Positions 1 through 64,000 of a stretch of 64,000 bases of DNA are shown piece after piece. The stretch's first letter is position 1. Every line of letters starts with the position of its first letter. This DNA is from Elusimicrobiota bacterium (GTDB taxonomy: Bacteria > Elusimicrobiota > Endomicrobiia > Endomicrobiales > Endomicrobiaceae): assembly GCA_017525905.1 (NCBI GenBank), contig JAFXSD010000011.1, positions 1-64,000 of the forward strand, written 5' to 3'. The position numbers and the translations under genes are program-made. Under the pieces are notes generated by a model, which saw only the letters and a list, made by a program, of their open reading frames with translations, was not told the DNA's origin and ran no database searches.

Positions 1-1
1 G

Positions 2-3000
2 ACAATAAGTAATTTGGCATCAGGTATAGGAGCAGTAACCGGTGCGATAGGTTATGCGGCACAAAACGGCATAGGATTTAATGCATTAAAGAGTGCCGGA
101 TTATTTGGTTCACCAAGCAGTCCGGTATATTGTGCGGCGGACGCGGTTTCAAATATTACGGGGATGAGTCCGAGACTTGCACAGGTAGCATTGAATATAA
201 CGGATTTTGTATTAGGCACGGATACATCAGGCGGTAATTCGTTGGCAGCTATACAACATGTACTTGGGGATAATTATGCAGGTTATCAGGGCGCATCATT
301 AGAGCAAGGATTAGAAAACGGAGATATCATATTGTTTGTAGATTCTGATTATGAACAAGGTTCGGGAACACTAAATCCTAATCATGTGGTAACTTTGGGA
401 ACAAACGATAACGGAAAGATAATACTGCAAGACAGCAATTATGGTGATGCATTACCGTTTGACAGTTTAGACCAGGCAAAAGAGTTACTTGCTTCAAGAT
501 ATGGTTGGAAAGAAGGAAATGGAGAAATGTTGGCATCAGGAGAAATATCAGGAGGAAGATCTTTGTCTGAAAGTGAAATGAGTGATGAAGCTCATGTAGC
601 TAAAGATACATATGAAAATGCAGAACAAAGGAAGGAAGCTTTGGATAAACTCGAAACTTCCGGATTGAATATAGAAAACAGGGGTTACATTAGATTGGAA
701 AGTGCCGGAGAAATAATAGACGGGTTAGAAGAAGTTATGGATGTAATGTCAACAGAGACAGGAATAAGAGATGGATTTAAGGTTACATATGATGGAAAAG
801 ATAATACGGTAGATTTAACATATACCAATAATAGTGAAGAAGGCGAGAATAGTAGATCCATAAAATTGAATATAGTGGATAATTACGGAAATAAAACACA
901 AGATATAGGTATATTAACAGAAGTTACAGCCGGATTATTGGAGACGGGAGGCGATTCTTATACACTCGATTTGACAGGTAAAGAGATAGATGATATTAAA
1001 TATTTGTCAGGAGAAGTAGTAATGACAGTGGGTGAGGATGATGGGTTGGAGTTGACTTATACAGGGGTATCATTCGAAAGACGAATAACAGCCGGCATAG
1101 ATCCGTCTACAGGTATTAACTGGACGACTTCAGGAACAATAACAACAACAATAGATGAGGGAGGTAATTCAACATATAGTTATAGTGAAGGTTTAAGTTT
1201 CATGCAAACCGACGGTACTATAGTTGATTTATCCGGAGTAACGGAAACTTATAACAGTGACCAAAAATTAATAAGACAAACCGTAACCGATACAACTACA
1301 GATGAAATAGTATCCACTACGGATTATATTTATGACGGAGATCAAATTACGGGATATACTACAAGTGTAACTTTGGAAGATTTAAGTTATATTGAAACTA
1401 TGACATATGATCCTGAAAATAAGGTAAGGACTGTTACGGTGGAAGGAAATTATCAAGGTAATGATTTTAGCAGCAGAATTACGGATACGGAAACTACAGA
1501 AGACGGACACACTGTAGCAACAAGAACATTTGAAGGAGATTTGTTGGATACACAAAATATTCCTATCGGCGCAAAATGGAATGACGGAACAAGTTTAATT
1601 TTAAAAGATGGTAAAGAAACATGGTCTGAAAACAGCGGTTATTATATAGAACATGGAACTGATGAGAAGGTTGAATTTGATGGTAAAGAATATATATGGA
1701 TACCCGGAACTATAGAGACCATAATGATAAACGCGGAAGGAGAAGAACAAAATCCTATTTACAGTAATAAGAACGGTGAAGCCGGATGTTACAGGGTATA
1801 TGGAGAAGGTGAAACAGTTACTATTAATGGTGAGGAATATGTGTGGATAGCCGGAACAACGGAAACTGTTATACTCGGTGAGGACGGCACACCTACAGGA
1901 TACAGATATAGTAATGAAAACGGTGAAGCCGGTTACTATAAAATACATGGAGCAAATGAATCTGTTATGCAATATGATCCGGAAACTCAAACTTATGTTG
2001 ATACAGGAAGTAAATGGTTGGAAGGAACCAAAGAAACAATAATTTTAGGAGACAGCGGAGTACCTATAGAGTATAGGTACACTAATGAGAACGGTGAAGC
2101 AGGATATTATACAGTTCACACATCCGATGAAGCTGTTGTGCAATATGATCCGGAAACACAAACTTATGTGGATACAGGTTACAAATGGATAGCCGGAACA
2201 AAAGAAATAGTTATAATTGATATTGCCGGAAATCCTAGAGAACAAAGATATAGTAATGAGAATGGTGAAGCCGGTTACTATAAAGTATACGGCGAAAATG
2301 AAACTGTACAAGAATACAATGAGGATAAGGGAGTATTGGAGGATACTGAATATAAATGGATAGCCGGAACAACGGAAACTATATTGATAGGTGAAGACGG
2401 AACACCTACAGGACGGACGTATAGTAATGAAAACGGTGATGCAGGATATTACACCATTCACGGTGCCGATGATCCTGTAATGAAATATGATTCTGAAACT
2501 AAAACTTATGTGGATAGCGGAGACAAATGGTTGGAGGGAACAAGAGAAACGAGATTACTAAATGCAGATGGTACGGAACAAGCTCCTACATACAGCAATG
2601 AAGACGGAAATGCAGGTTATTACGGTACAAGAACTCTCCCGAGCGGGACTACATATACGGAAACAAACATATTTAATGCCGACGGAAGTACAACAACAAT
2701 AATGGATGGAACGGATTCACAAGGGAATGATTTATTCTGTCAATATACAGACATACAATCGGAAGACAAAACAACATTGATTAGAACATATGCGGATGGC
2801 AGCAGAGTAATGGATGATTTTACCGGAGAAGCTACCGGAGCGACATGGTTACCGGGAAGTCAAAAAACATATACATTTGAAGAAGATGGACGAGCTGTTG
2901 TAGAGTATTCTGCAGGCAGCGGGTTCGTTATAGAATATAGTTCCGAAGCAGGAGCAAATTACACGGAAACTAAAGTGTATAATGCCAACGGAAGTATGAC

Positions 3001-6000
3001 AACGACAATAAAAGGTACAGATGCCAAGGGCGAAGCTTTGTTCAGTCAATATACCGATGTACAATCGGAAGATGGAACAATATTGACCAGAACATATACA
3101 GGCGGTAGCAGAGTAATGGATGATAATACCGGAGAACCTACGGATTTAAGATGGGTGTCAGGAACAAGTAAAGAATATACTTTTGACGCGGATGGAAATA
3201 TTATAGGAATGATTTTTAATGAAGGCAGCGGATATTATATACAACACAGCGGAGATGAAACCGTCACATTTAATGATAAAGAATATAAATGGATAGCCGG
3301 AACAAGGGAAACCGTAATGTTAAATCCGGACGGAACAGATAAAAAGTTTATTTATAGCAACAGTGGAGGTGAAGCCGGTTTCTACAGATATATCGAATAT
3401 CAGGAAGGACAGAAATCCATACAGGATTGTAAGGAAACAATTCTATTAAATTCTGACGGATCTTTAACGACAAGAATAACCGGAAAGTACGAAGATAATG
3501 ATGTATTTAGTGAATATAAACAAAGTTATGATTCTACAACGGGACAGACAACCATAACTTATTCCGAAGGAAGTCAAATAATAAGTTTTATCGGAGAAAA
3601 TATTTTTGAAAAAATAGAATCTTTAGGAGAACATGAATCAAGAACTGATGTTTACGATTCTCAGTCCAATTTATTAACAAGTACGATAAACGGAACTTAT
3701 GCTGACGGTAAAGGTACATATACCGAGATATCCGATTACAGTACTCCCGGAAAGGTAGTAACAACTACATCCGGAAGTTACGATGGTAAAGAATTTTTGT
3801 CAGTTGAGATAATAGAAGGTGTTGATAATGGAGATGGTTCATTTACTCAGACAGTTACTCATTCCGGTAATGTGTTAACGGAAGGCAAAGTACCATTGAT
3901 GTCTGATGATGAACTTGCAGTGTGGAACGAGGGAACACAATCTATAAGTGTAGTTAATTCGGAAACATTGGAAATAACAAGTTTTTCATACTCTGAAAAT
4001 GCAGGGTATACCATAAATGGTAAGAGTTTTTCAATGGATATGTTGGGACGAGTTGCATCACAACAAGAACAAGCTTATTATGAAGCTTTAGAATCAGGAG
4101 ATAGTGCCGCAATAGAAGCAGCAGCAGCAAATTTAAAAGATTATTTAATAACTTCTGCAATGGGAACAGACGGCTTTGCGGAAGATATTGTTGCTTGTGG
4201 ATTTGAGTCTCCGGAAGATTTCTTTGCAACCGCAGAAATAGACGGAAGTTTAGACGGAGGGTATTATCTTGTCAATACTTCGGAAGGAAAAGTAAAAGAT
4301 TTTGGCTTGCTCGGAAATATAGATGGTGCAACGTTGAATGAAAACAGTGATGTTACATGTCGTTGGCAGGTATCTACTGTAGGTGTATCGGGCGTTTCCG
4401 TAACAGATAGTACGGAGGCGACTTATGTTTCCGATGTGGATTTTGAAAGCGGTACCAAAAAGTACAGTACTGCAGATAACGGCGTATCCGGTAAATGCGT
4501 AGATGATGCGGGTGTTGAGCATGACGGAGTATTTTTGAACTTATCTTTAAGTAAAAATGAGGTTGGCAAGTTTGCTGTATCTACAATGGATTTTGGTTTT
4601 AAAGGCGGGTTTGTCGCTAATGATCCTGAAGGACAGGGAGGTTCTATTAATATACCAGGAGGTGCAAGTGCTCCTGTTTTGACACAAGGTAAAATAGATA
4701 GAAGTTTCCCGGGACGTACCACGATTACAAGCGTTGGTGATGATATGGCATTTATTTCAAAAAGAGGTGGTCAGTATTTAGCTATAGGTGACGGTACGGT
4801 AGCATTGGCCGGTTCAAAAATAGATACCGCATTAGGAGTTACGGAAACCACTACCGGAATATACAAAATGAATGGTTCCGGACAGTGGATGGCACAGACC
4901 GAAAATGCAACATATAGTTATGCAAGACAAAATCTTGAAAAAAGAATAGGTGGCGCTTATGGAATGGATGCTACGATAAACTACCCGGGTGTTAGGATTG
5001 TTTTGTCGGGAGATGTTGTTTCAAATATTGGTGATGGTATAAAAGCAATAGGTGCACAATATAGTTTCGGCGAAAATGATGTTTTAACATTAAAAGGAAG
5101 AACCGGTGGAAATCCTGCATCATTGGGTAAATTTGTATTATCCGATCCGTCTGATGCCGAAATAGGAGTATCGATAGAAGGTGATGATTTTGTTTATACG
5201 GTAAGAAGTGATGAAGTAAATGCACAATTCAATCATCAATATCCTCAAGGATATAGTGTTAACGGACAAAATATAGGTGATATAAACGGACAGAACATTA
5301 CCTTTGTTAACGGTGAAAGACTGGATATAGAGACTGCATTTGAAAAATATTTTGATAGTACAAATATAACGAATACCGAAACAATTGGTAAGTACAACTT
5401 AAATCAATCTTTAATGGCTGCTTCTTGGGATGGCGGTGCTCCGGAAATAATGGAAATAGGTGCCGGTGAAATAAATTTAATTGTTAAGGGTAACAATTTT
5501 TATTTAGAAAATAAAATGTATGCCGGAGAATACGGCGGGGCACAGTTGTTTTATGAGGCAGGCTCTCAAGTTGTCCTTTTTGCTTCGAATGATACTTCCA
5601 TGATAGCAGTATCTGACGGTACTATGATATTTGACGATAAGAATAACGTTGAATTAAATACTATACAAAGCTCAGGTTCTTTAAGTCCAAGTCAAGGTTC
5701 CGAAAGTTATGACGGACCGGCTTTTGTAGGTGACGTGGATCGCAATAATGTTTTCAAGGGTACAATAACCGGTATTGATGAAACTACAGGCGGGAGTTTA
5801 GATCAAAATTTCAGTTGGGCAAGTTTGTTTAATGTTAATAATACAATGAATGCCGGTTCCAACGTAACATGGGCAGAAGGATCTACGAGTGCTTACGGAT
5901 TACTTCACAACGGAGGATTACAGGTATCAGTAGATTCGGAAGGAGTTGTGACTGCAAAAGCTGTGCCTTCGGGAACAGCTGATGTTGTTACGGCTACATC

Positions 6001-9000
6001 TGATGTACAGCAAATGAATCATGAAACAGGAAAATTTGAAAACGTGCCGGGCCAAACCAGAGTAAGAACTTTCACCGAAAATGGTTTTGAAAGCTCGGTA
6101 TTAAATATTGAATCCGGAGAAATTCCTTCAGAGTATATGTATGGAAGACAAGGTATAACAATTGAAAATGGAGTTTTCTCCGTGGTATATGAAATAAATC
6201 AAACAACTCACAGAGAAACCGGAGCTGTTTCGGGAATAGGGGCTTCAGAAGATTTCTTGGCTACGCAGGTTGTTCAAGTTTCGGGAATAGACGGAATAAA
6301 TTCCGTAAAAACGACATTTACGGCCGGATTTGATGAACATACAAAACAATTTACCGGCTTTGCGGAAAAATATGAAGTTGATAATTCTTTGGGAATAACG
6401 GATTTTACACCGGAAACCGTATATATGAACGGCCATGGTGTAGTTATGTCTTACAATGGAGGCAACGACTATTTGTTGGCCAACCTTTCAAATACCGATA
6501 ATGTTGGAGGAACAGTTACACATGGAGATGTTACAAATAATTATTCCGGAGATGCAATCGTAGGTAATACCGATAGTTCTGTAGTTAACACCGGCGGTAA
6601 AGGTATTAAAAAGGTAACGTTTGAAGGTGATGATAACTTAAGTGTTTATACTTATGAATCATCCGTCGGAGGAGATAATGTTGTATATACTTATGGTAAA
6701 GGTGACGATCAAGTAATTCGCGGAAGATTGCCCGTACAAAGTAAAAATAATAATTATGTTACGGATTTACAACTTGGCAGATATCAATCTCAACAACCTT
6801 CCGGTGAATTGTTGGATGTGGATGTAACCATATCGGATGACATTTTAACGGTTCAATCTGTAGGTAACATAGGAACACCGTTTGAAGGACAAACAGACAA
6901 ATACAGATTAACGGATTTTATGCTTATACCGGTAACTCCAAGTAATCCCAACAACAATAATCCCAGCAGTGCAGCATATCCTACACTTGCAAACATAAGT
7001 ATAGACACATTTAATATAAATATTGCGGATTCAACTCTTACCGGAAGAAGATTATCTGATTATGCGGTAGCGGAGATAACAGGAAGAGCTGATGGTCAAT
7101 GGCAAGTATGGAGTTCCGTAAATACCGGAAAAGAAACTATAGATGGTGCTTTAAGATATGCGGTTAATGACGGAACAGCTTCCCTTTCCTTTACAGGTTA
7201 TGAATACGATGGTAGAACAGGTGAAGTATATCAGTTTAATGCAAACCTCAACGGAACCAGTTTGAGAAATGTAGAGGGAATAACCATAGTAGACGGTCAT
7301 ATTAAATCGGGGAGCACATTTAATTTAGGTGCTGAAATCAATGCAAATAACGGGGGAACAAGAGGAGACTTGTTCTCGCATGCAACGAAGAAAAATTCTA
7401 ATGGCGATATCGTTGCCGTATTTGATCAAAATGCAAATGTGGAAGGGGCCGAATTAGGCGGCAGATATATTACCGATGCTGATTTGTTGGCAAGATGGAG
7501 TACAGCCGCTCTTGATACTGCAAAGTTGTCTAAACCTTCACAAATGCAAGGAGAAACACTTGCAGGAACGATGTCTTACGGAGATAATTATACCGTTGAA
7601 GATTTTAATTTCAATGTTGATGGAAAAGTTTCGGCATCTGTCTCAGTAGATGCAACTTATAAAATAGACACATCAAAACTTCCTTCAGAAGTAAGAGAAA
7701 ACGGCAGTGATGGCAGATTTACGGGTTCGTCAACATTAACAATTGCAAACATACAAGGTGATATTGATGCTTACGATAATAATATGAGTGATGTGGAACG
7801 ACAAAGAGCGGAACAGACTGCAATAAGAACTGGAAATTATAATTATATAGGTGGCACGTTCATCTCTTCGGAATCGTTTACAGGATACGATGTTGCGGGT
7901 AACGGTTTTTCACACATTACAAATAGTAATTATTACAGAACCAGCGGCAGCGGATCTTATAAAAAAGGTGCAATTACCGATGAGGCATACTATACCATAT
8001 ATTCCAATAGCAATGGTAACAGAACCGTAACTAAAATTGCTGAAGGTGATAATACATTCAATGTTTTCGGAGGGACAGCAACAAGAGATGTAATTACTAT
8101 AAGAAACAGTGATGGATTAAAAACAAATGAAAGTCTTTGGGATTATGTTGATTCTTCTCATATTGATAGAGGAAACGTAGAAATCGATTACAGATATGGT
8201 TCAAATGAAGAAGTAAAAGGACAAGTTAACAGTTACAATGAATATGTTGATACCTACTATGATTCAAATGGGGAAGAAGCAGATGAAGTGGTTAATGATA
8301 TAGTGGTTGATATTATTACTGTTACCGGAAGTGACGATTATGAAGTTATATCTTGGGTAGATGTCGTTACCGGAGAGCAAAGATATTATAGAAGTCAGAG
8401 TATAGGGAATGAACAGACTTTAAATATTACAGAAGAACAAGTTGTTTACACGAATGAAAAAGAAATGACAGTTGCTGTCGGAGATCACAGTATATATACT
8501 CTTTTCTGTGAACTTAAAGGGTTAGATCCTGAAGCGGCTGATTCTCTTTCTGAATTTTATCAATCAGGGTTTAGTTCGGAGTTTGCAAGAAGTAGTACGA
8601 TGTGGTCAGAGTGGGAAAAACTCGGGCTTGATTTGAGTAAATATGAAGGTTCGATAGATGCTTATTTTGTCGGAGAATATGGAGAACAGAGGACAAGTTA
8701 TACAAGAGAAGTATTTTCTACAAATACAACGTATAAGGGAACCAGTACTGATGATAAAGTCGATAAGGATAAAAGTTACAGTACCAGATCAAGTTATACA
8801 TATATGTCTAACTCAAACGGAGACGGATATTATTTAACAAGGATGGTATCATTTAAACTGGGCTATGGAAAGGAACTGTATGAGGGTGGCATTTTAGGTG
8901 ATGGGCCTGCTATGCCTGAGACATTTCTAACATTTAATGAAGCTGGTGATATTGTAGCTAATGATTATTATCTAGGTTCAAGAAAATCAGAAGTAGGTTT

Positions 9001-12000
9001 CTTTGATTATGGAGATATTTTTTCAAAAATAGACCATTTTGATGATCTTGGAACAAGAATTAATGGGTCAAGTGCAGAATATTTGACAATAGGTAGACAG
9101 CGAATAAACGAGATATTTAATAATAGAGGTGTAAGTGCAGCAGATTATTTTGAAAGCGGAAGAACTATAGAGTTTGGTCATACTGACAATTCAGAGGCTT
9201 CTAAGCAACGTTTCTATGGAACAATTTTAGGTTTCTCTTTTGCAAATTCCGATGGCTCATATACAACTGTAGGGTATAGCGGTCAATATATTGATGACAC
9301 TAATGCATATTCCGCATTACAAGAACAATATTCTTGTACTATAAATTCATTAAATTATGTTGCTACAACAGGGTTGCTGGCAGATCTTGAAACTTTCGGG
9401 TTGGAATACGATATAAACAAACATGCATACAGAAGTGAAAGTCTTGTTAAAGGTACAACAAAGACAGAGTATAGAATTTATGACAATTATAGTGTTGAAG
9501 ATAATATGTGGACAGGTTATGGTGTTGATTCTCTAACCGGAAAAGTATTGGGTAATGTTGTATATTCATTAGATATTACAATAGAAGGTTGGAACAGAAA
9601 TTTCACCGGAGCAACAGAAACGGCAATAACATATTTACCCGATGGTACTAATGAGAAAGTTGTTATCGGCTTTGATACAAGCGGTGGGGTTACAAAACGA
9701 TTTGAAACTAATAAAGAAGGGAAAACAAAGAAATATTATGGCGGTGGAGGAGAATATGATTGGTGGGATTATAATAAAGGATATGTTGCAGGAGCAATAG
9801 CTGTTGTTGGAATGGCGGCATTAACTGTTATTACTGCCGGTGCAGCCGGTATTGCAATCAGTGCCGGGTTCTTGGCAACATTAGCAATTTCTGCAATATC
9901 AACAGCTATGGTAGTATTGCCCGCTGCACAAGCTGCATGGGAAGCTATTGATTTGGGACAAAGTGCTGCTTTCCAACTTGGACTTTGTGCTGTTTCTCTT
10001 ATAATGATGCCTATTAATGCGTTGGCAGGTCCCGGAAGTTCAACCATTATGAAAGGTGTTGAACAAGTACTTAAAGTTGGTGCAAAAGAAGCTGCAAAGA
10101 GAATAGCTATATCCATGGCTATAGGTACGGGTGTCGGATTTTTTGCCGGAGGAGCATATGGCTGGATAAAAAAAGAAGGATGGAGTTGGTCCGGTGCATG
10201 GTCCGGTGCAATAGCAGGCGGATTTACAGGACTTAACTTAGGTTTATCTTGGGCTGCGGCAGGTGAAGTTCTTGCCCGCGACTTTATACCTAAAGTAGTA
10301 ATAGGAGAGGGCGGTTTAGTTAAAAAATGTTTTAATGTTGCCGAAAGGTTAATAGATTTAGATATTACCGTAAATATGTCTCATTCATTGTATGATAGTT
10401 TAAGAAGCAAAGATGGAAAAGGTATAGTAGGTTCATTATCTATTCTTACTTCTATGAACTTAATAAATCCTTTGATGAGTATAGGCAGGGCTGCACAAAA
10501 AGCGGAAAGAGCTAAACAGATGGCAGATAGCGGTCAAGTTGAACAACAATTGACTGCAAGAGAAAAATTGTTAAATCCTATAAGAGATACAGTTGCTCCC
10601 ATGATTGGTATTCACGACGGACATTTTAGCGGTAAAGTAATGCTTCAGACATGGGGATCCGCAGGTCTTGGCGGTTTCTTGGGATACGGTGCTATATCTT
10701 TAACCAATGCTACAGGTTTAACGGATGATGTGAACCCTTGGATTGGTTTTGGTATAGGTGCTGCAGGTGGTATGGGTGCAAGTAATGCATCATTGTTGGG
10801 TTCATATTCTAAAGAGACATTAACAACTTTAATATCTAACTTAAATCCTGTTTCTGTTTATAACAGATCGTTCGAAATGATGAACAGAATAGAAGCGTTT
10901 AATTTAAGATTTACATATGGGTTAGCATTAACGAATCAAGCTACCGGCGGAAGAATGTTAAGAAATAGTGTTTCCGAAAGGAACGAACAAGGTGAACTGG
11001 TTGATCCGAATAATGCAACGGTACTTGATAAGATTGATGAATTTTCAGGACTCCATTTCTTCTCTTCGGCAAAAGCATTGTCTGATTCGGCAACAGGTTT
11101 TGGTTTGTATAATATTAAAGAAGTAGGTAAGGCGGGAGATCGTTTTGAACAAATGATGTCTACTCCCAGAATGTGGTTGTTCAGTCTTGCAACGGGTCTT
11201 GCACAACCTATACTTGGCCCTACATTGTTGAATATGCCGGGTGTAGGAACTGTAATGCAATACATGAATACTATAGGTGACCTTATGCCCAATGAAGCAA
11301 CACAGACAGCTTGGGAAGAAGGTGTTAAAGAACAAGTTGTTGGTAAGGGTGTGGCGGCAGCATTTGGCGCGGATGGAGAGGCAGCGGAAATTATTCAGGA
11401 ATTGTTTGATGATGATGGTGTCAATATGACTGACTCTGTTGATTTCTTGTCTTCAACAAATACCGATTCGGAAACTGTTGATAGTGTAATAGATATTATA
11501 ACCGATGCTGCTGCCGCAAGAAATTATGAAAACGATGCGGCATTTCAAAGAACGGTTAATCGACAATTGGGCAGACTCGGTATCAATACCGATACTTTCC
11601 AAAGAAATAATTATGGCGAGATTGCAGGAAGAACCGGTACGGATGGTACTACAAAGACAGGTTCTGTATTCTATCATGATATGTCGGGTAAAGATGTTAG
11701 AACTGCAGTTCTTGTAGAAATGGCTTTAAATGCAGCAAATAATAACGGATTTACAGGTAATGATACTATAGATACTCAAACGGCAAGAGAACTTTTGCGA
11801 GAAACTTTGGGACACTTAAATCAAGGTAGATTTTTAGGAAGAAACAACTTAAATGGTATGAATACAGCAAGACAGTTGAATTATGCTTACGGAAACGCTG
11901 TTGCTGTAAATCTCGGTGTAATAAATAGTGATAATGTAGCAGATATCACTTCGGAAGATGTTGCCAGAAAAATGCTTGAGAGTGCTCAAGAAGCAGATAT

Positions 12001-15000
12001 TACCGAACAAGCAAACGATAATGAACAAATAAATAATAACGAGCAAACAAACAATACTGGAACACCAATAGTTAGCGGTTATAGAACTGACATATTGAAA
12101 GCTGTAGCAAATCTTGCCGATGGTGTTGCTAATATGAGAACAGGATTTATGGATTATTTCTCCGGAAGAGCAGATGTATCTAATATTGTAGGTATAATGG
12201 CAAATGCTTTGCAACAGCAGACACAAGCGGTGGCTTCTGCGGATTCGAATGTTTCAAAGCAAACAGTAGCGGATACTTTCGCATTGAATAGCTTTACTCA
12301 ATTATTAATGAATAATGTTAGAGGAGTTGCTTCTACAATAGAAAATATTCCGAAAATATTGGAAGACAATGCAACTGCAATCCAAAATAAAATAGATATT
12401 AATTTTGCTCAATCTATTAATGAACAATTAAAAGATATACAAGAACAACGAGAATTAAACTCTTTTGAACGAATGATTTTAGAATTATCTCAACAGGTAT
12501 TAAGCGACAAGATGAGTGCTTTAGATTTTAGACTTGTAGTAAATACGGACAATTCACAATTCTTTATTCAAGCGGATGCACAACAGAGACAAGCTTTGGG
12601 AGCTATAAGAGAAAATTTAAAGAATGTTTTCAGTAAAGCGTATAAGCAATCTTTGGCACAGGCAAGAGAAACGTTGAAAGAAAATGCTAATTATGTATCG
12701 GCAAACAAGAAGGATACAGGAATTAAACCTATCTTGAACAATGTAAGGTTATCCTTTTTTGAATATTCAATTTTTGGAACTAATTTGTTATCGTCATTAT
12801 TGTTCTCCAGGAGTACAACATCCATAAACAAATTATCTCCTTTGCAACAATTACAACATTTAAATAGTTATGACAACATAGAAGAACAAATTAAGTTTGA
12901 TTGGCAGACAATAGATATAACACAATTGCAAAATAATAATTTAATTCAAGCCAGACAACAATTGGATAATATAAAAACACAAGCGAAGGCTTTAGAAGAT
13001 GGAGAATTCAAGGATAATGTTAACAGAATTCTTGGAAGCAGAAATATTGAAGAAATGTCATTTGATGAAGTAGTTCAAATGATAAATGATATAAATGCTT
13101 TGGCAGAAGCGGTAACGACAAACAATACCGAAAGAAAGGTAACTCCAAGTGAGAAAAAATTCAATGATGAGTTAAAAGCGGCAACTGAAAGATTGGATTA
13201 TTTAGGGAAACTAAACGGCATTTATTCGCAAATGGCTAACTTGCAACAAATGTTAAGCAGTAGTACCAAACTTATTGTTGAAACTTACAAACAAAAATTG
13301 AAAGAATTGTCTCAACAAGTTAAAAAGTTGTTGTCAAATGATAAAGAATTTGCACCGGCACAATCAACATTAGACAAAATAGATGAAAACTCCTTATTGA
13401 ATTTTATTTCTTTAACGGCTAACGGAATTGTAAGTAACAGAGTAAGTAAAAAAATAGTAAATACGATTAATGAACAACTTAAAGCAGAAACCAATGCTGA
13501 TAAAAAAGCAGAGTTACAACATATCGCTGAGATATTCAAGTTGTTATCAAGTGATGATTATTCTGATCCGGTAAGAATGCAGGAACTCAATAAAAAGGCC
13601 ATGATTGAGATAACCGAGTTGTTTGAATCTTACTATAACAGCTACTGGGCAAAATTTGATTCCGCAATTGATAGTTATATTCAGCAATATTTATCTGCAA
13701 ATAAGGATAGAGTTTTGAGAGACATAGATGCATCTTTACAAGCATTAGATGAGGAGTATAATACCGATAAGGCAAGAGAAAGTAAAGATTATCAAGATGC
13801 AAAGAAAAATTTAGAAACAGCAAAAGCAAACATTGAAAATTATAGCAATTTAGAAGCCGGTTCAGTAAAAACTACCGTAACAGGAATAATAATAAAGTCT
13901 ATGAACTTTAAACAGACACAGGAAATGAGAGATATGATGGCACAATCGATAAAAGCCGGTGCAAAAGAAAGTGACTTAAGTTTTGCGGAAGAGTTGGCGT
14001 TGACGTTAAAATTGGGAGAAATATCTTATGGAATACCTTCACCCAATGGCGAACCTTTCGAGAACAGAAATACAAGAAACGAAGACGGTGTTGTACATGA
14101 AGGAGATGAGATAACGGTAGGTAATATAATGGATGTTGATTTCGGCAATGGAATATTAAGTCAATCAGCAACAAAAGGTAAGAGTACCGTAAAACAGGTT
14201 TTGATGTTGTGTGAAAACTTGTTAGGAAGAGTATCTGCATTGTCGGCCGGCGGTGGTAAATCGTTCGTGTTTGCATGGACAATGAACATGTATTTCCATA
14301 CTATGGGAGAAGCAGGCATTGCTGAATTCTTGGCCGCAAAACCCGGAGATGCCGCTCAGTTTATAAGTAATACTCATGCGGAAAATCCGATATTGTTGAA
14401 AGCATTAGGATTGGAAAAAGTTGATGGTAATGCTTATTATGGTAATAATGATTTCAAAGGTTTGGCAGAACAATATACAAATCCAATTACGGACGGAGCA
14501 AAAGGAAGACTTGTTGCTTATGCCACAGGAACAAGAGGATTTGTCGAATTACAGGCCAGAGTCGGAGACGGGCAAGATTCTAAGATTTTAAATGAAGCAT
14601 TGAACAATGTTTCCATGAGGGTTGCTGATGAAGCTGATGTTGCAGCATTAAGCAGAGTAGCATTTATATTGGGTTCCGGAAATGATACAGTTCCTTTGGA
14701 TGTAGCGGAAAAGGCCGTATCAATGTTACAGTTCTTACAAGGCATTAACACAGAGGCAGTAGTTGATGCAACCAGTCTTACCGGAATGCAATTTACCATG
14801 AAAGACGGCAAAGTAATATGCGGTAATCAGTTGCAAGAACAGATAGACAACGCTTATAAATCTCAAAGCGACAAAGCTTTAATAAGTAATGTTATGAGAG
14901 CAATGTATCAAATGGCAAGAAGAACTAACGGGCAAGAATCTGTCGCATTTGTTAACGGACAACCGGCATCCATTGAGGCTGGAACTTTGCAAGAAAATAC

Positions 15001-18000
15001 TACGGATCAAAGCAGTGCATACAATGTTGCATTGGTTGCGTTACAAATACAGACTCTAATGAGACAAAACGGAAAGGGTAGTGCTATTCCCGGTATGAAA
15101 TTTAAAGATTTTAAATATGGTGAATACGATGTGACAAAAGTTAAAATGTCCGTAAGTTCCGGAGAATCCACGTTGTCTCAAATATTTAGTAGAGGGCAAG
15201 CAAGTACATTGAACTGCGGTGGTTCTGCAACACTTGATGTTGCAAGAGAAGTTGCTCATACAATATTTGGAGGACAAGCAATAGATATTGAAGCTTCTTC
15301 AATAGAAGCAACAAAGGTACAATTGAAAGAAAGATTTAAAGTGTTTAACACAGATGCTTCCGGTGCAGGACTTACGAGAGAATCTATAATAGCACAAAAT
15401 ACCGCAAATGCTGTTGAATTCTTAAAAAATGGTAAAACATCCGGCAAAGAGACCGTTGGATTGTTATTTGGTGCAATGGATATGTCTTACAACTTAGATG
15501 TTATGGTTAGAGCATTGGCAGAATTATCACAAGAAACGAATAATAAATTTACCTACAAACAAATAATGGATGCAACTAACGGTTATACAATGACGGAAGT
15601 ATTACAATATATATCCGATAATTACTCCGAAATGCAGAAATATACAAGTAAAATACAAGTAGTTGATTCTGAAGTTGCCGGAACAAATGCCGATGAAATT
15701 CAGAAGATGACACAGAATAAAGGTAAATTAACATTCAGTAATGAAAATGCATTGAGAGGTATAAACTGGCAAAGTATAGATTTAATATTATTAGATGGTC
15801 AAAATTTCCCAAGCAGCGAATTGTTACAGGCAATCGGAAGAGCCGGAAGAAATAAAGAATACGGTAAGGATAAATGTTCTGTTACTATATATACTATAGA
15901 ATCTTCTTTGGAAGATACGATACAAGAAATGAGAGCGATAGATCAGTGGTATAAACAAAATCAAACAGGTAAATCTAACTTGTTTGATGGTTTAGGTGCA
16001 GAAACTACACAAAGATATCAAGATTTATTGTATAGTGACAATATAAGTGCAGTTGATTTGTTGGAAATAGTTTCCGTTTATAAATCTATGCAGTTGAAAT
16101 CAGAATCTATAATGTTTAAAGCAAATCAGGAAGCTATGTATATATTGGTAAAAGAAGCATTAGCGGAAGCTGCAACAAAAGCACAGCAAGAAGGTAATAT
16201 AAAAGATTATGAATTCTTACATGCACTTTATTTGGAAGTAATATCTCATGATGAATCGAACTTATTCGGTTCATTTGCAAACACTACGGATATGGATAAT
16301 TACAGTAATCCTATAGAGTCTGTAAGACAGACATATTTGAATGCTTTAGATAAGGCTATAGAGTATTTGGGCAGGGCTGCTGAAGGTGTTAGTGATAAGA
16401 TGTTAAAATTCCAATTTGAGTTGAGATTACAAGATGCGCAAACAGCAAAGAATAATGATATATTCGGTATGTTAAATAACAGTTCGGAAATGGAAGCTTC
16501 GCAAGGCTTCTTTAACAGTACATTTGCAGGTGCAACAAGAGAAGTTGATGCTATGTTTGGTGTAAGTCCTGCAACGGATATAGCAAAAACATTGTTGAAA
16601 TTGGCAGGCAATGTATTACCTACGGCAAGTGCTAATGCTCGAGCTCAACAACAAGTTACGGTTGACCAAGCTATAGAACAAAATTCTTCTTTAAGTGAAC
16701 AAGAACAAGCATACTTAAGGAGCGATGAGGCTATAGAAAGAGGATATGTTTATGCAAACGAGGATGGAGTAAAGGTTGTATCGGATAAAGGGCAAATGTT
16801 AATAAAAACTTTAACCGGAGATGATGATTGGTATAAATTCTTTGAATGGTTGTTTGGTATATTGGGTATTAATTTTGATAAATCTGCTGATGTGTTCGGT
16901 AAAGCGGATGCGGTTGATTTTATATGGAATAAAGGATATACGGATATGCCGAAACTTGAGAGATTTAAAGAAAGAATGTCTCTCATCGATAAGGAAACTC
17001 ATTTCAATGAAGAAGATTTTAAACAAATGTATACATTCACATATCCTGCCGGCTTGAGTTCTTTCGGATTAACAATTCCTTCGGACAGTATAGCCTTTGC
17101 TAATAAAGCAGCAGGTACTTCAAGTGATAATGATTTCTTTAAATCTATAAGGAGAGAATATGCAAAGATAGAGGCTCAATATCAAGCACACAGAGATAAA
17201 TTACAATCTAATAAATTTTATGCAAATAAAATGCAAAAATTGATAAAGAATTTGGGAAATATTGTTAATTTAACACTTGAAGATTTAAAACCGTTGACAC
17301 AGGTACCTCAATTGCAAGAACAATTAACGGAAGAGGAATATTATAATTTACCTGAAGCATCCGAAACAGAAAGAAAATTATCGGAAATTTCCGCTGAAGT
17401 TAGAGCAATGATGGCACAAGCGGGAATAGCTGTTACGGAAGTAACAGATACTGCAATAGCAAATATGATTAAAATAATAGGGCAACTAAATCCTAAACAA
17501 AGAGACAGATTGTTTGCTGATATGAAATTAAGGGATATACTTAAATTTGAAAATATTACGAGTTTATTAAGTTTGGATGACAGCGAAGATAGATTAAAAA
17601 ATATAAGTTATGATACGCTAATTGCTTTGTTAGGATTAACTAAAGAAGCAGATGAAGAAAAAACGGAAAGGCAACAAGAAATAATGGATTCTGCAAGAGC
17701 GGAAATCTTTGGCATAGATCCTGAGGATAAAGATTTGACATTGAAATCTATATTGGATTACGCATACAGATTGGCGGTAGCAGTCAATAGTACGGATACA
17801 TCTGTAGCAGAACCTACACAAGAACAATTAGATGAGGAATTAAAATTAATATTTGCATATTTGTATCCTACACAAGATTCCGAAGTATTGTTGAATAAAT
17901 ATAAATCTATGTTAACAAGAGGAGAGTTAGGTGTAGCCGAATTGTTGACAAAAGAAGAATTCGGGAGAGAAGATGTTTATGTTACCGAGGATGGCAAACC

Positions 18001-21000
18001 AAGTGAAGGGTATATAAAAGTAATAAAATCAAAGACATATGAACAATTGATGGGAGTTACAAAGATAGGTAATAGTGCAAGTAAAGATAGTTTAAGAGCA
18101 TTCAGAATAGTATACGATGGAGCCGGCAGCGAACATAATATAGATATAGCCGGACATTACGGAGAAATGGTAAGTTTCTTTAAGACACAAGGGTTGACAA
18201 AAGAACAAGCTCAAGCTTTGACTCAGACATTTACAATAGGAGAATTAAGTGATGTGACCTTTAGGAGCGGTTTAAAGAAAGTTGTAAGAGAAGGTTTAAT
18301 AACAATAAATACACAAACAAGCAGGCAAGGAATAATCGATTCCGTAAAGGTTTTCACTAACGAGCAATTGAGAAGAAAAGATATCAATATTAGTGATATA
18401 AGTTCATTGTTAATCATGGCCGAATTGGATGCGGAACAAATACAACGCAATGAAAATGCTATAACGTTGTGGATGTCAGATTCGGAAGTTGTAAGAACAT
18501 TCGGAGAAAAACTCAGATTTGAATATGAAGTTAATATGGAAAATTTAGCCAAACCTTCATTTGTTAAAGATAATTTGAGACAACAAAATTACACCGAAGT
18601 ATTGAAGAATCAGTATGGAAATATGACATATAACAGATATACGGATACACAAGTATCTTCTGAATTAAGTTTAAAAGATACAAGAATATTCTTTGGATTA
18701 CTTGGCTTGGATTACGATAATGTTATAAAAGCATACAACGGATTGAGAGAATATGTGAGGGCGGAAGGTATAGAGGGAATACAGATAATAGTAGCAGATA
18801 AGATGGCTGATAGAGCAATGGAAATAAAAGAATTTAATGAAGAAGTGGCAAAGCAAACCGGAGATGTGTTGGATAATTTTGCAGGAAGTGCGACTATAGA
18901 ACAATTATCGAATCCTAAATATGTTGAGGAAATAGAGATATTAACAAATAGAGGAGTTATTACAACTGAAGATATTGCAAGCGGAATGGCGATAGAAGAT
19001 ATAATAAAAGGAAAAGCGTTAGGAGAAGTAAGGAATGTATTAGGTACGGAATATAGTGCAGCGATGGCGGTATTCGGATTAGAAAATATAGTGGAAAATA
19101 CTAAGAGATTGGAAGAAAAATATACAAGTGATGTAGAGAAAGCTGTAATAAGTGAAATGAGTATATCGGAATTAATGAATGTAGAACCGTTAATGAATAA
19201 CTCAGACGAAATGAAAACAAGGGTAAGAAGTTTTGGAGATACATTGACGATGAATATTGCACGAGAGATAGCAACCAGAGAAGGACTGAATATAGCCGGA
19301 ATAGTAAACGGAGCGACAAGATATTTAGGATATGCATTATATGATAAGAGAGTAGAAGCATTGAGCAAAGAAGGAATAGAAACCGGAGATATACCGATAA
19401 AAGCAATAATAGATAATAACAGAGTGTTGGAAGAGGTAAGAGGGTTAAAATCTCTTGGTGGTATGGATGCTAAGAGTATAGCAGATATAATAAAGAAATC
19501 AGGTGGAGCTAATAAGACTATTACGGATACTATAAAAGGAAAGAGTATAAAAGAATTTAGAATATTAATTGAAGGAATGACCGACGAACAGAAGAATAAG
19601 TTGTACAACTATCTCGGTTTGAACAGAAAAGCAATAGAAAAGAAAATAAATGGTTTAAGATCAGGCTTGGAAGTACCGGAAGAATTGGCATTGGAACAAT
19701 TGACAATTGGTGAAACAGATAGTAATGAAGAAAAAACATTGATAAGAGATGCTAATACAAGGGTGGAAGACATAAATTATAAAGGATTAAAGTTGTTAGA
19801 TTATAAAGAATTGAGTGAATTTGACAAAGCAAAATACGGGGCAGACAAAGTTAAGATAGAAACAAGATTAACTGAAATAGGAAACTTCGTATCCGGAGGA
19901 GATGCAATATTAGTGAAGTATATAGTAGAAGATATGAGTGTAAGAGATCTCCTTAGAGAAAACGTAGCGGAGAATAGAATAAAAACAGTAATGAATAATA
20001 AAGTTATGAGGAACAGATATTATAATAAGATGAGAGCAGAAGATTTTATGAAAGCTACGGAAGTGAAGACAGAAGATGAAGTAGACAAGAAAAAAACAGA
20101 AGAAAAGAGAAGAGATATTCTTGGTGACAAATATGAAATGTTTATGAAAAATTATAAAGATTTGATGGCAGATGTAAGATTTGGAGAAGCAGTAAAAGCG
20201 GTGAGAGTAGAAGTGTTGAGTAGTGATATGGCAGAAAAGACTTTAGAGAATGCAATTAAAGATCAGAGATTTACAAGAGAACAAGCTGAGAAGTTGGTAA
20301 TAGTAATAGAGGAATCGAAAGAGGAAGAAGGTAGAAAGAGAGAAGCATTAGAAAAGAATATAAAACCTGTATTGGAAGAAGTTCAGGGAGAACGAGGCGA
20401 AGCATTAAAAGCAAAGGATTGTATAGATGCAGCGGTTGATACGATGAGCAAAATAATACCATTAAAGCCGTTGACGGAAGCAGCAGTACAGGCAAATCCG
20501 TATGCGCAAGATGATTTGTTGGCAGCAGGAGTGGGAGAAGGATTGGAAGGAACAAGGTTGGGAGAATTGAGAAGAAGAACAGGATTAAAATATGCGACAA
20601 TAGATAAGAATTTGGAAGATGTAAGTACAGAGTTTGTAGCATATATGTTGGAACCGGGAAGTAAAGTAGGGCATGCGATAACGGTGATAGAGGTAGAGCC
20701 CGAGTCCGGGAAAATATATTATGCGGATGAGAAACATGATAGGAATGGAATGTTTATAGAAGAATTTGAAAGACAATTTAGCGGATTAATATTGGCACCT
20801 GAAGGCGCGGAAGGAGTATATTATTTGGACAGCGAAACGAGAGGAATTGTATCCGATATGTATAAAAAGTCCGGTGTATATGAGGGAGTAAAGTCAAAGA
20901 ACAAGATAAGTAAATTCAAAGAGGGTGAAAAATTAATGGGAGAAATAATAAACGGAGTAACTAGACCGAAAGAATTAATTCAGACTGTAGCGGCAGCATT

Positions 21001-21535
21001 GGCACTTTATAAAGATAGTGATGCAATGGCAAAAGCAATGGGATTTAATAGCATTGAAGAAGCTAAAGCCCAAGGTGTGGAAGGAATAACACAGAAATAT
21101 TATGAAAAGATAGGACAATTGTTGAATATGGAAGTAACGAACAGGGCGGATTTACAGGCAAGTATAGATATATTATCAACGGTAAGAGATATGTTAATAA
21201 TGGCAGTAAAAGATGAGAGAATGGAACAAATGTTAAATGACAAAAATACGAAGTCAGAAGATTTAACGGATATGTTGATAGTAAGTAAAGCTGTAAATCA
21301 GAATGTGCTTATAAAAGGAATGAATAGTGCAACTACAAAAGTAAGTGCGGATTTTGTGATAGATGTAACAAAATTACAGAAAGCGGTGGCAACAAAGATA
21401 GATTCGAGAGATAAAGCCGGAATAATAAAGGATATAGCTGATAGTTTGAGATTGGGTAGAGGTCAAGGAAGAGACAAAATGCCTAAGATGTTGATGGCAT
21501 TGTCAGACATTCATGCGATAGCGGCGGCGGCATAA
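2..21535 (+). CDS. Giant multidomain protein with SecA-like ATPase and two C39-like domains (5' partial)
   Basis: The frame is open from base 2 without a stop, so the true start lies left of the window and the TTG at 14 is only the first possible start inside it. At least 7,173 residues are encoded (numbering here starts at that TTG). Order: C39-like fold (about 30-160); 57-residue repeats (about 520-1100); a long Gly/Ser/Thr/Asn-rich, probably beta-rich stretch (to about 3250); a hydrophobic Gly/Ala-rich segment (about 3255-3400); an Asn/Gln-rich stretch near 4000; helical, coiled-coil-like sequence (4050-4700); a SecA-like helicase core (about 4640-5330); charged helical sequence; a second C39-like fold (about 6800-6960); an Ala-rich end. 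I know of no characterised protein with this order. Export, surface display or self-processing are inferences. It is followed by a strong terminator and appears to be transcribed apart from its right-hand neighbours. Confidence 0.9.
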   Translation, partial: TISNLASGIGAVTGAIGYAAQNGIGFNALKSAGLFGSPSSPVYCAADAVSNITGMSPRLAQVALNITDFVLGTDTSGGNSLAAIQHVLGDNYAGYQGASLEQGLENGDIILFVDSDYEQGSGTLNPNHVVTLGTNDNGKIILQDSNYGDALPFDSLDQAKELLASRYGWKEGNGEMLASGEISGGRSLSESEMSDEAHVAKDTYENAEQRKEALDKLETSGLNIENRGYIRLESAGEIIDGLEEVMDVMSTETGIRDGFKVTYDGKDNTVDLTYTNNSEEGENSRSIKLNIVDNYGNKTQDIGILTEVTAGLLETGGDSYTLDLTGKEIDDIKYLSGEVVMTVGEDDGLELTYTGVSFERRITAGIDPSTGINWTTSGTITTTIDEGGNSTYSYSEGLSFMQTDGTIVDLSGVTETYNSDQKLIRQTVTDTTTDEIVSTTDYIYDGDQITGYTTSVTLEDLSYIETMTYDPENKVRTVTVEGNYQGNDFSSRITDTETTEDGHTVATRTFEGDLLDTQNIPIGAKWNDGTSLILKDGKETWSENSGYYIEHGTDEKVEFDGKEYIWIPGTIETIMINAEGEEQNPIYSNKNGEAGCYRVYGEGETVTINGEEYVWIAGTTETVILGEDGTPTGYRYSNENGEAGYYKIHGANESVMQYDPETQTYVDTGSKWLEGTKETIILGDSGVPIEYRYTNENGEAGYYTVHTSDEAVVQYDPETQTYVDTGYKWIAGTKEIVIIDIAGNPREQRYSNENGEAGYYKVYGENETVQEYNEDKGVLEDTEYKWIAGTTETILIGEDGTPTGRTYSNENGDAGYYTIHGADDPVMKYDSETKTYVDSGDKWLEGTRETRLLNADGTEQAPTYSNEDGNAGYYGTRTLPSGTTYTETNIFNADGSTTTIMDGTDSQGNDLFCQYTDIQSEDKTTLIRTYADGSRVMDDFTGEATGATWLPGSQKTYTFEEDGRAVVEYSAGSGFVIEYSSEAGANYTETKVYNANGSMTTTIKGTDAKGEALFSQYTDVQSEDGTILTRTYTGGSRVMDDNTGEPTDLRWVSGTSKEYTFDADGNIIGMIFNEGSGYYIQHSGDETVTFNDKEYKWIAGTRETVMLNPDGTDKKFIYSNSGGEAGFYRYIEYQEGQKSIQDCKETILLNSDGSLTTRITGKYEDNDVFSEYKQSYDSTTGQTTITYSEGSQIISFIGENIFEKIESLGEHESRTDVYDSQSNLLTSTINGTYADGKGTYTEISDYSTPGKVVTTTSGSYDGKEFLSVEIIEGVDNGDGSFTQTVTHSGNVLTEGKVPLMSDDELAVWNEGTQSISVVNSETLEITSFSYSENAGYTINGKSFSMDMLGRVASQQEQAYYEALESGDSAAIEAAAANLKDYLITSAMGTDGFAEDIVACGFESPEDFFATAEIDGSLDGGYYLVNTSEGKVKDFGLLGNIDGATLNENSDVTCRWQVSTVGVSGVSVTDSTEATYVSDVDFESGTKKYSTADNGVSGKCVDDAGVEHDGVFLNLSLSKNEVGKFAVSTMDFGFKGGFVANDPEGQGGSINIPGGASAPVLTQGKIDRSFPGRTTITSVGDDMAFISKRGGQYLAIGDGTVALAGSKIDTALGVTETTTGIYKMNGSGQWMAQTENATYSYARQNLEKRIGGAYGMDATINYPGVRIVLSGDVVSNIGDGIKAIGAQYSFGENDVLTLKGRTGGNPASLGKFVLSDPSDAEIGVSIEGDDFVYTVRSDEVNAQFNHQYPQGYSVNGQNIGDINGQNITFVNGERLDIETAFEKYFDSTNITNTETIGKYNLNQSLMAASWDGGAPEIMEIGAGEINLIVKGNNFYLENKMYAGEYGGAQLFYEAGSQVVLFASNDTSMIAVSDGTMIFDDKNNVELNTIQSSGSLSPSQGSESYDGPAFVGDVDRNNVFKGTITGIDETTGGSLDQNFSWASLFNVNNTMNAGSNVTWAEGSTSAYGLLHNGGLQVSVDSEGVVTAKAVPSGTADVVTATSDVQQMNHETGKFENVPGQTRVRTFTENGFESSVLNIESGEIPSEYMYGRQGITIENGVFSVVYEINQTTHRETGAVSGIGASEDFLATQVVQVSGIDGINSVKTTFTAGFDEHTKQFTGFAEKYEVDNSLGITDFTPETVYMNGHGVVMSYNGGNDYLLANLSNTDNVGGTVTHGDVTNNYSGDAIVGNTDSSVVNTGGKGIKKVTFEGDDNLSVYTYESSVGGDNVVYTYGKGDDQVIRGRLPVQSKNNNYVTDLQLGRYQSQQPSGELLDVDVTISDDILTVQSVGNIGTPFEGQTDKYRLTDFMLIPVTPSNPNNNNPSSAAYPTLANISIDTFNINIADSTLTGRRLSDYAVAEITGRADGQWQVWSSVNTGKETIDGALRYAVNDGTASLSFTGYEYDGRTGEVYQFNANLNGTSLRNVEGITIVDGHIKSGSTFNLGAEINANNGGTRGDLFSHATKKNSNGDIVAVFDQNANVEGAELGGRYITDADLLARWSTAALDTAKLSKPSQMQGETLAGTMSYGDNYTVEDFNFNVDGKVSASVSVDATYKIDTSKLPSEVRENGSDGRFTGSSTLTIANIQGDIDAYDNNMSDVERQRAEQTAIRTGNYNYIGGTFISSESFTGYDVAGNGFSHITNSNYYRTSGSGSYKKGAITDEAYYTIYSNSNGNRTVTKIAEGDNTFNVFGGTATRDVITIRNSDGLKTNESLWDYVDSSHIDRGNVEIDYRYGSNEEVKGQVNSYNEYVDTYYDSNGEEADEVVNDIVVDIITVTGSDDYEVISWVDVVTGEQRYYRSQSIGNEQTLNITEEQVVYTNEKEMTVAVGDHSIYTLFCELKGLDPEAADSLSEFYQSGFSSEFARSSTMWSEWEKLGLDLSKYEGSIDAYFVGEYGEQRTSYTREVFSTNTTYKGTSTDDKVDKDKSYSTRSSYTYMSNSNGDGYYLTRMVSFKLGYGKELYEGGILGDGPAMPETFLTFNEAGDIVANDYYLGSRKSEVGFFDYGDIFSKIDHFDDLGTRINGSSAEYLTIGRQRINEIFNNRGVSAADYFESGRTIEFGHTDNSEASKQRFYGTILGFSFANSDGSYTTVGYSGQYIDDTNAYSALQEQYSCTINSLNYVATTGLLADLETFGLEYDINKHAYRSESLVKGTTKTEYRIYDNYSVEDNMWTGYGVDSLTGKVLGNVVYSLDITIEGWNRNFTGATETAITYLPDGTNEKVVIGFDTSGGVTKRFETNKEGKTKKYYGGGGEYDWWDYNKGYVAGAIAVVGMAALTVITAGAAGIAISAGFLATLAISAISTAMVVLPAAQAAWEAIDLGQSAAFQLGLCAVSLIMMPINALAGPGSSTIMKGVEQVLKVGAKEAAKRIAISMAIGTGVGFFAGGAYGWIKKEGWSWSGAWSGAIAGGFTGLNLGLSWAAAGEVLARDFIPKVVIGEGGLVKKCFNVAERLIDLDITVNMSHSLYDSLRSKDGKGIVGSLSILTSMNLINPLMSIGRAAQKAERAKQMADSGQVEQQLTAREKLLNPIRDTVAPMIGIHDGHFSGKVMLQTWGSAGLGGFLGYGAISLTNATGLTDDVNPWIGFGIGAAGGMGASNASLLGSYSKETLTTLISNLNPVSVYNRSFEMMNRIEAFNLRFTYGLALTNQATGGRMLRNSVSERNEQGELVDPNNATVLDKIDEFSGLHFFSSAKALSDSATGFGLYNIKEVGKAGDRFEQMMSTPRMWLFSLATGLAQPILGPTLLNMPGVGTVMQYMNTIGDLMPNEATQTAWEEGVKEQVVGKGVAAAFGADGEAAEIIQELFDDDGVNMTDSVDFLSSTNTDSETVDSVIDIITDAAAARNYENDAAFQRTVNRQLGRLGINTDTFQRNNYGEIAGRTGTDGTTKTGSVFYHDMSGKDVRTAVLVEMALNAANNNGFTGNDTIDTQTARELLRETLGHLNQGRFLGRNNLNGMNTARQLNYAYGNAVAVNLGVINSDNVADITSEDVARKMLESAQEADITEQANDNEQINNNEQTNNTGTPIVSGYRTDILKAVANLADGVANMRTGFMDYFSGRADVSNIVGIMANALQQQTQAVASADSNVSKQTVADTFALNSFTQLLMNNVRGVASTIENIPKILEDNATAIQNKIDINFAQSINEQLKDIQEQRELNSFERMILELSQQVLSDKMSALDFRLVVNTDNSQFFIQADAQQRQALGAIRENLKNVFSKAYKQSLAQARETLKENANYVSANKKDTGIKPILNNVRLSFFEYSIFGTNLLSSLLFSRSTTSINKLSPLQQLQHLNSYDNIEEQIKFDWQTIDITQLQNNNLIQARQQLDNIKTQAKALEDGEFKDNVNRILGSRNIEEMSFDEVVQMINDINALAEAVTTNNTERKVTPSEKKFNDELKAATERLDYLGKLNGIYSQMANLQQMLSSSTKLIVETYKQKLKELSQQVKKLLSNDKEFAPAQSTLDKIDENSLLNFISLTANGIVSNRVSKKIVNTINEQLKAETNADKKAELQHIAEIFKLLSSDDYSDPVRMQELNKKAMIEITELFESYYNSYWAKFDSAIDSYIQQYLSANKDRVLRDIDASLQALDEEYNTDKARESKDYQDAKKNLETAKANIENYSNLEAGSVKTTVTGIIIKSMNFKQTQEMRDMMAQSIKAGAKESDLSFAEELALTLKLGEISYGIPSPNGEPFENRNTRNEDGVVHEGDEITVGNIMDVDFGNGILSQSATKGKSTVKQVLMLCENLLGRVSALSAGGGKSFVFAWTMNMYFHTMGEAGIAEFLAAKPGDAAQFISNTHAENPILLKALGLEKVDGNAYYGNNDFKGLAEQYTNPITDGAKGRLVAYATGTRGFVELQARVGDGQDSKILNEALNNVSMRVADEADVAALSRVAFILGSGNDTVPLDVAEKAVSMLQFLQGINTEAVVDATSLTGMQFTMKDGKVICGNQLQEQIDNAYKSQSDKALISNVMRAMYQMARRTNGQESVAFVNGQPASIEAGTLQENTTDQSSAYNVALVALQIQTLMRQNGKGSAIPGMKFKDFKYGEYDVTKVKMSVSSGESTLSQIFSRGQASTLNCGGSATLDVAREVAHTIFGGQAIDIEASSIEATKVQLKERFKVFNTDASGAGLTRESIIAQNTANAVEFLKNGKTSGKETVGLLFGAMDMSYNLDVMVRALAELSQETNNKFTYKQIMDATNGYTMTEVLQYISDNYSEMQKYTSKIQVVDSEVAGTNADEIQKMTQNKGKLTFSNENALRGINWQSIDLILLDGQNFPSSELLQAIGRAGRNKEYGKDKCSVTIYTIESSLEDTIQEMRAIDQWYKQNQTGKSNLFDGLGAETTQRYQDLLYSDNISAVDLLEIVSVYKSMQLKSESIMFKANQEAMYILVKEALAEAATKAQQEGNIKDYEFLHALYLEVISHDESNLFGSFANTTDMDNYSNPIESVRQTYLNALDKAIEYLGRAAEGVSDKMLKFQFELRLQDAQTAKNNDIFGMLNNSSEMEASQGFFNSTFAGATREVDAMFGVSPATDIAKTLLKLAGNVLPTASANARAQQQVTVDQAIEQNSSLSEQEQAYLRSDEAIERGYVYANEDGVKVVSDKGQMLIKTLTGDDDWYKFFEWLFGILGINFDKSADVFGKADAVDFIWNKGYTDMPKLERFKERMSLIDKETHFNEEDFKQMYTFTYPAGLSSFGLTIPSDSIAFANKAAGTSSDNDFFKSIRREYAKIEAQYQAHRDKLQSNKFYANKMQKLIKNLGNIVNLTLEDLKPLTQVPQLQEQLTEEEYYNLPEASETERKLSEISAEVRAMMAQAGIAVTEVTDTAIANMIKIIGQLNPKQRDRLFADMKLRDILKFENITSLLSLDDSEDRLKNISYDTLIALLGLTKEADEEKTERQQEIMDSARAEIFGIDPEDKDLTLKSILDYAYRLAVAVNSTDTSVAEPTQEQLDEELKLIFAYLYPTQDSEVLLNKYKSMLTRGELGVAELLTKEEFGREDVYVTEDGKPSEGYIKVIKSKTYEQLMGVTKIGNSASKDSLRAFRIVYDGAGSEHNIDIAGHYGEMVSFFKTQGLTKEQAQALTQTFTIGELSDVTFRSGLKKVVREGLITINTQTSRQGIIDSVKVFTNEQLRRKDINISDISSLLIMAELDAEQIQRNENAITLWMSDSEVVRTFGEKLRFEYEVNMENLAKPSFVKDNLRQQNYTEVLKNQYGNMTYNRYTDTQVSSELSLKDTRIFFGLLGLDYDNVIKAYNGLREYVRAEGIEGIQIIVADKMADRAMEIKEFNEEVAKQTGDVLDNFAGSATIEQLSNPKYVEEIEILTNRGVITTEDIASGMAIEDIIKGKALGEVRNVLGTEYSAAMAVFGLENIVENTKRLEEKYTSDVEKAVISEMSISELMNVEPLMNNSDEMKTRVRSFGDTLTMNIAREIATREGLNIAGIVNGATRYLGYALYDKRVEALSKEGIETGDIPIKAIIDNNRVLEEVRGLKSLGGMDAKSIADIIKKSGGANKTITDTIKGKSIKEFRILIEGMTDEQKNKLYNYLGLNRKAIEKKINGLRSGLEVPEELALEQLTIGETDSNEEKTLIRDANTRVEDINYKGLKLLDYKELSEFDKAKYGADKVKIETRLTEIGNFVSGGDAILVKYIVEDMSVRDLLRENVAENRIKTVMNNKVMRNRYYNKMRAEDFMKATEVKTEDEVDKKKTEEKRRDILGDKYEMFMKNYKDLMADVRFGEAVKAVRVEVLSSDMAEKTLENAIKDQRFTREQAEKLVIVIEESKEEEGRKREALEKNIKPVLEEVQGERGEALKAKDCIDAAVDTMSKIIPLKPLTEAAVQANPYAQDDLLAAGVGEGLEGTRLGELRRRTGLKYATIDKNLEDVSTEFVAYMLEPGSKVGHAITVIEVEPESGKIYYADEKHDRNGMFIEEFERQFSGLILAPEGAEGVYYLDSETRGIVSDMYKKSGVYEGVKSKNKISKFKEGEKLMGEIINGVTRPKELIQTVAAALALYKDSDAMAKAMGFNSIEEAKAQGVEGITQKYYEKIGQLLNMEVTNRADLQASIDILSTVRDMLIMAVKDERMEQMLNDKNTKSEDLTDMLIVSKAVNQNVLIKGMNSATTKVSADFVIDVTKLQKAVATKIDSRDKAGIIKDIADSLRLGRGQGRDKMPKMLMALSDIHAIAAAA
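95..490 (+). other. N-terminal C39-like cysteine peptidase fold in the giant protein
   Basis: Residues about 28-160 carry Cys40 in PVYCAADAV, then GDIILFV, His124 in NPNHVVTLG, and Asp140 in LQDSNYG. The spacing and the H-V-V-x-L then x-D-x-x-x-G pattern resemble the Cys-His-Asp triad of peptidase family C39 (leader peptidases of bacteriocin exporters). The Gln that normally precedes the catalytic Cys is not visible, so activity is uncertain. Confidence 0.5.
1577..3400 (+). repeat. Tandem protein repeat, 57-residue period, in the giant protein
   Basis: Trp codons of a KW(I/L)(A/E)GT motif fall at 1844, 2015, 2186, 2357 and 2528, giving four intervals of exactly 171 bases. Shorter related units start at 1577 and 1697. 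Two longer units (about 306-318 bases) follow, with Trp at 2846 and 3152, and a last copy is at 3290. Each unit contains a YSNENGEAGYY-like segment. I do not recognise the repeat family; a beta-rich extracellular stalk or ligand-binding repeat is the likeliest role. Confidence 0.85.
9776..10210 (+). other. Hydrophobic Gly/Ala-rich segment in the giant protein
   Basis: Residues about 3255-3400 contain several consecutive stretches long enough to span a membrane (AGAIAVVGMAALTVITAGAA, then GFLATLAISAIS, FQLGLCAVSLIMMPINALA and AIGTGVGFFAGGAYGWI). The Gly/Ala content resembles helical hairpins of pore or phage-tail type proteins. A further glycine-rich stretch lies near residues 3555-3600. This splits the protein into a beta-rich N-terminal half and a helical, ATPase-bearing C-terminal half. 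Confidence 0.6.
13900..16000 (+). other. SecA-like DEAD ATPase domain inside the giant protein
   Basis: Visible motifs are Walker A (SAGGGKS, Lys4749), a DEAD-box Walker B (VADEADVAALSRVAFILG, Asp4872-Asp4875) and superfamily-2 motif VI (QAIGRAGR, residues 5272-5279). Before motif VI comes INWQSIDLILLDGQ, where SecA has its GTDIKL segment. The DEADxxxLSRxxFILG wording is close to the SecA [20 protein letters not shown] block. The preprotein cross-linking domain is not obvious. Likely role: ATP-driven movement of a polypeptide, possibly another part of the same protein. Confidence 0.7.
20405..20870 (+). other. C-terminal C39-like cysteine peptidase fold in the giant protein
   Basis: Cys6803 (AKDCIDAAVDTM), His6887 (VGHAITVIEV) and Asp6905 (IYYADEKH) are ordered and spaced like the triad of family C39. 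A G-H-A-I-T-V-I beta strand precedes a turn and a second strand. This mirrors the N-terminal fold, although direct sequence identity between the two copies is low. The expected upstream Gln is missing here as well. Confidence 0.5.
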
Positions 21536-21540
21536 AAACG

Positions 21541-21578
21541 GCAATTGATAATTTACAATGTAAAATTTATAATTGTTG
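21541..21578. repeat. AT-rich heptamer repeat copy
   Basis: A short run of AATTTATAAT/AATTTACAAT-type units sits directly after the giant gene and before its terminator. It belongs to the dispersed AATTRTA heptamer family described elsewhere in the window. Confidence 0.6.
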
Positions 21579-21584
21579 AAAGAC

Positions 21585-21619
21585 AAAAAAGGCAGATGGA
21601 AAAAACATCTGCCTTTTTT
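21585..21619 (+). terminator. Intrinsic terminator of the giant gene
   Basis: A perfect hairpin pairs AAAAAAGGCAGATG (21585-21598) with CATCTGCCTTTTTT (21606-21619), with a 7-base loop and a six-T tail that is part of the stem. It lies 50 bases after the stop codon. Confidence 0.9.
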
Positions 21620-21647
21620 CTGTATTTGAATTTTAACACCAACAAAT

Positions 21648-21679
21648 AAAAAGCTCTCATGTTTAAATGAGAGCTTTTT
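21648..21679 (-). terminator. Intrinsic terminator of the rpsO-pnp-accB operon
   Basis: A 13-bp perfect stem, AAAAAGCTCTCAT (21648-21660) against ATGAGAGCTTTTT (21667-21679), has a 6-base loop. Read leftward it ends in a U run and lies 23 bases beyond the last leftward gene. It could also act rightward as a second barrier behind the giant gene. Confidence 0.88.
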
Positions 21680-21701
21680 ATAAATAACTGTAAATTAATT
21701 G

Positions 21702-21902
21702 TTATCTTATCAATGAAATTTTGTAAGTGTATTCAAAAGGTACAATGTTAACTTTGCCTTCTCTGGAAAGCCAACCTAATGCCAAATAAAGCATCGTGTT
21801 TGAAAGCCCTAAATGTGCTTTAATCTTTATAGGTGTTGATTCACCGTTTTCATCTAAGAAGTGCCAAATTTGACCTGCTGCCATACCAATTCTATCTTGC
21901 AT
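21702..21902 (-). CDS. Small winged-helix protein (DUF2582-like)
   Basis: 66 residues, beginning MQDRIGMAAGQIWHFL and continuing through a helix-turn-helix (TPIKIKAHLGLSNTMLYLALGWL) and a wing (KVNIVPFEYTYKISL). This matches the small winged-helix family DUF2582, whose molecular role is not established. It lacks the long C-terminus of a typical transcription factor, so nucleic-acid binding is possible but not shown. It is the last gene of a leftward run after accB, 16 bases downstream of it, and is followed by a terminator. The start ATG is preceded by an AAGGAA-like ribosome site. Confidence 0.75.
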   Translation of the reverse strand: MQDRIGMAAGQIWHFLDENGESTPIKIKAHLGLSNTMLYLALGWLSREGKVNIVPFEYTYKISLIR

Positions 21903-21918
21903 GTTTTTCTTCCTTAAA

Positions 21919-22383
21919 TTACATTTTTTCTATAACGAACAAATCTTGTTGACTATTGATAGATTCACCGTTCTCTACTAAAATCTTTACTATTTTTGCT
22001 CTTTCCGTAGCTTTAATTTCGTTCATCACTTTCATAGCTTCAACAATACATAAAGTTTTGCCTACCTCAACAACATCTCCTTCTTTTACAAACATGGGAG
22101 ATGTAGGTGAAGGTGATCTGTAAAAAACACCCGTTATGGGGGATTTTATAGTGCTTTCACCAACAACCACTTCTTCTTGTTGTTGAGCAGCTGCAGTTTC
22201 TTGCTGAACATTTTGAACAGGAGCCTGTGCTACAACTCTTTGAGAAGGTCTTGAATAGTTTTTTCTTCTTATATGCAATTTCATATCTGAAGAATCTATT
22301 CTTATTTCTTCAACCTTTTCGGTTTTCATTACTTCATATAAAGATTTTACTTTCTCTTCTAAATTGTTTTCTTTAGCACACAT
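21919..22383 (-). CDS. accB: Biotin carboxyl carrier protein of acetyl-CoA carboxylase
   Basis: 154 residues. An N-terminal helix, a Gln/Ala/Pro-rich linker (about 50-75) and a C-terminal biotinyl domain carrying the EAMKVMNEI motif identify the carrier subunit; the biotinylated residue is Lys118. It carries carboxybiotin between biotin carboxylase and the carboxyltransferase, making malonyl-CoA for the fatty-acid cluster encoded rightward from 25104. accC is not next to it, which is unusual, since accB and accC are often adjacent. It follows pnp by 17 bases and has an AAAAGG ribosome site. Confidence 0.95.
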   Translation of the reverse strand: MCAKENNLEEKVKSLYEVMKTEKVEEIRIDSSDMKLHIRRKNYSRPSQRVVAQAPVQNVQQETAAAQQQEEVVVGESTIKSPITGVFYRSPSPTSPMFVKEGDVVEVGKTLCIVEAMKVMNEIKATERAKIVKILVENGESINSQQDLFVIEKM

Positions 22384-22400
22384 AATTATACCTTTTATAA

Positions 22401-24461
22401 TTACATAGTTTTAATTAAATTGATTCTTCCCTGCTTATCTATTTCTTCAACTTTAACAACTATTTCTTCACCTATAGAAACAACATCTTCTACCTTTTTA
22501 ACATGCTTTTTGGAAAGTTTTGAAATATGAACAAGACCTTCTTTCCCCGGAAGAATTTCTACAAAAGCACCGAAATTCATAATTCTTGTAACTTTACCTT
22601 TGTATTCTTTTCCTACTTCAACTTCCGCAGTTAAACCCTCAACCATACTCTTTGCTGTTTCAACTGCTAAAGCGTTGGGACTTGAAATGAAAACCGTTCC
22701 GTCTTCTTCAATGGATATTTCAACACCTGTTGTTTCTTGAATACCTTTTATTGTTTTTCCGCCGGGGCCTATTACGGTTCCTATTTTACTTTGCGGAATT
22801 GCAAAAGATACCATTCTCGGAGCATATTTTGAAAGTTCCGGTCTTGGCTCGGGAAGAGTAGCTTCAATCTTACCGATAATTTCCATTCTTCCTACTCTTG
22901 CTTGTTCAAGAGCTTTAGCCATAATTTCGGTTGTTAAACCGTCTATTTTTATATCCATTTGTAAAGCCGTGATACCTTTTCTTGTACCGACAACTTTAAA
23001 ATCCATATCTCCCAAATGATCTTCCATTCCCATGATATCGGTTAAGATAACATAGTTGTCACCTTCTTTCATAAGACCCATTGCTATACCTGCACAAGGA
23101 GCCTTAATCGGAACTCCGGCATCAAGCAAAGCCAAACAACCGCCGCAAACAGATGCCATTGAAGACGAACCGTTGGATTCCGTAATATCGGAAACTATTC
23201 TTATTGCATAAGGAAAATCTTTTTCTTCCGGAAGAATAGGTTTTAAACCTCTTCTTGCCAAATTACCATGACCGATTTCTCTTCTTCCAGGAGATCTTTC
23301 CGGTTTTGGTTCACCGGTTGCATATCCCGGGAAATTATAATGTAACAAGAATCTCTCTTTGTATTCACCGGTTAACTCATCCATAACTTGTTTGTCGTCA
23401 GGATTACCTAATGTAACCGTAGCAAGAGATTGTGTTTGACCTCTTGTAAATATTGCACTGCCGTGAGCTCTCGGCAAATAACCTACTTCACAAGTTATAG
23501 GCCTTATTTCCGTTAATGCTCTGCCGTCAGTTCTTACATTCTTTGTTAAAACAAGTTTTCTTGCTTCTTTATAAAAAATATCTTCCATAACGAAATCTAT
23601 CAATGCAGATTGTTCAGGATATTTTTCCGCAAGTTTTTCTTGCATATCTTTTTTAAATGTTGCCCAAGTAACTTCTCTTTGTGTCTTTTCTTTTATTGTT
23701 ACACACTCTTGAGCTTTAGGTAATGTTTCTGCTTCAACTTCAGCTTTCAAAGCTTCATCTATAACAGGTTCCGTTATAGGAAGTTTTTCCTTTGTGGGAA
23801 GCGCTTTTATAAATTTACAAATTTTGCTTATTTCTTCTTTTGCAAGGTTTAATGCATCCAACATTTCCTGTTCGGAAAGTTCACTTGCACCCGCTTCAAC
23901 CATTGTTAAAGCTTCTTCCGTTCCGCTTACAACCAAATCCAAATCAGATTGTTCTCTTTCTTGAATTGTAGGATTTACAACGAATTCTCCGTTGACTCTT
24001 CCTATTCTTACCGAAGCGATGTCTTTTTCAAACGGTATGTTTGAAAGATGTAATGCAACGGAAGCACCTATTATACTTATAATATCCGAAGGATTTTCTC
24101 CGTCGTGAGATATTACCATTGCAACTATCTGAGTATCGTTTCTCCAAAATTCCGAAAATAACGGTCTGATACTTCTGTCTATAAGTCTGCTTACAAGAAT
24201 TTCACTTTCTTTAGGTTTTGCTTCTCTTTTAAAGAAACCGCCGGGAAATTTTCCCGTTGAATAAGATCTTTCTTTGTAATCTACGGTTAACGGCATGAAA
24301 TCCGTTCCTTCTTTTGGCATTGATGATGCAACAGCGGTAACCAAAACCATTGTATCACCCACTCTTACAACACAAGCACCGTTAGCTTGCTTTGCAAGTT
24401 TGCCGGCTTCGATAGAAATTTCCTTTCCGGCAACAATCAAAGATGTTTTTATTAATTCCAT
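22401..24461 (-). CDS. pnp: Polyribonucleotide nucleotidyltransferase
   Basis: 686 residues, close to the usual 700. Two RNase PH-like domains flank an all-helical linker. The second carries LPRAHGSAIFTRGQTQ and the GSSSMASVCGG phosphate-binding loop. They are followed by a KH domain (IGTVIGPGGKTIKGI) and a C-terminal S1 domain (GKVTRIMNFGAFVEIL). The enzyme degrades RNA 3' to 5' with phosphate. It lies 104 bases after rpsO in the classical rpsO-pnp order, and the intervening leader folds into a long hairpin that may be processed by RNase III. Ribosome site GGAG follows the hairpin directly. Confidence 0.97.
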   Translation of the reverse strand: MELIKTSLIVAGKEISIEAGKLAKQANGACVVRVGDTMVLVTAVASSMPKEGTDFMPLTVDYKERSYSTGKFPGGFFKREAKPKESEILVSRLIDRSIRPLFSEFWRNDTQIVAMVISHDGENPSDIISIIGASVALHLSNIPFEKDIASVRIGRVNGEFVVNPTIQEREQSDLDLVVSGTEEALTMVEAGASELSEQEMLDALNLAKEEISKICKFIKALPTKEKLPITEPVIDEALKAEVEAETLPKAQECVTIKEKTQREVTWATFKKDMQEKLAEKYPEQSALIDFVMEDIFYKEARKLVLTKNVRTDGRALTEIRPITCEVGYLPRAHGSAIFTRGQTQSLATVTLGNPDDKQVMDELTGEYKERFLLHYNFPGYATGEPKPERSPGRREIGHGNLARRGLKPILPEEKDFPYAIRIVSDITESNGSSSMASVCGGCLALLDAGVPIKAPCAGIAMGLMKEGDNYVILTDIMGMEDHLGDMDFKVVGTRKGITALQMDIKIDGLTTEIMAKALEQARVGRMEIIGKIEATLPEPRPELSKYAPRMVSFAIPQSKIGTVIGPGGKTIKGIQETTGVEISIEEDGTVFISSPNALAVETAKSMVEGLTAEVEVGKEYKGKVTRIMNFGAFVEILPGKEGLVHISKLSKKHVKKVEDVVSIGEEIVVKVEEIDKQGRINLIKTM

Positions 24462-24473
24462 TTTTACTCCATC

Positions 24474-24558
24474 AGCCCGTCATAAACATTACACAAAAGA
24501 TCCAAAAAATCACATATAAAATGAAACTTTTTGCATCCTTTGTGTCTACTGACGGACT
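24474..24558 (-). promoter_or_regulatory. Long double-stranded pnp leader hairpin (candidate RNase III target)
   Basis: In the leftward transcript, AGUCCGUCA (24558-24550) pairs with UGACGGGCU (24482-24474). Inside it, ACACAAAGGAU (24545-24535) pairs with AUCUUUUGUGU (24501-24491). Each stem has one G-U pair, and more A/U pairing is possible inward. The structure fills the rpsO-pnp gap and ends just before the GGAG of pnp. In E. coli the equivalent gap forms a stem cut by RNase III, through which PNPase represses itself. Confidence 0.6.
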
Positions 24559-24565
24559 TAATTTT

Positions 24566-24826
24566 TTACTTTCTTAAATCTAATTTTTTCAAAATAGCAG
24601 TATAAGAATCTTTATCTGTTCTTTTTAAATAATCAAGAAGTCTTCTTCTTTGACCTATCATTTTTAAGAAACCTACTCTTGAAGCAAAATCTTTAGGAAA
24701 CTTTTTAAAATGATTTGCCAAATAATTGATTCTTGTTGTTAACAATGCAACTTGAACTTCAGGTGAACCTGTATCGGTTGCATGTGTTTTAAATTTTTCT
24801 ACAACTTCTTTTTTTTGAAATGCCAT
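24566..24826 (-). CDS. rpsO: Ribosomal protein S15
   Basis: 86 residues; S15 is normally 88-89. It begins [25 protein letters not shown] and contains the 16S-binding [29 protein letters not shown] block. S15 is a primary binder of the 16S central domain. It is the first gene of the leftward run. The ribosome site is a G-rich GGGGGAGA seven bases before the ATG. No convincing leftward promoter stands out in the AT-rich gap before it. Confidence 0.97.
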
Positions 24827-24927
24827 TTACTTCTCCCCCAAATATAAATTGCTAAATAATTTTAAAAATTTAAACTATTTAAACTAAGCAGATATTTTAC
24901 AAAATTGATTTTTAAAAGTAAACACAC

Positions 24928-24958
24928 AATATAATTTACAATGTACAATTTATAATGT
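24928..24958. repeat. AT-rich heptamer repeat copy in the rpsO/yceD divergent gap
   Basis: AATTTACAATGTACAATTTATAATG-type units are embedded in the 277-base divergent intergenic region. The same family appears before thiG, purM, rsfS and the acyl-CoA dehydrogenase. Confidence 0.6.
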
Positions 24959-24970
24959 TTGAAAAATCGG

Positions 24971-25001
24971 TTGACAATTTTTTACTTGCAAAATTTATAA
25001 A
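24971..25001 (+). promoter_or_regulatory. Upstream sigma-70-type promoter of the yceD-fab operon
   Basis: TTGACA at 24971-24976 is followed by TATAAA at 24996-25001 (spacer 19) or TTTATA at 24994 (spacer 17). It lies upstream of the better promoter at 25057 and of a small hairpin (ATACATAT, loop TAT, ATATGTAT at 25023-25041). Confidence 0.45.
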
Positions 25002-25056
25002 ATTTAGGTAGCATTAAAAAACATACATATTATATATGTATATTTCGCGGAAGGTA

Positions 25057-25085
25057 TTGACAAAAAGAAAACTAACAAATATAAT
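25057..25085 (+). promoter_or_regulatory. Consensus sigma-70 promoter of the yceD-rpmF-plsX-fab operon
   Basis: TTGACA (25057-25062), a 17-base spacer and TATAAT (25080-25085) match the consensus at all twelve positions. Transcription would begin near 25092, only about 12 bases before the ATG of the first gene. Confidence 0.85.
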
Positions 25086-25103
25086 CTAAACTTAATTTAG
25101 GTT

Positions 25104-25568
25104 ATGGAAAAATTGTTGGTAAGTTTTGATGATTTTAAGAAAAGTAAGAAGTTAGTCGTCGAAAATAAACCGTTTCCTTTTGATTATGATAAGGAAATAA
25201 TAAAGGCGGCTAATCTCGTTTTTTCTTTTGAAGCAAATAAATATGATGATGTTGTAAGTGTTACCGGAAACATAACCGGAACAATGTCTTTTGAATGTTC
25301 AAGATGTTTAAAAGAATTTGAACAGAAAATAAAGATACCTTTTGAATGTTCTTTTACCAAAGAAGAATATGAGTACGATATAGCGGAAGAAATGAGGGAA
25401 ACTGTTTTGTTAAACATTCCCATGAAACCGTTATGTAAAGATGATTGCAAAGGGTTATGCCCTGTTTGCGGAAATAATAAAAATGAAAAAGATTGCTTTT
25501 GTGAACAAAAAATGAAAGACGAATTTGTTGCCGAAAAGTGGTCAAAAATAAAAAAATTAAAAATATAA
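25104..25568 (+). CDS. yceD: YceD/DUF177 family protein, 23S rRNA accumulation
   Basis: 154 residues. The family signature is a beta-rich N-terminus with Cys pairs: CSRC near residue 71 and CKDDCKGLCPVCG near residues 112-124, which probably bind metal. It sits directly before rpmF, the conserved order in most bacteria, where the protein is needed for normal 23S rRNA levels. Only about 12 bases separate the predicted transcription start from the ATG, and no good Shine-Dalgarno sequence is seen, so it may start from a nearly leaderless message. First gene of the fatty-acid operon. Confidence 0.9.
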   Translation: MEKLLVSFDDFKKSKKLVVENKPFPFDYDKEIIKAANLVFSFEANKYDDVVSVTGNITGTMSFECSRCLKEFEQKIKIPFECSFTKEEYEYDIAEEMRETVLLNIPMKPLCKDDCKGLCPVCGNNKNEKDCFCEQKMKDEFVAEKWSKIKKLKI

Positions 25569-25580
25569 TCGGAGGGAAAA

Positions 25581-25811
25581 ATGCCAAATCCAAAAAGAAA
25601 ACATACTCCTCATCGTAGGGACAGCAGAAGATCTGCAAATTCAAAAATAGAAGCTGAAAATTCCAGTAAATGTTCAAATTGTGGTGCACCTAAGATGCCT
25701 CACAAAGTTTGTCCTGAATGTGGATTTTATAACGGAAAATTAATAGTTCCAAGAAAAGTAAAAAAATCAAAAGCACAACAAGAACAACAAGCTCAAGAGG
25801 AATCTAAGTAA
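25581..25811 (+). CDS. rpmF: Ribosomal protein L32
   Basis: 76 residues. It starts MPNPKRKHTPHRRDSRRS, typical of L32, followed by a four-Cys zinc ribbon (CSNCGAPKMPHKVCPECG), so this is the zinc-binding form. The C-terminal tail (KKSKAQQEQQAQEESK) is longer and more Gln/Glu-rich than usual. Ribosome site GGAGGG. It lies 12 bases after yceD and 1 base before plsX, so the three are co-translated. Confidence 0.96.
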   Translation: MPNPKRKHTPHRRDSRRSANSKIEAENSSKCSNCGAPKMPHKVCPECGFYNGKLIVPRKVKKSKAQQEQQAQEESK

Positions 25812-25812
25812 A

Positions 25813-26835
25813 ATGATTCTTGCTCTTGATGCAATGGGCGGAGACAGAGCACCGGATATAAATGTTGAAGGTGCAATACTTGCAGTTAAACAAACCGACA
25901 ATGATATTATACTTGTCGGCAAAGAGGACGTTATTCATGCCCAATTGGAAAAGTGGTCTAAGAAATATACTTTTCCGAAAGACAGAATAACGGTTGTAAA
26001 TGCAAGTGAAGTTATTGAAATGAATGAACATCCGGCAACTGCGGCAAGGCACAAAAAAGATTCATCAATGGCAGTTTGTTGTAAATTGGTTTCGGAAGGG
26101 AAAGCCGATGCGTTTGTTTCTATGGGTAATTCCGGTGCCGCAATGGCTGTATCACTTTTACATTTTAAAAGGATACCTGGTGTTTCAAGACCTGTAATTT
26201 CCGTTCCGTTCCCTACCATAAACGGTAAATGTATTATTGTAGATACCGGTGCAAATGTGGATTGTAAGCCGGAACATTTGTTACAGTTTGGCATAATGGG
26301 AAACATTTATGCCAAAAATGCTTTGGGAATAAAAAAACCGAAAGTTGCAGTTTTGTCTATCGGCGAAGAAGAAACAAAAGGTAATGAACTTACTTTGCAG
26401 GCAAGTGAACTTTTGAAAAAAGCCGACTTGAATTTTATAGGAAATATTGAAGGCGGAGATGTCCCGAAAGCTAAAGCGGATGTTATAGTTTGCGACGGTT
26501 TTGTGGGCAATATCTTTTTGAAAACAAGTGAAGGTGTTGCCGAAATGGTATCGAAGTTTATAAAAAACAGTATTAAAAGTAACCCTTTATGTTGGGGAGC
26601 AATACCGTTTTTAAAAATTGCAATGAAGCAGGTTAAAAAGAAAATAGATTATGATGATGTCGGCGGTGCTCCGTTGTTGGGCGTAAATTTTCCCTGTATT
26701 ATAGGTCACGGGAAATCAAATGCGAGAGCCGTAAAAAATGCACTGATTTCCGCATCAAAATATGTGGAAAACAATATAAACAAAAAAATTGAAGAAGGAA
26801 TAAAAATTTTTGATATGGGTTCAAACAATGAATAA
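25813..26835 (+). CDS. plsX: Phosphate acyltransferase PlsX
   Basis: 340 residues. The N-terminal [21 protein letters not shown], the internal [11 protein letters not shown] and the C-terminal [23 protein letters not shown] are family hallmarks. It makes acyl-phosphate from acyl-ACP for membrane phospholipid synthesis, as a peripheral membrane enzyme. It follows rpmF immediately, and its stop codon overlaps the fabH start in ATGAATAA. Confidence 0.96.
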
Positions 26836-27824
26836 AACTATCGGTGTAAAAATTTTATCATCAGGTTCTTATGTGCCCGAAAAAGTTTTGACCAATTTCG
26901 ATTTGGAAAAGATGGTAGAAACTTCGGATGAATGGATTTCTACAAGAACGGGAATAAAAGAAAGAAGAATATTAGATAAAAGTCAAACTACATCGGATTT
27001 AGCATGTAATGCTGCCGTTAAGGCAATAGAAAAAGCAAAAATATCTGTTGATGATATTGACTTAATTATTGTTGCAACCATAAGTCCGGATGCACCAATG
27101 CCTTCAACAGCTTGTTATTTGCAAAAAAAAATTAAAAGCAACCAATGCTGTTGCTTTTGATATTTCCGCGGCATGTTCCGGTTTTATATATGGTGTTTCA
27201 ATAGCAAAAGCTTTTATTACTTCCGGAATGTATAAAAGAGTTTTACTTGTCGGAGTTGAAGCTCTTTCAAGAGTAACCGATTGGGCAGACAGAAACACTT
27301 GTGTCTTATTCGGTGACGGTGCCGGTGCTATGATATTTGAGGCATCCGAAACCGAAAACGATATAATTTCAACATATTTGGGTACAGATGGCACGCATAC
27401 CGATATTTTAAATATTCCGGCAGGCGGATCTGCAATACCAACAACAAAAGAAACGGTTGAACAAAAACTTCATTTTGTTAAAATGTTGGGAAAAGAAGTT
27501 TTTAAAGTTGCCGTTTCAAAAATGGCTTTAGCAGTAAACAAAGCACAAGAGTTGGTAGGATTAACCGATAAAGATATAGATTTGTATATACCGCATCAGG
27601 CAAACATAAGAATTATAGAAGCGGTAGCAAAGAAAGCGGGTGTTACAAACGAAAAAGTTTACATAAATGTTCATAAATACGGAAATATGTCCGCTGCAAC
27701 AACGATAGTTGCGTTGGACGAAGCATATCAGGAAGGCAAAATCAAAAAAGGTAATTTGGTGGAATTGGTTGCCTTTGGAGCAGGTCTTACTTGGGGTGCT
27801 TGTATATTAAAGATTAATTTTTAG
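26828..27824 (+). pseudogene. fabH: 3-oxoacyl-ACP synthase III, frameshifted in a nine-A run
   Basis: The first frame (from ATG 26828) encodes the FabH N-terminus up to [10 protein letters not shown], then stops early at 27160. The second frame continues from [17 protein letters not shown] with all catalytic residues: Cys in AACSG, His in PHQANIR and Asn in KYGNMSAA. The break is at A9 (27123-27131). Removing one A gives YLQKKLKATN, which fits the family alignment (IQxxLGA). FabH starts fatty-acid synthesis from acetyl-CoA and malonyl-ACP and is normally essential when no substitute exists. The rest of the gene is intact, so an assembly error, phase variation or rescue by transcriptional slippage is more likely than true loss. 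Confidence 0.88.
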
Positions 27825-27831
27825 AGGTAAA

Positions 27832-28767
27832 ATGAAAAAAATATTATTGATGTTTCCCGGTCAGGGTTCACAAACAATAGGTATGGGAAAAGATTTTTAC
27901 GACAAATTTCCCGCATCTAAAAATATAATAGATAAGTTGGATGACGAATTAAAAGATGTCATATTTAACGGTCCGGAAGAAAAATTAAAAGATACAAAAT
28001 ATGCACAACCTGCAATATTTACCGTATCTGTCGCAATATTTGAAGCATTGAAAAGTTCAATAGATTTATCAAAGTTTGAAATTGTAACAGCCGGGCACTC
28101 TTTGGGAGAATATTCGGCATTGGCTGTTTCAGGATTTTTTAATTTTGAAGACGGTTTAAAAATGGTTAAAGCAAGAGGTCAATTTATAGGTGAAGCGTCA
28201 GCCGAAAATCCCGGTTCAATGGCAGCACTTATCGGTATGAAAAAAGAAACGGTTATAGATGTTTGCAAACAAGCATCGGAACTTGGTGTATGTGAACCTG
28301 TAAACTTTAATTCTCCGGTTCAAATAGTAATATCCGGAACAAAAGCTGCTGTAGAAAAAGCGGTGGAACTTGCAAAGGCAAACGGAGCATTAAAAGCAGT
28401 TATGTTAAATGTTTCAGGACCTTTCCATTCTTCACTTATGAAACCGGCTTCCGAAAAAATGAAAGTTGAATTGGAAAAATATACTTTAACAGAACCTAAA
28501 TATCCGATAATTACAAATTGTGATGCACAATTTACAAAAGATTCTTCTTTAATTAAAGAAAAATCCGTAAAACAAATATGTAATCCTGTTTTGTGGGATA
28601 CATCAATGTCAAACGCAATAGTAGACGGCTTTGACACATTTATAGAAATAGGCCCGGGAAGAGTATTAACCGGTCTTATGAGAAAAATAGATAGAACTAA
28701 AAAAGCAATTAATATAGAAACTGTTGCCGATTTAGAAAAATTGTCTTCGACAATTTTTGAGGGATAG
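27832..28767 (+). CDS. fabD: Malonyl-CoA:ACP transacylase
   Basis: 311 residues. MFPGQGSQTIGMG at the N-terminus, the nucleophile motif GHSLGEYSALAVSG and the active His in SGPFHSSLM identify FabD. It loads malonyl onto ACP in the cytoplasm. It starts 7 bases after fabH with an AGAGGTAA ribosome site. Its last codons and TAG stop (GAGGGATAG) coincide with the first unit of a dispersed octamer repeat, so repeat expansion appears to have reached the stop codon. Confidence 0.96.
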   Translation: MKKILLMFPGQGSQTIGMGKDFYDKFPASKNIIDKLDDELKDVIFNGPEEKLKDTKYAQPAIFTVSVAIFEALKSSIDLSKFEIVTAGHSLGEYSALAVSGFFNFEDGLKMVKARGQFIGEASAENPGSMAALIGMKKETVIDVCKQASELGVCEPVNFNSPVQIVISGTKAAVEKAVELAKANGALKAVMLNVSGPFHSSLMKPASEKMKVELEKYTLTEPKYPIITNCDAQFTKDSSLIKEKSVKQICNPVLWDTSMSNAIVDGFDTFIEIGPGRVLTGLMRKIDRTKKAINIETVADLEKLSSTIFEG

Positions 28768-28910
28768 AAGTTTGGAGGAATAGAAGTATAGAAACGACAA
28801 CTACCAAAAAAGTTGTCATCCCGCACTTGATGCGGGATCTCGCAGTTTAGTTGTTTCCATACTTCCATACATCTATACCTCCATACATCAAAAATCGCGA
28901 AGCGATTTTT
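28760..28910. repeat. Inverted octamer array with REP-like core, fabD-fabG gap
   Basis: The left arm has GAGGAATA/GAAGTATA-like octamers (28760-28795). The core has GACAACT...AGTTGTC (796-802/811-817) and a hairpin ATCCCGCA-cttga-TGCGGGAT (28818-28838). The right arm has inverted octamers TCCATACT/TCCATACA/TCTATACC (28856-28889). It ends in the hairpin AAAAATCGC-GAA-GCGATTTTT (28890-28910), directly before the fabG ribosome site. Confidence 0.85.
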
Positions 28911-28924
28911 AAAGGAGAAAATAA

Positions 28925-29668
28925 ATGAAGTTAAAAGATCAAGTTGCGATTATAACCGGAAGTGCACAAGGTATAGGTAAAACAATAGCCGAAACATTTG
29001 CAAGAGAAGGTGCAAAAATAGTTATTACCGATATCAATATTGAAAAAGCCCAAGCTACGGCTGACGAGATAAAAAATAAATATAACGTGGAAACAATTGC
29101 TATTGCAAGCAATGTTACAAAATTGTCAGATTGTGAAAATTTAATAGCAAAGACACTTGACAAATTTCAAAAAATAGATATATTAGTAAACAATGCCGGA
29201 ATAACGAAAGATAACTTAGTTTTAAGAATGACAGAACAAGAATGGGATGCTGTAATATCCGTAAACTTGAAAGGTGTATTTAATTCTATTAAAGCTGTTA
29301 CAAGAACAATGTTCAAACAAAGAAAAGGCAGAATAATAAATATAGCTTCCGTTGTAGGTATAATGGGAAATGCAGGTCAGGCAAACTATTCCGCGTCTAA
29401 AGGCGGAGTTATAGCTTTAACAAAAACTTGCGCAAAAGAATTTTCGTCAAGAAATATCTTGGTTAATGCAATAGCACCGGGCTTTATAAAAACTGCAATG
29501 ACCGATGCTTTATCTGATGAAGTTAAAGCAAAATATGCCGAAGTTATTCCGTTGAAAAGATTAGGTGAAGCTCAAGATATTGCAAATTCAGCATTGTTCT
29601 TGGCAAGCGAAGATTCTTCTTATATCACCGGAAATGTTATAAATGTTAACGGCGGAATGTATATGTAA
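28925..29668 (+). CDS. fabG: 3-oxoacyl-ACP reductase
   Basis: 247 residues, the usual length. Short-chain dehydrogenase features: GSAQGIGKTIA cofactor loop, NNAG, catalytic Ser in NIASVVG and YSASK. The C-terminal ITGNVINVNGGMYM is typical of FabG. It reduces 3-oxoacyl-ACP with NADPH. The gap before it holds an inverted octamer repeat ending in a hairpin that abuts the AAAGGAG ribosome site. Confidence 0.96.
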   Translation: MKLKDQVAIITGSAQGIGKTIAETFAREGAKIVITDINIEKAQATADEIKNKYNVETIAIASNVTKLSDCENLIAKTLDKFQKIDILVNNAGITKDNLVLRMTEQEWDAVISVNLKGVFNSIKAVTRTMFKQRKGRIINIASVVGIMGNAGQANYSASKGGVIALTKTCAKEFSSRNILVNAIAPGFIKTAMTDALSDEVKAKYAEVIPLKRLGEAQDIANSALFLASEDSSYITGNVINVNGGMYM

Positions 29669-29689
29669 ACAAATTGCAAGACAATTTGT
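29669..29689 (+). terminator. Hairpin between fabG and acpP
   Basis: ACAAATTG (29669-29676), loop CAAGA, CAATTTGT (29682-29689). There is no U run after it, so it is a weak terminator or an mRNA end-stabilising hairpin. A TATAGT box at 29744 further on could belong to a separate acpP promoter, but no good -35 is visible. Confidence 0.35.
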
Positions 29690-29792
29690 TGGGCGGTAAG
29701 AGTAGTTTGATGTGATATTTTAAACTTGTATTTTGTAAAAAAATATAGTACAAATAAAAAATTAGTAGGAAATAAAAAAGGGAGGAAGTATC

Positions 29793-30032
29793 ATGGCAGA
29801 CATAGAAACAAGAGTAAAAGAAATTATCGTTGAACAATTAGGTGTAGATCCTGCAGAAGTTGTTCCGGGCGCATCTTTTATAAACGATTTAGGTGCAGAT
29901 TCTTTGGATACCGTTGAATTGGTTATGGCATTCGAAGAAGAATTCGGTATTGAAATTCCTGATGAAGAAGCAGAAAAAATTCAATCTGTAGGTCAAGCTA
30001 TAGAATATATTACGGCTCACCAAGCTAAGTAA
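29793..30032 (+). CDS. acpP: Acyl carrier protein
   Basis: 79 residues, acidic. The phosphopantetheine attachment site is Ser37 in [20 protein letters not shown]. It carries growing acyl chains for FabH, FabG and FabF encoded around it and for PlsX. Strong ribosome site GGGAGGA seven bases before the ATG, consistent with high expression. Its 124-base upstream gap, longer than others in the operon, may hold an extra promoter. Confidence 0.97.
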
Positions 30033-30061
30033 TATAAGTAAAAAATAAAGTTGGTTTTAGA

Positions 30062-31306
30062 ATGGAAAAAAAGAGAATAGTTATTACAGGTATAGGGGTA
30101 GTTTCTCCTATAGGTATAGGCAGCCAGAATTTTGTTAATGCTTTAAGAGAAGGTAAATCCGGTGCGGCTTTTATAGACACTTTTGATACGACCGATTATA
30201 ATTCGAAGTTTGCAGGTCTTGTAAAAGACTTCAATCCTGAAGATTATATGGACAAAAAAAGAGCCAGAAGATCCGCAAGATTTATTAAGCTCGGTATAGC
30301 GGCGGCAAAAATGGCAGTGGAAGATTCCGGTCTTGATCTTGAAAAAGAAGATAAGACAAGAATCGGCTGTATTACCGGAACAGGTATCGGAGGTATGGAT
30401 GTTCTTGAAGAAGAACATACCAACTTAATCACAAAAGGTCCTAAAAGAGTAAGTCCTTTTTTAATACCTATGATGATTAGCAATATGCTTCCGGGAGAAA
30501 TTGCCATAGAATATGGACTTATGGGACCCAACTATGCAGTTACAAGTGCATGTTCATCATCTAATCATGCTATGGGAGATTCCTTAAGACTTTTAAGATA
30601 CGGTGATGCCGATGTTATGATTACCGGCGGAGCTGAAGGAACAGTTACACCTATAGCGGTATCGGGTTTTTGCAACATGAAAGCACTTTCCACAAGAAAC
30701 GACGACATAAAAACCGCATCCAGACCTTTCGATAAAAACAGAGATGGTTTTATGATAGGTGAAGGTGCCGGAATACTTGTGTTTGAAACTTTGGAGCATG
30801 CTTTGGCAAGAGGTGCAAAAATTTATGCCGAAGTTTTGGGATACGGTGCTTCCGATGATGCTTTTCATATGACGGCTCCTCATGCGGAAGCTAAAGGTGC
30901 TGTTGAAGCTATGGAAAGAGCAATCAAAGATGCCGGTATTTCAAAAGATGATATAGATTACATTAATGCACACGGAACATCAACACATATGAACGATGCC
31001 ATAGAAACTATGGCAATAAAAAAAGTGTTTGGTGAAAGAGCATATAAAATTCCCGTAAATTCTACAAAGTCTATGACGGGACATTTGCTCGGTGCGGCAG
31101 GTGCGGTTGAAGCAATAGCAATGGTATTGTGTATGAAAGAAGGTTTTATTCATCCTACCATAAATTATGAAACACCCGATCCTGAATGCGACCTTGACTA
31201 TGTTCCAAACAAAGCAAGACAGCAACAAATTACATGCGGACTTTCAAACTCGTTAGGGTTCGGCGGTCATAACGGTGTAATTATACTTAAGAAATATGTC
31301 GGATAA
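30062..31306 (+). CDS. fabF: 3-oxoacyl-ACP synthase II
   Basis: 414 residues. Catalytic Cys in VTSACSSSNHAMGD, His in NAHGTSTHMND and His in STKSMTGHLLGAAGA form the Cys-His-His triad of condensing enzymes. The C-terminal SNSLGFGGHNGVIILK is typical. It elongates acyl-ACP with malonyl-ACP. It begins 29 bases after acpP, and its end overlaps the rnc start by 11 bases. Confidence 0.97.
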   Translation: MEKKRIVITGIGVVSPIGIGSQNFVNALREGKSGAAFIDTFDTTDYNSKFAGLVKDFNPEDYMDKKRARRSARFIKLGIAAAKMAVEDSGLDLEKEDKTRIGCITGTGIGGMDVLEEEHTNLITKGPKRVSPFLIPMMISNMLPGEIAIEYGLMGPNYAVTSACSSSNHAMGDSLRLLRYGDADVMITGGAEGTVTPIAVSGFCNMKALSTRNDDIKTASRPFDKNRDGFMIGEGAGILVFETLEHALARGAKIYAEVLGYGASDDAFHMTAPHAEAKGAVEAMERAIKDAGISKDDIDYINAHGTSTHMNDAIETMAIKKVFGERAYKIPVNSTKSMTGHLLGAAGAVEAIAMVLCMKEGFIHPTINYETPDPECDLDYVPNKARQQQITCGLSNSLGFGGHNGVIILKKYVG

Positions 31307-31967
31307 ATTTGAGGAAATTCAAAAGAGTTTAGGTTACAATTTTAAAGACTTAAATCTTTTGGAAGTAGCATTAACTCACAGATCTTATTCTTCGGAATAC
31401 GGTTTAAAATATTGCAATGAGCGGATGGAATTTCTGGGAGACAGTGTTCTGTCCGCTGTTGTAAGTTTGTTCTTATACAAAAAGTATTGTGACGATAATG
31501 AAGGAAAACTTTCTCAAATAAAAGCACAAATAGTTTCCGCAAAAAATTTAAGTGTTTGGGCAAAAAAAATAAAATTGCACAAATATATTTTGATAAGCAA
31601 AAGCGAAGATTTGAATTTTGCAAGGCAAAGAGAATCTTTGTTATGCGATTCTTTTGAAGCTGTTATAGGTGCCATATTTTTAGATTCCGACTTTGAAAAA
31701 GTAAAAGAGTTTATAAATAATTTTTTAAATTCGGAACAAAGTATAGAACTAATCGATTATAAAACTTCTTTGCAGGAATTGGTTCAGGCAGAATTTCAAA
31801 CTTTGCCGGAATATAGAGTTGTAAAAGAATATGGTCCCGATCACGATAAAAAATTTGAAGTTGCGGTCTTTATAGAAAACAAGCAGTTTGGTTTTGGCAG
31901 AGGAACCTCTAAAAAAGAAGCCGAACAGAATTCCGCCAAACAAGCTTATAGAAAACTTAGTAAATAA
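31296..31967 (+). CDS. rnc: Ribonuclease III
   Basis: 223 residues. The nuclease domain signature ERMEFLGDSVLSAVVS (metal-binding Glu and Asp) and the downstream DSFEAVIGAIFLD are present. A double-stranded RNA-binding domain runs from DYKTSLQELVQAEF to the end. It processes rRNA precursors and structured mRNAs. The 11-base overlap with fabF implies translational coupling; the acpP-fabF-rnc order is common. Its possible target, the pnp leader hairpin, lies in the same window. Confidence 0.96.
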   Translation: MSDKFEEIQKSLGYNFKDLNLLEVALTHRSYSSEYGLKYCNERMEFLGDSVLSAVVSLFLYKKYCDDNEGKLSQIKAQIVSAKNLSVWAKKIKLHKYILISKSEDLNFARQRESLLCDSFEAVIGAIFLDSDFEKVKEFINNFLNSEQSIELIDYKTSLQELVQAEFQTLPEYRVVKEYGPDHDKKFEVAVFIENKQFGFGRGTSKKEAEQNSAKQAYRKLSK

Positions 31968-32100
31968 TTTATAATGTATAATTTATAATTGATAATTAAT
32001 GTATTTTTAGCTTTGCTAAAAATCTAATTGTTAAATAAAAATTTATTTTACAAATTTTCACAGAAAATTATAAATTGTAAATTATAAATTGTAAATTGTC
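31966..32100. repeat. Inverted AT-rich heptamer arrays around a hairpin, rnc-acd gap
   Basis: The left array (31966-32000) has AATTTATAATG-type units. A hairpin ATTTTTAGC-TTT-GCTAAAAAT follows at 32003-32023. The right array (32065-32100) has the reverse-complement units AATTATA/AATTGTA. The layout is the same as in the octamer elements: array, three-base-loop hairpin, inverted array. Confidence 0.75.
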
Positions 32101-32121
32101 GTAGTAGAGGGGTAAACAAAA

Positions 32122-33309
32122 ATGATGAATTATTTTTTAAGTGAAGAAGAGCAAATGATTGTTGATACAGCAAGACAAATTGCTCAAGAAAAAATGAAAC
32201 CTGTAAGAGAAAAATATGATGAAGAAGGAACTTTTCCTTGGGATATCGTAAAAGAATTGGCAGATGCCGGTCTTTGCGGAGCATATATTCCCGAAAAATA
32301 CGGCGGATTCGGTGACGGAAACATAATGAATTTAGTTCTTGCTACCGAAGAGCTTTGTAAAGTTGACGGCGGCGTTGCTTTATGCTTGGCTGCAACGGCA
32401 CTCGGAACCCTTCCTATTCTTATCGGCGGAAACGAAGAACAAAAACAAAAATATTTGCCCAGAATCGCGGCGGGTACGGTGGCGGCGTTCGGTTTAACGG
32501 AACCTTCTGCAGGTTCTGATGCAACCGGTATGAAAACCGTTGCAACAAAAGATGCAAACGGTGATTATATCCTTAACGGAACAAAATGCTTTATAACAAA
32601 TGCAGGTGATGCGGAAGTTTATACGGTATTTGCAAAAACAAATCCTTCAAGAGGAGCAAGAGGAATTTCCGCTTTCATACTTGAAAAAGGTATGGAAGGT
32701 TTTTCTTTCGGTAAAAAAGAAAACAAAATGGGTATCAGAGCTTCTTCAACAAGAGAATTGATATTCAATAACTGCAAAGTTCCCAAAGAAAATTTGTTGG
32801 GTAAAGAAGGTCACGGTTTAATGATAGCTCAAGCAACACTTGATGCTTCAAGACCGGGAGTTGCCGCACAAGCTTTAGGTATAGCAGCCGGAGCATTGGA
32901 AGAAGCAGTAGCATATTCAAGAACAAGAGTACAATTCGGTCAACCTATATCATCATTCCAGGCAATACAACATATGCTTGCGGAAATGGCAACAAAAGTT
33001 GAAGCTTCAAGAGCACTTTTATATTCCGTTGCAAGAATGATAGATGATAACAACAAAAAAGATCCTAAAGACAGAGTTAGAACAAGTAAAGAATCCGCAA
33101 TGGCAAAATTATTTGCTTCCGAAACTGCAATGCAGGTTACAACCGATGCTGTTCAAATTTTCGGCGGATACGGATATTGCAAAGAATATCCTGTAGAAAA
33201 AATGATGAGAGATGCAAAGATTACAACATTGTATGAAGGTACAAGCCAAATACAAAAGAACGAAATTGCTTTGAATTTAATAAAAGAACAAGCAAAAATG
33301 TCAAGATAA
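32122..33309 (+). CDS. Acyl-CoA dehydrogenase, short-chain type
   Basis: 395 residues, the normal length. Family markers: FGLTEPSAGSDATGMKT (FAD and substrate contacts), the C-terminal QIFGGYGYCKEYPVEKMMRDA block, and the catalytic base Glu in YEGTSQIQKNEIA. It oxidises acyl-CoA to enoyl-CoA using FAD. No electron-transfer flavoprotein, thiolase or hydratase gene lies nearby, so substrate and pathway (fatty-acid, amino-acid or butyryl-CoA metabolism) cannot be set. Two ATGs in tandem (32122, 32125) follow a GAGGGG ribosome site; the first is used here. Confidence 0.9.
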   Translation: MMNYFLSEEEQMIVDTARQIAQEKMKPVREKYDEEGTFPWDIVKELADAGLCGAYIPEKYGGFGDGNIMNLVLATEELCKVDGGVALCLAATALGTLPILIGGNEEQKQKYLPRIAAGTVAAFGLTEPSAGSDATGMKTVATKDANGDYILNGTKCFITNAGDAEVYTVFAKTNPSRGARGISAFILEKGMEGFSFGKKENKMGIRASSTRELIFNNCKVPKENLLGKEGHGLMIAQATLDASRPGVAAQALGIAAGALEEAVAYSRTRVQFGQPISSFQAIQHMLAEMATKVEASRALLYSVARMIDDNNKKDPKDRVRTSKESAMAKLFASETAMQVTTDAVQIFGGYGYCKEYPVEKMMRDAKITTLYEGTSQIQKNEIALNLIKEQAKMSR

Positions 33310-33348
33310 TTTTGCAGTATTTTAGTTTATATAAAAGGAGAAAGTATC

Positions 33349-33495
33349 ATGCCACAAGCAAGATGTATGAAATGTAAAAAACAAGTAGAAGTAAAAAATC
33401 CTGAAGAAACAATCATGAAAAACGGAATGAAAGCAGTTAAAGGTGTATGCCCTGATTGCGGAACAAAAGTTTTCAAGATTTTGGGAAAGAAATAA
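33349..33495 (+). CDS. Small zinc-ribbon protein (DUF5679-like)
   Basis: 48 residues with two Cys pairs, C6-x2-C9 (CMKC) and C34-x2-C37 (CPDC), and a basic C-terminus (KVFKILGKK). The layout MPQARCMKCKKQVE...NGMKAVKGVCPDCGTKV matches the small DUF5679 family, of unknown role. It has an excellent ribosome site (AAAGGAG) seven bases before the ATG and a hairpin after its stop. Probably a nucleic-acid or ribosome-associated zinc ribbon; the specific function is unknown. Confidence 0.85.
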   Translation: MPQARCMKCKKQVEVKNPEETIMKNGMKAVKGVCPDCGTKVFKILGKK

Positions 33496-33515
33496 ACTTC
33501 TAAAACAATTTTTAA

Positions 33516-33556
33516 GGAGCTAATTATACATATTTTTATAACGGTATATTAGCTCC
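33516..33556 (+). terminator. Hairpin after the zinc-ribbon gene
   Basis: GGAGCTAAT (33516-33524) pairs with ATTAGCTCC (33548-33556), and ATAC/GTAT can pair inside. Only TGTTTT follows, so termination is plausible but not strong. Confidence 0.55.
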
Positions 33557-33569
33557 TGTTTTATGAACA

Positions 33570-33751
33570 AAAATTTTGCAAAGCAAAATTTTGAGGTATA
33601 GAGGTATAGAGGAATAGAAGGATAGAAACAGAAAAAATTTTATTCTATATCCCAACTTATCCATATTTCTAATCATTAAAATTCCATAAAAATTTTAGTC
33701 CATACCTCCATACTTCCATACATCCATACCTCAAAAATATGAAATATTTTT
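33570..33751. repeat. Inverted octamer array with flanking hairpins before tex
   Basis: Hairpin AAAATTTTGC-AAA-GCAAAATTTT (33570-33592) is followed by four GAGGTATA-like octamers (33593-33627) and an AT-rich core. Then come inverted octamers TCCATACC/TCCATACT/TCCATACA (33698-33732) and the hairpin AAAAATAT-GAA-ATATTTTT (33733-33751), a few bases before the tex ribosome site. Confidence 0.85.
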
Positions 33752-33766
33752 TATAAGGAATAAATC

Positions 33767-35923
33767 ATGTCTACTCAACAAAATATCATAAGTTGGATAA
33801 GTGAAGAACTAAGTTTAAATTCAGGTTCGGTAACCGCCACCGTTAGCATGTTAGGTGAAGGAAATACCGTTCCTTTTATTTCAAGATACAGAAAAGAAAG
33901 AACAGGAAACTTAACGGAAACAGAAGTTAGAGGTGTTGCCGATAAACTTCAGTATTATATAGAACTTGAAACAAGAAAAGAAACAATATTAAAAAGTATA
34001 GATGAACAAAAAAAATTAACACCCGAACTTAAAAAACAAATAGAACTTTGCAGAGAAAAAACAAAGTTGGAAGATATATATTTACCTTACAAACCCAAAA
34101 GAACAACAAAAGCAACAATTGCAAAACAAAAAGGGTTGGAACCTCTTGCGCAAATGATACTTGCTCAAGATATTATGGTATCAAAAACCGTCAATAAAGA
34201 TGAAATAGTATCTAAATTTTTAAATAAAGAAAAAGGTGTATTAACCGTAAAAGAAGCACTAACCGGTGCAATAGATATTATAGCCGAACAAATATCCGAT
34301 AATGCCTTATACAGGGGCATTATGAGAAATTTTATTTTCACTAACGGTGTATTAAAATCTAAAGTTAAAAAAGGTCTTGAAGATCAAAAAACGAAGTTTG
34401 AAATGTATTACGATTATTCCGAACCTATAAAAAATATAGTTTCTCACAGAATACTTGCCATAAGAAGAGGAGCTAAAGAAGGAATATTAACCTGGAAAAT
34501 AGATGTTGACAGTGAACAGGCAATAGAAACGATAGCATCAAAAATAGTTAAAACGAACATGGCACTGTTTTATCCCGAACTTTGGACGGCAATGAAAACC
34601 GCTTTCGACAGGCATCTTTACCCGTCTTTACAGGTGGAAATTTTTATTGCAAAAATGGAAGAAGCAGACAAAGAAGCAATAAATGTGTTTGCTACAAATG
34701 CAAAGAATCTTCTTCTTGCATCACCTGCAGGTCCGAAGGTTATTATGGGTGTAGATCCGGGTTTCAGAACAGGTTGCAAAGTTGCAATAATAGACAGAAA
34801 CGGCAACTATAAAGAATATAAACCCATATTCCCGCATGAACCAATGTGCAGATTGCAGGAAGCGCAGGATATAGTTGTAGATTTTATAAAGAAATATAAT
34901 GTTGAACTTATTGCTATAGGTAACGGAACCGCATCTAAAGAAACGGTTAACTTTATAAAAGCGGTGTTGAAAAAGAATCAACTGAAAGCTAAAGCCGTAG
35001 TTGTAAGTGAAGCGGGCGCTTCGGTATATTCGGCATCACCTTTGGCCGTAAACGAATTTCCGGATTTGGATGTTACCGTTAGAGGTGCAATAAGTATAGC
35101 AAGAAGGTTGCAGGATCCGTTGGCCGAACTTGTAAAAATAGATCCGAAATCTATCGGAGTAGGCCAGTATCAACACGATGTTAACCAAACACAGTTGAAA
35201 AAGAATCTCGATGAAACCGTAGAATCTTGTGTAAACTATGTAGGTGTAAACCTTAACTCCGCATCAACGGAACTTTTAAGTTATGTTGCAGGTATCGGAA
35301 GACTTGCGGCAAAAAATATAGTTCAATACAGAGCAAAAAACGGTTCTTTTACAAACAAAAAACAATTATTAAATGTCAGTATGTTCGGTGAAAAAACATT
35401 TACTCAATGCGCGGGCTTTTTAAGAATTGCCGACGGTGATAATCCGTTGGATAATTCCGCAATCCATCCGGAAAGTTATCCGATAGTGGAAAAAATGGCT
35501 CAGGATTTGTCTATGACACCGGACCAACTTATAGGTAACACATCCGCAATTTCAAAAATAAATTTAAAAAATTATGTTACGGACACGGTCGGAATGTTAA
35601 CACTAAACGATATTGTTGCAGAACTTAAAAAACCGGGAGTAGATCCCAGAGAAACTTTTGTTTCAACAGAGTTCAGTGACGAAATAAATTCCATAGAAGA
35701 TTTAAAAGAAGATATGATTCTTGACGGAACTGTTACAAATGTTACCAATTTCGGTGCATTTGTAGATATCGGTGTTCATCAAGACGGTTTAGTTCATATA
35801 TCAAAACTCAGCGATAAGTTTGTATCCAATCCGCACGAAATTGTTTCCGTCGGGCAAACAATAAAAGTCAGAGTTTTGAAAGTAGATACCGACCTTTCAA
35901 GAATAAGTTTGGAAAAAATCTAA
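33767..35923 (+). CDS. tex: Tex-type RNA-binding transcription accessory protein
   Basis: 718 residues. Order: helical Tex N-terminus (FISRYRKERTGNLTETEVR), YqgF/RuvC-like domain (GVDPGFRTGCKVAIID), helix-hairpin-helix pair (LLSYVAGIGRLAAKNIVQYR), C-terminal S1 domain (LDGTVTNVTNFGAFVDIGVHQDG). Tex binds RNA and is linked to transcription and translation quality control. It is somewhat shorter than the usual 750-780 residues, ending soon after the S1 fold. It is isolated between two octamer-repeat elements, with a weak AAGGAA ribosome site. Confidence 0.95.
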   Translation: MSTQQNIISWISEELSLNSGSVTATVSMLGEGNTVPFISRYRKERTGNLTETEVRGVADKLQYYIELETRKETILKSIDEQKKLTPELKKQIELCREKTKLEDIYLPYKPKRTTKATIAKQKGLEPLAQMILAQDIMVSKTVNKDEIVSKFLNKEKGVLTVKEALTGAIDIIAEQISDNALYRGIMRNFIFTNGVLKSKVKKGLEDQKTKFEMYYDYSEPIKNIVSHRILAIRRGAKEGILTWKIDVDSEQAIETIASKIVKTNMALFYPELWTAMKTAFDRHLYPSLQVEIFIAKMEEADKEAINVFATNAKNLLLASPAGPKVIMGVDPGFRTGCKVAIIDRNGNYKEYKPIFPHEPMCRLQEAQDIVVDFIKKYNVELIAIGNGTASKETVNFIKAVLKKNQLKAKAVVVSEAGASVYSASPLAVNEFPDLDVTVRGAISIARRLQDPLAELVKIDPKSIGVGQYQHDVNQTQLKKNLDETVESCVNYVGVNLNSASTELLSYVAGIGRLAAKNIVQYRAKNGSFTNKKQLLNVSMFGEKTFTQCAGFLRIADGDNPLDNSAIHPESYPIVEKMAQDLSMTPDQLIGNTSAISKINLKNYVTDTVGMLTLNDIVAELKKPGVDPRETFVSTEFSDEINSIEDLKEDMILDGTVTNVTNFGAFVDIGVHQDGLVHISKLSDKFVSNPHEIVSVGQTIKVRVLKVDTDLSRISLEKI

Positions 35924-35990
35924 AAATTGCCTTTGGCAATTTTGAGGGATAGAAGTACAGAGGTATCCCTCTGTGCCTCTATACATCCTA
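35923..35990. repeat. Short octamer element after tex
   Basis: Hairpin AAAATTGCC-TTT-GGCAATTTT (35923-35943) starts on the last base of the tex stop codon. Octamers GAGGGATA, GAAGTACA and a palindromic AGAGG...CCTCT centre, then CCTCTATACATCC, form a compact copy that lacks the REP core. Confidence 0.8.
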
Positions 35991-36038
35991 AAAATTTTTT
36001 GGTATCATTTATATTAATCTGATTGATTGGGAAAATAA

Positions 36039-36815
36039 ATGGAAATAAAATTATTTATTGCAGGTTGCATATTTTTAGTTTTGGCTGTAATAATGCAGCT
36101 TTTAAAGAAAAAATTCATTAAAACAAAACAAGCAAACAAAGCTTTTGAAAATGTTTATTCTTGGGTGGATACATTATGGACAGCACTTATAATTGCTTCA
36201 ATAATAATGTATTTCATTATACAGGCATTCAAAATTCCTACCGGCAGCATGGAAAAAACATTGCTTGTAGGAGATCATTTGTTTGCCATGAAATTTATTT
36301 ACGGGTTTAGAGTTCCTTTTTCGGACGGCAAAAGAGTTTTGCCGATAAAACAGGTAAAAAAGGGAGATGTTGTTATATTCCAATGCCCGCCATCGGCATT
36401 AAGTCCGATTGAAGTTGCCGAAGGGGTAAAAAAAGATTATATAAAAAGATGTGTTGCTCTTGAAGGTGATAAAGTAGAAATAAAAGATAAAAAACTTTTT
36501 GTAAACGATGTAGAAATGAAAGAAGATTATGTCAATTATGCAGATACCGAACTTTACAAAAATTTCAATTTATACGAAACTCAGGAAGAATATCAGGAAG
36601 CTTGGGAAAAAGGAGAATTTGCAAGTTTGCCTGTCGCTTTTGTAAGAGACAATTTCGGGCCGGTAACAGTTCCGAAAGGCCACTATATGGTTTTGGGCGA
36701 CAACAGAGATTTTTCTTTTGATGCAAGATTTTGGGGACCTTTACCCGACAAATATTTGAAAGGTCAAGCTCTTGTAAACTATTGGCCATTGAAAAGAATT
36801 AAGTACATAAAATAG
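36039..36815 (+). CDS. lepB: Signal peptidase I
   Basis: 258 residues. Two N-terminal membrane segments (about 3-22 and 44-64) precede the nucleophile Ser70 in PTGSMEKTLLVGD and the general base Lys136 in DYIKRCVALEGD. The GDNRDFSFDARFWGPLP box closes the fold. It removes Sec signal peptides at the inner membrane, as needed for the many secreted proteins encoded from 38425 on. No clear Shine-Dalgarno beyond GGGAAA. Its TAG stop sits at the edge of the next octamer repeat. Confidence 0.95.
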   Translation: MEIKLFIAGCIFLVLAVIMQLLKKKFIKTKQANKAFENVYSWVDTLWTALIIASIIMYFIIQAFKIPTGSMEKTLLVGDHLFAMKFIYGFRVPFSDGKRVLPIKQVKKGDVVIFQCPPSALSPIEVAEGVKKDYIKRCVALEGDKVEIKDKKLFVNDVEMKEDYVNYADTELYKNFNLYETQEEYQEAWEKGEFASLPVAFVRDNFGPVTVPKGHYMVLGDNRDFSFDARFWGPLPDKYLKGQALVNYWPLKRIKYIK

Positions 36816-36931
36816 AGATATAGAAGAACAGAAGTACAGAACCGACAATTTGTCATTCCGCACTTGATGCGGAATCTTGCAGTTAAGCGTTTTCCATACA
36901 TTTATATCTCAAAATTGCCTTCGGCGATTTT
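36812..36931. repeat. Inverted octamer array with REP-like core, lepB-nfeD gap
   Basis: Octamers GAGATATA/GAAGAACA/GAAGTACA (36815-36839) are followed by the hairpin ATTCCGCA-cttga-TGCGGAAT (36855-36875), inverted octamers (36893-36910), then AAAATTGCC-TTC-GGCGATTTT (36911-36931) two bases before AGGAGG of the next gene. The core hairpin differs from the fabD-fabG copy by a compensated C-G to T-A pair. Confidence 0.85.
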
Positions 36932-36943
36932 TAAGGAGGAAAA

Positions 36944-37363
36944 ATGACTTGGTATATTTGGCTGATTTTATTTTTGGCTTTCTTAGGTTTTGAAATTATT
37001 AGTACCGGAATATTTTTCTTTTTATGTTTTGCTACCGGAGCACTGTTTGCAATGCTTTTTTCTTTACTCGGTGCCGCATTCCAAACCGAATTAATAATTT
37101 TCTGTGCAATATCTTTATGTTCGATTTTACTTATAAGACCTATCTTTAAAAAATACTTTTCAAAAAGAACCATAGAAACAAATGTAGATTCTTTAATAAA
37201 TTCTTCCGCAATTGTTACGGAAGAAATAAAACCTGCAAGTGCAGGCAAAATAAAAATAGAAGGTGAAGTTTGGCTTGCGGTATCCGATGAAACCATTGCG
37301 GTCGGTGAAACGGTTATAATACAATCCGTTGACGGAACAAAATTACATGTAAAGAAAAAATAA
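36944..37363 (+). CDS. NfeD-like membrane protein
   Basis: 139 residues. Membrane segments at about 3-23 and 27-66 (WLILFLAFLGFEIISTGIFF, then FATGALFAMLFSLLG and LIIFCAISLCSILLI) precede a C-terminal OB-fold (about 80-139) ending in IQSVDGTKLHVKKK. This is the short NfeD form, which usually pairs with an SPFH/stomatin protein, as here 23 bases downstream. The pair is thought to organise membrane microdomains and protein quality control. Strong AGGAGG ribosome site behind a hairpin. Confidence 0.88.
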   Translation: MTWYIWLILFLAFLGFEIISTGIFFFLCFATGALFAMLFSLLGAAFQTELIIFCAISLCSILLIRPIFKKYFSKRTIETNVDSLINSSAIVTEEIKPASAGKIKIEGEVWLAVSDETIAVGETVIIQSVDGTKLHVKKK

Positions 37364-37386
37364 AAATATAGAAAGGGGGAAAACAA

Positions 37387-38301
37387 ATGATAGCTTTATG
37401 GATAGTTGCAGTTATTGTTTTGTTCATTTTTGTAGCAAATACCATAAGAATTGTTCAACAGTACGAAAAAGGTTTAGTGGAAACATTGGGTAAATATTCA
37501 AGAACGGTAGGTGCCGGTGTAACAATAGTTATTCCTTTATTTCAAACATTAAAGAAAGTAGATATGAGAGAACAGGTTATGGATGTTGCACCTCAAAATG
37601 TTATTACAAAAGATAACGTTACCGTAACTGTGGATGCTATTATATATTTCCAAATTACGGATCCCGTAAAAGTTGTATATAATGTAGCAAATTTTGCCAT
37701 GGCAGCTCTTAAGCTTGCACAAACAAACTTAAGAAATGTTATCGGTGATATGGAACTTGATTCAACTCTTACATCAAGAGAAAAAATCAATAACCAATTA
37801 AGAGCCGTTATGGATGAAGCTACAGATAAATGGGGTGTAAAAATAACAAGAGTGGAAATACAAAAAATAGATCCCCCCAGAGATATTACCGAATCCATGT
37901 CCAAACAAATGAAAGCGGAAAGAGAAAAAAGAGCAAACATTTTGGAAGCCGAAGGTTTCAGGCAATCCGCAATATTAAAAGCGGAAGGTGAAAAACAAGC
38001 TGTTATTTTGGAATCCGAAGCTAAAAAACAAAAAGCAATTCTTGAAGCGGAAGGACAAGCCGAAGCTATCAGAAGAGTTGCCGATGCACAAAAATATGAG
38101 ATAGATACGGTATACAGTGCAATACATCAAGGTAACCCCACAAACGATTTGTTAGCTGTAAAATATATGGAAACATTGGGTAAAGTTGCCGATGGTAAAG
38201 CAAGCAAAATATTTTTGCCTTTGGAAACAAGCGGTGTTATGGGCTCAATAGCAGGTATAGCGGAACTTTTTAAAGATAAAAAGGAAGAAAATAAAAAATA
38301 A
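37387..38301 (+). CDS. SPFH/stomatin-family membrane protein (QmcA-like)
   Basis: 304 residues. One N-terminal membrane segment (ALWIVAVIVLFIFVANTI), an SPFH domain (RIVQQYEKGLVETLGKYSR to DPPRDITESMSKQM), then a charged coiled coil rich in Ala, Glu and Lys (ILEAEGFRQSAILKAEGEK). Such proteins oligomerise on the cytoplasmic membrane and modulate membrane proteases. The partner NfeD-like protein is encoded just upstream. The ribosome site is an AAAGGGGG run. Confidence 0.93.
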   Translation: MIALWIVAVIVLFIFVANTIRIVQQYEKGLVETLGKYSRTVGAGVTIVIPLFQTLKKVDMREQVMDVAPQNVITKDNVTVTVDAIIYFQITDPVKVVYNVANFAMAALKLAQTNLRNVIGDMELDSTLTSREKINNQLRAVMDEATDKWGVKITRVEIQKIDPPRDITESMSKQMKAEREKRANILEAEGFRQSAILKAEGEKQAVILESEAKKQKAILEAEGQAEAIRRVADAQKYEIDTVYSAIHQGNPTNDLLAVKYMETLGKVADGKASKIFLPLETSGVMGSIAGIAELFKDKKEENKK

Positions 38302-38339
38302 TAACTTGTGAAAAAGTTGTGAAAATGGTAAGTTTTTTA

Positions 38340-38368
38340 TTGACTTTTTTGAATTTATCTTATAGACT
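38340..38368 (+). promoter_or_regulatory. Promoter of surface-protein module 1
   Basis: TTGACT (38340-38345), a 17-base spacer and TAGACT (38363-38368) match sigma-70 at 5/6 and 4/6. It lies 57 bases before the first gene of the module. Confidence 0.5.
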
Positions 38369-38424
38369 ATGAAGGTATTGTAAGAAAACTTTAACAAAAA
38401 ACAAAAAAATAGGAGAGGAAAAAA

Positions 38425-39195
38425 ATGAAAAAAATGTTAAGTTTGGCAGTTGCATTAGTAGCAACTGTGATGTTGGGCAGTTCAGTTTTTGCAGTAACGT
38501 ATTCTACAGGTACTTACACAGGTATTGCAGATTTCACAAATGCAGGTAATGTAGCGTTTACTTTCACACTTAAGAATGTAAGTGGTGATGCAACAGTATC
38601 GGATAGCACAATTAAATGGACAAGTGCAGATGCTTTTGTTACAGGTTCAACTATAGCTTGGGTAAGAGCAGATCAATATGCAGTTGTAGCTGCAACAGTT
38701 ACAAAAGCAGGTTTCAATGTTTATATGTTCCAAGACAACAAAAACAATTCTTCAGACTATAAAGCTACAACAGGAAGAACAAATGCCGATAATACAAAAG
38801 CTTTCAGCGGATTGGTTAGAAAAGGTTCAGGCGGTGGAGATTACAGAGGTTATATTCCTGTAGCTTATTCTTTCGTTGGAACAAAAAATGCAAATATTAC
38901 TTATTCACAAGCAACATCAACAACATCTGCAACAAGAGCAGACAGATATTTTGGTGATGTTTCAGATACAAATGCAGCATCATCTTATCCTAAAGGAATT
39001 GGAGCTTATACAAAAATCGCAAGTATAGTTGGTCCTGTATTCGGTGTTGATAATAATACCGGTGATTGGACAGGTTCTCAAGTTACAAACCACACTGCAT
39101 ATATGTATTTCTTCGGCGGATTTGCTAACATTCAAGGCGGATCTAACGATATTTACAAAACAGAAAAATTATATGTAGTTCAAGTTACAGAATAA
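38425..39195 (+). CDS. Secreted protein A1 (unrecognised beta-rich family)
   Basis: 256 residues. A clear signal peptide (MKKMLSLAVALVATVMLGSSVFA) is cleaved before VTYST. The mature protein is Thr/Ser/Asn/Gly-rich, with few charged residues and no Cys. Its start has a YTGIADF motif also found in A2, D1 and D2. The segment VAFTFTLKNVSGDATVSDST onward aligns with the C-terminal half of B1 and B2. Strong AGGAGAGG ribosome site and a stable hairpin after the stop suggest abundant product, perhaps a surface layer or fibre subunit. Function unknown. Confidence 0.85.
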   Translation: MKKMLSLAVALVATVMLGSSVFAVTYSTGTYTGIADFTNAGNVAFTFTLKNVSGDATVSDSTIKWTSADAFVTGSTIAWVRADQYAVVAATVTKAGFNVYMFQDNKNNSSDYKATTGRTNADNTKAFSGLVRKGSGGGDYRGYIPVAYSFVGTKNANITYSQATSTTSATRADRYFGDVSDTNAASSYPKGIGAYTKIASIVGPVFGVDNNTGDWTGSQVTNHTAYMYFFGGFANIQGGSNDIYKTEKLYVVQVTE

Positions 39196-39214
39196 TTGTA
39201 AGTTATATTGTTGG

Positions 39215-39239
39215 GATATGCACCAAACCGGTGCATATC
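39215..39239 (+). terminator. Hairpin between A1 and B1
   Basis: A ten-base-pair perfect stem, GATATGCACC (39215-39224) and GGTGCATATC (39230-39239), with loop AAACC. No U tail follows, so it probably protects or partly terminates the A1 message rather than ending transcription. Confidence 0.55.
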
Positions 39240-39340
39240 TCGACACAAGATAAGAAGTCAGTTCTTTTTTGTTAAGTTGTTTAAAAGAGTTTTATACAAT
39301 TTTATTAAAAAGAATTTTTTTGTTTACAGAAAGGTTTTAA

Positions 39341-40621
39341 GTGTATATAAAAAAAGTTTTAGTATTATCATTATTTTTATGTTTAATGGTTTCTTCTGTT
39401 TATGCAAGTAATATAGGCAGAACTGTGTATGGTGTGTTTGCGGAATCCGCTACCGGAACTCATTTTGACGGTGCATCCAGTGATGCCGATAGTGTTGTTT
39501 TTGAGTTTTGGAATGATAAATGGACTCAATATGTAAATACAATGACAAGTACCGAAAAAACTGCAGGTGTGGTTGAAGGGTTGGTTTATTCAAGGCTTAC
39601 TTTTGTAAATCCTTATACTTGCGGTTGGGGAGCCAGTGTAATAAGATCGAGCAATAGTAGTGGTTATAAGAATATGAGTGAATATTATAACGGGAAAGTA
39701 AAATTTTTGGCAAGAGTGACTCCGGCAAATGCTAAAGCTTTAAACTGCAAAGTTGGATTAATATTAAATAGTGATACTGCTTTCTATGTTGGAACACTGA
39801 GTGATTTGGGCTTACAAGCGAATAATACATGGACGGAACTTTCTTTTAATTTAAAAAGTTCTGTCAATTCTAATATTACGACAACTAATTTGGCAAAAAC
39901 AAAAGCATTGATTGTCTTTATGCAGGATAATAATGTTACTACAGATTTATTTTTTGATGTAGACTATATTCGTTGGATTAAACCTAATTCAACGGGCTCT
40001 TTTAGTGTTACCGTAAAAAAAGTTTCCGATAATTCAACTTTAAGCACAGATAATATAACATGGGCATCAAGTAATTTTCAAACAGGTTGGAAAGTTGCGG
40101 AACAGTATTTGGAAATAGATTACGATAAAGATTCTTCAACCAGAGATTGGAATGTTAAATTGTATGTAAATAACGGTTCAAAAAGTAAAAATGGTTTATA
40201 TGCGACTAAGGCAGGTAAAGATTATGTTATGCCAATGTGTTGGAGAGCAAGTGAAAAAACTCTCCCGTATACGGATGGCAACGGTGCTCATACTTTACAA
40301 ATAGCTAAGGGTGAAGGAATTGATGATGAAGGGAAACCATACGATTATCTTTATGATAGCGGTAGTAATTCTACAACATATGCACCGTGGTTATTTATGC
40401 AGGATTTGACAGCTTTAGAAACGGATAAAGATAAAGATTATTCAACGGTAATGAGTTATCACACCGGTTATCACGGTTATTCCGGTAAATATGGTGGTCT
40501 TCATGACGAAAAAGGTTATTATGCAGGTAGTAAAGTTGCTTTGTATTTAGGCGCAGATTGTAATGCAGCAGGCGGTTTAAAATATCAGGGAAACATATTA
40601 GTTGTTTTGGAATATGAATAA
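39341..40621 (+). CDS. Secreted two-domain protein B1
   Basis: 426 residues from a GTG start behind AGAAAGG. Signal peptide MYIKKVLVLSLFLCLMVSSVYA. The N-terminal half (about 23-215) resembles a galactose-binding or carbohydrate-binding jelly roll (GYKNMSEYYNGKVKFLARV, then WTELSFNL and FFDVDYIRWIK). The C-terminal half (about 220-426) is homologous to A1 (FSVTVKKVSDNSTLSTDNITW, WKVAEQYLEIDY). Paralogue of B2, which has the same length. Possibly a glycan-binding surface protein; this is inferred from fold resemblance only. Confidence 0.82.
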   Translation: MYIKKVLVLSLFLCLMVSSVYASNIGRTVYGVFAESATGTHFDGASSDADSVVFEFWNDKWTQYVNTMTSTEKTAGVVEGLVYSRLTFVNPYTCGWGASVIRSSNSSGYKNMSEYYNGKVKFLARVTPANAKALNCKVGLILNSDTAFYVGTLSDLGLQANNTWTELSFNLKSSVNSNITTTNLAKTKALIVFMQDNNVTTDLFFDVDYIRWIKPNSTGSFSVTVKKVSDNSTLSTDNITWASSNFQTGWKVAEQYLEIDYDKDSSTRDWNVKLYVNNGSKSKNGLYATKAGKDYVMPMCWRASEKTLPYTDGNGAHTLQIAKGEGIDDEGKPYDYLYDSGSNSTTYAPWLFMQDLTALETDKDKDYSTVMSYHTGYHGYSGKYGGLHDEKGYYAGSKVALYLGADCNAAGGLKYQGNILVVLEYE

Positions 40622-41387
40622 AGTGATCTTTAAAAAATTTTTGATCTTTGTAAGTTTAATGTTTGTTTTTAATTTAGCTTACGCTAACTTAGAAATAGCA
40701 CCTGCGGTTGTTAATATCAATGCGGAACCGATGTCTGTATATGAAGGTAAGTTTATTGTTACTAATCTTGAAGATGTTCCTGTTACGGTAAATATTGAAA
40801 AGGAAGATTGGAAAAATTCTTCCGGGAATGATAGTTTTACTACAGTTGATAAATGGTTGGAGTTACCTAAAACGGTAGTTGATATTGCTCCTAAAGGAAC
40901 AGTTGAAGTTCCGTTTGTAGTTACAACCGATAGTAATATGAAAGGTTCAATTTCCGGAATGGTTGTATTCACTATTGAAGGCGGAATGTTTCAAATTTCG
41001 ATGAAACAACCTGTATATTTGGTTATAAAAGGGACCGAAAAGTTAGATTTTAAAATTGACGAGTTGGATTTGAAAACATCAACAAGAGACGGCGGAATTT
41101 ATTATAATTTAACTCTTAAAAATAACGGGAATATTCATATAAGACATAATGGTGTTATTGAAATTTATAATAAACAAACAGGCGATTTGGTAAAGTCAGT
41201 TAATATAGATGAGACTTTTCCTACTTATGCACAGGACAGCAGGAATTTTAAAGGTTTTGTAATAAGCGGGACAGATTTGAAAAAAGGCAAATATGTAGCT
41301 TTGTTTAAGATAAAAGCTTTTGATAAACAGGTAATAGGAAGAAAAAGATTTAAGGTTTCAAGATTAGGCGAAGTTGTTACGGAATAA
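40614..41387 (+). CDS. PapD-like periplasmic chaperone C
   Basis: 257 residues from the ATG that overlaps the B1 stop in ATGAATAA. Signal peptide ends LVFNLAYA. Domain 1 (about 22-125) is an Ig-like fold like fimbrial chaperones (LEIAPAVVNI, FIVTNLEDVPVTVNIEKEDW, WLELPKTVVDIAPKGTVEVP). Domain 2 (about 140-235) is a second Ig-like fold with LTLKNNGNIHIRHNGVIEIYNK. It probably holds secreted subunits or is part of the surface assembly. No copy is present in module 2, so one protein may serve both. Confidence 0.68.
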   Translation: MNKVIFKKFLIFVSLMFVFNLAYANLEIAPAVVNINAEPMSVYEGKFIVTNLEDVPVTVNIEKEDWKNSSGNDSFTTVDKWLELPKTVVDIAPKGTVEVPFVVTTDSNMKGSISGMVVFTIEGGMFQISMKQPVYLVIKGTEKLDFKIDELDLKTSTRDGGIYYNLTLKNNGNIHIRHNGVIEIYNKQTGDLVKSVNIDETFPTYAQDSRNFKGFVISGTDLKKGKYVALFKIKAFDKQVIGRKRFKVSRLGEVVTE

Positions 41388-41436
41388 ATTTGATGTAAAT
41401 TTGTAAAAAATAAAGTAGAATATTAGATAGAGAAAA

Positions 41437-42717
41437 ATGAAAAATAAAAAAATATTATTATCAATTTTAGTTTTAGCTTTAATGTTCGGATTTAATTTTT
41501 CCGCGCAGGCAGTGATACATAGCACAGAAACATATACCGCTGTTGCAGATTTTGTCGATTTTGTTCCGGAATTGGAACATAATGAACCTTATGTTGATAC
41601 GGTTATAAGTTGTAACATGGTGTTAAAACCTAAAACTAGAATTTATTTAAGCAGTCTTTGTGAATCTGCCGTTGCTAATGTAAATTATTATTTTAATGAT
41701 TCCGGAGATATTAGAAAAGGTCCGGATTATAATACAGCTGAAAACGGGGAATTTTATCCTGCAACCAAACAAATAAAAAATTCTTATTTGGGCGGTACAA
41801 TAAGTTATAAAGTTAGTTCGGAATTTACCACAAAAAAAGCTACCGGTGAAAAAATGTCATTGGAAACACCGGATGAATATAAAACGGCAGTGATCATTAG
41901 TTCGATAACAAAACCGGTTGATTTAGGTGTTGCCACAACAATAACTGTTCCTACCGGAGATCAATCTCAACCTGATTGGGTTGGTACTTCCGGTGTTTTC
42001 CCCGGATTTGAAGGTATTGTGGTTGATTATGAATTTAATTTCGGTTTTATAGATGATTCGTCAGTATCAGGTGCATTTAGTTTCTTAAAAGCAAAATCTA
42101 ATTTCCATATAATAAACTTAAAGGGTAATTTTTTCCCTGCGATTAATGGAGGAAAGTTACTTTTTGGTTCAGGAAAAGATACAACAAAGTTTAACGATGA
42201 TTTAAAGGAAAGAGTTAAATCCGCAAAAAAATTATCTATTCAATATAACGAAGATGTGAATGCTTGCGATTCAAACGGAGAAGTTGTTTTAGAAGATGGC
42301 TGGCAAAATCTTTCTCCGGATGATACTTCAAAATTCAATATTGAAGAAGATGGAAATATTTCATATCCGCCTTTCTTAAATGCATGGATAAGAATTTATG
42401 CTGTAACAAGTGAACCTTCAGATAATGATTACAGACCTGCAAAGAGAGTAAGAGTAAAATCGAGAATTTCAAATCCAGGATATGGCGGATTTAAATTCAA
42501 TAACTTAACAGATGGTGATGTTGTTAAGATATACAATGTAAGCGGTAAAAAAGTTGCAGAACTTAATGCTCCTGAAGGCGCTGAAGGTTTCGAGTGGAAA
42601 GGTAGGGAAGGAACAAATAATAACGGTGATTGGGCAAAGAGCGGAACATATATTTATCAAATTAAGTTAAAAGAAAAGAGTAAAGTAATAAGCGGTACGA
42701 TAGCATTTGTTTGGTAA
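41437..42717 (+). CDS. Secreted protein D1 with C-terminal FlgD-type Ig domain
   Basis: 426 residues. Signal peptide ends FNFSAQA. The mature start has YTAVADF. A beta-rich middle contains FPGFEGIVVDYEFNF. The last about 90 residues form a FlgD_ig-like module (RVRVKSRISNPGYGGFKFNNL, VVKIYNVSGKKVAEL, SGTYIYQIKL, ISGTIAFVW). Such modules often end proteins secreted to the cell surface in Gram-negatives with PorV-type barrels. Paralogue of D2, with the C-terminus best conserved. It is 13 bases before the PorV-like gene. Confidence 0.82.
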   Translation: MKNKKILLSILVLALMFGFNFSAQAVIHSTETYTAVADFVDFVPELEHNEPYVDTVISCNMVLKPKTRIYLSSLCESAVANVNYYFNDSGDIRKGPDYNTAENGEFYPATKQIKNSYLGGTISYKVSSEFTTKKATGEKMSLETPDEYKTAVIISSITKPVDLGVATTITVPTGDQSQPDWVGTSGVFPGFEGIVVDYEFNFGFIDDSSVSGAFSFLKAKSNFHIINLKGNFFPAINGGKLLFGSGKDTTKFNDDLKERVKSAKKLSIQYNEDVNACDSNGEVVLEDGWQNLSPDDTSKFNIEEDGNISYPPFLNAWIRIYAVTSEPSDNDYRPAKRVRVKSRISNPGYGGFKFNNLTDGDVVKIYNVSGKKVAELNAPEGAEGFEWKGREGTNNNGDWAKSGTYIYQIKLKEKSKVISGTIAFVW

Positions 42718-42730
42718 TTAAGAGGTTATT

Positions 42731-43663
42731 TTGAAAAAGGTATTAGTAGCAGTATTATTATTATCCATATCGGTTATAACGGTTCAAAAGGCTGAAGCCG
42801 TTTTTGAAGATACCTATTGGGGTGTAAGAGCTTTGGGTATGGGGGGAGCTTTTACTGCTGTAGTAAACGATTCCAATGCTCCGTTATATAATATCGCCGG
42901 AATAGCAAATTGTGCTCAAAAAGAAGTAACATTGATGGGTTCAAGATTGTTTGCCGGTTTGGAAGGTGTGGAAATTGCAGCAAATTATTTGGGATTTGAA
43001 TATCCTTTTTCTGAAAAGATAGGATCATTTTCTTTTGTATGGTCTTCGTTAAGTACTCCGGGATTGTCGAGATACGATACATTTAACATAGGTTATGCAA
43101 GAAGATTGAATGATGTATTTAATTTGAATACCGAAATAGTAAATTTAGCAGCCGGTTTAAACTTAAAATATTTAAGACAGGAAATAAATTTTGATGAAGA
43201 AGATGCGGACTTGTCCAGCAGCAAAGGTGCATTGACCGCAGATATCGGTATATTGGCACAATTTAAAAATGGTATAAGTTTAGGTTTCAGCAGCAAATAT
43301 TTAACTGCTCCGGATGTAGGTTTTAAAGAAAAAGATACAGTAAGTAATATAAATGTAATAGGTATAGCTTATTATACGGATTTGTTACCTTATGTAAAGA
43401 TACCTACATTTACGGTTGATTTGGATGTAGTGTTTATAGACGGTGAAGTAAAACCGAGATTAGGTATGGAAAGTTATGTTTTGAACGATAAGTTGGCAAT
43501 AAGACTTGGCGGAAGAGAAGAAGCTTTTGATATCGGTTTCGGATACGAGATTACATTTGCAAACGAATCAACATTGATAATAGATTATGCTTTTGAGTTG
43601 CCTTTTGAGATTGAAGAGAGTTATGGCTCACATTTCATAGCCATTTCATTTAGATTCAATTAA
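42731..43663 (+). CDS. PorV/PorQ-like outer-membrane protein E1
   Basis: 310 residues from a TTG start five bases after AGAGG. Signal peptide ends TVQKAEA. The mature start (VFEDTYWGVRALGMGGAFTAV, NAPLYNIAGIA) is typical of the PorV/PorQ or UPF0164 barrel family. Alternating beta strands run to a C-terminal aromatic/Asn end (SFRFN) as in outer-membrane barrels. PorV proteins act with type IX secretion in Bacteroidetes, but no other T9SS gene is seen here. Closest relative is E2. Confidence 0.87.
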   Translation: MKKVLVAVLLLSISVITVQKAEAVFEDTYWGVRALGMGGAFTAVVNDSNAPLYNIAGIANCAQKEVTLMGSRLFAGLEGVEIAANYLGFEYPFSEKIGSFSFVWSSLSTPGLSRYDTFNIGYARRLNDVFNLNTEIVNLAAGLNLKYLRQEINFDEEDADLSSSKGALTADIGILAQFKNGISLGFSSKYLTAPDVGFKEKDTVSNINVIGIAYYTDLLPYVKIPTFTVDLDVVFIDGEVKPRLGMESYVLNDKLAIRLGGREEAFDIGFGYEITFANESTLIIDYAFELPFEIEESYGSHFIAISFRFN

Positions 43664-43670
43664 ATTTAAC

Positions 43671-43699
43671 TTGTAAATATTTAATTGTTTTTGTATAAT
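43671..43699 (+). promoter_or_regulatory. Promoter of surface-protein module 2
   Basis: TTGTAA (43671-43676), a 17-base spacer and a perfect TATAAT (43694-43699), 44 bases before the A2 start. It indicates that module 2 can be transcribed separately from module 1. Confidence 0.6.
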
Positions 43700-43743
43700 A
43701 ATTCTGTTGTTAAATTTTTTTATAAATATAAATAATTAAATAA

Positions 43744-44553
43744 ATGAAAAAAATTTTTGGTTTCGTTTTTATTTTAACAAGTTTATTTGTTTGTTCAAAT
43801 ATAACTTTCGCAGCATTTCCTGAGGGTGGGGACCTTTCAACGGTTTCCGTCGTAGCCGATTTTACAGGCAGCGCAGTAGCAGATTTTTCTTTCGAATTAA
43901 AAGATATTTCCACGAATGTTTCTACAAGTACAATAAATTGGAATGTCCAGGATGTAAATTTTTCGCAATCTTCAAACCAATGGTTGTGGTCTACAACCTA
44001 TGCTGAAATAAAAGCTCATATAACGGTTAGTACTGTAAGTTATTATATATATCAAAAAAATACCGAAAGTTCTGTTTATAAATCTACTGTTCCCAGAACG
44101 ATTGATGTGTTTCAATCGAGCAGAACTTTTGCTTATAACGGTTTGGTAAATCAAAAAAAACAAGGCGGAGAAGTCGGAGGGTATATTCCTTTAAGTTACC
44201 TTATTACTTCAAGCAAGTTAAGTGGTTCCGATTTACAAAATAAATACAATCCTAATGAGATGAAAGAAACGAAAGTAGCAAGATATTTAACCGACAGACA
44301 AGATTATATAGCACATTATAATGGTGAAGAAGTTACAAGTACTGAATCTAATTTTAAAAGAGAGTATGCAATTATCGCATGTTTCGGCGGACCGGTTTTT
44401 AATGCTTATAACGAAGCCGGTGAATATGAGCCGTGGAGACCTGATCTTATAGATAACACTGCATACATATATTTTGGCGGGAACTTTGTTAATATTTCTG
44501 TCGGAGATATTTTTGGAACAGATCAAATTGTTATAGAAAAGGTTGTTGAATAA
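43744..44553 (+). CDS. Secreted protein A2
   Basis: 269 residues. Signal peptide MKKIFGFVFILTSLFVCSNITFA. Paralogue of A1: VVADFTGS start, VADFSFELKDIS, GGYIPLSYLITSS, then GGPVFNAYNEAGEY and DNTAYIYFGGNFVNI near the end, matching TAYMYFFGGFANI of A1. It is more charged than A1. No good Shine-Dalgarno is visible before the ATG. It is followed by B2 after 2 bases. Function unknown; same proposed surface role as A1. Confidence 0.82.
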   Translation: MKKIFGFVFILTSLFVCSNITFAAFPEGGDLSTVSVVADFTGSAVADFSFELKDISTNVSTSTINWNVQDVNFSQSSNQWLWSTTYAEIKAHITVSTVSYYIYQKNTESSVYKSTVPRTIDVFQSSRTFAYNGLVNQKKQGGEVGGYIPLSYLITSSKLSGSDLQNKYNPNEMKETKVARYLTDRQDYIAHYNGEEVTSTESNFKREYAIIACFGGPVFNAYNEAGEYEPWRPDLIDNTAYIYFGGNFVNISVGDIFGTDQIVIEKVVE

Positions 44554-44555
44554 TT

Positions 44556-45836
44556 ATGAATTTGAAAAAAGGTATATCATTATTCGTTATGTTATTTGCG
44601 GCAGCAACAGTTGCTTTTGCTGCTAATAGAAATGTTTATAGCGTGTATTCCGATAATTTTAACGGTTCACATTTTGATGCTGATGCTTCGGATGAAGATT
44701 CTATTAAGCTTTATACATGGTCGGGAACAATAAATCCTTCGTCTGTTGACAGTAATGCTCCTGAAGGTAAACAATATACAAGACTTTCATGGGTCGGAAA
44801 TCTTAATTGGAACGGTTGTGGTTGGACAAGTACAAATTCTAATGGCTATCAAGATATGTCCGCATATTATGGCGGTACAATTAAATTCTTGGTTCGTTCA
44901 TCAAATTCAAAGATAGTAAATTGTAGAGCGGGTATTGAAATAAATGGTAATTTAGTTTATAAAACATTGGAAGATTTAGGTTTTTCCGCTAACGGGCAGT
45001 GGCAAGAAATAACCTTTAGTCTTAATACAAGTACGGATTCGAATATCACTTCTGAAAATCTTGCAAAAACAAGTGCTTTGTTCATATTTTCCCAGGATAC
45101 ATTTGTCGAAGGTGGCAATGTCTTAGAAGTAGACAATATCCGTTGGGTAAAAAGCGGCAACCCTGCGGAATTTTCTGTTACAACAAAGAATGTTTCAAAT
45201 AATTCGGAAGTTTCGGATGGGGTAATATCTTTTTCTGCAGATTCTTTTGAAAAAGGTTGGTCTGTTGCAGAACAATATTTGGAAATGGATGTTGACGGGG
45301 AATTTCAGAATAACAATTGGAAGATAAGAGTTTATACCAATAATGATATAAACGGATTATATAATATCGATAATAAAAACGATGTTTTACCTATGGCATG
45401 GAAAATAAGTTGTTCCACTTTGCCGTATGTGTACACGGATTATGATGCTCAAGGTAATCCGTTTCAAAATAAAAACACTTATGAAATAGGTGAAAATAAA
45501 AGTGAAACTGGAGAATTTTTTGGATTATATGATGCCGGTAAAGTTGAGTTCCTTCAAAATGAAGGAGTGAAATGGTTGTATCCTTGGTTTTTTGTAAAGG
45601 CAAACGGAGATACAAGTGAATATTCTGTAATTTGGCAGAATGTTTCCGGTAATCCTTCACAATCCGGGTGTCATACTTTTGAAAACACTGATACAGGTGG
45701 TGCAGTTCATGAGTATTATGATGCACTTACAAATTTTTATGAAAGAAAACCGAAGTTATTTTTAGCATGTGATACAAAAAAAGCAACAGCTTCAAAATAT
45801 ACAGCAAGTTTAGTTTTGAATTTAAGTTATGAATAA
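44556..45836 (+). CDS. Secreted two-domain protein B2
   Basis: 426 residues, identical in length to B1. Signal peptide MNLKKGISLFVMLFAAATVAFA. Jelly-roll-like N-terminus (GYQDMSAYYGGTIKFLVRS, LEVDNIRWVK) and A-type C-terminal half (FSVTTKNVSNNSEVSDG, GWSVAEQYLEMDV, VLPMAWKIS). It is clearly the counterpart of B1 with dispersed substitutions along its length. Its stop codon overlaps the D2 start in ATGAATAA. Confidence 0.82.
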   Translation: MNLKKGISLFVMLFAAATVAFAANRNVYSVYSDNFNGSHFDADASDEDSIKLYTWSGTINPSSVDSNAPEGKQYTRLSWVGNLNWNGCGWTSTNSNGYQDMSAYYGGTIKFLVRSSNSKIVNCRAGIEINGNLVYKTLEDLGFSANGQWQEITFSLNTSTDSNITSENLAKTSALFIFSQDTFVEGGNVLEVDNIRWVKSGNPAEFSVTTKNVSNNSEVSDGVISFSADSFEKGWSVAEQYLEMDVDGEFQNNNWKIRVYTNNDINGLYNIDNKNDVLPMAWKISCSTLPYVYTDYDAQGNPFQNKNTYEIGENKSETGEFFGLYDAGKVEFLQNEGVKWLYPWFFVKANGDTSEYSVIWQNVSGNPSQSGCHTFENTDTGGAVHEYYDALTNFYERKPKLFLACDTKKATASKYTASLVLNLSYE

Positions 45837-47034
45837 TATGGAAAAGTTTTATACAAAAAAATCATTCTTAATAATGTTTATATTTTCAATATTGTTTTTA
45901 GGTATTGGTATTTGTTATGCTGCAAGTTCGGAAACATATAAAACAATATCTTCCGTAGCGGATTTTTCTTCCGTAACGCCTGCAGTTAAGCATGATAAAA
46001 TTCCTACTGTTTTAGCAAACGGAAAATTTAATGCAAAAGCTATAGTTTCTTTCGGTGGAGCTACAATGTCGGAAGCAAATCTTTATTTGGAATATAAGTT
46101 GGATTCTGTTAATATCAGTACTGTATCAATTAAAAAAGTAGCAACCAGAACAGATTATTATCTCGCAATACCGGAAGGAGTTATAACTGAAGATCTCGAA
46201 TCAATAGAATATAGAATTGTAGGTGAGTTTAAAATTAAAGGACAAAGTGAACCTTTTTATGCTTATGCTCCTTCATCAACTACGTTTGTAACAACTGATG
46301 TTATAAGTATTATAGAAGAAGATATTGATGGTTCTGAAAATAGTGAAATAAAAGTTTTCAGTGGAGATCAGTCTAAAGATGATGGTTATGTTACTGTTTC
46401 CGTCCCGAAAGGTGCATATGACGGAACACATAAGGTTACTGTGGATTTCCTTGAAGATGTTTCTTATGCAGATGCGTCATCATCTGGCCAAAGAGAGACT
46501 GTTATTTCGGCAGTATCGGTTGATGTTGATTCTGTTTCAGAACTTAAACAACCGATAACGATCAAAAATCTTCCATTGCAAACTGAAACTAAAGCAAATA
46601 GATTCTCTTTACAAATTTTTGATGGTGCTGAATGGAAAACCGTACCAAAAGCAAATTTGTCTGTAGATAAAAAGAATCAAACATATTCTTTCTCGGCAGA
46701 TACTTTAGGTACATACAGAGTATTGGAAACTATAGTGTTATCCGACTCGAGTTACAGACCGTCAAACAGAATAGTCGTAAAGAACAAAATTCCGGGCAGT
46801 TATCCCGGTTTTGAATTCAAATATTTGAAAGAAGGCGATAAAGTAAAAATATATAATTTGAAAGGTAAAAAAGTAGCAGAGCTCAGCAGCGGATCATCTG
46901 ATGGATTTATTTGGGAAGGTAAGAAAGGAACAAATAATTCCGGTGATTGGGTTGAAAGCGGAACATATATTTATCAGATTAAATTGAAAGACGGCGGCGA
47001 TGTTATAAGCGGAACAATTGCTTTCGTTTGGTAA
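45829..47034 (+). CDS. Secreted protein D2 with C-terminal FlgD-type Ig domain
   Basis: 401 residues. The ATG overlaps the B2 stop; a second ATG at 45838 would shorten it by three residues. The signal peptide is long and ends GIGICYA. The mature start contains SSVADFSS. The middle has a ZU5-like or Ig-like stretch (VTVSVPKGAYDGTHKVTVDF). The last 90 residues match D1 (RIVVKNKIPGSYPGFEFKYL, KVKIYNLKGKKVAEL, ESGTYIYQIKL, ISGTIAFVW). The D1 and D2 middles differ much more than their ends. Confidence 0.82.
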   Translation: MNNMEKFYTKKSFLIMFIFSILFLGIGICYAASSETYKTISSVADFSSVTPAVKHDKIPTVLANGKFNAKAIVSFGGATMSEANLYLEYKLDSVNISTVSIKKVATRTDYYLAIPEGVITEDLESIEYRIVGEFKIKGQSEPFYAYAPSSTTFVTTDVISIIEEDIDGSENSEIKVFSGDQSKDDGYVTVSVPKGAYDGTHKVTVDFLEDVSYADASSSGQRETVISAVSVDVDSVSELKQPITIKNLPLQTETKANRFSLQIFDGAEWKTVPKANLSVDKKNQTYSFSADTLGTYRVLETIVLSDSSYRPSNRIVVKNKIPGSYPGFEFKYLKEGDKVKIYNLKGKKVAELSSGSSDGFIWEGKKGTNNSGDWVESGTYIYQIKLKDGGDVISGTIAFVW

Positions 47035-47048
47035 AACTTATATAAAAA

Positions 47049-47975
47049 ATGAAGAAAACAGCAGCTTTATTATTATTAACCATAATGTTTTTTGCAGCTC
47101 AGCAGGTACAGGCTGCTTTTGACGATACCTATTGGGGAGTAAGAGCTTTAGGTATGGGTGGAGCATTTACGGCAGTATCTAACGATGCAAATGCACCGCT
47201 GTACAATGTTGCAGGTACGGCTTTTGTTGCTCAAAAAGAAGCAACTTTGATGGGTTCAAGATTGTTTGCCGGATTGGAAGGTGTTGAAGTCGGCGCAAAC
47301 TATGCCGGATATGTTCATCCTATAAGTACAAAAGCCGGTTCAATATCTTTTGCTTGGTCATCAATATCTACTCCGGGTTTAAGAAGAGAAGATACATTTA
47401 ATGTCGGTTATGCAAGAATAATAAACGATTTGGTTGGCTTAAACAGTGAAGTTGTGGAAATTGCTGCAGGTTTAAATTTTAAGTATTTATTGCAGGAAGT
47501 TAAGTTCGGTCCCACAGAAGAAGAGTTAGATACTTATAAAGGTGCTATGACCGGTGATATCGGTATATTGGCAATGTTTTCAAATGGCATCGGTATAGGT
47601 TACAGCAGTAAATATATAGTTCCTGCCGATATCGGTTTCATGGAAAAAGATGAAGTTAAAAATATAAATGTTTTAGGTTTAAGTTATTATAATGACGAAT
47701 TACCGTACATAAAAATTCCTTATTTCACAATTGCCTTGGATGTAATATTTAGAGATAATGAAACTTTTATAAGAGCCGGTGTAGAAAGTTATGTAATTGA
47801 TAGAAAACTGGCAATAAGATTAGGCGGAAGAGAAGAAGCATTTAATGTCGGTTTCGGTTACGAATTTTCTTTTGCTAATGCAACCAAACTGGTGGTAGAT
47901 TATGCATTTGAATTACCGATAGAAGTAGAAGACAGCTACGGTTCTCACTTCTTGTCGCTTTCCTTTAAATTTTAA
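47049..47975 (+). CDS. PorV/PorQ-like outer-membrane protein E2
   Basis: 308 residues. Signal peptide ends AQQVQA. Strongly similar to E1 along its length (FDDTYWGVRALGMGGAFTAV, LMGSRLFAGLEGVE, LAIRLGGREEAFNVGFGYEF), ending in the barrel-type SLSFKF. Of the duplicated genes this pair is the best conserved, so the barrel is under the tightest constraint. It is the last gene of module 2, converging on tenI; no strong terminator hairpin is visible, only T-rich sequence. Confidence 0.87.
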   Translation: MKKTAALLLLTIMFFAAQQVQAAFDDTYWGVRALGMGGAFTAVSNDANAPLYNVAGTAFVAQKEATLMGSRLFAGLEGVEVGANYAGYVHPISTKAGSISFAWSSISTPGLRREDTFNVGYARIINDLVGLNSEVVEIAAGLNFKYLLQEVKFGPTEEELDTYKGAMTGDIGILAMFSNGIGIGYSSKYIVPADIGFMEKDEVKNINVLGLSYYNDELPYIKIPYFTIALDVIFRDNETFIRAGVESYVIDRKLAIRLGGREEAFNVGFGYEFSFANATKLVVDYAFELPIEVEDSYGSHFLSLSFKF

Positions 47976-48036
47976 AATCAAGAACGTTTTTAATTGCAGT
48001 TTTTTTATTGTTGGTCGGGTTATGTCTGTTATTGTT

Positions 48037-48630
48037 TTATGGCTGTTTTTTTATAAGAAGATAATCTTTTTTCATGAGAGCAGACATTAAGCAGACACCT
48101 TCAATATTTATATCTTTTAATTGTTTTATTGTCTTTTCGTTTATTCCGCCTATTGCAAAAACCGGAACTGTTACATTTGCACAAATCTCTTTTAAAAAAT
48201 CAGTTCCTCTTGGCTGTAATCCTTTTTTGCAGTCTGTTTCAAAAATATGACCTGCAATAAGAAAAATATTTTGTTTTGTTTGTTCAACAAATCTTTGTAT
48301 GATTAGTGCTTCACTTAACGAATGTATTGAAACGGTAACATTAACAAACGAATTTAAAATATCTTTGTTTGTTATAAAATCTTTATAAGAAACTTGAACA
48401 TTTTTTATTTTTAATTTTTGTGCAATATTTATTTTTGTATTTATAAAAAATAAAACATTGTTTTTGTTGCAAATATCGTTGCATTTTACGGCAAACTTTT
48501 CATAAGTTTCGTCGTCCAAATCTTTTTCTCTTAAAATCAAAGCATAAAGATCTTCTTTACAAATATTTTCTATTTGCTCAAAAAAATCATTTTTACATAA
48601 CAGTCTGTTGGTTACACAAATTGTTTTCAT
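48037..48630 (-). CDS. ThiE/TenI-family protein, probably thiazole tautomerase
   Basis: 197 residues, a TIM-barrel of the ThiE/TenI family. ILREKDLDDETY and the GHIFETDCKKGLQPRG loop are closer in my memory to TenI than to ThiE, whose loop reads GPxFPTxTK. TenI isomerises the thiazole product of ThiG, while ThiE joins thiazole and pyrimidine units. It is the last gene of thiS-thiG-thiH-tenI, separated from thiH by an octamer repeat. If it is TenI, thiE must lie elsewhere. Confidence 0.75.
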   Translation of the reverse strand: MKTICVTNRLLCKNDFFEQIENICKEDLYALILREKDLDDETYEKFAVKCNDICNKNNVLFFINTKINIAQKLKIKNVQVSYKDFITNKDILNSFVNVTVSIHSLSEALIIQRFVEQTKQNIFLIAGHIFETDCKKGLQPRGTDFLKEICANVTVPVFAIGGINEKTIKQLKDINIEGVCLMSALMKKDYLLIKKQP

Positions 48631-48669
48631 AAAAATTTAACTTTTCACCCATTTAATTTTTTCAATTAT

Positions 48670-48747
48670 CTAGCTGTCGTTGACGTTTCTATGCATCTGT
48701 ACTTCTATGCATCTATACATCACTTTAAAATTGATTTCATCAAGTTT
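48670..48747. repeat. Octamer repeat and three-base-loop hairpin, thiH-tenI gap
   Basis: In the leftward direction the units read GATGTATA, GATGCATA, GAAGTACA, GATGCATA (48722-48680). An imperfect hairpin AAAATTGAT-TTC-ATCAAGTTT (48727-48747) overlaps the thiH stop codon. This is a half element with one array only. Confidence 0.7.
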
Positions 48748-49876
48748 AAAGTCTAATATGATTGCTGAAAACAGGATACAATCCTTTTTGTTTTATCGTA
48801 TCCACGATTTCCGCAACTGTTCTTGAATCGGAAATTTCAAATTGTTCATCACCTTTTGCTTCGTCTTTATGTCCGCCTACGGAAGTTTTTACACCTGCCG
48901 AAATTTTTGTTGCGCAAACCCCTATAACATTATCTCTGAAACCTGCTCTTTCTCTTGTGGAAATTGTTATGTCGGAAAACGGCATAAAAAGTCTGTAAGC
49001 ACACAACGCCTGGAACAATTGTTTTTCATTAACATAGTGTGGGTTTTGTTCTTTGTGCTCGTGAATGTACGGCCTTAATCTGGGAACGGAAAAACCTATT
49101 TTTATATCGGGATATTTTTGTTGCAGTAGATAAGCATGAACCGCGGTGGAAAAAGCATCTTTTCTAAAATCGTCTAACCCGAAAAGTATTCCGAGCGATA
49201 CACCTCTCATACCTGCAAGCGCGGCTCTTTCCTGAGCATAAAATCTATACTCAAAAACGGATTTCGGACCTGCCAAATGTAATTGTTTGTATCTTTCTTT
49301 GTTGTATGTTTCCTGATAAACACAAACGAAATCCGCTCCGCATTGGCAAAGATATTTATATTCGTCCGTATTTAACGGATAAATTTCTATTGATATGGAA
49401 GAAAAATATTTCTTTGCAAGTTTTACCGCTTCACCTATATATTCAACACTTGATGCACTTCTTGATTCTCCCGTAAGTATTAAAATATCTTCAAGCCCTG
49501 TTTTGGAAATTGCTTTAAATTCTTTTTCTGTTTCTTCTATGGTAAGTTTTCCTCTGTGTATATTATTTTTACAATTGTATCCGCAATAAGTGCACTGATT
49601 TTCGCAGTAGTTTGAAATATATAACGGAGTAAATAAAGATATACTTGAACCGAAATGTTTTCTCGTTTCGTATTGTGCTTTATGTGCAATTAAATTTAAA
49701 AAATCCGTTGCTGCGGGAGATAACAAAACTTTTAAATCTTCAATATCCAAAATTTCTTTGTTTAATGTTTTTTGAACATCGTTTTTTGTGTATATGTTAT
49801 AATCGTAACCGTTTGTTAAATTTAAAACTTGTTCCAACATGTCGGACTTTATTTGTTCCATGTTTTTATAAAACAT
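48746..49876 (-). CDS. thiH: 2-iminoacetate synthase (radical SAM tyrosine lyase)
   Basis: 376 residues. The radical-SAM cluster motif is C91-x3-C95-x2-C98 (CENQCTYC). SRERAGFRDNVIGVCATKISAGVKTSVGG near the C-terminus is typical of ThiH. It cleaves tyrosine to dehydroglycine and p-cresol, feeding thiazole synthesis. This is the oxygen-sensitive route, in place of glycine oxidase ThiO, so it fits an anaerobe. It starts 1 base after the thiG stop. Confidence 0.95.
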   Translation of the reverse strand: MFYKNMEQIKSDMLEQVLNLTNGYDYNIYTKNDVQKTLNKEILDIEDLKVLLSPAATDFLNLIAHKAQYETRKHFGSSISLFTPLYISNYCENQCTYCGYNCKNNIHRGKLTIEETEKEFKAISKTGLEDILILTGESRSASSVEYIGEAVKLAKKYFSSISIEIYPLNTDEYKYLCQCGADFVCVYQETYNKERYKQLHLAGPKSVFEYRFYAQERAALAGMRGVSLGILFGLDDFRKDAFSTAVHAYLLQQKYPDIKIGFSVPRLRPYIHEHKEQNPHYVNEKQLFQALCAYRLFMPFSDITISTRERAGFRDNVIGVCATKISAGVKTSVGGHKDEAKGDEQFEISDSRTVAEIVDTIKQKGLYPVFSNHIRL

Positions 49877-49877
49877 T

Positions 49878-50669
49878 TTATTTGTCCTCCAAAAAGTCTA
49901 TCAAAGGACTGGATGCTTCCGCTTTAAAATTAAGTACTCTGCCAAGTCCCGCAAGATAAGCTTTTCTTCCTGCAATAATTGCAAGTTTAAAAGCTTCTGC
50001 CATTTCGTCTATATTTTTGGCTGTTGCAATTGCCGTATTTATCATAACGGCAGCAGCACCTTCCTGCATGATTTCACATGCTTGGGAAGGGGAACCGATA
50101 CCTGCATCAACAATTACAGGCAACTTTATTTCATCTATAATTATTTTAATAAAATGTTTTGTGAGAAGTCCCAAATTGCTGCCGATAGGTGCGGCAAGCG
50201 GCATAATTGTTGCAGCTCCCGCATTTGCCAAATCTCTTGCAACATTTAAGTCCGGATACATATAAGGCATTACAACAAAACCTTCTTTTGCAAGAATTTC
50301 CGTCGCTTTTATGGTTTCGTAATTATCCGGTAACAAAAATTTTGTATCTTTTATAACTTCAATTTTTACAAAGTCTCCGCAACCGAGTTCTCTTGAAAGT
50401 CTTGCTATTCTAACGGCTTCTTCTGCAGTTCTTGCACCGGAAGTGTTGGGAAGCAGAGTTACGGTTTTTGGTATAAAATCTAATATGTTATATTCCGTTT
50501 TGGTGTTTGCTCGTCTTAGTGCAAGGGTTACGATTTCCGTCCCCGCACTTTTAACCGCAGCTTTTACCAAATCCAACGAAAATTTTCCCGAACCTAAAAT
50601 AAATCTTGAATTGAATTCGTGCCCTGCAATAACCAATTTATCATTTTTTTGATTCTCTGCCATTTTCAC
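49878..50669 (-). CDS. thiG: Thiazole synthase
   Basis: 263 residues. [18 protein letters not shown] start, Schiff-base Lys in [12 protein letters not shown], and the phosphate-binding [29 protein letters not shown] end. It condenses deoxyxylulose phosphate, dehydroglycine and ThiS thiocarboxylate. It partners with ThiH and ThiS encoded either side. Leftward ribosome site AAAGGAG. A heptamer repeat fills the 43-base gap to thiS. Confidence 0.96.
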
Positions 50670-50674
50670 TCCTT

Positions 50675-50711
50675 TAATTATACATTGTACATTGTAAATT
50701 ATAAATTGTCC
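50675..50711. repeat. AT-rich heptamer repeat, thiS-thiG gap
   Basis: Units of the AATTTATA/AATTTACA/AATGTACA type directly precede the thiG ribosome site on the leftward strand. Confidence 0.6.
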
Positions 50712-50712
50712 T

Positions 50713-50907
50713 CTAACCGCCGCCTACAAAAGTTAAAACTTCCATAACATCCGTATCTTTCAAATTTACTGTGTTATATTTATCTTTAGAAACAATTTTA
50801 CCGTTTAATTCAATTACAATTCGTCCCATATTATAATTGTTGTTTTTCAAGAAGTCGGACAATGTTATTGTTTCTTTTAATGCAATATCTTTACCGTTAA
50901 CTCTCAT
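50713..50907 (-). CDS. thiS: Sulfur carrier protein ThiS
   Basis: 64 residues with a ubiquitin-like fold ending in VLTFVGGG. The terminal Gly-Gly is adenylated and converted to a thiocarboxylate, the sulfur donor for ThiG. The activating enzyme ThiF is not in the window. First gene of the leftward thiazole operon, with ribosome site AAGGAGAT. Its leader is a terminator that probably contains an HMP-PP riboswitch. Confidence 0.95.
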
Positions 50908-50925
50908 TTTATCTCCTTAATAAAA

Positions 50926-50987
50926 AAATAGAATATGAATGAAGTTTTTGGCGCCCGAGGTGGTGCCCCCCATAACATATTCTATTT
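50926..50987 (-). promoter_or_regulatory. Candidate HMP-PP (thiS-motif) riboswitch embedded in a terminator
   Basis: On the leftward strand AAAUAGAAUAUG (50987-50976) pairs perfectly with CAUAUUCUAUUU (50937-50926), and the stem runs into seven Us (50928-50922). This is a full intrinsic terminator just before thiS. Its 38-base loop is not random: it has a six-G run and an inner hairpin GGCACC-ACCUCG-GGCGCC with one A-C mismatch, followed by CAAAAAC. HMP-PP riboswitches (thiS motif) are known to place a tiny aptamer inside the terminator stem upstream of thiS. No TPP-riboswitch core is present. Confidence 0.68.
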
Positions 50988-51000
50988 AAAATGATAATTT

Positions 51001-51030
51001 ATGATACTATAAAATTTTACCTTTTGTCAA
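51001..51030 (-). promoter_or_regulatory. Promoter of the thiS operon
   Basis: Leftward TTGACA (51030-51025), spacer 18 and TATCAT (51006-51001). The expected transcription start near 50994 is only about 7 bases before the terminator-embedded riboswitch stem begins. Confidence 0.6.
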
Positions 51031-51070
51031 CAAAAATTCCGTCTTTTTTTTAATGTTAAAATATTCTATA

Positions 51071-51160
51071 ATTATAAACTATACATTGCCGTTTAGTTGT
51101 TAATTACAAGTTGCTGTTTTATCGTTAATTATAAATTATAAATTGTAAAATATAAATTGT
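51071..51160. repeat. AT-rich heptamer repeats upstream of purM
   Basis: Weaker units at 51071-51115 are followed by a tidy array (51125-51160) of AATTATA/AATTGTA heptamers ending 17 bases before the purM ATG. A TATAAT box lies at 51067-51072. Confidence 0.65.
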
Positions 51161-51177
51161 CGTATCGTGGGGGAAAA

Positions 51178-52143
51178 ATGGCTATTACTTATCAAAAAGC
51201 AGGTGTAAACATTGATGCAGGAAACGAGTTAGTTAAAAGACTTAAGAAAAAACTTCCTAAAGTTGGTGGTTTTGGCGGTGCATTCCCTATAGAAAATACA
51301 AAATATAATTTGGTTAGTTCTACCGACGGAGTTGGAACAAAATTAAAGATTGCTTTTTTGGTAAACAAGCACGATACCGTAGGTATAGATTTGGTTGCAA
51401 TGAACGTTAACGATATAATTTGTGTCGGAGCAAAACCTCTTTTCTTTTTGGATTATTTTGCTTGCGGTAAACTTAATGTTTCTCTTACCGAAAAAGTTAT
51501 AAAAGGTATTATGGACGGCTGCAAACAGTCCGATGCACAACTTATCGGCGGAGAAACTGCCGAAATGCCAAGCTTTTATAAAGGTGAAGAATATGATTTG
51601 GCAGGTTTTGCCGTAGGTATAATTGAAAAAGGTAAAGAAATTACGGGTAAAGATATTAAAGAAGGTGATGTTATAATAGGCCTTCCTTCGAGCGGTCCTC
51701 ATTCCAACGGATACTCTTTAATAAGAAAAGTTTTTTCCGAAAAAGAATTGAAAAAATATTCCAAAGAATTGTTAGCCCCGACAAAAATTTATGTTAAAGA
51801 AGTTTTAGCCGCACTCAAAAAATTCAATAACGGTAAAAACAGAAAAATAACCGGTATAGCACATATTACGGGCGGAAGTTTTTACGATAAGATCGGAAGA
51901 ATTTTACCGCAGGATGCACATGTAATAATAAACAAAGGTTCCTGGAAAGTTCCGGAAATATTTAACATAATTCAAAAGAAAGGTAATGTTCCTGAAAAAG
52001 ATATTTACAGAACGTTGAACATGGGTATCGGTATGGCAATATTCGTTAGACCGGAACATGCACAAGCCGTTCACAAATTTTTGAAAGGTTCCAAAGTTAT
52101 AGGATTTGTTCAAAAAGGTAAAAAGGGTGTGGAAATAATATAA
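51178..52143 (+). CDS. purM: Phosphoribosylformylglycinamidine cyclo-ligase
   Basis: 321 residues from the ATG at 51178, which follows a GGGGG ribosome site; an upstream in-frame TTG at 51157 is rejected as start. MAITYQKAGVNIDAGNELV, STDGVGTKLKIAF, GGETAEMPSFY and ITGGSFYDKIGRILP identify AIR synthetase of purine synthesis. It is slightly shorter than the usual 345 residues. Its stop overlaps the purN start by one base (TAATG). Confidence 0.96.
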   Translation: MAITYQKAGVNIDAGNELVKRLKKKLPKVGGFGGAFPIENTKYNLVSSTDGVGTKLKIAFLVNKHDTVGIDLVAMNVNDIICVGAKPLFFLDYFACGKLNVSLTEKVIKGIMDGCKQSDAQLIGGETAEMPSFYKGEEYDLAGFAVGIIEKGKEITGKDIKEGDVIIGLPSSGPHSNGYSLIRKVFSEKELKKYSKELLAPTKIYVKEVLAALKKFNNGKNRKITGIAHITGGSFYDKIGRILPQDAHVIINKGSWKVPEIFNIIQKKGNVPEKDIYRTLNMGIGMAIFVRPEHAQAVHKFLKGSKVIGFVQKGKKGVEII

Positions 52144-52733
52144 TGAAAAAGTTAGCGGTATTGGTTTCCGGCGGCGGCTCAAATTTACAGTCGATAATAG
52201 ATTCAACAAAAAACGGAATACTTAAAGATATTGCCGAAGTTGTTATCGTTATATCCAACAATCCTTCCGCTTACGGGCTTGAAAGAGCAAAAAAAGAAGG
52301 AATAAAGTCCGTTGCATTGGATTACAAAAATATGGATAAACAAGATTATGACGATAAAATGTATAACCTTATAAAAGAATCCGGTGCGGACATAATTTGT
52401 TTGGCGGGTTATCTTAAAAAAGTTTCCGATAAAATTGTTAAAGAATATAAATCGAGAATACTGAATATTCATCCGGCTTTACTTCCGAAATTCGGAGGTA
52501 AAGGAATGTACGGACATTTTGTTCATGAAGCGGTGGTAAAAGCAAAAGAAACAAAATCCGGTCCTACGGTTCACTATGTGGACGAGAATTATGATACCGG
52601 CAACATCATTTTACAAAAAGAAGTACCGGTTTACGAAACCGATAGCCCCGAAGATGTCGCAAAAAGAGTTTTAGTTCAGGAACATATAATATTTCCTCAA
52701 GCAATAAAAAAAATTATAGAAAATTTAAAATAA
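52143..52733 (+). CDS. purN: Phosphoribosylglycinamide formyltransferase
   Basis: 196 residues. VLVSGGGSNLQSIID start; catalytic Asn and His in ILNIHPALLPKFGGKGMYG and Asp in YDTGNIILQKEVPV are all present. It transfers the formyl group from 10-formyl-THF in purine synthesis. Translationally coupled to purM; purB follows after 15 bases. In the pathway PurN precedes PurM. Confidence 0.96.
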   Translation: MKKLAVLVSGGGSNLQSIIDSTKNGILKDIAEVVIVISNNPSAYGLERAKKEGIKSVALDYKNMDKQDYDDKMYNLIKESGADIICLAGYLKKVSDKIVKEYKSRILNIHPALLPKFGGKGMYGHFVHEAVVKAKETKSGPTVHYVDENYDTGNIILQKEVPVYETDSPEDVAKRVLVQEHIIFPQAIKKIIENLK

Positions 52734-52748
52734 AGAAGGTAAAAAAGT

Positions 52749-54044
52749 ATGATACCAAGATATGCAAAACCTGAAATGGAATCTATTTGGACAGACGACA
52801 ACAAATTCAAAATAATGTTGGAAGTTGAAATTTTAGCATCCGAAGCTATGAGCAAGTTAGGGGTGGTTCCTAAATCCGCAATAGCCAAAGTAAGAAAAAA
52901 AGCCAAGATAAACAAAGACAGAATAAACGAAATAGAAAAAACCGTTAAACACGATGTAATAGCTTTTTTAACAAGTGTTGTTGAAACCGTCGGTCCCGAG
53001 GCAAGATTTTTGCATATGGGTATGACATCGTCCGATGTTTTGGATACTTCTCTTGCCGTTCAAATGAGACAAGCTTGTTTGCTCCTTATAAAAGAAACTA
53101 AAGAGTTAATGAAAATAACAAAAAAGTTGGCTTTCAAATATAAATATACTCCCACGATGGGAAGAAGTCACGGCGTTCATGCCGAACCTACGACATTCGG
53201 TTTGAAAGTTGCAAATTGGTACAGCGAACTTTCCCGTTCACTCGACAGATTAAACTATGCATTGGAAACCGTAAGTTACGGAGCAATTTCCGGAGCCGTG
53301 GGAACATTTGCACATTTAAGTCCGAAAGTTGAAGAATATGTTTGCAAAAAATTGAACTTAAAACCTGAACCTGTTTCAACACAGATTGTTCCGAGAGACA
53401 GACACTCAATATTTTTATCAACAATTGCACATGTAGGTGCTAACCTTGAAAGAATAGCACTTGAAATAAGACATTTGCAAAGAACGGAAGTTGCAGAAGC
53501 GGAAGAACCGTTTACAAAAGGTCAAAAAGGTTCATCTGCAATGCCGCACAAAAGAAACCCGATAATATCGGAAAATGTTTGCGGTTTTGCAAGACTTTTA
53601 AGAGGATATGCAGTAACGGCTATGGAAAATATTGCTTTATGGCATGAAAGAGACATAAGTCATTCTTCAACCGAAAGAATAATGTTGCCGGATGCAACGA
53701 TGGGACTTTATTATATTTTAAAAAGAATGCAGGGATTACTTTCCGGATTAAATGTGTATCCGGAAAATATGAAAAAAAATCTTAACAAAACCCAGGATGT
53801 TATTTGTTCCGGAACACTTTTGTTAACGTTGGTAGATAAAGGATTAACGAGAGAGCAAGGTTATGCAATTATGCAAAGACTCGCATTTTCTGCAAGAGAA
53901 AAAAATGTTAGTCTTGAAGAAGTAGCATTAAAAGATGAAGAAATAAGAAAATATATGAACGAAAAAGAAATAAGAAGAGATTGTGATTTGTCACCGCACT
54001 TTAAAAATGTTGATTTTATATTTAAGAGAGTTTTCAAAAAATAA
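52749..54044 (+). CDS. purB: Adenylosuccinate lyase
   Basis: 431 residues. MIPRYAKPEMESIW start, TSSDVLDTS, GRSHGVHAEPTTFG and the fumarase/aspartase signature GSSAMPHKRNP identify PurB. It acts twice in purine synthesis (SAICAR to AICAR and adenylosuccinate to AMP). Ribosome site AAGAAGGT. The stop codon is followed within a few bases by the largest octamer-repeat element in the window. Confidence 0.97.
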   Translation: MIPRYAKPEMESIWTDDNKFKIMLEVEILASEAMSKLGVVPKSAIAKVRKKAKINKDRINEIEKTVKHDVIAFLTSVVETVGPEARFLHMGMTSSDVLDTSLAVQMRQACLLLIKETKELMKITKKLAFKYKYTPTMGRSHGVHAEPTTFGLKVANWYSELSRSLDRLNYALETVSYGAISGAVGTFAHLSPKVEEYVCKKLNLKPEPVSTQIVPRDRHSIFLSTIAHVGANLERIALEIRHLQRTEVAEAEEPFTKGQKGSSAMPHKRNPIISENVCGFARLLRGYAVTAMENIALWHERDISHSSTERIMLPDATMGLYYILKRMQGLLSGLNVYPENMKKNLNKTQDVICSGTLLLTLVDKGLTREQGYAIMQRLAFSAREKNVSLEEVALKDEEIRKYMNEKEIRRDCDLSPHFKNVDFIFKRVFKK

Positions 54045-54046
54045 AT

Positions 54047-54301
54047 TAGAGGAATAGAGGTATAGAGAGATAGAGGGATAGAAAATTGCCAAAGGCAATT
54101 TGGAGGTATGGAGGAAAAGAGGTATAGAGGTATAACTGCAAAATAAAGTTGCGAATGTAACGAGATTATTTAGTGTAGTTAGGTCGTTTCTATACATCAA
54201 TATATCCATCCTTCCGGTCATCAAAATTCCGCAGGAATTTTAGTCTATACATCCATACCTCCATACATCTATACATCAAAAAAATCCGTAGGATTTTTTT
54301 T
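54047..54301. repeat. Largest inverted octamer element, purB to phosphorylase gap
   Basis: Octamers GAGGAATA/GAGGTATA/GAGGGATA (54049-54081) are followed by hairpin AAATTGCC-AAA-GGCAATTT (54083-54101), more octamers (54102-54133) and a unique core. Inverted octamers (54189-54215) precede hairpin AAAATTCC-GCA-GGAATTTT (54223-54241). More inverted octamers (54244-54277) precede hairpin AAAAAAATCC-GTA-GGATTTTTTT (54278-54300), which abuts the GGGGG ribosome site of the next gene. It looks like two nested elements and contains no gene. Confidence 0.88.
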
Positions 54302-54310
54302 GGGGGAACA

Positions 54311-57300
54311 ATGGCTAACAAATTTAAGTATTATCTTAACCAAGACGGAAGTTTCGTTATTGAGAATTATAATTTAGCACCGACTTTTTCAAGCTTTTTC
54401 CCGGGAATTTCCGGAGTAAAAGGTATTCCTATGTGGGCATATTATGTTAACAGAGGACAAGGAATTTGTACATTCGGTATAAAAAATAAAAACAATGCGA
54501 TAATGGAATTTTATCCTGCAAATGTAAGTTATAATTTGGTAAACACTTTCGGCTTTAGAACATTTTTAAAAATAAAAAAAGGTAAAGATACAATTTGTTA
54601 TGAACCTTTCAAAAATAATAGTGCCGATATAAAAAATGTAAAACAAAATATGTATATTTCCGCTTACGATTTGACGATAGAAGAAACAAATACAAAAATC
54701 GGTATTAAAACAACAGTTACATATTTTACTTTACCTAATCAACCGTTGGCGGGTTTGTTAAGAAAAGTTACGGTTGAAAATTTATCAAAACAAAATATTC
54801 AGGTGGAAATTGTTGACGGTATGCCGAAGATTCTTCCTTATTATGTTAATTCCTGGTCACAAAAGTTTATGTCAACAACAATTCAAGCATGGACAAAAGT
54901 CGATAATTTCAATAAAACGGGAATTCCTTTTTACAGATTAAAAGTTGAAACGGATGACAGACCTGAAGTTGTGGAAATTACGGAAGGTAACTTTTATTTT
55001 TCCGTAGTGAAAGACAAAAAATTAAAACAAGCAGACATTATAATTGATCCGGACATTTTGTTCGGTTCTAATACAAGTTTTTCTTTCCCTGAAAAATTGT
55101 TTAATGAAAAATTTGTATATCCCAAAACACAATTTGCCGATAACAAATATCCTACGGCATTCAGTTATGTAAAACAAAATTTGAGAGCCGGTGTAAATGT
55201 AACAATATATTCCATAGTGGGTCATATCGACAGTGTTAAATCTTTAAACAGTTTTGTTAAAAAGTTTGATGTAAAATATTTCGAAACAAAACAGGAAGAA
55301 AATAAAAATTTAATAAATTCAATTACGGCAAACATGGAAACACATTCTTCAATACCTGAATTTGATATGTATTGCAGACAAAACTATCTTGATAATGTTA
55401 TGAGAGGCGGACTTCCCATAGAATTTAAATATAACGATAAATCCGCAATGTATTATGTTTTTTCAAGAAAGCACGGCGATTTGGAAAGAGATTATAACGA
55501 GTTCCAGGTATCACCAAACTATTATTCGCAAGGTAACGGAAATTTCAGAGATGTAAATCAAAACAGAAGAAAAGATATTTTCTTTAATCCTAATGTAAAA
55601 GACAGTGCGGTAAAAATATTTTATAACTTGTTACAAATAGACGGTTGTAATCCGTTGGTGGTTAAGGGAACACTTTTCGTATTAGACACTAAAAGCAAAG
55701 AATATAAAAATATAATAAGTGATTTAAGTAACAAAAAAGACGAAGAAAAATTAAATGCATTTTTTCAAAAACCTTTTGAACCCGGTTCACTTGCAACATT
55801 TATGGAATTTTCGAATATAAAAACAAAAATAAAATTCGAAGATTTTATTGCAAAAGTGGTAACGACCGCAAAATCTCAAAATGATGCAAGTCACGGTGAA
55901 GGATATTGGGTAGATCATTGGAAATATAATTTTGATTTGTTGGAAAGCTTTTTATCCATTTATCCGGATAAGAAAAAAGAACTTTTCTTCGGAGATAAGT
56001 CTTTTATATATTATGATTCCGACCATTATGTTTTGCCGAGAAGCAGAAAATATGTTTTAACTCCTCAAAATACGGTAAGAAGATTTGGTTCCGTTGCACA
56101 ATCAAAAGAGAAAGCAAATTTGATCGCATCGAGAAAAGTTAACCCCAATGCTTTAAGGACAAACAACGGTAAAGGTGAAATTTATACATCTACATTGGCA
56201 TCAAAATTCGTTACTTTAATGACGGTAAAATTTGCAACATTGGATAGTAACGGTATAGGTATAGAAATGGAATCGGATAAACCCGGTTGGTATGATTCAT
56301 TTAACGGTTTGCCCGGTATTTTCGGTTCATCTACACCTGAAGTTTTCGAATTAAGAAAAATGATGATGTTTTTTGCCGATCTTTTAAAAGATAATAAAAA
56401 CGAAAAAATTTCCGTTCCTAAAGAAGTTGCAACTTTATTTAAAGAAATTAACGTCTTATTAAATTCAAATTTGAAACCGTTTGATTTTTGGAACAAAGCA
56501 ACAACTGCAAAAGAAAAATACAGAGAATCCGTAATAATGGGTATTGACGGAAAAGAAGAAGTTTTAAGTACGGATATATTGATTGATTTTATAGATAAGG
56601 CGGTTAAAAAAATAAATGCCGGTCTTAAAAAGGCCATAGATCCTAAAACAGGTTTATATTTTACTTATTTCAGACAGGAAGCGGTAAAATATACAAAGAA
56701 CAATCAAACAAGTATAAAAGGATTACCGTGTGTAACGGTTAGTGAATTCAAAACTTATCCGTTGCCGTTGTTCTTGGAATCGGAAACTCATTATATGAGA
56801 ATGTCTCAAGATAAACAAGAAGCAAAAAAACATTTTGTTGCTCTTAAGAAAAGCAGTTTGTACGATAAAGAACTTAAAATGTTTAAAGTATGCTCTTCAT
56901 TGGAAAAAGAATCTAATGAAGTCGGAAGATCAAGAGTGTTTTTACCGGGTTGGCTTGAAAACGAATCCGTATTTATGCACATGGAATTTAAATATTTGTT
57001 GGGACTTTTAAAAGCCGGTTTGTATGAAGAATTTTTCTCGTCGATAAAAACTTGTTTTCCGTGCTTTTTAAAACCTGAAATTTACGGAAGAAGCATACTT
57101 GAAAATTCATCTTTTATTTCTTCAAGTGCATTCCCGGATAAAAGAAATTGGGGCAGAGGTTTTGTTGCAAGACTCAGCGGTTCGACAGCCGAATTTATAG
57201 ATATGTGGCTTACCATGATTTTAGGTTATAACCCTTTTTCCGTAAACGATAAACAAGAGTTGGTGTTTAGTTTAAAGCCTGTAATTAACGGAGAATTTTT

Positions 57301-57523
57301 CGATAAGAAAGGCGAATTTAAAGCAAAATTGTTTTCAACAACCGATTTGGTATATATAAACAAATCCAAAAAAAGTACATATTTGCCGAACATGAATATT
57401 AAAAAGATTGAAATTTTGTGGAACGATAATTCAAAAGATGTTATTGACGATAATGTTGTTGTCGGTAAAAATGCGGAAAAGATAAGACAAAGACTCGCAA
57501 AACGGATAACGATTACTTTTTAA
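54311..57523 (+). CDS. Large GH94-type glycoside phosphorylase
   Basis: 1,070 residues, without a signal peptide, so cytoplasmic. N-terminal beta-sandwich (FPGISGVKGIPMWAYYVNRGQGICTFGI), then an (alpha/alpha)6 barrel with GEGYWVDHWKYNFDLLESFL, YVLPRSRKYVLTPQN, MESDKPGWYDSFNGLPGIFGSS and FLPGWLENESVFMHMEFKYL. These features fit clan GH-Q phosphorylases. The length exceeds classical GH94 (about 800) and is nearer GH149/GH161 beta-1,3-glucan phosphorylases, so the family and glucan linkage cannot be fixed by eye. It would release glucose-1-phosphate from an imported glucan. It stands alone with its own terminator. Confidence 0.82.
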   Translation: MANKFKYYLNQDGSFVIENYNLAPTFSSFFPGISGVKGIPMWAYYVNRGQGICTFGIKNKNNAIMEFYPANVSYNLVNTFGFRTFLKIKKGKDTICYEPFKNNSADIKNVKQNMYISAYDLTIEETNTKIGIKTTVTYFTLPNQPLAGLLRKVTVENLSKQNIQVEIVDGMPKILPYYVNSWSQKFMSTTIQAWTKVDNFNKTGIPFYRLKVETDDRPEVVEITEGNFYFSVVKDKKLKQADIIIDPDILFGSNTSFSFPEKLFNEKFVYPKTQFADNKYPTAFSYVKQNLRAGVNVTIYSIVGHIDSVKSLNSFVKKFDVKYFETKQEENKNLINSITANMETHSSIPEFDMYCRQNYLDNVMRGGLPIEFKYNDKSAMYYVFSRKHGDLERDYNEFQVSPNYYSQGNGNFRDVNQNRRKDIFFNPNVKDSAVKIFYNLLQIDGCNPLVVKGTLFVLDTKSKEYKNIISDLSNKKDEEKLNAFFQKPFEPGSLATFMEFSNIKTKIKFEDFIAKVVTTAKSQNDASHGEGYWVDHWKYNFDLLESFLSIYPDKKKELFFGDKSFIYYDSDHYVLPRSRKYVLTPQNTVRRFGSVAQSKEKANLIASRKVNPNALRTNNGKGEIYTSTLASKFVTLMTVKFATLDSNGIGIEMESDKPGWYDSFNGLPGIFGSSTPEVFELRKMMMFFADLLKDNKNEKISVPKEVATLFKEINVLLNSNLKPFDFWNKATTAKEKYRESVIMGIDGKEEVLSTDILIDFIDKAVKKINAGLKKAIDPKTGLYFTYFRQEAVKYTKNNQTSIKGLPCVTVSEFKTYPLPLFLESETHYMRMSQDKQEAKKHFVALKKSSLYDKELKMFKVCSSLEKESNEVGRSRVFLPGWLENESVFMHMEFKYLLGLLKAGLYEEFFSSIKTCFPCFLKPEIYGRSILENSSFISSSAFPDKRNWGRGFVARLSGSTAEFIDMWLTMILGYNPFSVNDKQELVFSLKPVINGEFFDKKGEFKAKLFSTTDLVYINKSKKSTYLPNMNIKKIEILWNDNSKDVIDDNVVVGKNAEKIRQRLAKRITITF

Positions 57524-57543
57524 TTTGATATTGTTTCGAATAT

Positions 57544-57585
57544 AAAAGAGCAGGATTTCAGATTATAAAATCCTGCTCTTTTTTT
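57544..57585 (+). terminator. Intrinsic terminator of the phosphorylase gene
   Basis: A 15-bp perfect stem, AAAAGAGCAGGATTT (57544-57558) with AAATCCTGCTCTTTT (57568-57582), runs into seven Ts. Confidence 0.92.
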
Positions 57586-57606
57586 ATGTAAATTTTTCTT
57601 ATAATT

Positions 57607-57635
57607 TTGTAAAATATCAAAGATAATAAAATAAT
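57607..57635 (+). promoter_or_regulatory. Possible aconitase promoter
   Basis: TTGTAA (57607-57612), a 17-base spacer and AATAAT (57630-57635), 24 bases before the ATG and after a strong terminator, so a promoter is expected here. Confidence 0.45.
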
Positions 57636-57658
57636 ACTTTATATATACGGAGTTTTTT

Positions 57659-59569
57659 ATGAATTTAGCAAGAAAAATTATTAAAAATCATTTGGTTTCC
57701 GGTTCGATGGAAGTAGGAAGTGAGGTTGCACTGAGAATAGATCAAACATTAACCCAGGATGCAACAGGTACTATGGCATATTTGCAGTTTGAGGCAATGA
57801 ATGTTCCTAAAGTAAAAACGGAACTTTCCGTAAGTTATGTTGATCATAACACATTACAGTCGGGTTTTGAAAATGCCGATGATCACAAATTTTTGCAGAC
57901 AATAGCAAATAAGCACGGAATAGTTTTTTCACCTGCAGGTAACGGTATTTGTCATCAGGTGCATTTGGAAAGATTCGGTATTCCGGGAAAAACATTGATA
58001 GGATCCGATTCTCATACTCCTACAGGCGGCGGTATCGGTATGCTTGCTTTCGGTGCGGGCGGACTTGATGTTGCTTGTGCCATGGCGGGACAACCTTTTT
58101 ATATAACAATGCCTAAAATCGTTAAAGTTAATTTGACAGGGAAGTTAAGAGATTGGGTAAGCGCCAAAGATATAATTCTTGAACTTTTAAGAATATTGTC
58201 CGTAAAGGGCGGAAGAGGAAAAATATTTGAATTTGCAGATGAAGGTGTTAAAACTTTGTCTGTTCCCGAAAGAGCGACAATTACAAATATGGGAACGGAA
58301 CTCGGGGCAACAACGACAATATTCCCTTCTGACGAAATAACAAAAGATTTCTTAAAAAGGCAAAACAGAGAAAAAGATTGGGTTGAAATGGTTGCCGATT
58401 CGGATGCAACATACGATGATGAATTGACAATCAATTTATCCGAACTTGAACCTTTAATAGCGATGCCGCACAGTCCGGACAATGTAAAAAAAGTTAAAGA
58501 TTTGAAAGGAACAAAAGTTGATCAGGTTTGTATCGGTTCCTGCACAAACTCATCTTATGCGGACATGATGTTATGTGCCGAAACTTTAAAAGATAAAAAG
58601 ATAAATAAAAATACAAGTTTAACGATTTCTCCGGGGTCAAGACAAGTATTTTCAATGCTTGCAAGTTCCGGTAAATTGTTTAACATAATAAATGCCGGTG
58701 CAAGAATATTGGAATGTGCTTGCGGGCCGTGTATCGGTATGGGACAAGCTCCAAAAACGAAAGCGGTTTCGTTAAGAACATTTAACAGAAATTTTGAAGG
58801 CAGAAGCGGAACAAAAGATGCTCAGGTTTATTTGTGTTCACCGGAAGTTGCTTTGGCTGCAGCTTTAACGGGAGAAATAACGGATCCTACAACTTTGTTC
58901 GGTGCAAAGCCTAAAATAAGTTTGCCGGACAGCTTTTATATTAACGATGACCATTTCCAAAAGCCTTCCAACGAAGGGGAAATTGTAAGAGGTCCGAATA
59001 TAAAACCGTTACCGAAATTCGAACCGATGCCCGATTCGATTTCGGCGGATGTTGTTTTAAAAGTCGGAGATAATATATCAACAGACCATATCTTGCCTGC
59101 AGGTGCAAAGATTTTGCCTTTAAGATCTAATTTGCCGGCAATATCGGAACATACTTTCGGTGCCGTAGATAAAGATTTTGTTGCAAGAGCAAAATCGGTT
59201 AAAAACGGAGTTATAGTGGGTGCTGAAAATTACGGGCAGGGCTCTTCAAGAGAACATGCTGCGCTAGCTCCCAGATATTTGGGAATAAAAGTTGTTATTA
59301 CAAAAACATTTGCAAGAATACATTTGGCAAATTTAATAAATTTCGGAATTATTCCGTTAACATTTGCTGATGTCAACGATTATGAACTTATAAAACTTGC
59401 AGATAAAATAGAATTTAAGAATATAAAAAATATTATAAAAGAAAATAAAGAATTGGTTATAACCGTTAACGGTAAAAATATTAAATTGAATTACAGTTTT
59501 ACGGAAAGACAAAAAGAAATATTGTTTGCCGGCGGTTTGTTAAACTGGATTAAAGAGGGAATAAAATAA
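57659..59569 (+). CDS. Aconitate hydratase, short bacterial type
   Basis: 636 residues, the short (about 640) monomeric type. Fe-S cluster Cys lie in CIGSCTNSSYADM and CACGPCIGMGQAP. The swivel domain carries GQGSSREHAALAPRYLGIKVVITKTFARIH. It interconverts citrate and isocitrate. No citrate synthase or isocitrate dehydrogenase gene is nearby, so whether it serves a partial TCA path toward glutamate is inferred. It is 1 base from proA, whose product needs glutamate, which fits a glutamate-proline link. Confidence 0.93.
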   Translation: MNLARKIIKNHLVSGSMEVGSEVALRIDQTLTQDATGTMAYLQFEAMNVPKVKTELSVSYVDHNTLQSGFENADDHKFLQTIANKHGIVFSPAGNGICHQVHLERFGIPGKTLIGSDSHTPTGGGIGMLAFGAGGLDVACAMAGQPFYITMPKIVKVNLTGKLRDWVSAKDIILELLRILSVKGGRGKIFEFADEGVKTLSVPERATITNMGTELGATTTIFPSDEITKDFLKRQNREKDWVEMVADSDATYDDELTINLSELEPLIAMPHSPDNVKKVKDLKGTKVDQVCIGSCTNSSYADMMLCAETLKDKKINKNTSLTISPGSRQVFSMLASSGKLFNIINAGARILECACGPCIGMGQAPKTKAVSLRTFNRNFEGRSGTKDAQVYLCSPEVALAAALTGEITDPTTLFGAKPKISLPDSFYINDDHFQKPSNEGEIVRGPNIKPLPKFEPMPDSISADVVLKVGDNISTDHILPAGAKILPLRSNLPAISEHTFGAVDKDFVARAKSVKNGVIVGAENYGQGSSREHAALAPRYLGIKVVITKTFARIHLANLINFGIIPLTFADVNDYELIKLADKIEFKNIKNIIKENKELVITVNGKNIKLNYSFTERQKEILFAGGLLNWIKEGIK

Positions 59570-59570
59570 T

Positions 59571-60833
59571 ATGGAAGAACAGGAAATAAAACAAATAGTT
59601 AATAAAAAAGTTTCTTTGGCAAAAGTTGCTTCTATGCAGTTGGGACTTTTGGACTTTAAACAAAGAAATGCAATTTTGTTATCGATAGCCGATGCGTTGG
59701 AAAAAAATATAAGCGAGATACAGTTTCATAACGATATAGATGTTGAAACAGCAAAAAATTCCGGCATGGATAAAGTTTTAATAGAAAGACTTACACTTAC
59801 AAACAAAAGAATTGAAGATATGATTCATGGTGTAAGAAGTATTGTTAATCAAAAAGATCCGATCGGCGAAATTATGGAAACGAGAGAAGTTGACGGCATA
59901 AATATTCAAAAAGTCAGAGTTCCTATAGGAACAATAGCAATGATATACGAATCAAGACCGAATGTTACCGTTGATGCTGCGGCATTATGTATAAAGTCCG
60001 GCAATGCCATTATTTTAAGAGGCGGTTCTGAAGCTATAAATTCAAATAAAATACTTGCAAAGATTATTTCTTCTGCGGGAGAATCTGCAGGTATGCCTGT
60101 AGGTGCGATTACTTTTATAGATGTGGTTGACAGAGCGGCAGTATCGGAAATGATAAAACTTGATAATTATATAGATTTGTTGATACCGAGAGGAAGCGGA
60201 AAAATGATAGAGTTTATAAAACAACATTCTACAATTCCCATTCTTTCTCACGGCAGCGGGTTATGTCACACTTACATTGATAAGGCTGCCAATATCGATA
60301 TGGCAATAAAAGTTACCATAAATGCCAAATGTCAAAGACCGGGCGTATGTAATGCTACCGAAACAGTGCTTGTTCACAGAGATATAGCAAACAAAGTGTT
60401 ACCGAAATTGTGCAAAAAATTCTTTGAAAACGATACCGAAGTAAGAGGTTGTAAATTAACAAAATCCATTGTTCCGGAAGTTAAAGATGCCACCGAACAA
60501 GATTGGGCAACGGAATATTTGGACAAAATAGTGTCAATAAAAGTTGTTAACTCTTTGGAAGAAGCAATAAACCACATTAACAGATACGGTTCTAAACATT
60601 CCGACTCGATAATTACGGAAGATAAACAAAGAGCCGAAAAGTTCTTGAAAGAAGTTGATTCCGCGGCGGTGTTCCATAATGTTTCCACAAGACTTCACGA
60701 CGGCGGAGTTTTCGGCCTTGGTGCCGAAATAGGAATATCTACGGGTAAATTGCATGCAAGAGGTGCAATGGGTGCAAGAGAGTTAACTACAACAAAATAT
60801 GTTGTTAGAGGTAACGGAGTAATAAGAAAATAA
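59571..60833 (+). CDS. proA: Gamma-glutamyl phosphate reductase
   Basis: 420 residues. VRVPIGTIAMIYESRPNVTVD, ILRGGSEA, the catalytic Cys in CQRPGVCNATETVLVH, and GLGAEIGISTGKLHARGAMG identify ProA. It reduces glutamyl phosphate to the semialdehyde for proline. It follows the aconitase gene directly and lacks proB next to it. Confidence 0.96.
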   Translation: MEEQEIKQIVNKKVSLAKVASMQLGLLDFKQRNAILLSIADALEKNISEIQFHNDIDVETAKNSGMDKVLIERLTLTNKRIEDMIHGVRSIVNQKDPIGEIMETREVDGINIQKVRVPIGTIAMIYESRPNVTVDAAALCIKSGNAIILRGGSEAINSNKILAKIISSAGESAGMPVGAITFIDVVDRAAVSEMIKLDNYIDLLIPRGSGKMIEFIKQHSTIPILSHGSGLCHTYIDKAANIDMAIKVTINAKCQRPGVCNATETVLVHRDIANKVLPKLCKKFFENDTEVRGCKLTKSIVPEVKDATEQDWATEYLDKIVSIKVVNSLEEAINHINRYGSKHSDSIITEDKQRAEKFLKEVDSAAVFHNVSTRLHDGGVFGLGAEIGISTGKLHARGAMGARELTTTKYVVRGNGVIRK

Positions 60834-60865
60834 TTCTTATATATATTTGGAGGTGTATTTAAATT

Positions 60866-61441
60866 ATGAATATCGGGGTTTTGGGCGGTTCTTTCGATCC
60901 TGTTCATAATGCACACCTTCAAATGGCCGAAACAGCTTTAAAAGAGTTTCATTTTGATAAAATTATTTTCGTTCCGGCATACGTTCCGCCGCACAAGTTT
61001 AAATTGATTGCTTGTGAAACGGACAGATATAACATGCTTCTCAGTGTAATAAAAGATATTGAACAATACGAAATTGATACTTACGAAATAGATTCGAAAA
61101 AATCTGTTTTTTCCTGTGAAATGTTGGACTATCTTCAATCTAAACACAAAAATGATAATATCAAAATGTTAATCGGAGCGGATTCTTTTAACAGTGTTCA
61201 TTTATGGAAAAATACCGAATACATAGTGAAAAAATATGGGTTTGTGGTTTTTCCGAGACCTAATATAAAAATTGATACTGAAAGCCCGTATTACAAGTAT
61301 TGTCTGTTTTCGAAAACTGTCATGAAAGATATATCTTCAACGGATATAAGGAACTGTTTAAAAAACAAAAAAAGTATTTTGAAATATGTTCCGAAACAAG
61401 TGTTTGAATACATAAAAAAGAAGAATTTATATAATGAATAA
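60866..61441 (+). CDS. nadD: Nicotinate-nucleotide adenylyltransferase
   Basis: 191 residues. The GGSFDPVHNAHLQMAE nucleotide-binding motif, FVPAYVPPHK and the C-terminal ISSTDIRNCL signature are present. It makes deamido-NAD. Ribosome site GGAGG. It opens the conserved nadD-yqeK-lytR-rsfS group. Its stop overlaps the yqeK start in ATGAATAA. Confidence 0.95.
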   Translation: MNIGVLGGSFDPVHNAHLQMAETALKEFHFDKIIFVPAYVPPHKFKLIACETDRYNMLLSVIKDIEQYEIDTYEIDSKKSVFSCEMLDYLQSKHKNDNIKMLIGADSFNSVHLWKNTEYIVKKYGFVVFPRPNIKIDTESPYYKYCLFSKTVMKDISSTDIRNCLKNKKSILKYVPKQVFEYIKKKNLYNE

Positions 61442-62009
61442 AAATATAGAACAGAAAATATATAATTATTTATCTGATAATTTAAAGCCGGAAAGATATA
61501 ACCATGTTTTGGCAGTTAATGATTTGGCAATAAAACTTGCTAAAAGTTATAAACTTGATGTTGTAAAAGTTTCCGTTGCAGCACTTCTTCACGATTGTGC
61601 AAAAAATATGACGCTTGAAGAAAATGTAAAGTATATTAAGAAAAATAATTTGAAAATAAAGTATGCGGATTTTGTTATAAAGTATCTTCCGCAAGTTTTA
61701 CATTCTTATATAGGTTCTGATATTGCTCAAAAACAGTTCGGAGTAAAAGATAAAGAGATTATAAATGCAATTAAAAATCATACTGTGGGAAGAGTAGAAA
61801 TGAGTGAATTTGAAAAAGTGATTTTTATAGCTGATGCATTGTCTGTGGACAGGAAATATAAGAAAACTTTTGTTTCCAAAAAAATAATGTTTGGTGATTT
61901 GGATAAGACTTTTAAATTGGTATTACAGAATAAAATAAAATACGTTGTATCTAATTTTAAAGTTTTACATCCCGATATTATAAAAATATGGAATTATTAT
62001 AACGGTTAA
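61434..62009 (+). CDS. yqeK: HD-domain phosphohydrolase YqeK
   Basis: 191 residues. The HD metal-binding residues are His in RYNHVLAVNDLA, His-Asp in LLHDCAKNM and His in IKNHTVG. YqeK enzymes hydrolyse diadenosine tetraphosphate symmetrically. Location between nadD and rsfS is the usual one. The eight-base overlap with nadD implies coupled translation. No Shine-Dalgarno is visible of its own. Confidence 0.93.
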   Translation: MNKNIEQKIYNYLSDNLKPERYNHVLAVNDLAIKLAKSYKLDVVKVSVAALLHDCAKNMTLEENVKYIKKNNLKIKYADFVIKYLPQVLHSYIGSDIAQKQFGVKDKEIINAIKNHTVGRVEMSEFEKVIFIADALSVDRKYKKTFVSKKIMFGDLDKTFKLVLQNKIKYVVSNFKVLHPDIIKIWNYYNG

Positions 62010-62010
62010 A

Positions 62011-63072
62011 ATGTTAAAGAAAATTTTACTTTTTTTAATAGTTGTTTTGTTGGGTATATTAATTTATTTTTCATCTACTTCTAAAATTGTTAAAGATTTT
62101 AAAGCCGGTAAAAATATAAATATACTGTTTGTATTGGATGATGTTGATAACACCCAAACAATAAAGTTTGCCGTTGCTAAATATAGTTCTTTAAATGAGT
62201 ATATAAAAACGGTATTCATAGACGAAAATGTCACTATAGTTTATAGAACAAAAAAAGCAAGAATATTGAAAGATATGATTTTGGAAGTTGAACCGGATAA
62301 AAGAATAGATTTTATAAAATCCGAAACGGAAACACTGTTTGATAATAAATTTAATATTGATTATTTTGTTTGTTTAACGAAAACGGATTTTAAAACTATT
62401 ATAAATTCTTTTTCGAAACAGAAAGATTTGGAAAACAATTTAAGACTTTTGGATGTTAGTCTTAACAATGAAACGGATAGAAACACAAACATTGTTGCAA
62501 AAATAAAAGTTTTAAATTATTTATATAACAATTTTAACAGGTTTACATTTATAAAATTAATAAAAGAATTGTATAACAAAAATATTGATATAAAAACAAA
62601 TTTTGATTTGAAAGATTTATTTATATTATATTCTTATTTCTTGAATGAGGATAAAATAATAAAATTTGCCGATATTCCTACATTGAACAAACGAAAAAGA
62701 TTGGAAATAGACGAAGACAATATGCCGAAAATTATTGATTTTTTTGAAAATAACGAATATAACGGTAAGGAAGAATTAAGAGCAGAAGTTTTAAATGCAA
62801 CAAACAAATCCAGACTTGCCATAAAGGCTGTTGATAAAATAAGAGAAAATGATTTTGATGTTGTTGATTGGGGATCTTCTTCAAAGAAATATGAGTTCAC
62901 AACAATTATTGATTTGGTAAACAACTATAAAAAAATAAAAGAAATAAAAGAAATATTAAATTGCGGTGAAATAATTTTCAGGCCGCAGGAAAGACCGTTA
63001 ACGGATGTATCTGTATTTTTAGGACAAGATTGCAGTATATACGATAAGTTGGACAGAGAGTCGGACGATTAA
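62011..63072 (+). CDS. LytR C-terminal-domain protein with divergent N-terminus
   Basis: 353 residues. One N-terminal membrane anchor (ILLFLIVVLLGILIYF). The middle (about 30-240) has NINILFVLDDVDNTQTIKFAV and ends of strands that recall a degenerate LytR-CpsA-Psr domain, but the family's conserved Arg and Asp are not evident. The C-terminal about 90 residues (LRAEVLNATNKSRLAIKAVDKIRENDFDVVDWGSS to DVSVFLGQDC) fit the LytR_C domain. Position between yqeK and rsfS matches lytR genes elsewhere. Probable envelope role; catalytic activity is doubtful. Confidence 0.72.
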   Translation: MLKKILLFLIVVLLGILIYFSSTSKIVKDFKAGKNINILFVLDDVDNTQTIKFAVAKYSSLNEYIKTVFIDENVTIVYRTKKARILKDMILEVEPDKRIDFIKSETETLFDNKFNIDYFVCLTKTDFKTIINSFSKQKDLENNLRLLDVSLNNETDRNTNIVAKIKVLNYLYNNFNRFTFIKLIKELYNKNIDIKTNFDLKDLFILYSYFLNEDKIIKFADIPTLNKRKRLEIDEDNMPKIIDFFENNEYNGKEELRAEVLNATNKSRLAIKAVDKIRENDFDVVDWGSSSKKYEFTTIIDLVNNYKKIKEIKEILNCGEIIFRPQERPLTDVSVFLGQDCSIYDKLDRESDD

Positions 63073-63084
63073 TTATAAACAGTC

Positions 63085-63156
63085 GTTTTTAGTTTTCTTT
63101 ATTTCCGGTTGACCATGGGAGCGATAGAGACGACCTCCAATAAAAAAACTAAAAAC
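63085..63156. ncRNA. Unassigned long-stem structured element before rsfS
   Basis: GTTTTTAGTTTT-C-TTTATT (63085-63103) pairs with AATAAAAAAACTAAAAAC (63139-63156): 18 base pairs with one bulged C (63097). The 35-base apical part contains GGTTGACC, CCATGG and a GGAG...CTCC pair enclosing CGATAGAGACGAC. No U run follows on either strand, so it is not a standard terminator. I do not recognise it as a known riboswitch or ribozyme. Confidence 0.55.
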
Positions 63157-63170
63157 TTATCGGTTAGTCG

Positions 63171-63206
63171 TTAATTATAAATTATAAATTGTAAATTATA
63201 AATTGC
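63171..63206. repeat. AT-rich heptamer repeat upstream of rsfS
   Basis: AATTATA/AATTGTA heptamers in tandem, ending 20 bases before the rsfS ATG, nearly identical to the copies before purM and the acyl-CoA dehydrogenase. Confidence 0.7.
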
Positions 63207-63225
63207 CGTTTTTTGGGGGGGAAAA

Positions 63226-63687
63226 ATGAAAAAAATAGATTTTTTGAAACTTGCAAAAGTTGCCGTAAAGATTGCTGAAGACAAAAAAGGTGAAAATGTT
63301 GTTTTGTTGGATGTGAGAGAAAAAACTCCCATAACAAACTATTTTGTTATTGCAACTGCAAATTCCATGCCTCAAATAAATGCAATTATAAACGAAATAG
63401 AAAAAACTTTTAAATATGATTATTCCGTTGAAGTGTTAAGAAGAGATGGCGGAAATGCCGCTGTTAATTGGAAAGTATTGGATTTCGGCGGTATAATAAT
63501 TCATGTTATGAGCCAGGATTTAAGGCAGTTATATAACCTTGAAAATATTTGGGAAAGTGATGAACCTAAACCGAAAAAGAAAAAAGTTGTTAAAAAAGTT
63601 GCCGCCAGGAAAACAGCAACAAAAAAAACAGTAAGCAAAAAAGCAAAAACAGTTAAAAAATCAACAAAAAAAGCAGTAAAAAAATAA
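63226..63687 (+). CDS. rsfS: Ribosomal silencing factor RsfS with Lys/Ala-rich tail
   Basis: 153 residues. Residues 1-113 are the RsfS fold (VVLLDVREKTPITNYFVIATANS, RRDGGNAAVNWKVLDFGGIIIHVMSQDLRQLYNLENIW). RsfS binds L14 and blocks subunit joining in starvation. About 40 extra residues at the C-terminus are almost all Lys, Ala, Thr and Val (KKVVKKVAARKTATKKTV and on), resembling histone H1-like tails, and may bind rRNA. The ribosome site is a run of seven G. Confidence 0.93.
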   Translation: MKKIDFLKLAKVAVKIAEDKKGENVVLLDVREKTPITNYFVIATANSMPQINAIINEIEKTFKYDYSVEVLRRDGGNAAVNWKVLDFGGIIIHVMSQDLRQLYNLENIWESDEPKPKKKKVVKKVAARKTATKKTVSKKAKTVKKSTKKAVKK

Positions 63688-64000
63688 TATTAAGATAACG
63701 ACATACAGTTGTCTTTGCAGTTTTATAATATAAAATATGGTTCTTTTAAAATTTTGCAGTTAATAATAAATTGTAAAGTATAAATTATAAATTGTAGTTT
63801 TTAGTTCTTTTAAAATTTCTCATTTACAAGCAAAAAAGCCATTCGTTTGAAAAATTTAAAGACGTGCTCCAACTTGAAAAATCCTAACAGCCTAATGTAA
63901 CGGATTTTTCTTCAAACATGTTCGCACTAAAAAGCTTTTTTTATTTATAGCTTTTTGCTCTAAATTTTTCTGCACTCATAGACGGCTTTAATCATGCTTG
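63688..64000. other. Gene-free AT-rich end region with hairpins
   Basis: No reading frame of note. It holds a heptamer repeat copy (63760-63796) and, from about 63825, a non-repetitive stretch with an evident hairpin GAAAAATCC (63876-63884) against GGATTTTTC (63902-63910), and several AAGC/GCTTTTT-type inverted segments. This could be a small RNA, a degraded element or the end of a structured repeat; I cannot assign it. Confidence 0.4.

Follow-up and report, generated by a model that had tools for sequence, protein, structure and literature searches.

Tandem gene sets in the window

The window, which is the whole 64,000-nucleotide stretch that was analyzed, represents one entire contig (64,003 bp) of an Elusimicrobiota MAG of 2.03 Mb (97.8% complete, 7.4% contamination). 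At 38425-47975 there are nine ORFs, all on the + strand, in the order A1-B1-C-D1-E1-A2-B2-D2-E2. When the products of this nine-gene set were compared with each other by blastp, identity was 30% for A1/A2 (E=3e-30), 35% for B1/B2 (E=7e-71), 31% for D1/D2 (E=4e-38), and 64% for E1/E2 (E=1e-152), and no second copy of C was found inside the array. The two copies of A, B, D, and E are genuine paralogues, and the duplication described in the earlier note is real. All nine products begin with a hydrophobic, signal-like segment, read from sequence, as that note had also reported. It further gave each module its own promoter, which was not established: 51 promoter-like sites were found versus 42.4 +/- 6.4 by chance, and the 80-nt gap upstream of A2 holds one 10/12 promoter-like match.

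Two other frames of the window were recorded. A 7173-aa open frame occupies 14-21535 (+) at the contig start, and neither half matches Pfam at 1e-3. At 54311-57523 (+), after a purB-like gene, lies a 1070-aa protein that appears carbohydrate-active enzyme-like by eye and has no Pfam match at 1e-3.

A and B have a domain in common

A1 (38425..39195) consists of a signal segment, a short N-terminal strand (residues 24-41), and one beta-sandwich domain. Its AF2 model has a pLDDT of 84, with the 24-41 segment lacking secondary structure. The C-terminal half of B is a homologue of A (99.7% by hhalign, E 7e-27), and the match starts after the N-terminal strand of A. The N-terminal half of B matches the CBM30 profile (E 0.0012), and its jelly roll matches CBM30 by fold as well (Foldseek E 2.6e-4). 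B is thus predicted to be a CBM30/CBM11-like jelly roll joined to an A-like domain, which in B1 (39341..40621) would occupy 39410-39979 and 39992-40618, respectively. The paralogues A2 and B2 lie at 43744..44553 and 44556..45836.

No PDB fold matched the A model significantly, the best being the CfaB pilin (E 0.06). Chaperone-usher pilins or related donor-strand pilins make up about 12 of the best 50 fold matches, a result that is no more than suggestive. A PDB profile search with A was uninformative, since it mostly returned antibody chains through their leader peptides. A was rejected as a WxL or Fim-type pilin homologue, as it has no sequence match to either. Neither A nor B matched the profiles of WxL proteins, whose small and large members carry WxL domains with two WxL motifs. 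A and B also have no sorting domain of their own, which counts against a surface adhesin, although we still consider it probable that they form one.

C is a WxL-interacting-protein homologue

C (40602..41387) is predicted to have two Ig-like domains and no transmembrane tail. The earlier note called it a chaperone. Against WxL-interacting proteins (WxLIP) collected from Firmicutes plasmids, hhalign gave 95-97% over 217 columns covering both domains (DUF916 + DUF3324), with scores of 63-77. Shuffled-profile controls scored at most 20, and reversed and PapD-type controls were at background. By these profiles, C is homologous to the WxLIP of Firmicutes. A PapD-type chaperone was excluded, with a probability of 0.5% against five K-12 chaperones.

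WxL clusters of Firmicutes are made up of small, large, and WxLIP genes, and the WxL sandwich is predicted to be completed by a strand that the WxLIP inserts (PMC10599100, PMC9772566; the strand in PMC10599100). Our module resembles them in two ways: C is a full-length WxLIP homologue, and a one-domain small protein accompanies a large protein with the same C-terminal domain and an added N-terminal binding domain. It differs in that A and B lack detectable WxL homology, C lacks a transmembrane tail, the host is a diderm, and the D-E anchor is coupled to the set.

D and E resemble a type IX cargo and its barrel

D1 (41437..42717) has an N-terminal strand in common with A1, a variable middle, and a C-terminal domain at 42430-42714. 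The earlier note read this domain as FlgD-Ig, but a CHU_C type IX sorting domain is the better assignment: of 28 D homologues, 27 have a match to PF13585 (best 1.9e-9, 38 bits over cut-off). The two window copies score 23.0 and 22.2 against a cut-off of 27, and the window E copies also score under curated cut-offs. In D2 (45829..47034), the domain lies at about 46747-47031. A flagellar FlgD was rejected because CHU_C matches more members and matches them better, and because the phylum is without flagella (PMC11257099). E1 (42731..43663) and E2 (47049..47975) are PorV/PorP-family outer-membrane barrels. All 21 E homologues match PorV_fam, which is the best family, and 7 of the 21 match the PorP/SprF family; a PDB search with E gave no match.

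The E gene immediately follows D in the window, as it does in nearly all modules read. Of 62 loci that lie outside the full module, 21 also have a D-like gene directly 5' of an E-like gene, and such neighbors occur in other phyla with unrelated cargo. The ordering by conservation given in the earlier note (E best, A least) holds, except that D is overall as divergent as A. Between the two copies, the sorting domain (last 95 residues of D) is 65% identical and E is 66% identical, compared to 24% for the rest of D. This equal conservation alongside a divergent remainder is what one would expect when a fixed pair carries a variable payload. The pair resembles the type B cargo and cognate shuttle of Bacteroidota; in Flavobacterium, a type B cargo has been proven to function together with the barrel encoded downstream of it. 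We regard D-E very probably as a cargo and its shuttle/anchor.

The rest of the genome was searched for type IX genes, which the earlier note had taken to be missing. A divergent SprA-like protein of 1850 aa (G000:C83, L079:7823-13375, +), downstream of BamA-like, LpxD-, LpxC-, and LpxA-like genes, contains three collinear TIGR04189 blocks (best E 1.4e-16, under the 200-bit cut-off). It had no match in a PDB search. Among the 61 Elusimicrobiota relatives searched, 49 gave a match to the SprA-like model. The genome also encodes ten PorV-family proteins and a 914-aa GH81 endo-glucanase (G000:C108, L073:10139-12883, +) with a CHU_C + TIGR04183 sorting domain over curated cut-offs, which is the best candidate for a type IX cargo in this genome. 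The models TIGR03517 and PF01364, used for the GldL/M motor and PorU sortase, gave no match here, nor in any control genome. Separately, one PorV-family barrel lies beside a CHU_C/FlgD-Ig protein (G000:C65, L074:8030-10298, -) in a cluster with Ser/Thr kinase, FHA, and coiled-coil proteins.

With a SprA-like protein, ten PorV-family barrels, and a sorting-domain cargo present in this genome, the module is not a self-contained export route lacking other type IX genes. The earlier note had proposed such a route with the barrel as the machine, so that E itself would translocate A and B. Co-inheritance of E with A, B, and D fits this proposal, but characterized members of the E family are shuttles and anchors rather than translocons (PMC12618676), the genome has a SprA-like translocon gene at another locus, and D-E pairs carry unrelated cargo in other phyla. 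We consider translocation by E very doubtful, and a shuttle and anchor the more likely role.

The similarity to type IX type B CTD cargo and PorP/SprF shuttles (e.g., SprB-SprF; PMC12618676, PMC9143113) comprises the CHU_C-type C-terminal domain of D, the barrel gene directly downstream, and the SprA-like gene in the genome. In contrast to those pairs, the closer family for E is PorV_fam rather than PorP, D is a small protein with an A-type strand at its N-terminus, and the phylum is Elusimicrobiota.

The N-terminal strands of A and D are matched within modules

Following their signal segments, A and D have an alternating hydrophobic stretch in common. In the window, these segments are VTYSTGTYTGIADFTNAG in A1 (38494..38547, +), VIHSTETYTAVADF in D1 (41512..41553, +), FPEGGDLSTVSVVADF in A2 (43816..43863, +), and SSETYKTISSVADF in D2 (45925..45966, +). 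A and D N-termini from the same module scored a mean of 27.5 compared to 19.6 between modules (n=32, p 5e-5; none of 20,000 permutations reached the observed value). The matching persists in 16 modules at <45% identity, and the five below 35% give p=0.02. Later offsets gave no signal, and the remaining gene pairs in the same test did no better than p=0.03, their scores differing by about one unit. Only 30 of 77 identical A/D residues use the same codon, and therefore the match is not explained by recent gene conversion.

The A-like domain of B starts just past the A-type stretch and is without that strand. This pattern is what a tip (no strand), a shaft (strand and groove), and a base (strand, no groove) would look like, with the A1 segment as a candidate donor strand. 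The module-matched strand is newly found here, as is a hairpin 3' of A in most modules.

A hairpin follows A in most modules

Just 3' of A1, at 39209..39245 (+), is a hairpin with a 16-17 bp stem (z -6.6 for the 145-nt gap). Across modules, 27 A junctions are 40 nt or longer, and in 21 of them a 13-21-bp stem starts 2-18 nt past the A stop codon; the stem sequences differ. Mean z was -5.1 for A>B (n=10) and -6.3 for A>C (n=11) compared to -0.6 for C>B and -1.3 for C>D, and no such hairpin was found at the last two junctions. Module 2 of the window has no hairpin, and its A2-B2 gap is 2 nt. Since most of the A hairpins are without a strong T-run, partial termination or mRNA protection favoring A is likelier than full termination. 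The arrangement could put the first product, A, in excess. In the papBA pilin operon, differential stability follows processing, but the hairpin there is upstream of papA (PMC5927463).

Distribution and history of the modules

The A-B-D-E order was looked for in related genomes, as the earlier note had suggested. With B as the query, matches were found in 26 of 61 relatives, all inside the order. At 40 loci that were read, the unit A-B-C-D-E or A-C-B-D-E is conserved in one to three tandem copies, and in the ruminant clade it adjoins the same stomatin/NfeD/signal-peptidase genes. C as the query matched 31 of 199 genomes of the phylum; outside the order, it adjoins A and/or D at most loci read, with B and E present in many. 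A/B/C/D/E linkage is seen repeatedly in Endomicrobia and also in Elusimicrobiota outside that group. Because A-B-D-E linkage is conserved, the pattern that the earlier note had set against itself, homologues scattered singly without linkage, did not occur, and its reading of a surface module that is inherited together and includes an outer-membrane barrel stands. Giant B homologues of about 1300 aa were seen in other Endomicrobiaceae, away from full modules (L064:208-4110, L067:5983-9942, L069:7979-11884, and L071:5922-9752).

In trees of A, D, and E, modules 1 and 2 of the window group with modules 1 and 2 of sister species, and therefore the duplication predates the genus. The module 1 B was replaced in G003, G006, and G010. 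The window C, in module 1, is orthologous to C in module 1 of G001, and in G003, G006, and G010 it is module 2 that retains a C, which belongs to a different orthologue. The earlier statement that one member was lost or gained can be refined accordingly: by these trees, the distribution of C between module lineages reads as differential loss.

Four genomes of the genus of the window (G000, which is the window's own, G003, G006, and G010) have a further lone C away from the modules. In G000, it lies after a RuvX-like gene in a housekeeping region (G000:C90, L184:8403-9188, +), with counterparts in the other three. In Endomicrobium proavitum (G019), a cultured species with a single contig of 1,588,979 bp (PMC4505116), each of two modules has one C. 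A rule of one C per genome was rejected due to the lone extra C and the two copies in E. proavitum. Since C is kept in module 1 or module 2 depending on the lineage, and lone C genes exist elsewhere, C probably serves both modules in trans.

The lone C also bears on another reading, a periplasmic or cell-wall complex like that of WxL proteins, with A, B, and C on peptidoglycan and D-E merely tethering the outer membrane. The homology of C to WxLIP, the small/large/WxLIP gene makeup known from WxL clusters (PMC9772566), and an extra C in a housekeeping region are in keeping with it. On the other hand, neither A nor B aligns with WxL profiles, the glycan-binding jelly roll would point outward, and C is lost in genus g8, a presumed intracellular genus (1.0-1.4 Mb), where none of 15 genomes had it. 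We find a wall complex of this kind rather improbable.

A model for a surface adhesin or fiber

Most likely, each of the two tandem copies builds a sugar-binding surface adhesin or fiber. Our best model is one in which the structure is held by a type IX-like cargo-shuttle anchor, has a WxLIP homologue as its partner, and is joined by donor strands; for this combination, belief and doubt are evenly balanced. All parts would cross the inner membrane via Sec, as their signal segments suggest. C would bind A and B in the periplasm as a chaperone. B may form the distal glycan-binding tip, with its CBM-like jelly roll and strandless A-like domain, and A the repeating subunit, in which a short strand precedes the A-like domain. 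D would be the base, having the A-type strand and the CHU_C sorting domain but no A-like domain. By donor-strand complementation, the A strand would enter B or the next A, and the D strand would enter the last A. The sorting domain of D would pass a type IX-like SprA translocon and then be held by E, its cognate PorV/PorP-type barrel. In this model, we infer donor-strand exchange, polymerization, the transport route, and the glycan ligand. Donor-strand assembly itself is possible, at somewhat under even confidence; the unstructured A1 segment and the matched A/D N-termini are indirect signs of it. The lack of both C and a hairpin in module 2 counts against the model, as do the missing significant fold match for A, the negative GldM and PorU model searches, and the scores of the SprA-like protein and of the window D and E under the curated cut-offs.

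Chaperone-usher pili (FimA, FimC, FimH) offer a parallel, with a shaft subunit having a free N-terminal strand, a two-domain strandless tip, and a two-Ig-domain periplasmic partner; the weak fold matches of A are also enriched in such pilins. However, C is unlike PapD/FimC, A has no sequence match to pilins, and the anchor is D-E. There is no usher among the genes neighboring the modules. More tentatively, the module may represent a new class of donor-strand surface fiber in a diderm phylum. A WxLIP homologue would replace the PapD chaperone, a sorting-domain protein on a PorV-type barrel would replace the usher, and the module-specific N-terminal strand of shaft and base would be a matching code.

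Another possible explanation is a fixed surface complex for glycan capture without a fiber, in which A, B, and D sit on E as in a glycan-binding or gliding-adhesin assembly, and the common A/D N-terminus docks both proteins on the same face of B or E. The CBM30/SGBP-like jelly roll of B, the GH81 glucanase with a sorting domain, and the rumen and gut origin of the Endomicrobia in this clade would suit such a complex. Yet the modules at L036 and L104 have the form A-A-D-E, without the glycan-binding B, the hairpin suggests that A is in excess, and the module has no TonB receptor. A fixed complex is unlikely in our judgment, and the adhesin or fiber remains our preferred reading.

Significance

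A 2024 survey of Endomicrobiaceae describes pilins as their only appendages (PMC11257099). If the adhesin or fiber model is true, a surface apparatus not yet described would be present across Elusimicrobiota, with the cultured E. proavitum among its bearers. The matched A/D strands provide a directly testable recognition code. The module would also link two systems otherwise unconnected, the WxLIP of Firmicutes and type IX anchoring, and would extend type IX-like cargo-shuttle pairs to Elusimicrobiota, a little-studied phylum with almost no described secretion biology.
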